Below, piece after piece: positions 1 to 41,296 of a stretch of DNA of 41,296 nucleotides; the first letter of the stretch is position 1, and each line of letters starts with the position of its first letter. A program made the translations under genes and the position numbers. Location: positions 1 to 41,296 of the forward strand of contig CAIQDA010000306.1 of assembly GCA_903870415.1 (NCBI GenBank), written 5' to 3'. This DNA is from an uncultured delta proteobacterium. Lineage in GTDB: Bacteria; Myxococcota_A; Polyangia; Polyangiales; Polyangiaceae. The notes beneath the pieces were generated by a model. The model ran no database searches, was not told where the DNA came from, and saw only the letters and a program-made list of their open reading frames with translations.

Positions 1-190
1 GCAAACGCGGGGCGAGGCCTGAAGCGACGATTGTCAGCCTAAACGCTCGTTCGCGCGACGCGCACTTCGTCAGCGTTTGTTGCGCCAATGGCGATGCGGT
101 CGTCGCCCTCATCGGATGATTCTCGGCAGCCCGTCGTCCACGCGCCGGCGTTCCCGTCTGAGACGTGGCACCGAGGCGATCGAGTTTGCC
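1..190. other. Left-edge stretch with no recognisable gene
   Basis: No reading frame here looks coding. It lies downstream of the PNGase F-like gene that ends at 191 on the minus strand. A 7-bp inverted repeat (AAACGCT at 41-47, AGCGTTT at 72-78) could form a weak hairpin, but no clear T-run follows it, so I do not call a terminator. The stretch could also be the tail of a neighbouring intergenic region lying outside the window. Confidence 0.5.
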
Positions 191-1333
191 TCAGCGATAC
201 GCAATCACCACAGAGGACATACGAAGGAATGGCTCCGTATGGTTCGCTCCGTCGTACGCGCAACCGGTGCTGAGCGAACACGTGCTTGGGTCGCAAGTGC
301 CCGCGTCGCTTGCGATCGGGCGGCACGCATTTTCGTAGGCGGCGACCTCGTGATGAACGGCGATGGGCTCTCGTCCCGCGAGCGCAGCTTCCGTGAGGCC
401 GGCGACGTCGAAGGTCCACGGGCGCACGTCCGAACCGGGACACCAGCCTGCGCGCGACAGCGTCCACGTGCCTTGTTGGCCCGCAACGGCGGTCGTTCGA
501 CAATCTGAGCGCCACGGCGTGGACTTGTGCGCGTCGCCTCCAACGCTCGTCGTGTGATTGAGTTTGCAGAACTCGGCGCAGTTGCCTTGGTTGCCTTGGC
601 CGTGGCCCGTGACGAGGGTCCGCACCGCGACCGCCGAGGTGCTCGCTGGCAGCGTCACGGAGAAGTCTGGAAGCGATGTGGCGAGAGGTTTTTCAGGGTC
701 GCCGACGACGACGGAGCCATCGACGCTGTGCTGCCAGAGCGGGATGACGGCGATGGGGGTTCGCGCCGGAATGCCGCCGTGAAACTCGATGCTCGTCGTG
801 AGCGCCCAGCCGTTGCCGTAGGCGCTCCCCGGGCCGACCCACGTGTCGATGAACGCACGCAGCTTCAACGGGCCGCGAAAGAGCGGTCGCAGGTCCGTGA
901 GGTCGTAGGTCCAGCTTCCGCCGACTCCGTAAGGGGTCATGAAGCGCGCGAGCTCGATGACCTTGTCGTCGTCCGTTCCTGCGCCGCCCTCGTCGACCAC
1001 GAGGCCCAGAGTTCCTGCGCGATCCCACGGATCGCACTTTTGGTCGGGGCACGCGAGGCTCAGCGTCAGCGTGATGCGGTCGTAGGTTCCCGCAACGGGG
1101 AACGATGCAGCGATGTCGTTCGTGCGCCGGTTCTCGGAGCCCGTGAACGAGAAGCGCGTCGCGTCGAAGCCGAACACGGTGGCATCGAGACCCGGTGTGT
1201 CTTCGGTTCCGGCATCAATGCAGTCTGCACACGGTTCGGAGGTCGCTGCAGTTTCGGTCGTGGTGGGCGAGCACGCGATGAGCGAGAAAGAGCCCAAGAA
1301 CGTGAGAACGAAGAGCGCGCGACCGAGGAGCAT
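191..1333 (-). CDS. PNGase F-like (peptide-N-glycosidase) lipoprotein
   Basis: The 380-residue protein starts at an ATG and has a lipoprotein signal with lipobox L-I-A-C (Cys21), followed by a Thr/Glu-rich linker. The body resembles the two jelly-roll domains of peptide-N-glycosidase F, which hydrolyses the bond between Asn and N-linked glycans. The motif C-D-P-W-D-R (Asp104) matches the region of catalytic Asp60 in the Elizabethkingia enzyme. G-H-G...C-A-E-F-C (Glu254, His260) matches the region of its Glu206. The spacing is 150 residues here against 146 in PNGase F. The position I align with Glu118 appears to be Asp163 (F-I-D-T-W). Many Cys residues suggest disulfides, consistent with an exported protein. 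Activity is inferred; it could be a binding or otherwise diverged member of the fold. The next gene upstream on this strand ends 74 bp away, so it may be transcribed alone or with it. Confidence 0.8.
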   Translation of the reverse strand: MLLGRALFVLTFLGSFSLIACSPTTTETAATSEPCADCIDAGTEDTPGLDATVFGFDATRFSFTGSENRRTNDIAASFPVAGTYDRITLTLSLACPDQKCDPWDRAGTLGLVVDEGGAGTDDDKVIELARFMTPYGVGGSWTYDLTDLRPLFRGPLKLRAFIDTWVGPGSAYGNGWALTTSIEFHGGIPARTPIAVIPLWQHSVDGSVVVGDPEKPLATSLPDFSVTLPASTSAVAVRTLVTGHGQGNQGNCAEFCKLNHTTSVGGDAHKSTPWRSDCRTTAVAGQQGTWTLSRAGWCPGSDVRPWTFDVAGLTEAALAGREPIAVHHEVAAYENACRPIASDAGTCDPSTCSLSTGCAYDGANHTEPFLRMSSVVIAYR

Positions 1334-1407
1334 CGGCCACGTTTATCAGGAGTTTGCGCACGCTTCGATGGCCATCGGAGAAGCCCGCGTCGTCATTCGC
1401 TCCAGGT

Positions 1408-2301
1408 TCAAACGGTTCTCGCGAGCGCTGACCGAAACCACTTGGTGATGACGTACTTGCGGCCTCGCGTGACCGGCAGCGACGCATGCAAGGTGAAGCG
1501 ATTGGGCGTGCCGTCGGCGTTCAGGTTGTTCCACGCGAGCGCGGTTCCGACGCAAGGAACGAAGTCGCGACCCAGATGAGGAAAGCGCGTCTCGCCGCCT
1601 TCTTCCGTCTGCGAGAGGTAGACCATCACCGTCCACGTGCGCTGGCCTACCTTCGACGCATGGTCGAGGTAACTACGTGTTCCAGGCGTAAACCAGTCGG
1701 TGTGTTCCTTGAAATACTCGCCGGCTTCGTAGCGTTGCGCCTGAATCGGTTCCGAGTAGCCGAGGTCGATGCCGAGCAGGTCCGCGATGCGGCCGTCGAG
1801 GAGCGCAATGAGCGGAGAATCCACGTGGCCCAGGTGGCACGTCTGGCTCGTGCGGTGCCCTGGTTTGCCTGTGACGACGACCGATGGAATGGCGTTCCTG
1901 TCTGTGAGTTCGATGAGCTGCGCGCATTCATCTCGCGAGAGAAAGTGCGGGATTTCATAAAGCTGAGCGAGGGTCGTGTCCACGCGCCACGCCCGCGGTC
2001 GATGGTCTGCACGGGTCAGTGACGCATTGAAAAAGGCGAGCCACTGCTCGAGCGGAAGGTTCGGCGACGCGAGCTCCTTCTCCTCGTCGCTCAGCGGACG
2101 CTCGTCGCTCGGCTTTTCGTAAGGGTCCGTTGCGGGCGTTGAAAGCGTTGGGCTCGGGCGGAATCCGTCGAGCGCCGCGGAAACGTCACCGGGTTCGAAG
2201 CCGTTGCCGGTGGCGGTCGCGAACAGCTTCGCGAGGTCGCACCCGCGCCCGAGGTTGAGGCTGAGCCAGTTGCGCCATTCGTCGTCGAGGGGCCGGCCCA
2301 T
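1408..2301 (-). CDS. Prolyl 4-hydroxylase-like 2OG-Fe(II) oxygenase
   Basis: This is a 297-residue protein with an ATG start. The C-terminal half (about 115-290) is a P4H-type double-stranded beta-helix. The iron ligands are visible as His200-x-Asp202 in the motif F-K-E-H-T-D-W-F and His272 in T-L-H-A-S-L-P-V. Lys282 (R-G-x-K-Y) is placed to bind the 5-carboxylate of 2-oxoglutarate. The segment V-M-V-Y-L-S followed by E-E-G-G-E-T-R-F-P is typical of the family. The first 110 residues are charged and I do not recognise them. There is no signal peptide, so the protein is probably cytoplasmic. The family hydroxylates prolyl or other side chains; the substrate cannot be told from the sequence. 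It lies between genes on the same strand with gaps of 74 and 130 bp and may have its own promoter. Confidence 0.88.
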   Translation of the reverse strand: MGRPLDDEWRNWLSLNLGRGCDLAKLFATATGNGFEPGDVSAALDGFRPSPTLSTPATDPYEKPSDERPLSDEEKELASPNLPLEQWLAFFNASLTRADHRPRAWRVDTTLAQLYEIPHFLSRDECAQLIELTDRNAIPSVVVTGKPGHRTSQTCHLGHVDSPLIALLDGRIADLLGIDLGYSEPIQAQRYEAGEYFKEHTDWFTPGTRSYLDHASKVGQRTWTVMVYLSQTEEGGETRFPHLGRDFVPCVGTALAWNNLNADGTPNRFTLHASLPVTRGRKYVITKWFRSALARTV

Positions 2302-2431
2302 GGGCGCTTCCCTAGCAAGCTTTTCGCAAGGTCAAACAGACCCGAGCTTTGCGCGGAAGACGATGGAACGAAAACACGCGCCACGGCCGAAGCCGAAGCG
2401 CGTGCGAGGCGAGCGGGTGCTCGATGCGTCG

Positions 2432-3406
2432 TTAATAGACGCGGACGGTCGAAACGCGGTTCGAGTTCGAGCCCCAGGCGACGCCGAGGTTCAACCCAAA
2501 CATCGCGCCGTAAACGCTCGAAGGGGTGCCCGCGGTGGAGACGCCGAAATTGCTGAAGTCCGAGGAGCGGTCCATGCTGTAGAACGGCAGCGTTGCGTCC
2601 GCCTCGACGATGAAGCGGATGGTGCTCTCGCGGAGAAATTCGTAACCGAGCGACGCTCGGCCAGCGAGGCCGCTGCCGTAGTAGTTGACGTGACTCACCT
2701 CGGTGCTCGTTCCGCCGAACGAGAAGCCCGCGCCGAGGTAAGGCGTCGACGAGTCGGACGGGTTGAAGAAGTAGAGCCCGCGGATGCCGACGAGGAATCC
2801 AAATCGCGCCGCGGCAGCGCCCGACTGGGCCATGTCGATGCGCAGCCCCGCGTCGACGGCGAAGCGATCGAGTTCGTAGCGGTAGCCGCCGCCGAGGCTC
2901 GGTCCAGGCGCCGAGTCACCGCCTGTCGTGAGGCCGTAGCCCACGACGATGTAGCCGAGGTTGTCGGACTGCACGCGGTTCGGGGCCGCTTGATCGAGGG
3001 TGACGTTCTTGCGGTTTGCAATGCCGACGTCGCCGATGACCTTGCCGCTGTCGAGCGCCTTCACGAGCTGGTCGTAGACGGCGGGAAGCTCCTCGATGAC
3101 GCTCGCGCTCTGGTTGCGTGAGCCCTTCGACGACACGAGCGACACGTTGATGGTCTTGCCGAGACGCACGTTGCTCGCGGTGTAGGTCTCCGTGCAATCG
3201 CTGGTCACGACGGTGTGACCGTTCGCCCCGAGAGCCTGCTTCAGGACCGAGAACGCGGCTTTGCGGTCGCCTTCGTCGAGCGTGTCCGCGTTTTCATCAA
3301 TCGTGGCGCACACGTTTGCGGCTGCGGCCGTGCGGGCGCCGAGGAGCCCCGTTGCGGCAAGGGAAAACGCAGCCAGGCGGCGAGCAGTGGAGAGCGAAAG
3401 CATCAT
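2432..3406 (-). CDS. Predicted exported beta-barrel (outer-membrane) protein
   Basis: The protein has 324 residues from the first of two adjacent ATG codons. An in-frame start at 3448 would add 14 residues ahead of the signal peptide and is less likely. Residues 1 to about 30 form a Sec signal (basic A-R-R, hydrophobic core, A-A-A-A). Residues about 30-130 form a soluble domain with two Cys, possibly disulfide-linked. From about 150 there are alternating amphipathic strands rich in Gly, Tyr and Phe, such as G-G-G-Y-R-Y-E-L and Y-L-G-A-G-F-S-F, ending near a terminal aromatic residue (V-R-V-Y). This is the pattern of a small OmpW/OMP_b-brl-type barrel. No family was recognised with certainty and the function is unknown. 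The 176-bp region upstream carries a 15-bp palindrome. Confidence 0.75.
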   Translation of the reverse strand: MMLSLSTARRLAAFSLAATGLLGARTAAAANVCATIDENADTLDEGDRKAAFSVLKQALGANGHTVVTSDCTETYTASNVRLGKTINVSLVSSKGSRNQSASVIEELPAVYDQLVKALDSGKVIGDVGIANRKNVTLDQAAPNRVQSDNLGYIVVGYGLTTGGDSAPGPSLGGGYRYELDRFAVDAGLRIDMAQSGAAAARFGFLVGIRGLYFFNPSDSSTPYLGAGFSFGGTSTEVSHVNYYGSGLAGRASLGYEFLRESTIRFIVEADATLPFYSMDRSSDFSNFGVSTAGTPSSVYGAMFGLNLGVAWGSNSNRVSTVRVY

Positions 3407-3477
3407 GTGGGTGATCCTACTTTTGGAGGGGGCCGGCGTTCGGCCCACGAATGATCGACTAGCGAAGGTTGCCAGCG

Positions 3478-3492
3478 TCGGGTGTCACCCGA
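3478..3492. promoter_or_regulatory. 15-bp perfect palindrome upstream of the barrel gene
   Basis: TCGGGTG and CACCCGA flank a central T, giving a perfect 7-bp inverted repeat about 70 bp upstream of the barrel-protein ATG. This position would suit an operator for a dimeric regulator. It could also be a short hairpin in the leader RNA, although the loop would be only three bases. Nearby, the heptamer GCGTATG occurs three times between about 3520 and 3580. No factor can be named. Confidence 0.3.
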
Positions 3493-3582
3493 ACGAGGTA
3501 CGCAAGCCAAACCGTGAAGGCGTATGCGTATGAAATGTGGTGCGAAATACGCTGGGTGGTTTGTGTAAGCGTATGATGCGGG

Positions 3583-4788
3583 CTAAGCGTTAGACGATGC
3601 CCATCGTTGAAGCAGCGAGTCAACGTTTTCACTGTTTTGCACATCGACGACGATGGGGTCATCGTCGCGGGGAACGATCGTGAGCCGCCCGCGTCCGCTC
3701 AGCGCGCCGACGAGGCGAAGAGGCGCTTGATCGAGCAGCAGCGCGAGGCCCGCGAGTCCGACGCCGACCGAGAAGAACGACGCGACGTGAAGGCGAGCGC
3801 CGACGACGGCGAAGAAGGTTCCTGCGAAGGTTCCTGCGGCGATGAGGGCGACAAACATGCCGCCAACGAGGCCCGTGCGTTTGCCTGACCAGTCGATGCG
3901 GCCGATCGAATCGGGAGCAAGCGTGACCGTGTGGCTCGAGGTGGGGCGGCCACCCATGGACTCACCCCGCGTGATGAGAATTCGCCCGCTTCGCCATTCG
4001 ACACGTGCGTGACGGCGACGCCCGAGCGCCAAGTGCTCAAAGGCCTGCCATGCGCTGCGCAGGATGGTGAGCCCCGTGACGACGAGGAGCACGCGCGCGA
4101 AACCGCCGGGTGCTGCGGGGGCCCACGTGCCTTCGACGATGACCGCGGCTTGATGGGCCTCGCCAAGCGCGAGAATGCTGCGAAGCGCCGGGTCGCGTAC
4201 CGCCGCACCGAGCTTGACGACACCCTCGATGGCGACAGGATGCGCCGAGCGAATCAACGCTGCAGCGCCCACGAGAAGCTCCGCACGCACCGCTGCCGGG
4301 TCCGCGCGCTCGACGAGGATTCGAAGGCGAGCCACGACCGCGGCCCACATCGGGGCGGCGTCCGCGGCGAGTGCCGCGTCGATGAGTCCGGTTGCATCCC
4401 ACGGTGTGTCGCGCGCAAGCAGGAGCATCTCGCGCGCGAGGTCGTCGAGGTGCGTTGGGCCGAGCGATTCTGCTTGTCCCGCAACAGCAAGCGCGGCGAG
4501 TGCGCGAGCGAGCGCATGCTCGTGGTCCGAGCTCGGGCCGCGCTGAAGCACCGACCTCACGCGACGCACCAGCATCGACGCAGGTTCGGGAAGCGACACA
4601 TCTTCCGATTCACTAAAGCGCCGCCGCAACGCGCGAAGCGCCTCCGATGCTATCCACGCCGCCGAAGTGTCCGCGCGCAACGACGCCAAAAGGCGCGCGT
4701 CATCGCCCTTGGCGTCCACCGCGACCTCGCGAAGGGACTCCTCGGCGTCGATGAACGACGGAGACGATTCGGCGGCGGATCGGCTCAC
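3583..4788 (-). CDS. Membrane protein of unknown function
   Basis: The protein has 401 residues and starts at GTG, which overlaps the stop of the giant lipoprotein gene by four bases (GTGA, 4785-4788). The two are therefore probably translated in tandem. Residues 1-220 are soluble, Ala-rich and helical, and may form a HEAT/TPR-like solenoid. A hydrophobic segment follows (A-R-V-L-L-V-V-T-G-L-T-I). Next is a short polar domain with a basic W-R-S-G-R-I-L-I-T-R-G strand, then two long membrane spans near residues 305-360. The C-terminal tail is again polar and ends in a predicted helix. No catalytic motif was seen and I do not recognise a family. The context suggests a role at the envelope with the preceding lipoprotein, but that is inference. 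Confidence 0.75.
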   Translation of the reverse strand: MSRSAAESSPSFIDAEESLREVAVDAKGDDARLLASLRADTSAAWIASEALRALRRRFSESEDVSLPEPASMLVRRVRSVLQRGPSSDHEHALARALAALAVAGQAESLGPTHLDDLAREMLLLARDTPWDATGLIDAALAADAAPMWAAVVARLRILVERADPAAVRAELLVGAAALIRSAHPVAIEGVVKLGAAVRDPALRSILALGEAHQAAVIVEGTWAPAAPGGFARVLLVVTGLTILRSAWQAFEHLALGRRRHARVEWRSGRILITRGESMGGRPTSSHTVTLAPDSIGRIDWSGKRTGLVGGMFVALIAAGTFAGTFFAVVGARLHVASFFSVGVGLAGLALLLDQAPLRLVGALSGRGRLTIVPRDDDPIVVDVQNSENVDSLLQRWASSNA

Positions 4789-7700
4789 GGATTCGTGATC
4801 ACCACGTCTCCGACGATGGTGCGTTCGCCGCGGTCCGCACGACGGGTGAAGTGCGCAATTGAGAGGGGGCTGGCGGAAACGATCGAAGGGAAAAAGCCAG
4901 CCAATGATTGGGTGACCGCACTGGACTTGCGGGTCCAGCGATGACCGCCTGCCGCGGCGACGGTGCCGACCGCGGTGCGGAGAGCGCCGGCCGTCGCGTC
5001 TTGGTAGGCGATGGTCAAGGTGCCCGACGCATCGACGACAATCGCCGAGTCGTCGCCGACAATGTGCTGACCGTCGCTCCAGCTCGAGTCGAAGCCGTCG
5101 TCGACGAGTTCCGGGGTGCCGATGGTGCCATCAGGTTTTACGGAAACAATACGAAGGTCTTCCGTTGAACCGTTAACGTAAGATACCCACAAGGTTCCGT
5201 CTTCCGCAAACGCGAGGTTCGCGCCGATGCCGACGTCGCCGGTGTCGACGGCGGTGCTTGCCGCGCGGCTTCCTGTTTCTCCGTCCGCGATGACCGTGGT
5301 CCACTTGCCGGCGCCGTAGCGGCTGACCAGCAAATTACCGTGCTGCCTGTCGTAGGCGGCGATGGCGAGTGCGCCATTTTTGCCAGACGCGATGCGGGTC
5401 ACAGCGCCCGTGATCGGCGCGTACGAGTCGATCTGATCGGCGGCTAGAATGTTCGCGCACACTGCAGTTGAGCCGCTCTTGACGCACGACTGCGTGGCCG
5501 CGCATGCGGGGGCGCATCCTGTCGCCTTGGTCGCACACTGTCCGCTCGCTTGGCAGACGTCGCCGGCGCGACACCAACCGACGCGGCATGGGGTCGTTTC
5601 GTCGATGACGGCGTCCTCGAACGTCCAATCACTCGCCGCCGCGGGCATGGCCACCTTGGCGCGAGCCACGACGATGGACGAGCGAACCGCACCGCTTGCG
5701 GCAACAGGTTCGACCTGCGCGAACGCGATGACGGGCTTTCCGTCGACGAGAATCATGCGTGCGGATCGGCCCGCTTCGCCGACGTTGACCTCGCGTACAA
5801 CGTAGGTTTTCCACGTGGTGCCATCGAGCGTCGCGAACTTGAGGCGCTTCTTCGTCATGTCGAAGAAGCTCACCATCGGGGTCGAGCCCGAGAACTGAAT
5901 GGACGTGTAGAGGCCGACGTTGGGCCCTGCTTCGTCTTCGCCCGCGCGCCAGCCTCGCGGGTCCGCGTCCGTGCAAACGCCTTCATCGCGTGCTGCAGGA
6001 AGACCGTCGGCCTGGGCCCATGCGAACGACTTTTTCGCCACGTCGTACGTGCCCACGACGAGGTCGCCGTAGTTCGTTGGCCGCGTTCCCATGAGGGCAA
6101 AGTCCGAGTAAGCCGCAGCCCAAATGGTGCCGTCCGGGGCCTTCGCCGTGGACAGGTACGCGCCGAGGACGCCTTGCGGCAGCGGGTCGGAGCATTCGTC
6201 GCTGCAGGTCGATCCGCACTTTGGAGGCGGAGCGGGCGGGATGACCGCTTCTTGGGCCTGTCCGCCGCATCCCGGCGCCGACGCGAGGACGAACGCGCTC
6301 ATCGCGAACACGCCGACGCCTGCGATTGTCGATGCACGTCCGGACCGACGGCGACCGAAGACCGCCGCCAGGGGAAGGAGCGCGAGCCAGCCGAGCGTCG
6401 TCGAGCCCTGTGATGAGCCCGCCACGGCGCAGCCGCAACCAGACGCAGCGCCAGCAAGCGTGGCGTCGGGACGGCCCCGAATGGCCTGTGCCGAGGTGCC
6501 AAGGTTGCCCGCTTCGTCTTGCGCTTCGACGTCGACGGCCTCGCCGGAAGCGACTTTCGCCGCGACCGTTGCGACGTCGGTCCAGTCGGATTGCGTGCCC
6601 TTTGCATCGACCCAGCGTGCCTTGAGCTCGCGCTCGCCGGTCACGACGTCGAAGGTCTTGAGCGCACGTTTGCCGTCTTCGCTGACGATGCGCACCGAAG
6701 GCGCGAGCACGTCGATGAGGACAGGAACCTTGGCCGTGTCGAGCGAAACGAGGGCGTGATTCTTGGCGTCGCGCACCTGAACGTCGAGCGTATGACGGCC
6801 TTGCGCCATGAGGACGGGCGAGGTGATGGTCCGGTGTTTCTCAGACGACCAATCGGACCAAGCGGCTCCGTTGATGGTCACGAGCCACTCGAGTTCGCGT
6901 TGTGCGTCGGGCCCCTCGGCGCCGAGATCGAGCTCGACGGACGGGGCCTTCGTCGCGTCGAACGCCGCAACGGAAAGGGCCTTCGCGTCGACGTGCATCG
7001 CGGAAACGTGCGCGGTGGGACGGAGCACAAGTGGCGCGGTCGTCGTGCCGGCGGGGGTGATGCTCGCGAAGAGCGCGAGGAAGTCGTCCGTGCCCTCGGT
7101 GAGCTTGCGGATGCCGCCGTCGGCGATCTTGATCGACACGCCGAGGCTTGCGGTTGCGCTCGCCAAGTCGATGGGGCTGATGGCGCCTCCGAGCTGGCCG
7201 CCGAGGCTTCCGAGAATGGTCGCGAGGGACTCAGCCACCTTCGTTGGAGACTCGAGGAGCGGGTCGCTGTTGGTGACCACGGCGTTCGCGATGACGAGGT
7301 CGCCGAGCTGTGGCTTCAGTTTTCCGTCGGCGGTGACCTGCAAATTCAGGGGCACCGTGATGTCGGCGGTCAGCGTAAAGACACGCACGAACCGCTCGCT
7401 CGTCATGACGTAGAAGTCGACCGCGAATTGCTCGAGCTTCAGCTTGAGGTGCGGGTCGGTCTTGATGTCGGTGCCGTTGCCAACGGTGATGGTCGCGGGC
7501 TTCTGCGGACGCGTTTGAATCGCGACCGGAGCCGCCTTCTGCTCGATCGAAAAGTACTCAAGGCTGCCGACGAGCACGCTCAGTAGGCCCGTCTGGAGCT
7601 GCGCAACGGTGTCGGTCGTGACCCCGAGGCAAAGAAGCCCCGAGTCGTGCAGCGTGGCGAAGGTGTGATCGAGGTAGCGCTTCGAAATGCCGATGCCCAC

Positions 7701-8960
7701 GTGGGGCTTGTCCGCAGTGGCTGGCCAGTTCGGCGGCTCGTTCGTCTTCAGCGCCGAGGGCACGGGGATGTCGCGCGGAATCGGCATGTGGGCCAATGGG
7801 GCGCAGCGCGTCGCCGGGTTGGGCTTCGTGCCCGAGAGCATCGTGAGCGTCAAACCGTTCGGCGTATGGCCTGCGTACGGCGTGTTGTCCGCGGCTGCGA
7901 GCGCGTCCGGATTCATGTCTCCGCCCGCGGCGAGAATCAAATCGAACTCGGACGACGTGGAAGGTGAGGTTCCCTTCAACGACGCGCCAAGATCAAAGTG
8001 ACCTTCGGTGCCGAGCATGATTCCCAGGCACTGGGTTGCGTCGGCGTCGAGGTAACAGATGCCGTCGCTCGGCTTCTTCGTGCTGCCCGAAGGACACTCG
8101 GGCGTTCGCGTCGCGTCTGCTTTTTCGCAGAAACTTTGCTGAAGCGTTCCCGTGAGCTGGCTCGTGATCTGCCCGATGGCGAGGTTGAAAACGATGCCCT
8201 TCACGATGTCGAGGGCGCTGTTGCAGAAGCCCGAGATCGCTCCGCAATCGCCGCAGATCTTCACGTCATTCTGCGTGATGCCGATGTCGAACACCGCGTG
8301 CTTGAAGTCGACCTTGGTCAACCCGTCGCGTGGCGCGTTCGTCTCGTTGATGAGCGGAAGCGTGATGTTGAGCGGAAACTCGTGGAAATCGGCGACCGGA
8401 TTGATGCCGCTGCACTGAGGTGCGCTTGCGCCGTTGGTGCCCGTGCCGCCAAGGCCAACGCCGAGGTTGAGCGGCAGTCGAAACGCCCCGATGCCCGGAA
8501 GCAGGATGTGGATCGGCAGGTTTTTGAGGCGGATCGGCAGCGTGCCGGTGATGGCGACCGAGTGGGGCGTGACGCCGTCGATGTGAAGCTTCGCGGCTCC
8601 GAGGTTGATGTCGACACGGCAATTGTCCCCGGTGGGGCCGCCGGGGCAAATGGTGATGTCGGTGCCCGATTGCGTGGTCGTCGACTCGGGAATGGGGAAG
8701 TTGGTGACTCCGCCCGTGCCGCCGAGGCCGAGGTTCGACGCGATGCTCGGAAGGCTCGTCGCGAGAAACGTCAGGCCGGGCTTGGTGACGCGAACCGTGA
8801 TCGCGTTATCGATTCGCTGGTCTCGCGGGTAGCTTTCGGCGAGGGGTTTGCTGCATCCCCCCGCGCCGCCACATCCACCGCCGCCGCTGCCGCCGGAGCA
8901 GGCCGCCAGGGCGACCGCGAAGCCGACGGACCATCGATATGCGTTGCGCTTGTCGATCAT
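4785..8960 (-). CDS. Giant two-part lipoprotein with an internal MYXO-CTERM-like signal
   Basis: The protein has 1391 residues. I chose the ATG at 8960 because AAGGA lies eight bases upstream; an in-frame start 21 bases earlier has no such site. The lipobox is A-L-A-A-C (Cys21), followed by a Gly/Cys-rich linker. Residues about 30-640 contain repeated beta-rich segments resembling lipid-binding (BPI-like) folds, a tentative comparison. Residues about 660-830 look Ig/fibronectin-like. At 841-844 lies G-C-G-C, followed by a hydrophobic helix (about 853-869) and R-R-R, the hallmark of a MYXO-CTERM sorting tail. The frame stays open: a second hydrophobic stretch and a lipobox-like A-P-G-C (Cys898) follow. 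The last 490 residues form a Cys-containing, propeller-like region with repeated strands. It reads as two secreted proteins joined in one frame. The gene lies 31 bp after the preceding lipoprotein gene. Confidence 0.85.
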   Translation of the reverse strand: MIDKRNAYRWSVGFAVALAACSGGSGGGGCGGAGGCSKPLAESYPRDQRIDNAITVRVTKPGLTFLATSLPSIASNLGLGGTGGVTNFPIPESTTTQSGTDITICPGGPTGDNCRVDINLGAAKLHIDGVTPHSVAITGTLPIRLKNLPIHILLPGIGAFRLPLNLGVGLGGTGTNGASAPQCSGINPVADFHEFPLNITLPLINETNAPRDGLTKVDFKHAVFDIGITQNDVKICGDCGAISGFCNSALDIVKGIVFNLAIGQITSQLTGTLQQSFCEKADATRTPECPSGSTKKPSDGICYLDADATQCLGIMLGTEGHFDLGASLKGTSPSTSSEFDLILAAGGDMNPDALAAADNTPYAGHTPNGLTLTMLSGTKPNPATRCAPLAHMPIPRDIPVPSALKTNEPPNWPATADKPHVGIGISKRYLDHTFATLHDSGLLCLGVTTDTVAQLQTGLLSVLVGSLEYFSIEQKAAPVAIQTRPQKPATITVGNGTDIKTDPHLKLKLEQFAVDFYVMTSERFVRVFTLTADITVPLNLQVTADGKLKPQLGDLVIANAVVTNSDPLLESPTKVAESLATILGSLGGQLGGAISPIDLASATASLGVSIKIADGGIRKLTEGTDDFLALFASITPAGTTTAPLVLRPTAHVSAMHVDAKALSVAAFDATKAPSVELDLGAEGPDAQRELEWLVTINGAAWSDWSSEKHRTITSPVLMAQGRHTLDVQVRDAKNHALVSLDTAKVPVLIDVLAPSVRIVSEDGKRALKTFDVVTGERELKARWVDAKGTQSDWTDVATVAAKVASGEAVDVEAQDEAGNLGTSAQAIRGRPDATLAGAASGCGCAVAGSSQGSTTLGWLALLPLAAVFGRRRSGRASTIAGVGVFAMSAFVLASAPGCGGQAQEAVIPPAPPPKCGSTCSDECSDPLPQGVLGAYLSTAKAPDGTIWAAAYSDFALMGTRPTNYGDLVVGTYDVAKKSFAWAQADGLPAARDEGVCTDADPRGWRAGEDEAGPNVGLYTSIQFSGSTPMVSFFDMTKKRLKFATLDGTTWKTYVVREVNVGEAGRSARMILVDGKPVIAFAQVEPVAASGAVRSSIVVARAKVAMPAAASDWTFEDAVIDETTPCRVGWCRAGDVCQASGQCATKATGCAPACAATQSCVKSGSTAVCANILAADQIDSYAPITGAVTRIASGKNGALAIAAYDRQHGNLLVSRYGAGKWTTVIADGETGSRAASTAVDTGDVGIGANLAFAEDGTLWVSYVNGSTEDLRIVSVKPDGTIGTPELVDDGFDSSWSDGQHIVGDDSAIVVDASGTLTIAYQDATAGALRTAVGTVAAAGGHRWTRKSSAVTQSLAGFFPSIVSASPLSIAHFTRRADRGERTIVGDVVITNP

Positions 8961-8991
8961 GGTCAAGTTCCTTTTGGGCACGCGGAGGGGC

Positions 8992-10089
8992 TTACTGCGC
9001 CGCCGGTGTGCAGAACGCGTCTGTCGGGTTCGGGTCGATGCTGGTTGCGCTTGCCGCGAACGTGGCGGAGATCCAGAAGCTGTCTCGGCATCCGCCGACG
9101 GAGTTCGTCGTCGAGCAGTAGTCGCCTTGCACGTCGAGCGCGCCGGCGGCCGTCTTGGGGCAGCTCTTGTTGTCCGCGCCCGTCTTGCTCGTGAGCACTG
9201 TGCAGAGGGTTTTGCCGATGTCGACGATGTCGATCTTGTCGGCGTCCTCGAGGCTCACGAACCCTCCGAGCGAAGCGCCCGTGGTCCACTTCGAGCACGA
9301 CGTGTCGTCTTCTTTGCAGCTGAGCGCGCTGTCGAGGCCGCCGATGCGAAACCCGCCGATGCAGTTGCCGCTAGGCGAAACGGTGATGTCGCGCACCGTG
9401 ACGCCGCGAAGCGGGAGGATGATGACGTTGTCGCGCTTGTTCTGCACGAAAATGGGAACGTTGAGGACCGGGACCGTCTCCGTCGCGTAGCGCCCCTGCG
9501 CGTCCTTCGTGAGCTTCACGTCGATGGGGGCTGCGTCGAACCCGTTGAGTTTCGTGCGGACGAAGCAATAGCTACCGTTGCCGGTCACGTCGGCGGGAGC
9601 CGCTCCGCCGGTGATGAGGCGATTGTTCGCCGTGTCAATTTGCATGATCCAGTTGAAGCTGCCGTCGCCGCGCTCGCTGCACGTGGGGTTCGCCAAGTCC
9701 ATGGCCTTGTTCAGGATCGTTCGCTGAACGATGATGTCCTTGAGGCTTGGCGGTGACGCGATATTCAGTCGGCGCACGCGAAGCGCGAGCTTGGTCTTCC
9801 CCGTGTTGTCGACGGTATTGAGGCACTCGTTCGTGTTGCCGCAGCTCGACGCAAGCGTGCATGTTGCACACACTTCGCATTCGCCGCGACTCGCCTCACA
9901 GTCGGCCGCGGGGTATCCGCCAGGCTGCACACTGCACGGCGCGGCTCCGCCGTCGGCTGCCGGAGTCGAGCACCCGGACGCCGTCGAACTCGAACTCGAA
10001 CTGGATGCGCACGCCACGACAGCGACCCCGAAGGCCCCCACGAGAGCCATCACTGCGAACGAAACCCCATGACCAATCGCTTTGCGCAC
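8992..10089 (-). CDS. Cys-rich lipoprotein of unknown function
   Basis: The 365-residue protein starts at GTG, supported by a strong GGAGGA ribosome-binding site four bases upstream. The signal peptide ends in lipobox A-V-V-A-C (Cys27), followed by a Ser-rich linker. The mature part contains many Cys, including a C-x(2)-C-x(2)-C cluster near 72-78, and beta-rich segments. One of these is the V-T-V-R-D-I-T-V-S strand leading to C-I-G-G-F-R-I-G-G. No enzyme motif was seen. Because the giant lipoprotein gene follows after 31 bp and the membrane-protein gene overlaps that one, the three probably form one transcript. The promoter would lie in the 69 bp upstream (10090-10158). The function is unknown; a cell-surface or periplasmic partner of the giant lipoprotein is plausible. 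Confidence 0.8.
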   Translation of the reverse strand: MRKAIGHGVSFAVMALVGAFGVAVVACASSSSSSSTASGCSTPAADGGAAPCSVQPGGYPAADCEASRGECEVCATCTLASSCGNTNECLNTVDNTGKTKLALRVRRLNIASPPSLKDIIVQRTILNKAMDLANPTCSERGDGSFNWIMQIDTANNRLITGGAAPADVTGNGSYCFVRTKLNGFDAAPIDVKLTKDAQGRYATETVPVLNVPIFVQNKRDNVIILPLRGVTVRDITVSPSGNCIGGFRIGGLDSALSCKEDDTSCSKWTTGASLGGFVSLEDADKIDIVDIGKTLCTVLTSKTGADNKSCPKTAAGALDVQGDYCSTTNSVGGCRDSFWISATFAASATSIDPNPTDAFCTPAAQ

Positions 10090-10158
10090 GCGTCCTCCAC
10101 TAACTGTTCAACGTATTCCAGCACACATCCGTGACCAACCCGACCACCATACACAAAC

Positions 10159-11088
10159 TCAGGGCAACGTGGGCAACGGGCCGCCGTAGTTCATCATGGA
10201 TTCGAACGCCCGCAAGCGTTCTCCGAGTGCAGCCCGATCGAGCGTGAGAAGGCGCTCGGGGCCTAGACCCTCGACGCCAAAGCTCGCGACCGTCGATGCG
10301 ATGATCATGGCCTGACGAATTGCAGCGCCGTCGGTGCGACCAAGGCTCGCGAGCACGCCAAGAAGTGCGCCCGCAAAGCTGTCTCCGGCGCCGGTTGGAT
10401 CCCGGAGTTCCTCGAGCGGATACGCGGGGACGAAGAAGACTCCGTCGTCGTCGAAAAGCGCGGCGCCGTGCTCGCCCTTTTTGATGATGACGCGCTTTGG
10501 GCCCATCGCGCGGATGGCTTCGGCGGCCTTGCGCAGCATGCCGTGACCGGTGAGGTCTTTCGCCTCTTCGTCGTTGATGCTGATGACGTCGACTTTGCCG
10601 AGAAGCTCGCGGAGCGTTTTGCGCTCGGTGTGAATCCACAGGTTCATCGTGTCGGCCACCACGAGCTTGGGTCGCTCGACTTGCGCGAGGACGTCGAGCT
10701 GGAGCGCCGGGTGGATGTTGCCGAGAAGCAGGTACGGCGAGGTCTTGTAAGAGACTGGAATTTTTGGGTGAAAGTCCGCAAAGACGTTCAGTGCCGTGTG
10801 GATGGTTTCGCGGCTTCCGAGGTCGGCTGCGTAGCGCCCGTGCCAGCGAAAGGTCTTGCCTGCGGCGCGTTCAACGCCAGCGATGTCGACGCCGCGCGAT
10901 GCGAGCGTTTCGAGCACCGCGGCGGGGAAATCTTCGCCGACGACGCCGACGACGCGCACGGGCGCAAACGATGAAGCCGAAATGGCGGCATACGTCGCGG
11001 CGCCGCCGAGCACGTCGTTGAACGTGCCGTAGGGCATTTCGAGGTCGTCGAAGGCCATCGAGCCGACGATGAGGACGGGTTCTTTCAC
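10159..11088 (-). CDS. PfkB-family carbohydrate/nucleoside kinase
   Basis: The protein has 309 residues. GTG at 11088 is preferred because GGAG lies six bases upstream; a TTG four codons earlier overlaps that site. The ribokinase fold is clear: a substrate-side D-V-L-G-G-A-A-T-Y motif near residue 26, and the C-terminal signature D-P-T-G-A-G-D-S-F-A-G-A, whose last Asp (Asp236) is the catalytic base. N-D-E-E near 172 is also typical. Such enzymes phosphorylate sugars or nucleosides with ATP. The exact substrate cannot be assigned, although the position 18 bp after guanylate kinase makes a nucleoside worth testing. No lid features allow a ribokinase, adenosine kinase or KdgK call. The gene is the last of the RelA/SpoT-like, DUF507, gmk run. 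Confidence 0.88.
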   Translation of the reverse strand: MKEPVLIVGSMAFDDLEMPYGTFNDVLGGAATYAAISASSFAPVRVVGVVGEDFPAAVLETLASRGVDIAGVERAAGKTFRWHGRYAADLGSRETIHTALNVFADFHPKIPVSYKTSPYLLLGNIHPALQLDVLAQVERPKLVVADTMNLWIHTERKTLRELLGKVDVISINDEEAKDLTGHGMLRKAAEAIRAMGPKRVIIKKGEHGAALFDDDGVFFVPAYPLEELRDPTGAGDSFAGALLGVLASLGRTDGAAIRQAMIIASTVASFGVEGLGPERLLTLDRAALGERLRAFESMMNYGGPLPTLP

Positions 11089-11106
11089 GCAGATCTCCAA
11101 AAGGTA

Positions 11107-11796
11107 TTACGCGGAGGTTGGGGCGTCGTCGGGGACGATGACGTCGTGGCGCAAGAGGGACTCGGCGAGTCCGGCACGCCGCGAGCGTCGCGATCGCTCG
11201 GCCACGATGATCGACGAAAGGGTTTCGAACGCGCGCTCGATCTGGTCGTTGACGACGAGGTAGTCGAAGAGCGCGTAGTTCGAGATTTCGCGCTTAGCGC
11301 CTGAAAAACGCCTGGCGATTGCCTCTTCAGACTCGCTCCCGCGGCCGCGCAAACGACGCTCGAGTTCGGCCATGGAGGGCGGCAAGATAAAGATGGGGAC
11401 GACGTCCGGAATGCGCGCGCGAATTTGACGAGCGCCCTGAAAGTCGATGTCGAAGATGATGCCCGCGCACTTGGGGTCTTGCTCCGCGCGGATGATCTCG
11501 GTCAGCGAAGTTCCGTAGTAGTTTCCGTGTACTTCGGCCCACTCAAGGAACGAGCCGCCGCGCACCTTTTCGCGGAAACTTTCGTGGTCCGTGAAGTGGT
11601 AGTGCACCCCGTCAATCTCGTTCGATCGCGGCGCGCGCGTCGTGTGCGAGACGGAAAAACGCAGCTCCGGAAAGCGCTGCTGAATCATCCTCGTCAGCGT
11701 CGTCTTCCCGGCACCCGAAGGCGACGAGAGGATGAGCATGAGGAAGGGCGCGGCTCCCGAGGGAGCTTGCGGCGGAATCGACGTGCCAGCGTTCAT
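11107..11796 (-). CDS. gmk: Guanylate kinase
   Basis: This 229-residue protein converts GMP and ATP to GDP and ADP, an essential step in GTP and dGTP supply. The P-loop S-S-P-S-G-A-G-K-T-T is at 24-33, after an extra N-terminal stretch of about 18 residues. The GMP-binding motif S-H-T-T-R-A-P-R is at 50-57, followed by the expected G-V-H-Y-H-F segment. D-I-D-F-Q-G-A (116-122) matches the conserved D-I-D-x-Q-G block, and R-L-x-x-R-G-S (about 149-154) the lid. I chose the ATG at 11796 because it lies 22 bp after the DUF507 stop; frames open further upstream would run into that gene. The C-terminus carries an extra tail of about 25 residues. The neighbours are a RelA/SpoT-like gene upstream and a PfkB kinase downstream. 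Confidence 0.95.
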   Translation of the reverse strand: MNAGTSIPPQAPSGAAPFLMLILSSPSGAGKTTLTRMIQQRFPELRFSVSHTTRAPRSNEIDGVHYHFTDHESFREKVRGGSFLEWAEVHGNYYGTSLTEIIRAEQDPKCAGIIFDIDFQGARQIRARIPDVVPIFILPPSMAELERRLRGRGSESEEAIARRFSGAKREISNYALFDYLVVNDQIERAFETLSSIIVAERSRRSRRAGLAESLLRHDVIVPDDAPTSA

Positions 11797-11818
11797 CGTG
11801 AGGCTCGCGGGGCGAAAA

Positions 11819-12331
11819 CTAAAGCAGCCCCCGCTTGCGGCGAATGGCCTCACCGATGCGGTTGAACTCCACGTCCCACTGGGGCGTGCCCTCGGTGACA
11901 TGGCGAAGTTGCGTGCGAATCTCCGCGTCGAGCGCTTCGTCGACGTTCACGTGCTTGCGAAAAACGGGCGCGAGCAAGCGGCGCAATTCGCCGTCTTCGA
12001 CGAAGACCTCGTCGATACCGTCGTCTTCAAGGAGCATGGAAACCGTGCGATCGAGCAGGTGATCGATCGTTTCGTCGCCGATGCCAATGCCGTGCTCTTC
12101 GGCGACCAGGCGGCGTACGCGATGCATCTCCGTGCTTGATTTGCCCGTGCGATCGAGCACGACCTTGGCTTCGTCGTACACGGCGCGTTCTTCGGCCAAG
12201 TAGCGCTTGAGTTCCGCCGCGATGGCGATCTCAACGTCCTTTGGACGAGCGGCCTCAACGGCCTTCGCCGCGAGGAGCGCACGAGCACCGTCGGCTGCGA
12301 TTGCATCGACCTTCCCCGGGAAGAGCTTCAT
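11819..12331 (-). CDS. DUF507 family protein
   Basis: The protein has 170 residues and an ATG start. It is highly charged and helical, beginning M-K-L-F-P-G-K and containing the motif E-E-H-G-I-G-I-G-D-E-T-I-D-H-L-L. These are features of the DUF507 family, found next to core genes in Deltaproteobacteria-type genomes. It appears to be two related halves, each with a pattern of E-I/V followed by a helix rich in Leu and Glu, which fits an ancient duplication. There is no signal or membrane segment, so it is likely cytoplasmic. The family's function is unknown. It lies 78 bp after the RelA/SpoT-like gene and 22 bp before gmk, so cotranscription is likely. Confidence 0.85.
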   Translation of the reverse strand: MKLFPGKVDAIAADGARALLAAKAVEAARPKDVEIAIAAELKRYLAEERAVYDEAKVVLDRTGKSSTEMHRVRRLVAEEHGIGIGDETIDHLLDRTVSMLLEDDGIDEVFVEDGELRRLLAPVFRKHVNVDEALDAEIRTQLRHVTEGTPQWDVEFNRIGEAIRRKRGLL

Positions 12332-12409
12332 GGAGAGGCTCGTAGCGCACGGACGGTGCTCCGCGACGGAAATTCGCCCCCGTTGAAGGAAACACCGAGG
12401 GGCGTTCGC

Positions 12410-13516
12410 TCAGCGATCACGCTTCGGGCCGCCAAGGCGATGACCGCTCACCCGGTCTTCGCGATCGCCGAGATGAAGGCGTTGCATCACGGACTTCTTT
12501 TGGCGCGATTTGTAGGCCTCATGCGACGTGTCGCCGAGCTCGTTCGCTTGGTCGGTGGCCTGGTCAACGAGCTGAAATTCGCAAATGACGAAGCCGATGC
12601 GGCCGAGCTGGCCCGACCCGGGCGCTGCCGCCGCGAGGAGCTCCTCGGAGAGACGTACGGGCATGTCGACGACGATGTGAATGACCCGGTAATTGCCGTG
12701 GCTAAAGCGATTGTCCGTGTTCGCAATGTCGTCGTGAAGGCCGACCTGCATGTGCTCGAGCATCGGCGCGAGGTGAGGGTTCGTCTCACACGTTTGCTGG
12801 AACGCGATGATGTTGTTCGTGCTCTGCGCCGGCACCACGTAGTTGAACGGAAAGAGGCGCTTCGTCAGGAACTCGAGCACCGGAAGCAGGTCGTCTTGCG
12901 ACCTCGTGACGATGCGGAAGCGGAGCTTGTCGTAGACCTGTGCCGCGATCGTGTCCTGCTTCGAGAGAAGCTTCGTGAAGAGCGAATCTCTGTTTTTTCG
13001 GCCGCCAACGAACTCGACCACCGGCAGGCCGCCCGCGAGCATTTGGCCAATGACGCGGAAGACTTTCTCTTCGACGAGCCGAAAGACTTCTTGGTCCGAA
13101 AACGGGAGCACGAAAAGGAGCTCGCGCCCCTCCAGATGGTGGATGACGTGCATCGCCTTGAGGATGGTGCACGCACACGCTTGACGATGGCCTTTCGTCG
13201 ACGCGAGGAGCAGGAGCTCGCGGACGGTGGCATCCTCGACCGGTTTAGGAACCGGGTAATGGAATTGGCGCCGCAAGTAGCCAATGGCCTCTTGCTTGAC
13301 GTGGGTCATGCGCCCGAGATCGAGCGGGTCGTCCGGGTCGAACTCGTTCGCGCGGAGGAACGAGTCAACCTCGTCAAGCGTGGCAAAATCCAGCCGATGC
13401 CAGTCAATCACCGAGTCGCCGCGAAGGGCAAGTCGTACCGCCTCAAGATCGGCGAGGGTGAAATCGCCGAGGCGTTTCAGCGTCCCGGGCGGCAGCGAAC
13501 CAGTCGAAGTGGCCAT
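12410..13516 (-). CDS. RelA/SpoT-like (TIGR04552-type) protein
   Basis: This 368-residue protein appears to belong to the deltaproteobacterial TIGR04552-type family; I name the family from memory. The region 171-340 resembles the (p)ppGpp synthetase fold. G-R-K-N-R-D-S-L-F-T-K (about 172-182) parallels the R-x-K-x(3)-S-x(2)-K element. Y-D-K-L-R-F-R-I-V (195-203, Asp196) parallels D-L-x-G-x-R. N-Y-R-V-I-H (275-280) parallels G-Y-x-S-x-H. C-E-F-Q-L-V-D (312-318, Glu313) parallels v-E-x-Q-i-R-T, and S-H-E-A-Y-K-S-R-Q (331-339) parallels the H-x-x-Y-K end. The two acidic residues that bind metal in RSH synthetases are therefore retained. No HD hydrolase or TGS/ACT domains are present, and residues 1-165 are a separate unknown domain. 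It heads the DUF507-gmk-PfkB run. Synthetase activity is unproven and the fold may be repurposed. Confidence 0.75.
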   Translation of the reverse strand: MATSTGSLPPGTLKRLGDFTLADLEAVRLALRGDSVIDWHRLDFATLDEVDSFLRANEFDPDDPLDLGRMTHVKQEAIGYLRRQFHYPVPKPVEDATVRELLLLASTKGHRQACACTILKAMHVIHHLEGRELLFVLPFSDQEVFRLVEEKVFRVIGQMLAGGLPVVEFVGGRKNRDSLFTKLLSKQDTIAAQVYDKLRFRIVTRSQDDLLPVLEFLTKRLFPFNYVVPAQSTNNIIAFQQTCETNPHLAPMLEHMQVGLHDDIANTDNRFSHGNYRVIHIVVDMPVRLSEELLAAAAPGSGQLGRIGFVICEFQLVDQATDQANELGDTSHEAYKSRQKKSVMQRLHLGDREDRVSGHRLGGPKRDR

Positions 13517-13571
13517 CGGGTGCGGAGCCTACAGCAGCGGCGCAGCTCGGGAAGGTGCGATCCGAGAAAAA

Positions 13572-13766
13572 TCAGGCCTTCGTCGCCGACGACACGACCG
13601 GTGGGGTCTCAAGGGCTCCGGCGGCGCGCGGCCGACCAAGCGAGAGCGTCCCGAAGAAGATTCCGAAGGTGACGGCGAGAACCGCGAGATGACCGACAGC
13701 GGTGCCCAAGCAGCCGAGAGCGGCGATGGGGGCGAGAGCGGCGACGTACCAATGGGTGAGCTTCAT
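13572..13766 (-). CDS. Small membrane protein (64 residues)
   Basis: An ATG at 13766 is preceded by GGAG with a six-base spacing, a good ribosome-binding site. This supports it over a longer frame beginning at 13889. The protein is mostly two hydrophobic segments (about 6-22 and 25-42) separated by a short turn containing G-C-L-G-T-A-V-G-H. A polar Ser/Ala/Pro-rich tail follows. The first helix could instead be an uncleaved signal. It is not recognised. It lies 55 bp upstream of the RelA/SpoT-like gene on the same strand and might share its transcript. Confidence 0.6.
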   Translation of the reverse strand: MKLTHWYVAALAPIAALGCLGTAVGHLAVLAVTFGIFFGTLSLGRPRAAGALETPPVVSSATKA

Positions 13767-14106
13767 GCTTTTCTCCAGCGTGGGTGGTGCGATCCTAAAA
13801 GACCCGGCCTTGGACTTGGGAGCCCGGAGGGGGGAGAGAAGATGAAGGAGTATGTAGGATACGCTACGACTTCGCGCTTTGAGGGCCAAGAACTACGTCG
13901 AACTACCCTGAACGGTCAAAGAAAATCTGTTCAGGGTGGCATCTGTGCCCTGGTACTAGGAAAAAAATGCGGAGTTGCATGGCTGTTTACGTCGCCCGTC
14001 GGCGATCTCTACGGGTGTGCGGACGGGCTCCCACGGGGAACGCTCCTTCGTCGATACCGATCGTAGCCTTTGCCAGCGGGGCCACGAGGCCGCTAGGGTG
14101 CGCCGG
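13767..14106. other. Divergent intergenic region (340 bp)
   Basis: No gene was seen here. The region separates the minus-strand small membrane gene from the plus-strand OmpA gene and must hold both promoters. On the minus strand TTGACC (complement of 13913-13918) resembles a -35 box, but no convincing -10 follows at the right distance. A perfect inverted repeat surrounds it and is listed separately. Confidence 0.5.
13904..13936. promoter_or_regulatory. 9-bp perfect inverted repeat between divergent genes
   Basis: ACCCTGAAC (13904-13912) and GTTCAGGGT (13928-13936) are exact reverse complements separated by 15 bases. The two half-sites lie 24 bp centre to centre, slightly more than two helical turns, so a dimeric regulator could bind both on one face. 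The spacer contains GGTCAA, a possible minus-strand -35 box, which would make this an operator. An RNA hairpin is the alternative, but no T-run follows on either strand. Confidence 0.4.
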
Positions 14107-15009
14107 ATGAAGCCCGCGACGCTCCTCCGCAACTCGCTTCCCCTTATGTTTTCCTTGATCGCCGCGTGCGGGGTCAACAAGGACGAGCATGCGAAACTCA
14201 AGACGTCGTTCGATCAAGTCTCCGCCGATCGCGATGCGAAAGCCGCCGATCTCGAAAAGACGAAGCTCTCGTTCGGCGCCTCGCAACAGCGTGGCGACGA
14301 CCTCGGCAAGGAGCTCGAGGCTTCGAAGCTGAAGGCCACGCAAATGGAGGCGGAGGCGGCCGGCTGCCGAGAGAATTTGGCGGTTTGCGCTCGCGATCGC
14401 GACAAGTTTCGCGACGATCTTTCGACGGCCGTCAAGGACAAGACGGGTCTTCGTGACTCGGTCGATCAGATGAAGAAGGCCTTGGCGTCGGTCGAAAAGC
14501 AGCAGAAAGAGGCCGAGGCGCGGGTCGCGGAATTCAAGTCGCTCATTCAGCGCTTCAAGTCGCTCATCGACAACGGAACCTTGCGCGTGAAGATGGTCGA
14601 CGGGCGCATGGTCGTGTCGCTCGGCGCGGACATTCTCTTTCCGTCCGGGTCGGCGGGCCTCAGCCCCGAAGGTCGAAAGACCCTCGTGGACGTTGCAAAA
14701 ATCCTGGGCGGCGTCGATCGCAAATACCAAATCGAAGGCCACACGGACAACGTTCCCATTCGCACCGCGCAGTTCCCCTCGAACTGGGAGCTCGCGTCGG
14801 CCCGTGCCATCACGGTCGTCGAGACGATGATCGACGCTGGCGTCAAGCCCGAGCGCGTTTCGGCGGCGAGCTTCGCGGATTCGCGTCCCGTGCAAAAGAA
14901 CGAGTCGTTCGACGGACGAAAGTCGAACCGCCGTATCGAGATCGTTGTGCTTCCAGACCTGTCGACGCTTCCGGGTTTCGACGAACTCCAAAAGCTCGAC
15001 ACGAAGTAA
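14107..15009 (+). CDS. OmpA-domain peptidoglycan-binding lipoprotein
   Basis: This 300-residue protein starts at ATG 14107. Frames open further upstream lack a signal peptide. The lipobox is L-I-A-A-C (Cys21). Residues about 28-160 are a long, charged coiled coil with heptad-like Leu/Ala spacing. Residues about 175-290 form an OmpA/MotB C-terminal domain: F-P-S-G-S-A-x-L-S-P-E-G, then the signature G-H-T-D-N-x-P-I...N-W-E-L-A-S-A-R-A, and S-N-R-R-I-E-I. The Asp and Arg of this signature bind diaminopimelate in the peptidoglycan of family members. The coiled coil would space the lipid anchor from the cell wall. This arrangement resembles proteins tying outer membrane to wall rather than a motor stator, since there is no MotB membrane helix or plug. 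Transcription is toward the EGF/RCC1 gene, 99 bp away. Confidence 0.9.
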   Translation: MKPATLLRNSLPLMFSLIAACGVNKDEHAKLKTSFDQVSADRDAKAADLEKTKLSFGASQQRGDDLGKELEASKLKATQMEAEAAGCRENLAVCARDRDKFRDDLSTAVKDKTGLRDSVDQMKKALASVEKQQKEAEARVAEFKSLIQRFKSLIDNGTLRVKMVDGRMVVSLGADILFPSGSAGLSPEGRKTLVDVAKILGGVDRKYQIEGHTDNVPIRTAQFPSNWELASARAITVVETMIDAGVKPERVSAASFADSRPVQKNESFDGRKSNRRIEIVVLPDLSTLPGFDELQKLDTK

Positions 15010-15108
15010 CGCGGTATTGAACTACGGCGCCTGTCATCGATTTGGGTGACGGGTTGAAGTGCGAAAGCTGTTCGCGCGTCGACGGTGTTCGGTGGTATCT
15101 TCCCCCGC

Positions 15109-18100
15109 ATGCCGTCTTCTTTGATGCCGCGTTTGGCTCTCGCGCTCTCGCTCTTTCTCGGCCCAGCCTCGCTCGCGGGTTGCGTAGAGGCCTTGCCTGA
15201 ATCTTCGGGTGACGATTCGGACGCGGCGACGCCGGTTGACGATGCGGCGACGCCTCCGGGTGATGCCGCTTCGCCGAACGATGCCGCTTCGCCGAACGAT
15301 GCCGCTTCGCCGAACGATGCCGCTTCGCCGAACGATGCCGCTTCGCCAGTCGATGCTGCGGACGCAGGTTCATCCGATGCCGGTCGAGCGGACGCGGCTC
15401 CAGCCGATAGCGGTGCTGGTCCTACGTGCACCACGGACCAACAATGCGGGTCCAACGGGCGCTGCGCGGCGGGGCATTGCGATTGCCAGGCCGGATTCGT
15501 TTGGTCGGGCACGCAGGCCTCCGGCGCCTGCGTTGACCTCGACGAGTGCCAAGTTCAGTCCGATCGCTGCGGTGCGATGCCGGGTTCCGCATGCAACAAC
15601 AGCCCGAACGGCCAAGGCTACACGTGCACGTGCCCGCCGGGCTATGTCTCGAGTTCCGGCGCGTCGCCCGTGTGTCAAGACATCAATGAGTGCAACTCAA
15701 GCAACGGCGGTTGCGCGCAAACCTGCGCAAACACGACCGGCGCCTACACGTGCAGTTGCGGCGGAGGCTTCACGCTCGCGCCCGATGGTCTCGCGTGCAA
15801 CGATGTGGACGAGTGCGCCACGAACAACGGCGGTTGCTCCCAGTTCGCCGTGTGCACCAACTTGACCGGCAGCCGACGGTGCGCCTGTCAGAGCGGGTTC
15901 ACCGGAGACGGCGTCACCTGCGATAACGTGAACGAGTGCACGCAAAACGTCACGGTGTGCGGCGCAACGCTCGCCGTTGGGGTTTGCTCCGATACGCTCG
16001 GTTCGTACTCGTGCGCCTGCGGAAGTGGCTACACGCCGTTGAATGGCACCTGCCAGAACGTCAATGAATGCACGGCGGGCTCCTCGAACCCATGCGGTGC
16101 AGGCACGTGCGCCGATACATCGCCTTCGTACACATGCTCGTGCTCATCGGGCTACGCGCTCGGCACGGGGTCGAACGCCAGCCCTACCTGCCAAGACGTG
16201 AACGAGTGCAACTCGAACAATGGCGGTTGCGCGCAAAACTGTTTGAACTCGCAAGGTTCGTTCGCCTGCTCCTGCACATCGTTTTACCAATTGGCTCCGA
16301 ACGGCACGAGCTGCTCGGACATCAACGAGTGCCTCTCGAACAATGGCGGCTGCTCGGCCTACGCCACGTGCGCGAACAACTCCGGCGCGGCCCCCACGTG
16401 CACATGCCAGGCAGGCTTCAGCGGCAATGGCATCACGTGCGCCGACGTGAACGAGTGCACCACCGTTTCGAACGTTTGCGGCGGCAGTACGGCGGCGACG
16501 TGCTCAAACACCTCTGGGTCCTACACGTGTTCGTGCAACGCTGGCTTTTCCCTAGGGACGGTTGGCGGTCAGCCCGTTTGCCAAGACGTGAACGAATGCA
16601 ACTCCGGCAGCCCGTGTGGCAGTGGCGCGACATGCGTCAACACGGCCGGCTCTTACACGTGCTCGTGCCCTAGCGGGTACCAGCAGGGCACGGTCAACGG
16701 CGCCATCGCGTGCGTCGACATCAACGAGTGCCTCTCGAACAACGGCGGATGCTCGGCAAACGCCACGTGCGCGAACAACGTGGGTCAGCCCGTCACGTGC
16801 ACGTGCAACACGGCGTCGAGCTACTTCGGCGACGGCACGACGTGCCAGGTCTTGAATCAGCTCGTGGTCGGCCAGGACTTCCAATGCGTGCGCACGGTTG
16901 GCGGCAACGCGAGCGCGAGGGTCTACTGCTGGGGCGACAACTCCTCAGGCCAGCTGGGCGACGGCACGACCAACACCCGCAATTATCCGTCCGGCGCGAA
17001 GCCAGTGAACTTCAACGGAATCTTTTCGCCTGGCCAAGAGGTTCTGACCATCAAGGCCGGCGCGAAGTTCGCGTGCGCCACCTATTCGGTGCCAGGCAGC
17101 GGTCCCAACGTCGCGTGCTGGGGCGACAACACGTCCGGTCAGCTCGGCGCGAACGCAACGGCCATCCAATTCTCACACACCCCGCTCACCGTGAACGTGG
17201 GGCCGTATGTTCCGAATGGCGGGCCGCTCGTCGTCGGTCAGCTCGCCCTCGGAAAGCAGCACGCCTGCGGTTACAACGTCGATTCCACTTCGCTGTATTG
17301 CTGGGGTGACAACACGAAGGGCCAGTTGGCGGCCAACACGTCTCAAGGAACCGGGAGCCTCAGCCAATCGAACTCGTATTACGCGATGCCATGGGCCGCG
17401 CAGATCGACGTGAACAACGCCACGTACTCCGTCAAAGAGGTCGCCGCGAACGCCGACAACACGTGCGCCATCCTTGAAACGTCCGCGACGTCCCAGTCGG
17501 GCAACATCCTTAAGTGCGCAGGCGCGGCGGGGCCTACCGATTCGGGCTCGGTCATCTCCAACGCCGGCATCACCGTTGCCGACGGAGCGGCGTGCTTGAA
17601 CGGGGGCCTTTATGGTTGCCTGACCAAAATGTCGGCCAGGGTGACGGTTACCCCGTCGGGTATCGTGCCCGCCAAGAGCCTCGTTGCGGGCGGATTGCAC
17701 TTCAGCGTGATCGGCTCGGACGCCAAGATTTACTCGTGGGGCACGAACACCTCGGGCCAGTTCGGCGACGCGACCACGGCGAGCAGGTCGAGCGCGACGC
17801 AGGCCGCGATGAGCTGGTTCACGACCAGCGGCTACACGCCCATCACGTTGTCGGCCGGCGCGGCGGCGACCTGGGCGCTGACGTCGAGCGGATATGTGGC
17901 GGCCACCGGCGACTGCTCCAAAGGCCAGTGCGGGGGCGGGTCGAGCACGACGAGTTACGGCGGCGCCGGAGTCTCAACGGCGGCTGTCATCGCCCCTGGG
18001 GTCGACCGAACGTGCGTGCTTCGCTCGAGCGGTAGCGGTTCGCCGCAGTCGCTGTCTTGCGCAGGCGCCGATACGGGCAGCGGTTCGAAGGCCACGCTCG

Positions 18101-18165
18101 GAACCACTCCGATCGGCGGCTCCGCGCCGACCAACAAGTATTTCAACAACGTATACTGGAACTAG
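15109..18165 (+). CDS. EGF-repeat / RCC1-propeller surface lipoprotein
   Basis: The protein has 1018 residues. The ATG at 15109 begins a lipoprotein signal with lipobox S-L-A-G-C (Cys25). An Asp/Ala/Pro-rich linker (about 30-103) includes near-identical D-A-A-S-P-N repeats. Residues about 105-580 hold some eleven EGF-like modules. Ten carry the calcium-binding start D-[ILV]-[ND]-E-C and the pattern C-x-C near their end, with N-G-G-C in several. Residues about 590-1010 contain W-G-D-N-x-x-G-Q-L-G repeats typical of RCC1/BLIP-II beta-propellers; I count about seven degenerate blades, the last ones weak. In eukaryotes calcium-binding EGF arrays are rigid adhesion modules. Here the likely role is a rod displaying a propeller outside the cell, an inference. 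A terminator follows directly. The Cys-rich modules require oxidative folding. Confidence 0.9.
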   Translation: MPSSLMPRLALALSLFLGPASLAGCVEALPESSGDDSDAATPVDDAATPPGDAASPNDAASPNDAASPNDAASPNDAASPVDAADAGSSDAGRADAAPADSGAGPTCTTDQQCGSNGRCAAGHCDCQAGFVWSGTQASGACVDLDECQVQSDRCGAMPGSACNNSPNGQGYTCTCPPGYVSSSGASPVCQDINECNSSNGGCAQTCANTTGAYTCSCGGGFTLAPDGLACNDVDECATNNGGCSQFAVCTNLTGSRRCACQSGFTGDGVTCDNVNECTQNVTVCGATLAVGVCSDTLGSYSCACGSGYTPLNGTCQNVNECTAGSSNPCGAGTCADTSPSYTCSCSSGYALGTGSNASPTCQDVNECNSNNGGCAQNCLNSQGSFACSCTSFYQLAPNGTSCSDINECLSNNGGCSAYATCANNSGAAPTCTCQAGFSGNGITCADVNECTTVSNVCGGSTAATCSNTSGSYTCSCNAGFSLGTVGGQPVCQDVNECNSGSPCGSGATCVNTAGSYTCSCPSGYQQGTVNGAIACVDINECLSNNGGCSANATCANNVGQPVTCTCNTASSYFGDGTTCQVLNQLVVGQDFQCVRTVGGNASARVYCWGDNSSGQLGDGTTNTRNYPSGAKPVNFNGIFSPGQEVLTIKAGAKFACATYSVPGSGPNVACWGDNTSGQLGANATAIQFSHTPLTVNVGPYVPNGGPLVVGQLALGKQHACGYNVDSTSLYCWGDNTKGQLAANTSQGTGSLSQSNSYYAMPWAAQIDVNNATYSVKEVAANADNTCAILETSATSQSGNILKCAGAAGPTDSGSVISNAGITVADGAACLNGGLYGCLTKMSARVTVTPSGIVPAKSLVAGGLHFSVIGSDAKIYSWGTNTSGQFGDATTASRSSATQAAMSWFTTSGYTPITLSAGAAATWALTSSGYVAATGDCSKGQCGGGSSTTSYGGAGVSTAAVIAPGVDRTCVLRSSGSGSPQSLSCAGADTGSGSKATLGTTPIGGSAPTNKYFNNVYWN
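15262..15351 (+). repeat. 18-bp tandem repeat in the linker of the EGF/RCC1 gene
   Basis: The unit GATGCCGCTTCGCCGAAC is present in four exact copies (15262-15333) plus a partial fifth ending in a changed codon pair (15334-15351). Each unit encodes D-A-A-S-P-N. The period is a multiple of three, so copy-number change would lengthen or shorten the linker without breaking the frame. Confidence 0.9.
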
Positions 18166-18194
18166 TCTACGTATGCGTTGATGTAGAACGCACG

Positions 18195-18231
18195 AAACCC
18201 CGAGGTGCCCAAAAAGCTCCCCGGGGTTTTT
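18195..18231. terminator. Bidirectional terminator between convergent genes
   Basis: AAACCCCG (18195-18202) pairs with CGGGGTTT (18222-18229), giving an eight-base stem with a 19-base loop, followed on the plus strand by T residues to 18231. It sits between the end of the EGF/RCC1 gene (18165) and the end of asnS on the minus strand (18251). On the minus strand the same stem starts with A residues and ends in T residues, so it may serve both genes. The large loop lowers the expected strength. Confidence 0.6.
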
Positions 18232-18250
18232 CGTTTCGGCTTGGCGACGT

Positions 18251-19564
18251 TCAGGGCGCGAGGCGATTGAGCATGCGCGGAAAGGGAATCGTCTCGCGCA
18301 CGTGACCAAGGCCGCAGGTCCACGCGACGGTGCGTTCGATGCCGAGACCGAACCCGCCATGGGGAAAGGTTCCGTAGCGGCGCAGGTCCAGGTACCACTC
18401 GAAGGCGTCCCTCGAGAGCTTGTGCGCTTCGATCGCTTTCTCGAGGGTTTCCAGGCTTTCCTCGCGGATACCCCCGCCGATGATCTCGCCGTAGCCCTCA
18501 GGCGCGAGCACGTCCATGTTGAGCGTGAGCTCAGGCCTCTCGGCGTCGCGCTTGAAGTAAAATGCCTTCATCTCGGCCGGGTAGCGATGCACGATGACGG
18601 GGCGGTCGAACTGATTCGAGATGACGGTCTCTTCGTCCGCGCCAAAGTCGTCGCCGAACTTGGTTTCCGGGTGGCCGTTCGCTTGAAGAATGCCGATGGC
18701 CTCTTCGTACGAGATGCGCGGGAAGGGCGGGATGCACTTCTCGAGTTTGCTCGTGTCGCGCTCCAAGGTCTTCAGCTCCTCTTGGCGCGACTCAAGGACG
18801 CGGCTGACCACGTAGGAGAGGAATCGCTCGGCCAAAACCATGTCGTCGTCGAGCGTGAGGAACGCAACCTCGGGCTCGACCATCCAGAACTCCGCGAGGT
18901 GGCGGCGCGTCTTTGACTTCTCGGCGCGGAAGGTAGGACCGAAACAATACACCTTACCGAAAGCGGCTGCGCCTGCCTCCATGTAGAGCTGACCCGACTG
19001 CGTGAGGAATGCAGGTTCTCCGTGGTAGTCGGTTTGGAACAGCGTTGAGGTGCCCTCGCATGCGTTTGGCGTGAAGATGGGCGCGTCGAGAAGCGTGAAG
19101 CCGTCGTTGTCGAAGAAGTCACGCACGGCCTTCACGATGGTGTGGCGCACGCGCATGATGGCGTGCTGGCGCTTGGAGCGAAGCCACAAGTGACGATTAT
19201 CCATGAGGAAATCGGTGCCGTGCTCCTTCGGGCTGATCGGGTATTCGCGCGTGGTGGCGCCGACGACCTCGAAGCTCTTCACTTGCAGCTCGTACTCGCC
19301 CTTGCGCTTGCCGTGCTCCTTGACCGTGCCCTCGACGATGAGGCTCGTCTCTTGCGTGAGCTTGTCGCCGCGCGCGAAGACCTCGTCGCCCACGTCGCCT
19401 TTGAAGACGACCGCTTGGACGATGCCCGCTCCGTCGCGCACCTCAAGGAAGTGCAGTTTGGCAGACGAACGCTTGTTGTAGAGCCAGCCGCGCACGCGCA
19501 CGTCTTGGCCAACGTGCGACGAAAGCGATGCGATGGAAACGACGGGAACGGAAACCTCACTCAT
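18251..19564 (-). CDS. asnS: Asparaginyl-tRNA synthetase
   Basis: This 437-residue class IIb synthetase attaches asparagine to tRNA-Asn. Residues about 18-110 form the OB-fold anticodon-binding domain ([11 protein letters not shown]). The catalytic core follows, with motif 2 [19 protein letters not shown]. Motif 3 is G-G-F-G-L-G-I-E-R. The sequence [11 protein letters not shown] near 170 and the strand V-I-V-H-R-Y-P favour AsnRS over aspartyl-tRNA synthetase. The length fits the family (about 430-470). The ATG start at 19564 leaves 45 bp to the thioesterase gene upstream, so the genes may be cotranscribed. The presence of gatB in the same window suggests that the genome has both a direct Asn route and an amidotransferase. 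Confidence 0.95.
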
Positions 19565-19609
19565 GGGGTGAGGCCGCTAGCGCGCTTTTCTTCGCGAATG
19601 AAGGACGCG

Positions 19610-20116
19610 CTAGGACGCCGCGGCCTTGCGGCTTGCCCGCCGGGTTTCGCCGGCTTTTTGCGAGGCGACGAGCTCGGGCGTGTCGAGAAGCAGAGGCGGT
19701 ACCGCCATGGGTTTGCCTTGGGCGTCCACGGCCACGAACGTGAGGACCGCTCGCGTGCAGACCCACCGCGTCGCCTTCACGGGGTTCTCGCCGGTGACCT
19801 CGACGATGATTTCGAGCGAGGTGCGGAATGCGGCCGACACGCGGGCCTCGAGGCAAACCACTTCGCCAACGCGCACCGGCGCGACGAAGTGCAGGTTGTC
19901 GACGAACGCGGTGACGCAAGGCAAACGGGTGTGACGGCTCGCGCAGATGGCTGCGGCGATGTCGACCCACGCCATGATCTGCCCGCCGAAGACGTTGCCA
20001 AACGAGTTCGCGTGCGGTGGCAGCACGAACTCGGTCATGTGCGTGACGGATGCACGCTGCGGCACCGGGGACGCCGCCGAGGGTCGCGGAAGAAGAGGCG
20101 GCGCGTCGTCGTTCAC
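19610..20116 (-). CDS. Acyl-CoA thioesterase (hotdog fold, YciA/BACH type)
   Basis: The protein has 168 residues. The start is GTG at 20116, overlapping the stop of the peptidase gene by four bases (GTGA) with AAGGA about nine bases upstream. A longer frame would begin inside the upstream gene. The hotdog domain covers about 25-140. N-S-F-G-N-V-F-G-G-Q-I-M-A-W-V-D carries the family's Asn and Gly-Gly-x-x-x-x-x-x-Asp elements, and F-V-A-P-V-R-V-G-E-V-V forms the next strands. These enzymes hydrolyse acyl-CoA to free acid and CoA, usually as hexamers, in the cytoplasm. Chain-length preference cannot be read from the sequence. The C-terminal tail is Arg/Ala-rich. Coupling to an M61 peptidase is unusual, and no shared pathway is evident. 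Confidence 0.85.
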   Translation of the reverse strand: MNDDAPPLLPRPSAASPVPQRASVTHMTEFVLPPHANSFGNVFGGQIMAWVDIAAAICASRHTRLPCVTAFVDNLHFVAPVRVGEVVCLEARVSAAFRTSLEIIVEVTGENPVKATRWVCTRAVLTFVAVDAQGKPMAVPPLLLDTPELVASQKAGETRRASRKAAAS

Positions 20117-21906
20117 GAGGTTTTTTCCTTGGGGATCCACGCGGCCGGAAGTCCTCCGAGCCATTTCGCGACGAGGGTTTTTTGCGCGTCCGACGCGTCA
20201 GCCATGGGTTCGATGGCGACGACCTCGGGCCGAGCGGCGTCGAGCGTGACCTTCGACTCCACGATGCGCCCGTCGCGCGACACGAGGATGCGCAGATCGT
20301 CGTCGGCGTCGTGCGTGCGCAGGTGCGTGTCGAGGTTCGACTCGGTGACGCGCCATCCGTTGATCGCGATGAGTTCATCGCCTGGTGCGAGGCCCGCGCG
20401 TTCGGAGCCCGAGCCACGAAGCACGGTGGTGACGGTGACGTGGCCGCCGCTCGTCTTGAGGCGCAAGCCGAGGCTTGTGGTGACGCCTTCGGCCTTCACT
20501 TTTCGCACGACGCGAAGACCGAGCGCCGCGAGCACGTCGTCCGCCGGGAGCTCCGCGGTTTTGCGCACCCACGCGTCGTGGTCCGCCGTGAGATCGACGC
20601 CGGTGATGTCGCGGAAATAATCAGGAAACGCGTTCTCGGGCACGGGTCGCGCGAGCCGTCCGTGATCGCTCCAAAGGCGACCTTGGACGTCGTCGAGGCC
20701 CTTCTCGCCGTTCGTCGCTGCACGGATGCGCGCGTCGAGGAGCAAGCAAACGACCTCGCCCTTGCGGTAGTAGCTGACGGTCGAGTTCGCGGTGTTCGCG
20801 TCGGGCCTGTAAAGCTTCACCCACGCGTCGAACGAGGCTTCTTCGAGGCTCTGCACAAAGCGCCCGGGGGTCTGCTCCACGTAATTGAGCTCTTCGGCGA
20901 GGTGCGCAAAGTACTCCTCCACGGTGCAGAGGTTCGCGAGTCGCACGATGCGCCAGTCGAAGTAGCTCGTCCCGCCTTCGAACCACCACAAGAGACGCGT
21001 GTAGTTTTCACGATCATACTTGTAGGGTGCAAGACCCGCCGGCCGGATGCGCTTGACCGACCAGAGGTGAAAAGCTTCGTGGGCGACGAGCGTCAGCAGG
21101 TCGAGGTAGTCCTTGCGCTTGCGGCACGCAAATGGGCTCGCAAGAAGCGTGGTCGCGTGATCGTGTTCGAGCCCGCCGCGCGCGTCCGGAGCGAGGTTCA
21201 GAAGGAACGAATAGCGTTCGTACGGGGCAGTGCCAAAGAGCTGATGCTCCACCTCGAGGACCTTGCGCGTGTCGTCCACGAGCGACATGAGTTCGTTTCC
21301 CGTGAGCGCATCCTGTGGCCATACGGCGTATTGGTGAGGGATGCCGTTAACGGAAAACTCGCAACGATCGAGGACGCCGAGAGAGACGGGCGTGTCGTAA
21401 AGGGCGTCGCGGTTTTCTGCGAGAAAGCATCGACCACCGGCGCGAGGCGTCGCATCGCTCGGCGGAAGCGGAATCACGACGCTCCAACCCTCGCGAGGCA
21501 CAATTTCCAAGGTGGCGGCCTTCTCCGGTGACGAGCCTTCGACGTAGAGAAACGTCGCGGCCGCGCAGAGAAGGGCATGCGTGCGGTCCACGTGATTGGT
21601 GCGCACCGTGAGCTCGTGGCACCAAAGGCGGTAGCGCACGATGATCTCTTTCGAGCGGTCCGCGTCGATCGTCCAAGCGTCCTTGCGCTCTTTTCGCGCA
21701 ACGAGTTTCGCCCGCGCGCCGGTCGTGGCGCTGAGCTCTTGCACATGCCGCGCATATTCGCGCACGAGGTACGAGCCTGGCGTCCACACGGGCATCGCGA
21801 GAACGATTCGACCCGCAGGACCGTCGAACGCGAGGTGCAGCTCAACGTCCACGAAGTGAGCGGCGACATCGTCGAAGGTGAGAACGTGATGCTGGGAAAC
21901 GAGCAT
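20113..21906 (-). CDS. M61-family (glycyl aminopeptidase-like) metallopeptidase with PDZ domain
   Basis: The protein has 597 residues from ATG 21906; an open stretch of 13 codons before it has no better start. Residues about 1-180 form the N-terminal beta domain seen in M61 enzymes. The gluzincin catalytic domain carries His276-Glu277-x-x-His280 in V-A-H-E-A-F-H-L-W-S-V-K-R, and the third zinc ligand is Glu310 in W-F-E-G-G-T-S-Y-F. A PDZ domain lies at about 465-560, with A-G-L-A-P-G-D-E-L-I-A-I-N-G. M61 peptidases remove N-terminal Gly or Ala residues or cleave unfolded substrates. No signal peptide was seen, so it is probably cytoplasmic. The thioesterase gene overlaps its stop and is probably translated with it. 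Confidence 0.92.
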   Translation of the reverse strand: MLVSQHHVLTFDDVAAHFVDVELHLAFDGPAGRIVLAMPVWTPGSYLVREYARHVQELSATTGARAKLVARKERKDAWTIDADRSKEIIVRYRLWCHELTVRTNHVDRTHALLCAAATFLYVEGSSPEKAATLEIVPREGWSVVIPLPPSDATPRAGGRCFLAENRDALYDTPVSLGVLDRCEFSVNGIPHQYAVWPQDALTGNELMSLVDDTRKVLEVEHQLFGTAPYERYSFLLNLAPDARGGLEHDHATTLLASPFACRKRKDYLDLLTLVAHEAFHLWSVKRIRPAGLAPYKYDRENYTRLLWWFEGGTSYFDWRIVRLANLCTVEEYFAHLAEELNYVEQTPGRFVQSLEEASFDAWVKLYRPDANTANSTVSYYRKGEVVCLLLDARIRAATNGEKGLDDVQGRLWSDHGRLARPVPENAFPDYFRDITGVDLTADHDAWVRKTAELPADDVLAALGLRVVRKVKAEGVTTSLGLRLKTSGGHVTVTTVLRGSGSERAGLAPGDELIAINGWRVTESNLDTHLRTHDADDDLRILVSRDGRIVESKVTLDAARPEVVAIEPMADASDAQKTLVAKWLGGLPAAWIPKEKTS

Positions 21907-21966
21907 GAGCACGCTTCTAGAATCGCACGGACCTGCCGTCACCAAGCTTTCGCCGGGCGTCGAACA

Positions 21967-24090
21967 TCAGGGGGCTGCAAGGAACGCGTCGAGGACCCAC
22001 TGCCCGTGCGCCCCGTCGAAGCCGGTCAGCACAATCCAATAAGTGCCGGCATCGAGCACACGGTCGAGAAAGCTTCGGTCGGTCGTGAAGCCGACGTGGC
22101 ACGCGGACGGAATCTCGAGCCCGGGGCAGGTTGCACCCGATCGGATCGAAGCGACCGTGGTGAACGCCGATCCGTGCGTGTCGAGAAGCACCCGTTGGCG
22201 CGTCGGGAGATTGAGCATGAAGAGCTGCGTGGGCGCGCGCGGGTTCGCGAGAGCCGTGTCGCACGTCGACCCGATCGTGCTCGGAAGCCCAGTGGAATCG
22301 CCGGAAAAACGACCGCCATTCGCACCGATGGGGACGGCTGTTGCGCAGTCGCCACCGCCTCCAGCCACGGGTGTCTCCGGCGTCGGTGGCCGCGTGTAGA
22401 CTGCAAGTGTTCCCGAACCTCCACCGTTCGTTGCGAGCGCGACGAAGACGGGACCCGGGGAGACGGCCTGCCGTGCGACGTGAAAGGGTGTCGAGCCCAT
22501 GGTGCAGCTCAGCGGGGCACCCGGCGTGCATTGGGCGTCGAGGAGCGCCATCGAGCCGATGGCCACAGGCGGAAGGCGGCCCACGTACAGCACGTCGGAT
22601 GCGCTGGGAAGATCCAGTCGAAACGCTCCCGCGGACCCGCCAGAACTGCAGCCGCTCCGCACGAGGTCCGGACGGTCGTCGAAGGAAACGGGAAGTTTTT
22701 GGCCAGGCGCGATCGGCGTTGCGAGGAGGCAAAGCGAGCCTGTGGTGAACGAGCTCGGGGGGCCGAGCGTTGCGGTGAGTGCAATGGCCGTGGCGCCTGT
22801 CGTGGCGGCGGTGACGACGTAGCGGCCCGCGGCGAGGGATGGATGCACGAGCGGCCCCGTGTCCGTGCTGCGGCAGGCGATCTCCGACGAGAGGTCGACG
22901 CACGCGCTCTGGCGTAGGCCAATCACGGCACTTCCCGAGCCCGTGAGGGACGTTGCGGCGAGCGTGAGGGAGCTTGCGACGGGAACGTCGAGCACGAAGG
23001 AACGAAGCCCGGAGTTCGTGCAGTCGCTCGGGAGCGAAGCGCGAAGGCTCGTGAAGTCGATGCGCACGGGCACACCGGAAGTCAGCGCGGGCGGGTTCGT
23101 GCATTCGCCGGTGAGCGGCGTGGGGTTCGCGGCAATCGCATAGGTCCGCAAGCGAAGCGTGGTTTCGTAGGCCGTGACGACCGCGAATGTTTCCGTTCCG
23201 GACGCGCCTGCTTCGACGCGAACGCGCGGAAAAGGCACCATGGCCGACTGTTCGCACTGCACGGCTTGAGTCCCGCACGCGGCCAATCGCACCAGGGTGA
23301 CAGGGATCGCGGCGTCGCTCACCTCGAGGACCGTGTCGCGATCGACGGCTCGTGGAACCGTCACGAAAATGGTTTTCGACGAGGCCGAAAGCGGGAACGG
23401 GCAGCCGCTTGGCACGGGCGCGGTCGACCCCGCGGTGCTCACGGTGCGCTCGCCGGCATCGGGCAATGCGAACGGCGCGCTGCAGTCGGCCCCCTGTGGA
23501 ACGAGGCACGCGGCTTCGTCGACCTGCCCGTTGCAGTTGTCGTCGAGGCCGTTTCCGCAGATTTCGCTCATGCGGCTTGAACGACGCGCGTCCGTGTCGT
23601 CGCAGTCGCCACCGCCGCAGTGGTCGTCCGGGTCTCCGTCCGCATCCGCATCGCGAGGAACGGTGCTGCATGTGCGTGCTTGCTCGTCGCAGCGGGCGAT
23701 GTTGCAGCCGTTTCCGAGGCCACAAACGTCGCCGCCCGCAATGCATCCGCGGCGCAGGTTGCACACCTCGAAGCCGTTGCAATACACACCGTCGTCGCAC
23801 TGTTCATCGTGTGCAACATGCACGCATCGTCCCGCGAAACGATCGCAACGATCGTCTGTGCACGCGAAGCCGTCGTCGCACGGGCCATCGTCGTTGCACG
23901 GAACGTCTGCGATCGGAGGCGCTACGCTGGCGTCTGGGAGCGTGCCGGCGTCGGTGATTCCCGCGTCTTCAACGAGGGTGTCGTTTCGGAGGGAACGCTT
24001 TTCGCTCGAGCACGCAAGCAGCAGCAAAGCCGCGCAGGCCACACTCCGGACAACGAGCGCGGTGGCGCGAGGAAGGGCCGACGCAGGCAT
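21967..24090 (-). CDS. MopE-motif lipoprotein
   Basis: The protein has 707 residues from ATG 24090. A GTG six codons upstream gives no better signal. The lipobox is L-L-L-A-C (Cys27). Residues about 60-135 form a Cys-rich region of C-x-D-G-x-x-C-x-x-G type, typical of myxobacterial surface proteins. Next comes an Asp-rich metal-binding motif: D-A-D-A-D-G-D-P-D-D, then G-D-C-D-D-T-D-A and N-G-L-D-D-N-C-N-G-Q-V-D-E. This is the MopE-type pattern. Residues about 200-707 hold some four to five beta-sandwich repeats with a shared G-x-Y/F-V-V/I-x-x-A/L ending, similar to pre-peptidase C-terminal domains. The role is unknown; metal-ion binding at the cell surface is likely. Overlapping open frames are not coding. 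Confidence 0.85.
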   Translation of the reverse strand: MPASALPRATALVVRSVACAALLLLACSSEKRSLRNDTLVEDAGITDAGTLPDASVAPPIADVPCNDDGPCDDGFACTDDRCDRFAGRCVHVAHDEQCDDGVYCNGFEVCNLRRGCIAGGDVCGLGNGCNIARCDEQARTCSTVPRDADADGDPDDHCGGGDCDDTDARRSSRMSEICGNGLDDNCNGQVDEAACLVPQGADCSAPFALPDAGERTVSTAGSTAPVPSGCPFPLSASSKTIFVTVPRAVDRDTVLEVSDAAIPVTLVRLAACGTQAVQCEQSAMVPFPRVRVEAGASGTETFAVVTAYETTLRLRTYAIAANPTPLTGECTNPPALTSGVPVRIDFTSLRASLPSDCTNSGLRSFVLDVPVASSLTLAATSLTGSGSAVIGLRQSACVDLSSEIACRSTDTGPLVHPSLAAGRYVVTAATTGATAIALTATLGPPSSFTTGSLCLLATPIAPGQKLPVSFDDRPDLVRSGCSSGGSAGAFRLDLPSASDVLYVGRLPPVAIGSMALLDAQCTPGAPLSCTMGSTPFHVARQAVSPGPVFVALATNGGGSGTLAVYTRPPTPETPVAGGGGDCATAVPIGANGGRFSGDSTGLPSTIGSTCDTALANPRAPTQLFMLNLPTRQRVLLDTHGSAFTTVASIRSGATCPGLEIPSACHVGFTTDRSFLDRVLDAGTYWIVLTGFDGAHGQWVLDAFLAAP

Positions 24091-24139
24091 GGCGTCATCG
24101 GTTAGCACGAGGCTCGACGCAGCGCCGCGGCCCTCCGTT

Positions 24140-24589
24140 TCAGCGGGGAGCGCAGGCCGTTCCGTTGAAGCAGGTTGCGCTCGGGCAGACGCAGACCTTG
24201 ACGCTGTGGCTATTGGACGGCGAGCAGCCGCAGGCGCCTATTGCGCAGGTGTTCGGAAAGTCGCCGGTGGACCCGCAGCAAAGGCTGTCGGAGACGATGC
24301 CGCCTGACTTTGTGCAAGGGTCCTCGCCACCCGCATCCGCGGCGGGGAAAGCGTCGTTCGCAGGCTCCGAAGCGTCCACGATCGGCGCGGCGTCGGTGTT
24401 CGCGTCGACGAACGAGGCACCGTCCGCAACGGCCCCGTCCATGGCGACCGGCTGCGCATCGGCAGAGCCGCCATCCGCTGTGGCCACCGCGCCCGTCGAT
24501 TCGGAGGTGCAGCCGACGGCGAGCGTCGCAAGCGAAAACGCAAGCGACAACGCCATCACAGGTGCGGCGAAGGGGGACTGGGAAACCAT
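24140..24589 (-). CDS. Small Cys-rich lipoprotein
   Basis: This 149-residue protein has an ATG start. The signal peptide ends in L-A-V-G-C (Cys27). Residues 28-90 are an Asp/Ala-rich linker without secondary structure. A Cys-rich C-terminal domain of about 55 residues (nine Cys) follows, including C-C-G-S-T-G and C-G-C-S-P. This is the layout of many small myxobacterial surface lipoproteins. No function is recognised. Its start lies 51 bp downstream of the stop of the FtsB-like gene on the same strand, and its stop lies 49 bp before the MopE-motif gene. Confidence 0.75.
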   Translation of the reverse strand: MVSQSPFAAPVMALSLAFSLATLAVGCTSESTGAVATADGGSADAQPVAMDGAVADGASFVDANTDAAPIVDASEPANDAFPAADAGGEDPCTKSGGIVSDSLCCGSTGDFPNTCAIGACGCSPSNSHSVKVCVCPSATCFNGTACAPR

Positions 24590-24640
24590 GGGCGCATCGC
24601 ATCACATGCGCCCGCGGAACGCACGGCGTAACGGCGTGCC

Positions 24641-24937
24641 CTACGGTGCCTTGGCGTCGCCCTTTGGCATCACGAAGACGTATTCGCTCGGGCGCACGAG
24701 GCCGAATTCACGGCGGGCCACGCGCTCGATCGCATCGGGATCTTCCTTGAGATCGCGAATGGCGCCCTTGAGGTCGGCGATGGCTCGGCGCACGCGATCG
24801 TTCTCCGCGCGCACGGCGTCGAGTTCCCGGCGAAGAGAGACCATCCGCACGAGGCCATCGCCACTAAAGACGAGCCACGGGACGGAGGCGAGGGTGCCCA
24901 CGAGGAGCAGGGCTGGCGCGACGAGCGCTGGACGCAT
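24641..24937 (-). CDS. FtsB/DivIC-like septum formation initiator protein
   Basis: The protein has 98 residues from ATG 24937. A much longer frame runs upstream but lies antisense to gatB and is not coding. A membrane helix (about 5-24) is followed by a coiled coil (about 32-66, L-R-R-E-L-D-A-V-R-A-E-N-D). Then comes the short region E-R-V-A-R-R-E-F-G-L-V-R-P-S-E-Y-V-F, typical of the FtsB/DivIC family. In family members this conserved end links FtsL to FtsQ in the divisome, where it activates septal wall synthesis. The size is normal. The gene is divergent from gatB with 87 bp between them, which must hold both promoters. Confidence 0.85.
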   Translation of the reverse strand: MRPALVAPALLLVGTLASVPWLVFSGDGLVRMVSLRRELDAVRAENDRVRRAIADLKGAIRDLKEDPDAIERVARREFGLVRPSEYVFVMPKGDAKAP

Positions 24938-25024
24938 GATTCGGCGGGACCATCGCACAGAACCCGCAGCGGGGCGAAATCCCCAGCATCGAAGTCGCGC
25001 GGGTCGTGCTATTCGCCTGGTCCC

Positions 25025-26467
25025 ATGACGACCTACGAAGCGGTCATCGGTCTCGAGGTGCATGCGCAGCTCCTCACGAAGACGAAGGCTTTTTGCTCGT
25101 GTTCCATCCAGTTCGGCAACGAACCGAATACCCAGACATGCCCCACGTGTTTGGGCCTTCCCGGCGCGCTGCCGGTCCTCAACAGGCAGGCGGTGACGCT
25201 CGCGGTGAGGGCGGGCCTCTCGCTCGACTGCACCATTCGCGAGACGAGTCGCTTTGCCCGGAAGAACTACTTCTATCCGGACTTGCCGAAGGGCTACCAA
25301 ATCAGCCAGTTCGACGAGCCCATCTGCGAGAACGGCACGCTCGACCTGTTCATGGGCGAGGGCGACACCGCGTACACGCGCAGGGTGAACATCCAGCGCG
25401 CGCACATGGAAGAAGACGCAGGAAAAAACCTGCACGACAGGGGCGATGACTCCATCGTCGACCTGAACCGATCGGGCACGGCGCTCATCGAAATCGTGAC
25501 GCATCCGGACCTGCGTAGCGCGGCGGAGGCGGCGGAATACCTGCGCACGCTGCGCGACATTCTCGTCTTCGCGGGCGTGAACGACGGCAACCTCGAAGAG
25601 GGAAGCTTTCGTTGCGACGCGAACGTATCGATTCGTCCCGTCGGCACGGAGAAGTTCGGCACGCGCGTCGAGCTCAAGAACATCAACTCGTTCCGCTTCG
25701 TCGAAAAAGCCATCATCGCCGAGGCGAAGCGCCAAGAAGAGTGTCTGCGCACCGGCGAGCGAATCGTCCAGGAAACACGCGGCTGGAACGACGTGGCAGG
25801 TACGACGTACCCGCTTCGATCGAAGGAAGAGGCGCAAGATTACCGCTACTTCCCCGAGCCCGATCTTCCCCCGCTCGTCGTGACTGCGGCCGAGGTCGAA
25901 GCGGCTCGCGCAAGCTTGCCGGAGCGCCCGCGTGAGAAGCGTGCACGATACATGGCTTCGTTTGGTATTACGCCATACGCGGCAGGTGTGCTCACGGGAC
26001 ACCCAAAGGTAGCCGCATTCTTTGAGGAGTGCGTTGCCTCGGGTGCGGACGCGACGAAGGCTTCGAACTTCATCCAAGCGGAGCTTCTCCGCGACGTGCG
26101 CACGAAGGGCCTTGAGGCGGAAATTCCCGTATCGCCAGCGCAAGTCGTCGAGGTGCTGTCGCTCGTTGACGGAGGCACCATCAGCGGCAAGCAAGCGAAG
26201 GAAGTGTACGCGGCCATGCGCGGCACGAACAAAGCGGCCAAGGCGGTTGTCGCGGAGCTCGGTCTTGAGCAGATGAGCGACGAAGGTGCGATCGAGGTCA
26301 TCGTCGTCAAAATCGTCGACGCGAACCCGAAGCAGGCCGAGCAGTTGCGCGGCGGCAAGCTTGGCCTCATGGGGTTCTTCGTGGGTCAAACCATGAAGGA
26401 AACCGGCGGCAGCGCGAACCCCGCGATGGTGAATGCCGTCATCAAGCGTGTGCTTGGTCTTCCCTGA
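25025..26467 (+). CDS. gatB: Aspartyl/glutamyl-tRNA amidotransferase subunit B
   Basis: This 480-residue protein begins M-T-T-Y-E-A-V-I-G-L-E-V-H-A-Q-L, the family's conserved opening. C-x-C near 24-26 and C-P-T-C in C-P-T-C-L-G-L-P-G form a possible zinc site. N-Y-F-Y-P-D-L-P-K-G-Y-Q-I-S-Q is the diagnostic signature of GatB. The catalytic kinase-like cradle covers about 1-290, and the helical and YqeY-like tail domains follow to the end. GatB binds misacylated Glu-tRNA-Gln or Asp-tRNA-Asn, activates it with ATP, and works with GatA and GatC, whose genes are not in the window. Downstream, the lgt-like gene begins ten bases after the stop, so the genes are cotranscribed. Confidence 0.97.
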   Translation: MTTYEAVIGLEVHAQLLTKTKAFCSCSIQFGNEPNTQTCPTCLGLPGALPVLNRQAVTLAVRAGLSLDCTIRETSRFARKNYFYPDLPKGYQISQFDEPICENGTLDLFMGEGDTAYTRRVNIQRAHMEEDAGKNLHDRGDDSIVDLNRSGTALIEIVTHPDLRSAAEAAEYLRTLRDILVFAGVNDGNLEEGSFRCDANVSIRPVGTEKFGTRVELKNINSFRFVEKAIIAEAKRQEECLRTGERIVQETRGWNDVAGTTYPLRSKEEAQDYRYFPEPDLPPLVVTAAEVEAARASLPERPREKRARYMASFGITPYAAGVLTGHPKVAAFFEECVASGADATKASNFIQAELLRDVRTKGLEAEIPVSPAQVVEVLSLVDGGTISGKQAKEVYAAMRGTNKAAKAVVAELGLEQMSDEGAIEVIVVKIVDANPKQAEQLRGGKLGLMGFFVGQTMKETGGSANPAMVNAVIKRVLGLP

Positions 26468-26476
26468 GATTTCTCA

Positions 26477-27400
26477 GTGATCCCGTACTTCGTCGCCCCC
26501 AGCTTCCCGATCTTCGGGCCCCTCGCCATTCATCCGTTTGGCGTGCTCGTGGCGCTTTCGGTCCTGCTCGGCACGAGCTTCATCGCGCGTCGCGGCGACC
26601 TCGTGGGCTACGACTCGGACACCATCCAAGACTTCGTGACGCGGTCGATGCTGTGCGCGTTCCTTGGCGGCCACGTCTTCGATCAGCTCTTCTACCACCC
26701 GGACGAGCTTCTCACGCGGCCGTGGGCCATCTTCATGCTCTGGGAGGGCCTCTCGTCGGCGGGCGGCTTTCTCGGAACGTTCCTCGGCGCGCTCCACTGG
26801 TCGCTCTACGAGCAAGTGCCCGGTGATTCATTTTTGCCGCGTTATCGCAGGCGTTCGCAACGTTTGCCGCTTCTGCCCGTGACCGAAATCACGCTGCATG
26901 ACTTCCCCGTCGCGTGGTTCGTTGGACGCCTTGGATGCGCCGTCGCCCATGACCATTTGGGTGCGGCGGCTCCGGCGGGTCATTGGCTTGCGGTGGCGGC
27001 CCCGGTTCATCCCGCTCTTGAGCCTCCGTTCTGGTCGTGGCACGGCTTCGCGCTGTACGCAGGGTCTCAGCCGCGATTTGACTTGGGCCTCCTTGAGGCG
27101 CTCTGGGCGGGCGTGATCGGCATCGCGTTCATCTCGACATGGTCGCGGCGCTTGCCCCTCGGGGCGTACAGCGCGGCGGCGCTCATGGCGTACGGTTACG
27201 TACGTTTTTTCCTCGATTTTTATCGACTCGAGACCGGTTCGACTGGCGACAAGCGATGGGGGGAGCTCACCTTCGCTCAGTACCTATCCATCGCCTTGTT
27301 TCTGACTGGTTTTGGGATTGCCACACGATTGGCTCGTGGCACCCGCTTCGACGACTCTTTGTTGCTGCGCAAGGTTGCAGCGGGGGCCGGTCGCGAGTAG
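26477..27400 (+). CDS. Lgt-like protein, divergent at active-site positions
   Basis: The protein has 307 residues, a GTG start ten bases after gatB, and about seven membrane spans. The fold matches prolipoprotein diacylglyceryl transferase, which attaches diacylglycerol to lipobox Cys: A-I-H-P-F-G near 17, F-L-G-G-H-V-F near 62, [12 protein letters not shown] near 89, and G-R-L-G near 145. By alignment to E. coli Lgt from memory, Tyr26 is Phe, His103 is Ala (S-A-G-G for F-H-G-G), Asn146 is Cys, Glu151 is Asp and Glu243 is Asp. Arg143 and Arg239 appear kept. It may be a paralogue with changed activity or substrate; a canonical Lgt would then be encoded elsewhere. The gene lies between gatB and typA. 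Confidence 0.8.
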
Positions 27401-27416
27401 GGCCCGCGCCGTACCT

Positions 27417-29270
27417 ATGGCGAATCCGAATCTCCGCAATGTGGCCATCGTCGCCCACGTTGACCACGGCAAGACGACCCTCGTTGACCTCATGCTTCGC
27501 CAAGCCGGCACGTTCCGCGAGAACGAAGCAGTTGTCGACCGCGTGATGGACTCGAACGATCTCGAACGTGAGCGCGGCATCACGATCCTTGCGAAGAACA
27601 CGTCGGTTCGCTGGAAGGGGACGAAGATCAACATCGTCGACACCCCGGGCCACGCGGACTTCGGCGGTGAAGTCGAGCGCACGCTGTTCATGGCTGACGC
27701 GGCGATTCTTCTCGTCGACGCCGCCGAAGGGCCGCTTCCGCAGACGCGCTTCGTTCTCAAGAAGTGCCTCGAACTCGAGTTCCCCGTCATCGTGGTCATC
27801 AACAAGATCGACCGCGCCGACGCGCGCCCTGAGGAAGTGCACAACGAGATTTTCGATCTCTTCTGCGACCTCGGTGCGAGCGACGAACAGGCGGACTTCC
27901 CCGTGCTCTATGCCATCGGCAAGCTCGGCATCGCGAAGACGTCCCTTACGGACCCGAGCATGACCCTCGAGCCGCTCTTCGATCTCATCCTGAAGGCCGT
28001 TCCGCCGGCGCCAGGCAACATCGAGGAACCGCTTCAGATCCTCGTGAACAACCTCGCGCACGACGACTATCTCGGTCGCCTCGCGATCGGCCGCGTGGTT
28101 GCGGGCAAAGTTCGCGCGAACCAGTCCATCGGCATCCTCAAGGACGGGCGCGTCGCGAAGGGCTCCATCAAGCTCCTGACGACGTTCGAAGGCCTCAAGC
28201 GCACGCCGACCGACCTTGCTGAAGCGGGCGACCTCATCGCCATCGCAGGCATCGACGACATCGACGTGGGCGACACCATCGTCGACCAAGATGCGGGCTG
28301 GGAGACGCGTGCGCTTCCTCGCATCGTTGTCGAGCAGCCGACCATCAAGATGAAGGTTGGCGTCAACACGTCGCCCTTCGCCGGCAAGTGCAAGGCCTCC
28401 AAGTACCTCACGAGCCGTCAGCTTCGCGAGCGTCTCATCAAAGAGACCCGTCGTAACCTCGCTCTTCGCGTTGAAGACAGCGAGTCGCCCGACACGTTCA
28501 TCGTGCTCGGACGCGGCGAATTGCAGCTCGCCATCCTCATCGAGACCATGCGTCGCGAAGGATACGAAGTGCAGCTCGGCAACCCCGAAGTCGTCACGAA
28601 GGTCATCGACGGCGCGGCGCACGAGCCTATCGAGACCGTCATCGTCGACGTGCCGGACAACTTCATCGGCGTCGTCACCGAGCGTCTCGGTGCGCGTAAA
28701 GGCCGCATGACGAAGATGCAAAACCACGGCTACGGTCGTGCGCGTCTTGAGTACCGCATCCCGTCGCGCGGCCTCATCGGATTCCGTGGCGAGTTCCTCA
28801 CCGCAACGCGCGGCACGGGGCTTCTCAGCACGCAATTCGACGGCTGGGAGCCTTGGGGTGGACCGATGATGAAGCGCCAGTGCGGCGCCATCGTGTCCGA
28901 CCGCGCAGGCGTCTCGACGCCCTACGCCATGAACCACTTGCAGGCGCGTGGCTCGTTCTTCATCTCGCCAATCGCGGACGTGTACGAAGGCATGATCGTC
29001 GGCGAGCACAACCGCGCGAACGACGCCGACGTGAACGTCATCAAGGAGAAGAAACTCTCCAACGTGCGTAACCACGGCAAGGACGACAACGTGCTTCTCG
29101 CGCCGCCGCGCATGCTCAACATCGAAACGGCGATGGAGTGGATTGACGCAGACGAATACGTTGAAGTCACCCCCGACGCTGTCCGCGTGCGCAAGCAAGA
29201 GCTTCGTTGCAACCTGCGTCAGCGCCGCACGGACGCCATCGCGGACGCGCAGTCGGTCGACGACTACTAG
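27417..29270 (+). CDS. typA: Ribosome-associated GTPase TypA/BipA
   Basis: This 617-residue protein starts [10 protein letters not shown] at ATG 27417, 17 bp after the lgt-like stop. Longer frames are open upstream but lie in the previous gene. The G1 motif is A-H-V-D-H-G-K-T-T (13-21). G2 lies in R-E-R-G-I-T-I, G3 is D-T-P-G-H-A-D-F and G4 is N-K-I-D. EF-G-like domains III and V and the TypA-specific C-terminal domain (R-N-H-G-K-D-D-N-V) follow, and the length is normal. TypA binds ribosomes and acts in 50S assembly, especially under stress or cold. A strong terminator follows at 29322-29364. Confidence 0.97.
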
Positions 29271-29321
29271 GACGACTGCTCGCGCGTCGTTTGCGGCAAC
29301 GCCGTCATTGATGCAGAGTGC

Positions 29322-29364
29322 AAACAAAAGGGGCCCGGTCTTTACGACCTGGCCCCTTTTGTTT
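29322..29364. terminator. Strong bidirectional rho-independent terminator
   Basis: A 14-base stem (29322-29335 with 29351-29364) is made of AAACAAAAGGGGCC and its exact complement. After one mismatch there are four more pairs (GGTC/GACC) around a five-base loop, TTTAC. T residues end the stem on either strand, so it can stop typA on the plus strand and the acyl-CoA synthetase gene on the minus strand, which ends at 29382. Confidence 0.92.
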
Positions 29365-29381
29365 TAGCTGGAAAAAATCAG

Positions 29382-31199
<1,818 letters not shown>

Positions 31200-31278
31200 G
31201 CGGGAGAAATACGGCCTCCCGTCCGCGTGCGGAAGAGGGATCACGACGACGCGGCGAATTGTGCACTTCGCCGAGCCT

Positions 31279-32820
31279 TCACGTGGTGGGCACGAGGACA
31301 ATCGCTTGACGAACGCCTGCTTTCCCATCGTGTCCACGCTCGCTCGCGCCGAGGCTTCCCGCCGTACCGCCTTCGCCTCCGGTTCCGCCCTCACCGGCTG
31401 AGCCGAGCGTCACGCCGGAAGACGTCTCCTCGTCCGCCGTGACGATTCGTCCCTCGACCCGAAGTTCGGCGATGGAAAACAGGACGATTCCCAAGGACCA
31501 GCCCCCTTGGCCGCCGCCGCCGCCTGCGCCGCCAGCCCCGTACCCGCCGTCGCCGCTGCCGCACGGCCCCGGACCGCCGACGACCGGTGCCTGGAGCCCA
31601 TGGCCTCCGGGGGCTCCACTTGCGCCTTTCCCGCCGCGACCGCCTCGACCGCCCGTTCCGCTGACGAGCTGCGTGCGCGTCAGTTCGGCGATGCCTTGAC
31701 GGACCACCATCGCGATGCTGCTCGCGCCGCCACCGCCCGCGCGGCCTCCCTCGCCACCGCAGCCGCCGCTCGCGCCCGAGGGTGCGCCGGATTCGCCGAC
31801 TGCCGTTCCGCCGCCGCCTCCGCCTTGACCGGGTTCGCCCGGGGCGCCAGCGCTCGCGTTCGCGGCGAGGAACGTGTCGGGAGCGAGTGCCGACGTCGCC
31901 TGGGGTGCAACGGCGGGTGCTCCGTCGAAGCCGCGAAGGCCTGCTGTGCAGGCGCGTTGAAAGGTACCTCCTTCGCCGGCGATGCCTTCGTTCGCGCGCG
32001 CCGAACTGCTTGGCGTCCGTGCACCGCGCTCGCCACGGGCGTCTTGCGCGACGCCGTTTGAGGAGCCCCCGCGCCCGCCCGATGAGGAGCTTCCGGGGAC
32101 GCACGCGGTCACGATCGCCATTCCGCCCGCCGCGCCCGTTGGGTTCGCTCCGTCGCGCCCGGACAACGCGGCTGACGTGGCATCCACCGCAGGAGTTCCA
32201 GCGCTTCCCGCACCGGCCTGCACGGAGACGTCGATGAGCGACGCTCGACCTCGCGTGGCAATCGTGAGCGCGACGTTCGCGACGTCGAGGCCTGCCGCAT
32301 CGCTTCGTTCAAGCCTCATCATGCGAAGGGTCCCGCCCGCCGCTTCGATGCGATGGGTGTCGGTCGAGACGAACGTCGTCATGCCGTGAGCGCTCGCCCA
32401 TGCATCGCTCGAACCTGGACACCCGTAGCCGCCGGTCACCGTGAGGACGCGATCGCGTGTCGTGAGCGCGAGGGTCTGCGCATAGGTCCCTTCGCACACG
32501 CGCACAAAGCTCTTCGCTGCGGTTGTCAGCGCGATGGCTTTATCAAGCGATTGCACAGGGTTTTCCGGCGTTCCATCACCGGTGTCGTCGGAACCACTTG
32601 GAGCCATATGAACCGCGTGGGCCGCATCGTCGTGGTCGACGACAGGCGAGGCGGCTGCGTCGTTCGCGTCGCTTGCATCGACCGCGACCGTGGACGCATC
32701 GGCGCTCGTGCAACCGGGTCCATCGCACAGGTCCGCAGGGAAGCGCGGGCACGCGGCGAGGAGCGGCACGAGGAGCGCGGAGACGACCCGCCACGACGTT
32801 TCAGGACGCGCGCGCGGCAT
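31279..32820 (-). CDS. Gly-rich beta-helix-like lipoprotein
   Basis: The protein has 513 residues from ATG 32820; an ATG seven codons upstream (32841) is a fair alternative. The lipobox is L-L-A-A-C (Cys24), followed by an Asp/Ala-rich linker. D-D-T-G-D-G-T-P-E-N-P-V-Q-S-L-D-K-A-I (about 80) resembles the start of right-handed beta-helix (DUF1565/PbH1) proteins, with V-C-E-G-T-Y soon after. Residues about 230-513 contain long Gly/Ala tracts such as G-G-R-G-G-R-G-G-K-G-A-S-G-A-P-G-G, interrupted by two or three hydrophobic strands. This is the pattern of PE-PGRS/collagen-like surface proteins. No enzyme motif was seen. The start overlaps the preceding 129-residue gene by 20 bp, so translation may be coupled. 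Confidence 0.8.
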   Translation of the reverse strand: MPRARPETSWRVVSALLVPLLAACPRFPADLCDGPGCTSADASTVAVDASDANDAAASPVVDHDDAAHAVHMAPSGSDDTGDGTPENPVQSLDKAIALTTAAKSFVRVCEGTYAQTLALTTRDRVLTVTGGYGCPGSSDAWASAHGMTTFVSTDTHRIEAAGGTLRMMRLERSDAAGLDVANVALTIATRGRASLIDVSVQAGAGSAGTPAVDATSAALSGRDGANPTGAAGGMAIVTACVPGSSSSGGRGGSSNGVAQDARGERGARTPSSSARANEGIAGEGGTFQRACTAGLRGFDGAPAVAPQATSALAPDTFLAANASAGAPGEPGQGGGGGGTAVGESGAPSGASGGCGGEGGRAGGGGASSIAMVVRQGIAELTRTQLVSGTGGRGGRGGKGASGAPGGHGLQAPVVGGPGPCGSGDGGYGAGGAGGGGGQGGWSLGIVLFSIAELRVEGRIVTADEETSSGVTLGSAGEGGTGGEGGTAGSLGASERGHDGKAGVRQAIVLVPTT

Positions 32821-33190
32821 CGCGGACCTTCGGATACGCATCGTCGTGCTTGCGGCGTCCTCGCGTTGACGAGCGCTTTGCGGGCGCTGCAACGTGAGGC
32901 GGTTGCGTCTCGGTGGTCGAGCCGACGACGGGCTGGCGACCGAGGTCAAGGACGGCGATTTCCAAGTCAACGATGCGCCGCACCAGCGACTCGCGGGCCT
33001 CGATCGACGAGCCTAATTGGCACTCGAGGCGCGTGGCTGCCTCGGCGCACGACAACGCCTCGACCGCCAAGTCATCGCGTCGCAACGAGGGCGGCAGGTC
33101 GTCGAGTCGCTCGCGAATGTCGTCGAGCGCACAGCGAACGATGTGAAACCGTGTCGAAGTGGAGCGGTCGTCGTCGAACTCGTCGTGCAT
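32801..33190 (-). CDS. Hypothetical 129-residue charged protein
   Basis: It starts at ATG 33190 (M-H-D-E-F-D-D-D) and ends inside the signal region of the Gly-rich lipoprotein gene. Longer frames begin within the tsaB 5' region and are not likely. An acidic N-terminus is followed by helices with a periodic Leu/Arg pattern (about 15-85), possibly a coiled coil. The tail is basic and disordered (S-S-T-R-G-R-R-K). No family is recognised. No clear ribosome-binding site lies before the ATG. The 71 bp to tsaB holds the divergent promoters. Confidence 0.5.
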   Translation of the reverse strand: MHDEFDDDRSTSTRFHIVRCALDDIRERLDDLPPSLRRDDLAVEALSCAEAATRLECQLGSSIEARESLVRRIVDLEIAVLDLGRQPVVGSTTETQPPHVAAPAKRSSTRGRRKHDDAYPKVRDAARAS

Positions 33191-33261
33191 GCATGAAGTG
33201 TAAGTGATGGTAGGTGCAGCAGTCTTCTTTTTGGCGAAAGAGCTGTTAGGCCTAGGGACCC

Positions 33262-33987
33262 ATGCCTTCGCTCGTATCGCCGCTCGTGTCGCCGCTCGTG
33301 CCTTCGTGGCCGCGTAGTGGTCGCGTTCTTGCCCTGGATTCTTCCTTGGGTCCGGGGTCTGTCGCCCTTGCCGAAGGCGGTGAGCTTCGTGCGCAACTGC
33401 ACGCCGATGGGGACGGGAAGGGGAAGCTTGCACTCCTCATCGATGAGCTTCTCCGAGGCCAGTCGCTTGCGGTTTCCGATGTGGATGCGTTCGTCGTGGC
33501 GGCGGGGCCGGGGCGCTTCACGGGCGTGAGAAGCGCGGTCGCGGTGGCCAAGGGCCTCGCGTTTGCGACGGGGAAGCCAATCGTTGCGGTTGGAAGCCTT
33601 GAGGCGCTCGGTGCGGGAACAGAACCGTGCGTGGTGCTTGGGGATGGCCCGCGCTCGCTCTACGTCGACGACCGTTCGGACGCGTTGAATGAGGGGCCGC
33701 GAGCCCATGATTTGCAGGAGTTTGTCACATCGCTTCGCGACGGCGCCAGGAGTGTTCCCGCGCGCATCGTCGGTGCGTCGCTCGGGCCGCTTCGCGAAGC
33801 GCTTCATGAAGCAGGCGTGCGCGTCGAGCTTGTGGAGCACGCGCTCGACGCGTCGGTGCATCTTCGGGTCGCGCTCTCCGCGGGGGTGGTCGTCGCGATG
33901 CACGATGTCGAGCCGCGCTACGTCCGCGAGGTATCGATCACGCCGCCGAAGGTGGCCCCGGTGATCCTCCCGTTTGCTCATCGCTAG
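33262..33987 (+). CDS. tsaB: tRNA threonylcarbamoyladenosine biosynthesis protein TsaB
   Basis: This 241-residue protein is an ASKHA-fold partner of TsaD and TsaE in making t6A at position 37 of ANN-decoding tRNAs. The N-terminus (V-L-A-L-D-S-S-L-G-P-G-S-V-A-L) is the first phosphate-type loop. The diagnostic G-P-G-R-F-T-G-V-R-S-A-V-A-V-A-K-G-L-A (about 80-98) is clear. TsaB itself is catalytically inert but needed for the complex. The extreme N-terminus has three similar 12-base repeats (L-V-S-P-L-V-S-P-L-V), which may be an untranslated region if the true start lies further in. No tsaD, tsaE or rimI neighbour is in the window. Confidence 0.9.
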   Translation: MPSLVSPLVSPLVPSWPRSGRVLALDSSLGPGSVALAEGGELRAQLHADGDGKGKLALLIDELLRGQSLAVSDVDAFVVAAGPGRFTGVRSAVAVAKGLAFATGKPIVAVGSLEALGAGTEPCVVLGDGPRSLYVDDRSDALNEGPRAHDLQEFVTSLRDGARSVPARIVGASLGPLREALHEAGVRVELVEHALDASVHLRVALSAGVVVAMHDVEPRYVREVSITPPKVAPVILPFAHR

Positions 33988-34136
33988 CGGAGGGGCCCTG
34001 TCCGGCGCTCGCGAGCCCGTTGCACGCGCAGGTCGCTCGCATCTTGAGAATCCGCGCATGATCGTCGGACGCCTCGCATCGGCGTCGGTACGCATCTTCA
34101 TGGACAAGGGCCCGGCGCTTCTGGGATGGTTTTCCC

Positions 34137-36503
34137 ATGAGTCGCGATGAGTCTTTGATCGTTCCCATCTTGCCGCTTCGCAACAGCGTGGTGTTCCCCG
34201 CGAGCGTGGTGCCGATCAACGTCGGACGGCCGCGAAGCGTGCGCCTCGTCGATGACATCGTGGGCCTCGAGAAAGCGGTGCTCGGCATCGTGACCCAGAG
34301 GCGTCCCGACATCGACGATCCGCGCTTCGACGAGCTGAACGAAATCGGCACGCTTGCGCGCGTGGTGCGAGTGATTCGCCTTGGAAGCGACAACTACTCG
34401 GTGGTCGTCCACGGCATCGGCCGCATGCGCATCGTCGAGCCCGTTTCACTCGAGCCCTATGCGCGCGCTCGCTACGAGAGAATCCCCGACGACCTCGAAC
34501 GAACCCCCGAGCTCGATACGAAAGCCAACGATCTTCGCACGCTCGTCAGGCGCCTCTTGCCGCTCGTTCCGAATCTTCCGAAGGAGCTCGCGCAGGTCGT
34601 CGACAACGTGCGCGAACCCGGAACGCTTGCGGACCTCATCACGGCGAACCTCGCCATCGATCAGCTCACGCTAGAAGAAAAGCAGGCGATTCTCGAAACC
34701 CTCGACCCGCTCAAACGCATCGATCGCGTGTCGCTTGCGGTCCTCAAGCACCTCGACGTGCTCTCTGCGAAGCACAAGGTCAGCGCGTTCATCGCCGAAG
34801 AAGGGCGCCGCGAACGCGAAGAACTTCTTCGTCAGCAGATGCAGCAGATCAAGGCGGAGCTCGGCGAAGAGGACGAAGAAGAGATCGACGAACTTCGCGA
34901 ACGCGTGCGCAAGGCGCGCATGCCGGACGAGGTGCTTCGCGTGGCCCGCAAGCAGGTCGCACGCATGGCGAACATGTCGTCGCAGAGCGGGGAATACAAC
35001 GTCGCGCGCACGTACGTGGACTGGCTCGCGGACATGCCGTGGTCGAACGTCACGCCGGAAACGCTCGACGTCGAGAACACGCGGCGCTGCCTCGACGAAG
35101 ATCACTACGGCCTCGAGAAGGTCAAGAAGCGCATCCTTGAGTACGTGGCGGTGCGCAAACTTCGTGCGGACAAGAAGGGGCCGATCCTCTGTTTCGTCGG
35201 GCCGCCCGGCGTGGGCAAGACCAGCCTCGGACGTTCGATCGCTCGGTCGATGGGCCGTCATTACCATCGCATCGCGCTCGGCGGCGTGCGCGACGAGGCG
35301 GAAATTCGCGGCCATCGGCGCACGTACGTTGGCGCGCTGCCTGGGCGCATCGTGCAAGCGCTCAAGAAGGTCCAAGTCAAAAACCCGGTGCTCGTCCTCG
35401 ACGAGATCGAGAAGCTCGGCGTCGACAACCAAGGCGATCCTTCATCGGCGCTCCTTGAGGTGCTCGACCCGGCGCAGAACGACACCTTCCAAGATCACTA
35501 CCTCGACGTGCCCTTCGACCTGTCGCAGGTCATTTTTCTCTGCACGGCGAACGACGAAAATCGCATCCCCGACGCGCTCTACGATCGCCTCGAAATCATC
35601 CACGTGCCGGGTTACACGCGCGCGGAAAAGCTGGCGATTGCCAAGCAACATCTCGTTCCGAAGAATCTGTCGAACCACGGCCTTACCGACGAGCGCCTCG
35701 AATTCACCGACGACGGTCTCGTGGCGATCCTTGAAGGTTACACGCGTGAAGCGGGCGTTCGCGGTCTTGAGCGCGAGATAGGCGCCGTGTGCCGTCACGC
35801 CGCGATGCGCATCGCAGAGAGCGACGTGGAGCGCATTGTCGCCGATCGCGAGACCATCGAAACGATTCTCGGGCCGTCGCGGCAAGGACCTGAGCTCGCC
35901 GAACGTTCCATGGTGCCCGGCATCTCGACGGGCCTCGCCTGGACCCCGTCTGGCGGCGACATTCTGTTCATCGAAGCCACGAAAATGCCTGGGCGCGGAA
36001 ACATCGCGGTCACGGGCAACTTGAAGAGCGTCATGAGCGAGTCGGCGCATACGGCGATGACGTTCGTGCGCAGCCGAGCCGAGCGGTTGGGTCTCGCGCC
36101 CGACTTTCTCAAAGACATCGACATCCACATCCACTTTCCAAAGGGCGGCACGCCGAAGGACGGTCCTTCCGCCGGCATCGCGATCTTCTCCGCGATCACG
36201 TCGCTCATGCTCGGATGCCCGCTGAAGGGCGACGTGGCCATGACCGGTGAGATCACCCTGCGCGGGGCGGTACTCCCCGTGGGCGGAATCAAAGAGAAAC
36301 TCCTCGCCGCGCATCGTGCCGGAATCAAAGACGTGCTCGTGCCGATGCAAAACAAGGCGGACCTCGACGAGGTGCCAAAAGAGATCCGTGATGCACTCTG
36401 CATTCATCTCGTGAGCCGCGTCGACGAGGTTCTTCCCCTTGTGCTCGACCCGACTTGGGTTGCACCGAAGGCCGCGGTCGCCCTCGACGAGGCGAGCGAG
36501 TGA
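34137..36503 (+). CDS. lon: ATP-dependent protease Lon
   Basis: The protein has 788 residues, close to the E. coli length of 784. Residues about 8-200 form the substrate-binding LonN domain. A coiled coil (about 205-290) precedes the AAA+ module: Walker A G-P-P-G-V-G-K-T (355-362), Walker B V-L-V-L-D-E-I-E, and sensor residues after it. The protease domain has catalytic Ser678 (K-D-G-P-S-A-G) and Lys721 (G-G-I-K-E-K), 43 residues apart as in E. coli. Lon degrades misfolded and regulatory proteins. The leader from 33988 contains CTTGAGA at 34043, which resembles a heat-shock -35 box, but no matching -10 was seen. It also has an inverted repeat at 33993-34113. A membrane metallopeptidase gene overlaps the stop by four bases. 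Confidence 0.97.
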   Translation: MSRDESLIVPILPLRNSVVFPASVVPINVGRPRSVRLVDDIVGLEKAVLGIVTQRRPDIDDPRFDELNEIGTLARVVRVIRLGSDNYSVVVHGIGRMRIVEPVSLEPYARARYERIPDDLERTPELDTKANDLRTLVRRLLPLVPNLPKELAQVVDNVREPGTLADLITANLAIDQLTLEEKQAILETLDPLKRIDRVSLAVLKHLDVLSAKHKVSAFIAEEGRREREELLRQQMQQIKAELGEEDEEEIDELRERVRKARMPDEVLRVARKQVARMANMSSQSGEYNVARTYVDWLADMPWSNVTPETLDVENTRRCLDEDHYGLEKVKKRILEYVAVRKLRADKKGPILCFVGPPGVGKTSLGRSIARSMGRHYHRIALGGVRDEAEIRGHRRTYVGALPGRIVQALKKVQVKNPVLVLDEIEKLGVDNQGDPSSALLEVLDPAQNDTFQDHYLDVPFDLSQVIFLCTANDENRIPDALYDRLEIIHVPGYTRAEKLAIAKQHLVPKNLSNHGLTDERLEFTDDGLVAILEGYTREAGVRGLEREIGAVCRHAAMRIAESDVERIVADRETIETILGPSRQGPELAERSMVPGISTGLAWTPSGGDILFIEATKMPGRGNIAVTGNLKSVMSESAHTAMTFVRSRAERLGLAPDFLKDIDIHIHFPKGGTPKDGPSAGIAIFSAITSLMLGCPLKGDVAMTGEITLRGAVLPVGGIKEKLLAAHRAGIKDVLVPMQNKADLDEVPKEIRDALCIHLVSRVDEVLPLVLDPTWVAPKAAVALDEASE

Positions 36504-38710
36504 CCCGGGGGCGTCGCGCGTTTTCATTCGCGACGCTCCTCGTGAGCACGGCGGTGGCCTGGGCACCTCTCGTCCACGGCCCTGGCTACGAACATGCGCT
36601 TGTGCTTGGAATTCTCCTGCCAACGCCGATGGCGGCCTTCGCCGTGTTCGAGGCAAGGGCAGGGGCGTCACCGGCTGCGGCACTGGGCCTTTGGTCGAGC
36701 GTCTTCGGTGCGGCACTTCTAGGCGCATGCACACCGTGGGCGCGCTTCGGGGCCTGCGCTCCGCTCCTCGACGTGGCGTACGAAGTCCTCACGCTTGGTC
36801 TTGGTCTCGCGGCGTCGGCGCTTTGGGGGTTGCATTCTGCACGCATCGTTTCGACACGTGCGGCATTCGCGCTTGCCGTAGGAGGCCCGCTCGGGAGCCT
36901 CGTCGCCGCGCTTGGCATCTTCTACGGGACGCCGACGGTTCATGCCTTCGATGCCTTTGCAGGGTATTTTGCAGGTCCGCTCTACGACACGGTCCTGCGC
37001 CTCGACGGGCCGTTTGCCGTGCACCGTGCCGCGGTCGCCCTCTGGTTCACCGCCGCGTGCCTGCTTCTTTCGCCGCGTGACCACAGATCGTCGCGCGCGG
37101 CCTCGCTCGTCGCGCTTGCGAGTCTCGGGTGCGTGGGAGCCCTCGGGTCCGTGCTCGGTTCGTGGACCACGCGGACAGGGCTTGCGTCGGACCTTCCGCA
37201 AGAGGCCGCCGTAGAGGGGTGCATTGTGCATGCATCGGCGGCGATCAAGCCCGAGCTCGTGGCGCGTGTTGCGCGTGATGCTGGGGAACGACGGCGCGAG
37301 CTCGAAGCCCTTTTTGTGGCTCCATTTCCTGGAAATATTCACGTCTTCGTCTTTCGCGATGGCGAAGAAAAGGCGCGACTCGTGGGCGCGGCCGATACGC
37401 TCGTGGCGAAGCCTTGGCGTGGTGAGGTCTACATCCAAGGCACCGCGTACCCGCATCCGGTCCTCGGCCACGAGCTTGCGCACGTCATCGCGGGCACGTT
37501 CGGTCGCGGGCCGCTGCGCATTGCAGGCCGATGGGGCGGCGTCGTCGCGAATCCGGGGCTCGTCGAGGGCGTGGCGGTTTCAGCGGCGCCGCACGACGAA
37601 ACGCTCTCCGAGCGTGAATGGACGTCGGCGATGGCGGACCGAGGTCTCTTGCCGCCGCTCGACGAGCTTTTTGGCCTGCGTTTTCTCAGTGGAAATGCGA
37701 GTCGAAGCTACACGGCCGCCGGAGCATTTGTCGACTTTGTTCGCGAGCGTCATGGGGTCGAGGTGCTCAAACGCTGGTACGGCGGCGACGACCTTGCTGC
37801 GCTCGTGAACCGGTCTTGGAGCGACCTTGAGCTCTCGTTTCACGCGTGGCTCAAGGAGTCGGTCCCCACCGATGCGGGACGTCGTGTGGCGGAAGCGCGA
37901 TTCGGTGCGCCCGGCTTGGCCGCACGTCGTTGCCCGCACGTGGTGGACGGCGCGCTCGCGACAGCAGACGCGTGCTTGCGCGACCATCGCATGAACGAGG
38001 CCTCTCGCACCCTCGAGCGTGCGCGAGCATTGGACCCTGAAAACGCAGCACTTCAGCTCCTCGACGCGTCGCTGCTGGCCGCGCCGGATGCGGAGCTTGC
38101 GTACGTCGCGCTCGCTGCGAATGAACGCGCGTCCGCGACCGTGCGGGACGAGGCGCTCGTGCGGGCGGGCGATCTGGCGTGGCGAGCGGGTCACCAAGAA
38201 GTCGCAGCGGCCCGGTTCCGCGAGGTCGAGCTTCGATCCATCGACGACGCACGCTTGCGGATGCTTGCGGTGAAGGAGGTCTTTTCCTCGGACGACACGA
38301 CGCCGCCGGCGATCGTTGCCTACCTCACGCAAGGCGCTCAGCGGTCCGACGTGGCGGTTGACCCCTTCGTTCTCGGCGCGACGCTGGCTTCGTGGTCGTC
38401 TCCGCACACGACGCCCCTCCACACCGCCTTTCTCGCCCAGCAGTTCTTCCTGCGTGACGAGTGCCCGCGTGCGCTTGCTCTGGCGGCGACCGTGGACGAT
38501 GCCGCGTTGCCTCCAGCGCTCGCGCGCGCGATGCTCCGTGGTCGCCTTGTTTGCAATTGCTTGGCGCACGACGCCGGCGGAGTCGCAGCGGCGCGAGGTG
38601 CCCTCGATGCGCTGGGAAGGCCCGTCCCACGTGCGATGCGCGCGTCCCTCGTTCGCCTCGCGGAACGATGCGTGGGGAAAGAATCCTCAGCGGCACCAAA
38701 AAGTCCTTGA
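36500..38710 (+). CDS. Membrane-anchored gluzincin (HExxH) metallopeptidase with helical repeat tail
   Basis: The protein has 736 residues. The start is GTG at 36500, sharing GTGA with the stop of lon; an open frame further upstream is within lon. Residues about 5-230 contain about five to six membrane spans. The periplasmic or cytoplasmic domain carries His324-Glu325-x-x-His328 in V-L-G-H-E-L-A-H-V-I-A-G. A Glu356 in L-V-E-G-V-A-V-S-A lies 28 residues after it and fits the third zinc ligand of gluzincins (Peptidase_MA type). Residues about 480-730 look like TPR-type helical repeats, with A-L-D-P-E-N-A-A-L-Q-L-L-D as a clear unit. The substrate is unknown. Coupling to lon suggests joint expression in protein quality control. 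The gene ends just before tRNA-Gly. Confidence 0.8.
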   Translation: MTRGRRAFSFATLLVSTAVAWAPLVHGPGYEHALVLGILLPTPMAAFAVFEARAGASPAAALGLWSSVFGAALLGACTPWARFGACAPLLDVAYEVLTLGLGLAASALWGLHSARIVSTRAAFALAVGGPLGSLVAALGIFYGTPTVHAFDAFAGYFAGPLYDTVLRLDGPFAVHRAAVALWFTAACLLLSPRDHRSSRAASLVALASLGCVGALGSVLGSWTTRTGLASDLPQEAAVEGCIVHASAAIKPELVARVARDAGERRRELEALFVAPFPGNIHVFVFRDGEEKARLVGAADTLVAKPWRGEVYIQGTAYPHPVLGHELAHVIAGTFGRGPLRIAGRWGGVVANPGLVEGVAVSAAPHDETLSEREWTSAMADRGLLPPLDELFGLRFLSGNASRSYTAAGAFVDFVRERHGVEVLKRWYGGDDLAALVNRSWSDLELSFHAWLKESVPTDAGRRVAEARFGAPGLAARRCPHVVDGALATADACLRDHRMNEASRTLERARALDPENAALQLLDASLLAAPDAELAYVALAANERASATVRDEALVRAGDLAWRAGHQEVAAARFREVELRSIDDARLRMLAVKEVFSSDDTTPPAIVAYLTQGAQRSDVAVDPFVLGATLASWSSPHTTPLHTAFLAQQFFLRDECPRALALAATVDDAALPPALARAMLRGRLVCNCLAHDAGGVAAARGALDALGRPVPRAMRASLVRLAERCVGKESSAAPKSP

Positions 38711-38735
38711 CGGCTTTGGGGCGCCATGAGACAAC
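38707..38735 (+). promoter_or_regulatory. Candidate promoter of tRNA-Gly
   Basis: TTGACG (38707-38712) is one base from the sigma-70 -35 consensus and overlaps the stop codon of the metallopeptidase gene. GACAAC at 38730-38735 follows after 17 bases as a weak -10 box. Transcription would start close to the tRNA 5' end at 38748. A GC-rich stretch (GTCGCT) after the -10 is common in stringently controlled tRNA promoters. Confidence 0.4.
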
Positions 38736-38746
38736 GTCGCTCCTTC

Positions 38747-38819
<73 letters not shown>

Positions 38820-38887
38820 CTCGGTTTCATGGAATTTTGGGGCTTCGGTCCCTTCCGTGAGACCTGAAGCGTCGCGGTAAAAGAAAG

Positions 38888-38919
38888 CGCATGGGCCCAA
38901 AGCCTGTGCGTTTTTTTTT
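38888..38919 (+). terminator. Rho-independent terminator after tRNA-Gly
   Basis: CGCATGGGC (38888-38896) pairs with GCCTGTGCG (38902-38910), including two G-U pairs, around the five-base loop CCAAA. It is followed by nine T residues (38911-38919). It lies 68 bases beyond the tRNA end and would stop read-through from lon, the metallopeptidase gene and the tRNA. Confidence 0.9.
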
Positions 38920-39460
38920 GCCGTTTTCGCTGTCGGACCTTCGTGGCTCAGACCCGGTCCACGGAATTCGCGCCTTGACCGGCTGAGCGGTTGCCGAGGT
39001 CACACGTCGCGTTCCACTGCGCAACTCCGCAAGCGACGGAAGGTCCGCGTGGGCGCCAGAGGTGAGGCCCGCTTTTCGTTCTTCCGCAAGTGGCATCCGC
39101 GGGGCTCGTCTCGCGAAGCGTAGGGCTTGCGGCGTGGCATCCGACGACGCAATGGGTTGACGATTCTCAACGGATGAAAACGGCCGCTTCGCGCCGGAAC
39201 CGATCGATTTCACGAGTGAATAGCGGACGATAAATGCCGGGAGTCCGTCGCGGGTACAGGAAATTCGGCCCGCCTTGTCAAGGCGTATGCTGCCGAAAAT
39301 CGCAAGGGTCGCGCGTTCATGGCCGGCGAATGGACGAAAGCGTGCGTGTTGCCGGCGACTCGAGAGTCTGTCGTGCAACACCGAACGTCCATCGACGCGA
39401 ATCGTCCGGCGGATGTGCGTTATTCTTGCGCAAAACTTTCTAGCATGCACAATTGGACTC
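38920..39460. other. Long intergenic region with no recognisable gene
   Basis: This is about 540 bp between the terminator and the small ribbon-helix-helix gene. Open frames exist on the minus strand across it but have Arg-rich, non-protein-like composition, and I reject them. Near its right end TTGCGC (39426-39431) and CACAAT (39448-39453), 16 bases apart, are a weak promoter candidate for the next gene. CCTTGTCAAGG near 39272-39282 is a short palindrome. No RNA gene, attachment-site repeat or insertion element was seen. Confidence 0.5.
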
Positions 39461-39685
39461 ATGAACGCCGTACCTGCCACACGAAAAAGCCGCAAGCCAC
39501 GCTCCAAGGCGGCTCGTAAGCCCGGTCCATCTCCGAAGTGGACCGCGCGAATCGAGTTGCGTCTTTCACCAGAGCAATACGACAAGCTCGAGCGCATCGC
39601 GAAGACGCAGCACTGCTCGCGTGGGTCGCTCCTCCGTGCGTGGATCGCGACGGCAACGGAGTTTCAGCTCGCGCACGCCGGCTGA
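39461..39685 (+). CDS. Small ribbon-helix-helix-like DNA-binding protein
   Basis: The protein has 74 residues from ATG 39461; upstream in-frame starts give Arg/Cys-rich sequence with no fold. A basic disordered N-terminus of about 28 residues (T-R-K-S-R-K-P-R-S-K) precedes a ribbon-helix-helix-like core. In that core R-I-E-L-R-L-S forms the DNA-contacting strand, P-E-Q-Y-D-K-L-E-R-I-A-K the first helix, and R-G-S-L-L-R-A-W-I-A-T-A the second. It probably acts as a dimeric repressor, perhaps binding its own upstream region. No toxin gene lies beside it, so an antitoxin role is not supported. Confidence 0.65.
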   Translation: MNAVPATRKSRKPRSKAARKPGPSPKWTARIELRLSPEQYDKLERIAKTQHCSRGSLLRAWIATATEFQLAHAG

Positions 39686-39769
39686 AGCGAACGCGGTTTT
39701 ACGGCACGCCGACTCGCGCGGGGGCCTCGAGGCCCCACGCACGATGCCGCACGATGCGGAGCGGGGTGA

Positions 39770-40294
39770 TCAGCGCGCGGGCGTAAGTTCCGCGGCGCGC
39801 ACGACCTGCAACGGCTTTCGCGGCCGGTCGTCGCTGTCGGTCGCGACTTTTTCCATCGATTGGAGCACGTCGAACCCGCGGATGATCTTCGCGAACACCG
39901 GGTGGCGCGAGGGTCCAGGCGTGAACCAGTCGAGGTAGTTGTTGTCGACGGTGTTCATGAAGAACTGGCACGATCCGGAGTTCGGGTCGCCGACGTTCGC
40001 CATCGAAAGGGTTCCAGCCGCGTTCGTGAGTTTCGCGGTCGCAAGAAACTCGTCGCGGATGGTGCCGTAAGGGCTGTCGCCGGTTCCCGCGCGATGGCTC
40101 TTCGGGTCGCGGCTGTGCGGGCAGCCGAACTGAACCATGAATCCGTCGATGACCCGGTGCACGTGGAGCCCGTCGTAGAATCCGTCACGCACGAGGCGCA
40201 GGAAATTCCCGCCGGTCAGCGGCATCTCTTCGACGAGCACTTCCACGTCGAAAGTGCCCAGCGATGACTCGAAGCGAACGATCGGGTTGGCCAT
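39770..40294 (-). CDS. Cyclophilin-type peptidyl-prolyl isomerase
   Basis: This 174-residue protein has the bacterial cyclophilin (PpiB/PpiA-like) fold. Diagnostic blocks are F-Y-D-G-L-H-V-H-R-V-I-D-G-F-M-V-Q-F-G (about 39-57, with the catalytic Arg) and N-S-G-S-C-Q-F-F-M-N, where the Q-F-F-M element lines the proline pocket. P-V-F-A-K-I-I-R-G-F-D-V-L follows. No signal peptide was seen, so it is likely the cytoplasmic form. It catalyses cis-trans isomerisation of Xaa-Pro bonds in protein folding. The gene is flanked by intergenic gaps of 84 and 109 bp and is probably monocistronic. Confidence 0.95.
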   Translation of the reverse strand: MANPIVRFESSLGTFDVEVLVEEMPLTGGNFLRLVRDGFYDGLHVHRVIDGFMVQFGCPHSRDPKSHRAGTGDSPYGTIRDEFLATAKLTNAAGTLSMANVGDPNSGSCQFFMNTVDNNYLDWFTPGPSRHPVFAKIIRGFDVLQSMEKVATDSDDRPRKPLQVVRAAELTPAR

Positions 40295-40403
40295 TCCACG
40301 AGCTATACGCCTTGCTCAGTCAAACGGCGCGAGAAGCGTTCGCGCGAAGCTCCTGTTGTTTCAGGACGGCGCGTTCACGATCGCGTCACTCGCGCGCGTG
40401 ACG

Positions 40404-41296
40404 TCATCGAACGACGCCGAAGGCAAACGGTGTTGCGCCGGCTTCCATGAGACCGTCGCCGAGCAAAAGCGAGGGAACTTGCTCGCGGCGATCGTTTCGG
40501 GCTTCGCGCTCCACCCGGGGGGTGACCCATGCGCGCAGCTCTTCGATGGACACAAGGCCGTCGCCGTCCATGTCCGCTCCACCGGTTCCGAGGCCTTCGG
40601 CGACGAGTTTGGAGAAGAGTCCACCGTCGCCGCCCGGCGCGGGACCGCTCGTTTGTGCGCCACTCGACGCGGTGAAAAGGGCGACCTTCGCCGTCGGCCT
40701 CACGGTGCGCACGGCGACGAGCGGACGCATTCCTGCGGGGAGAAGCGAGCGGCCACCCGCCCCGGAAAAACACGAGTCAACGACCGCGAAGACTTCGGAG
40801 GCGCGCGACTGGTTGAGGCGCTCAAGCAGCTTCGGCATCGCAATCGCCGTGGGCTCGAGTGCCTTCGGATCGCCGTCGTACGGCACGAGGAACGACGCCC
40901 CGGTCGACGCGTCGGGGGCGCCATGGCCGCTGTAGAAAAAGTAGATGCGGCCCCGGGCCGGGACGTTCGACGTGAGCCAGGAGAGCTCCTTGTCGATGTC
41001 GCCGCCGGTGGCGTGGTCGTCACGAAGGCTGCGCACGTGCGAGGCGGGAATTCCAAGAGTGCGCGTGGCGAGCGCGGCGTAGCGCTGTGCGTCGATACCC
41101 GCGCCGGTGGCCGCGGGAGCATCGCGGTAGCGCTCGATTCCGACGATGAGCGCATAGGCGCCGGGTTGCGGCGACCCAGCCAGGTACGACGGAGGCGCAA
41201 AGGCAGGCGTGGTCGCGGGCTTCACGGCAACGAGCTGGGGCAACGAGATCGGCGCGATGGGCGTCGTTCGGGACGCGACCTCGAGACGCTCACGGC
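40404..41296 (-). CDS. Caspase-like (C14) peptidase with EF-hand, 5' end missing
   Basis: The frame is open to the right edge, so the N-terminus is outside the window; 296 residues are visible. Y-A-L-I-V-G-I-E-R-Y starts the p20-like caspase fold. The catalytic His is in F-Y-S-G-H-G (codon 40923-40925), and the catalytic Cys is in V-V-D-S-C-F-S-G (codon 40770-40772), 51 residues apart, as expected for metacaspase-like C14 enzymes. An EF-hand calcium loop D-M-D-G-D-G-L-V-S-I-E-E (40539-40574) follows with a short tail. Bacterial caspase-like proteins often cleave after Arg or Lys and some need calcium; substrate and activity here are unknown. A Pro/Ala-rich stretch before the domain suggests a linker to a further N-terminal part. 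Confidence 0.82.
   Translation of the reverse strand, partial: RERLEVASRTTPIAPISLPQLVAVKPATTPAFAPPSYLAGSPQPGAYALIVGIERYRDAPAATGAGIDAQRYAALATRTLGIPASHVRSLRDDHATGGDIDKELSWLTSNVPARGRIYFFYSGHGAPDASTGASFLVPYDGDPKALEPTAIAMPKLLERLNQSRASEVFAVVDSCFSGAGGRSLLPAGMRPLVAVRTVRPTAKVALFTASSGAQTSGPAPGGDGGLFSKLVAEGLGTGGADMDGDGLVSIEELRAWVTPRVEREARNDRREQVPSLLLGDGLMEAGATPFAFGVVR

Follow-up and report, generated by a model that had tools for sequence, protein, structure and literature searches.

To our knowledge, polyproteins are rare in bacteria, C-terminal sorting tags are assumed to end the proteins that carry them, and the action of myxosortase has been demonstrated only for tags at the C-terminus whose cytoplasmic tail is short. 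One gene giving two envelope proteins is fbcH of Bradyrhizobium japonicum, which encodes a cytochrome b/c1 polyprotein parted at an internal signal sequence; it differs from the case presented here in its use of signal peptidase I and in having neither a C-terminal sorting tag nor lipid anchors, and serves us as a lead, not as a test. The closest described system is that of MYXO-CTERM (TIGR03901) and MrtX in Myxococcus xanthus, in which myxosortase cleavage of the C-terminal signal requires the conserved Cys and functions in E. coli, and in which proteins left uncleaved still partly reach the surface (PMC11980579). The M. xanthus ORF MXAN_5598 contains an internal MYXO-CTERM, for which the authors proposed N-terminal processing and suggested a gene fusion (PMC11980579). 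In the literature searched on bacterial lipoprotein polyproteins and internal signals we found no relevant report. An internal MYXO-CTERM is already published with MXAN_5598; what is new here is an ancient, widespread form that has a lipoprotein signal directly behind it. By its published description, MXAN_5598 shares the internal MYXO-CTERM with the protein analyzed here but continues into an outer-membrane beta-barrel and OmpA domains, instead of a lipoprotein-type signal and a propeller; the present arrangement, moreover, recurs in unrelated families.

The window, a stretch of 41,296 nucleotides, contains an ORF for a putative polyprotein of 1398 amino acids (4785..8981), which lies on the minus strand like all the features of the window described below and starts with GTG at 8981, an alternative ATG at 8960 giving 1391 aa. 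Residues are counted here from the GTG; the first-pass annotation, which reported a MYXO-CTERM-like tail followed in frame by a second lipoprotein-like signal, counted from the ATG (Met8). Both elements are present where that annotation placed them, and its residues 841-875 and Cys898 agree with our numbering, Cys898 being Cys905. The ORF opens with a lipoprotein signal ending in FAVALAAC (8898..8981), the Cys28 of which is invariant in 19 aligned homologues. The internal MYXO-CTERM-like signal (6345..6443) comprises Cys849-x-Cys851 within a G-C-G-C motif (codon of Cys849, 6437-6435), a hydrophobic helix and Arg877-879; these arginines are shared with the second signal (6267..6353) as its n-region, after which another hydrophobic stretch is closed by A-P-G-C, a lipobox-like site at Cys905 (codon 6269-6267). 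A hydropathy scan places the two hydrophobic stretches at ~861-875 before and ~885-900 after the arginines, and the G+C content by codon position runs continuous across the junction.

The invariant Cys and the hydrophobic helix followed by an Arg cluster are features common to this signal and the M. xanthus MYXO-CTERM; the signal of the window differs in lying in the middle of the protein, with another signal and a folded domain of 494 residues behind it. Since more than 500 residues come after it, we have named it an internal MYXO-CTERM-like signal. Its TIGR03901 score is borderline, because the match at residues 847-879 reaches 23.7 bits in a genome search (cut-off 20) and 18.6 bits, under that cut-off, in a whole-protein hmmscan. 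The remaining three MYXO-CTERM proteins above cut-off in the same genome carry the signal at their C-termini, with a stop 3-4 residues past the Arg cluster, so that the internal signal is an exception in its own genome. The second signal resembles bacterial lipoprotein signals of the Lgt/LspA pathway (type II) in its basic n-region, hydrophobic core and small residue, of the [GA] or broader [GAS] set, before Cys905; it differs from them in being internal rather than N-terminal and in an n-region that would at the same time form the cytoplasmic tail belonging to the sorting signal before it. Its Pro at -2 falls outside the PROSITE lipoprotein lipobox pattern PS51257; this pattern is satisfied by 53 of 74 parsed homologous junctions, at least three of those missing it being cysteines mis-picked by the script.

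The first-pass annotation had named the absence of a myxosortase homologue as an argument against its reading, and the genome does encode a myxosortase-family protein (L048:1102-1806), with 119.9 bits against Mrt_core (cut-off 100) and 168.9 bits against MrtC, the latter under the equivalog cut-off of 195. LspA (signal peptidase II) and GspD, the secretin of the type II secretion system (T2SS), are also encoded, and the myxosortase-family protease and T2SS secretin form a further likeness to the MYXO-CTERM/MrtX system of M. xanthus. We infer, with a probability of roughly 0.7, that myxosortase and signal peptidase II both cleave the polyprotein, a single Arg cluster serving both signals. The polyprotein would pass through the inner membrane in hairpin form: the exported first half would be BPI/CETP-like and lipidated at its N-terminus, the MYXO-CTERM helix would run from outside to inside and leave Arg877-879 in the cytoplasm, and the next hydrophobic stretch would return from inside to outside as an internal lipoprotein signal, taking its basic n-region from that same Arg cluster. 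At a lipidated Cys849 the first half would be freed by the myxosortase-family protease, and Lgt and LspA would carry out lipidation and cleavage at Cys905. The outcome would be two proteins of the surface or periplasm, each with its own anchor and made in equal numbers, with a hairpin of ~50 residues discarded. One polypeptide yielding two anchored proteins is the best fit of the three options that the first-pass annotation had offered. This model is weakened by the Pro at -2 and the borderline TIGR03901 score, and also by a cytoplasmic tail that here runs on into another helix.

The sequence conservation of the junction supports this model. In 79 fused ORFs extracted from relatives, the succession of Cys, helix, Arg cluster, helix and Cys is seen by eye at every junction, and a script recovers the pattern of Cys, hydrophobic, basic, hydrophobic and [GA]-Cys in 78 of them. 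The remainder of these proteins, 104,066 aa in all, contains no instance of the pattern, and shuffling of the junctions produced it in 24 of 1,580 cases; its occurrence far exceeds what chance would give. Among 48 aligned junctions the only invariant columns are Cys19 and Cys75, equivalent to Cys849 and Cys905 of the window, the former being invariant also in 19 full-length homologues. Conservation of at least 90% is reached by the latter Cys of C-x-C, by the Gly at -1 of the lipobox, by one basic position in the Arg cluster and, farther upstream, by an Arg-Gly pair, whereas linker length and the other positions are variable. Both cysteines being invariant, it is the cleavage-site residues that are conserved, and not hydrophobicity alone. 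Most copies have a basic loop between the helices in which acidic residues are scarce or absent. The -3 position is aromatic, Ser or Ala in many Polyangia copies, a point against the model. Beyond the order, 19 loci in further orders and classes, picked for their long frames, also keep the junction, and there the lipobox is often more canonical (e.g. LIGC, LIAC and LFSC).

The main alternative, namely that the protein stays uncut with its hydrophobic stretches forming a permanent hairpin anchor and its cysteines being either remnants or sites of lipidation only, has the hydrophobicity of the junction in its favor, both stretches being hydrophobic enough to span the membrane, but appears unlikely given that the two cysteines are the sole invariant columns and that [GA] almost always precedes the second. 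Natural splits of the gene, which show that the halves can be separate products, also speak against it. Two genera, G039 and G010, have the gene divided precisely at the junction, with stop and start codons that overlap or adjoin: the first gene stops after the Arg cluster and the second opens with its own N-terminal lipoprotein signal. In G039 the first gene ends in WRRRSSRRDARTKAVK followed by the stop, the second having an ATG start with MNARTCLVGALALTLAGVANPGC; in G010 the GTG start of the second gene overlaps the TGA of the first. Paralogues that consist of the first half only, and which terminate just past the Arg cluster (RRRRR-stop or similar), have kept a true C-terminal MYXO-CTERM, again at variance with a permanent anchor. 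Such paralogues were seen at nine loci (L039, L089, L102, L110, L113, L114, L249, L262 and L274), and in the six whose downstream sequence was read no propeller homologue was found directly behind the gene.

Alternatively, only one of the two cuts may occur, either with LspA freeing the propeller and the MYXO-CTERM helix staying in place, or with myxosortase cutting and the second half keeping its anchor. The atypical lipobox of the window, with its Pro at -2, speaks for such partial processing, as does the partial arrival at the surface of uncleaved MYXO-CTERM proteins (PMC11980579); the equal invariance of both cysteines and the presence of genes for both enzymes nevertheless render a single cut improbable. 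Even less credence is due to internal translation initiation, by which the second half would derive from a hidden second gene: although an in-frame ATG, GTG or TTG that keeps at least one basic residue exists in 48 of 78 junctions, a Shine-Dalgarno-like 4-mer lies upstream in only 2 of the 78, and the truly split genes show a clear start overlapping or adjoining the stop.

The single ORF is itself old. Among 39 close relatives it is mostly one uninterrupted frame of ~1400 aa, a homologue being present in 102 of 144 genomes of the order, and the one-ORF form was found in ~100 independent genomes with identity from 74% down to ~30%; the genomes sampled for the order and for the phylum represent a part of their species. 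Named genomes were scanned independently, and among homologues lying whole on their contig this gave 55 fused copies, 3 paralogues with the first half alone and not one split pair; the comparison of relatives that the first-pass annotation had proposed gives one long gene, and the stop codon between the parts that would have spoken against its reading is missing from nearly all relatives. The fused copies include those of Sorangium cellulosum So0157-2 (L265) and So ceGT47 (L267), which are complete chromosomes with an unbroken ORF, and of Polyangium isolates (L226, L261). In a tree of the first halves, built with a quick method and midpoint root, split and first-half-only copies form separate tips or small groups inside fused clades, with nine changes of label (three rows marked as not fused being merely cut by a contig end). 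Because these copies are scattered within fused clades, the one-ORF form is most simply taken as ancestral, and the split and first-half-only forms as derived.

At one locus of the phylum (L161, G237:C58) the two halves lie in overlapping different frames, a frameshift or an assembly problem. The genus of the window has a second, divergent fused copy with ~30% identity (L032 = G000:C266, L033 and L031), in which the junction signal has a single Cys, of the SCAYA type.

When a junction profile was run against 56 genomes of the order, it recovered not only homologues but also unrelated long ORFs in which the tandem junction is uninterrupted. Reading confirmed 21 of the latter, in which 148 to 2003 residues follow the junction. 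Counting that of the window, these tandem ORFs form at least six groups by their first halves and at least eight by their second halves, minimum counts, as the list was a selected one. The 20 phylum loci and the tandem ORFs were picked for long stop-free frames and thus prove that the architecture exists there, not how frequent it is. Examples are VWA/MopE-repeat proteins with an FGE-sulfatase, nidogen-like with MopE and MAM, and GH15-like with alpha-amylase. The last pair consists of two adjacent genes in most genomes, including that of the window (G000:C511), the first gene ending in a MYXO-CTERM and the second beginning with a lipoprotein signal; adjacent or separate genes were seen at L305-L310 and L312, and fused ones in three genomes from three different families (G038, G039 and G030; L214, L298 and L311). 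Because these relatives mostly keep adjacent genes with matching signals, their sequences suggest that fusions may arise by loss of the stop codon between genes whose signals already sit back to back. Sequencing error or a recent loss of a stop codon, the other two options of the first-pass annotation, might be suspected in a draft assembly of 511 contigs, but is ruled out for practical purposes by the unbroken ORF of ~100 relatives, complete chromosomes and Polyangium isolates among them, by its ancestral state on the tree and, as regards error, by an arrangement kept across the phylum and recurring in unrelated genes.

On balance, we favor the view that the protein of the window belongs to an ancient and recurrent class of Myxococcota polyproteins, in which a sorting tag and a lipoprotein signal sit back to back around one cytoplasmic Arg cluster and one message would give two anchored proteins; this would be a general device making the fusion of adjacent surface genes harmless, used independently in at least six families. 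If confirmed, such processing would explain how envelope genes fuse without loss of function, the annotation would have to be corrected in that many myxobacterial 'giants' may each represent two proteins, and the junctions would offer a ready test of myxosortase and signal peptidase II on internal signals. Of note, the VWA/MopE-repeat giants (up to 4218 aa) have VDPFC-type Cys motifs after the tandem junction and many carry a C-terminal FGE-sulfatase-like domain (L044, L196-L199, L201, L203-L206, L208-L210, L212 and L213).

The two halves gave no matches in a PDB search by sequence, nor did the protein in a Pfam search, and their folds are taken from predicted structures. The AlphaFold2 model of the first half (pLDDT 88.8) shows at residues ~57-644 (7050..8813) the two-barrel architecture of the TULIP superfamily, with a Foldseek E value of 3.7e-14 for BPI; VIA-align also places BPI (Z 16.7, rmsd 5.3, 433 residues aligned), CETP (Z 15.1) and LBP (Z 14.2) well above the next rows. 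The difference from these proteins lies in the sequence, with identity of ~11% and no family-level match in Pfam or PDB. The first half is thus predicted to be a putative BPI/CETP-like lipoprotein of lipid-binding type, and the model suggests a possible role in lipid transfer. The bacterial TULIP families previously identified are listed as P47, OrfX2 and YceB only (PMC6791001), beyond which the first half would add a conserved myxobacterial lipoprotein. It is followed by two predicted fibronectin-III-like domains (residues ~648-832; 6486..7040). The second half (residues 905-1398; 4788..6269) is modeled by AlphaFold2 as a seven-bladed beta-propeller (pLDDT 94.3) closest in VIA-align to PLL-type lectin propellers (Z 28.8, rmsd 2.9, 300 aligned), a predicted fold that does not fix its function. 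That a BPI/CETP-like protein and a propeller stay linked throughout the phylum suggests a so far unstudied function in the envelope.

The gene downstream of the polyprotein is not conserved among 75 loci. Many relatives share with the window (8992-11901) the upstream order of guanylate kinase, PfkB-type kinase, lipoprotein and polyprotein, names that were assigned by eye from the sequence, and the upstream neighbors are kept in 22, 45 and 40 of the 75 loci, respectively.
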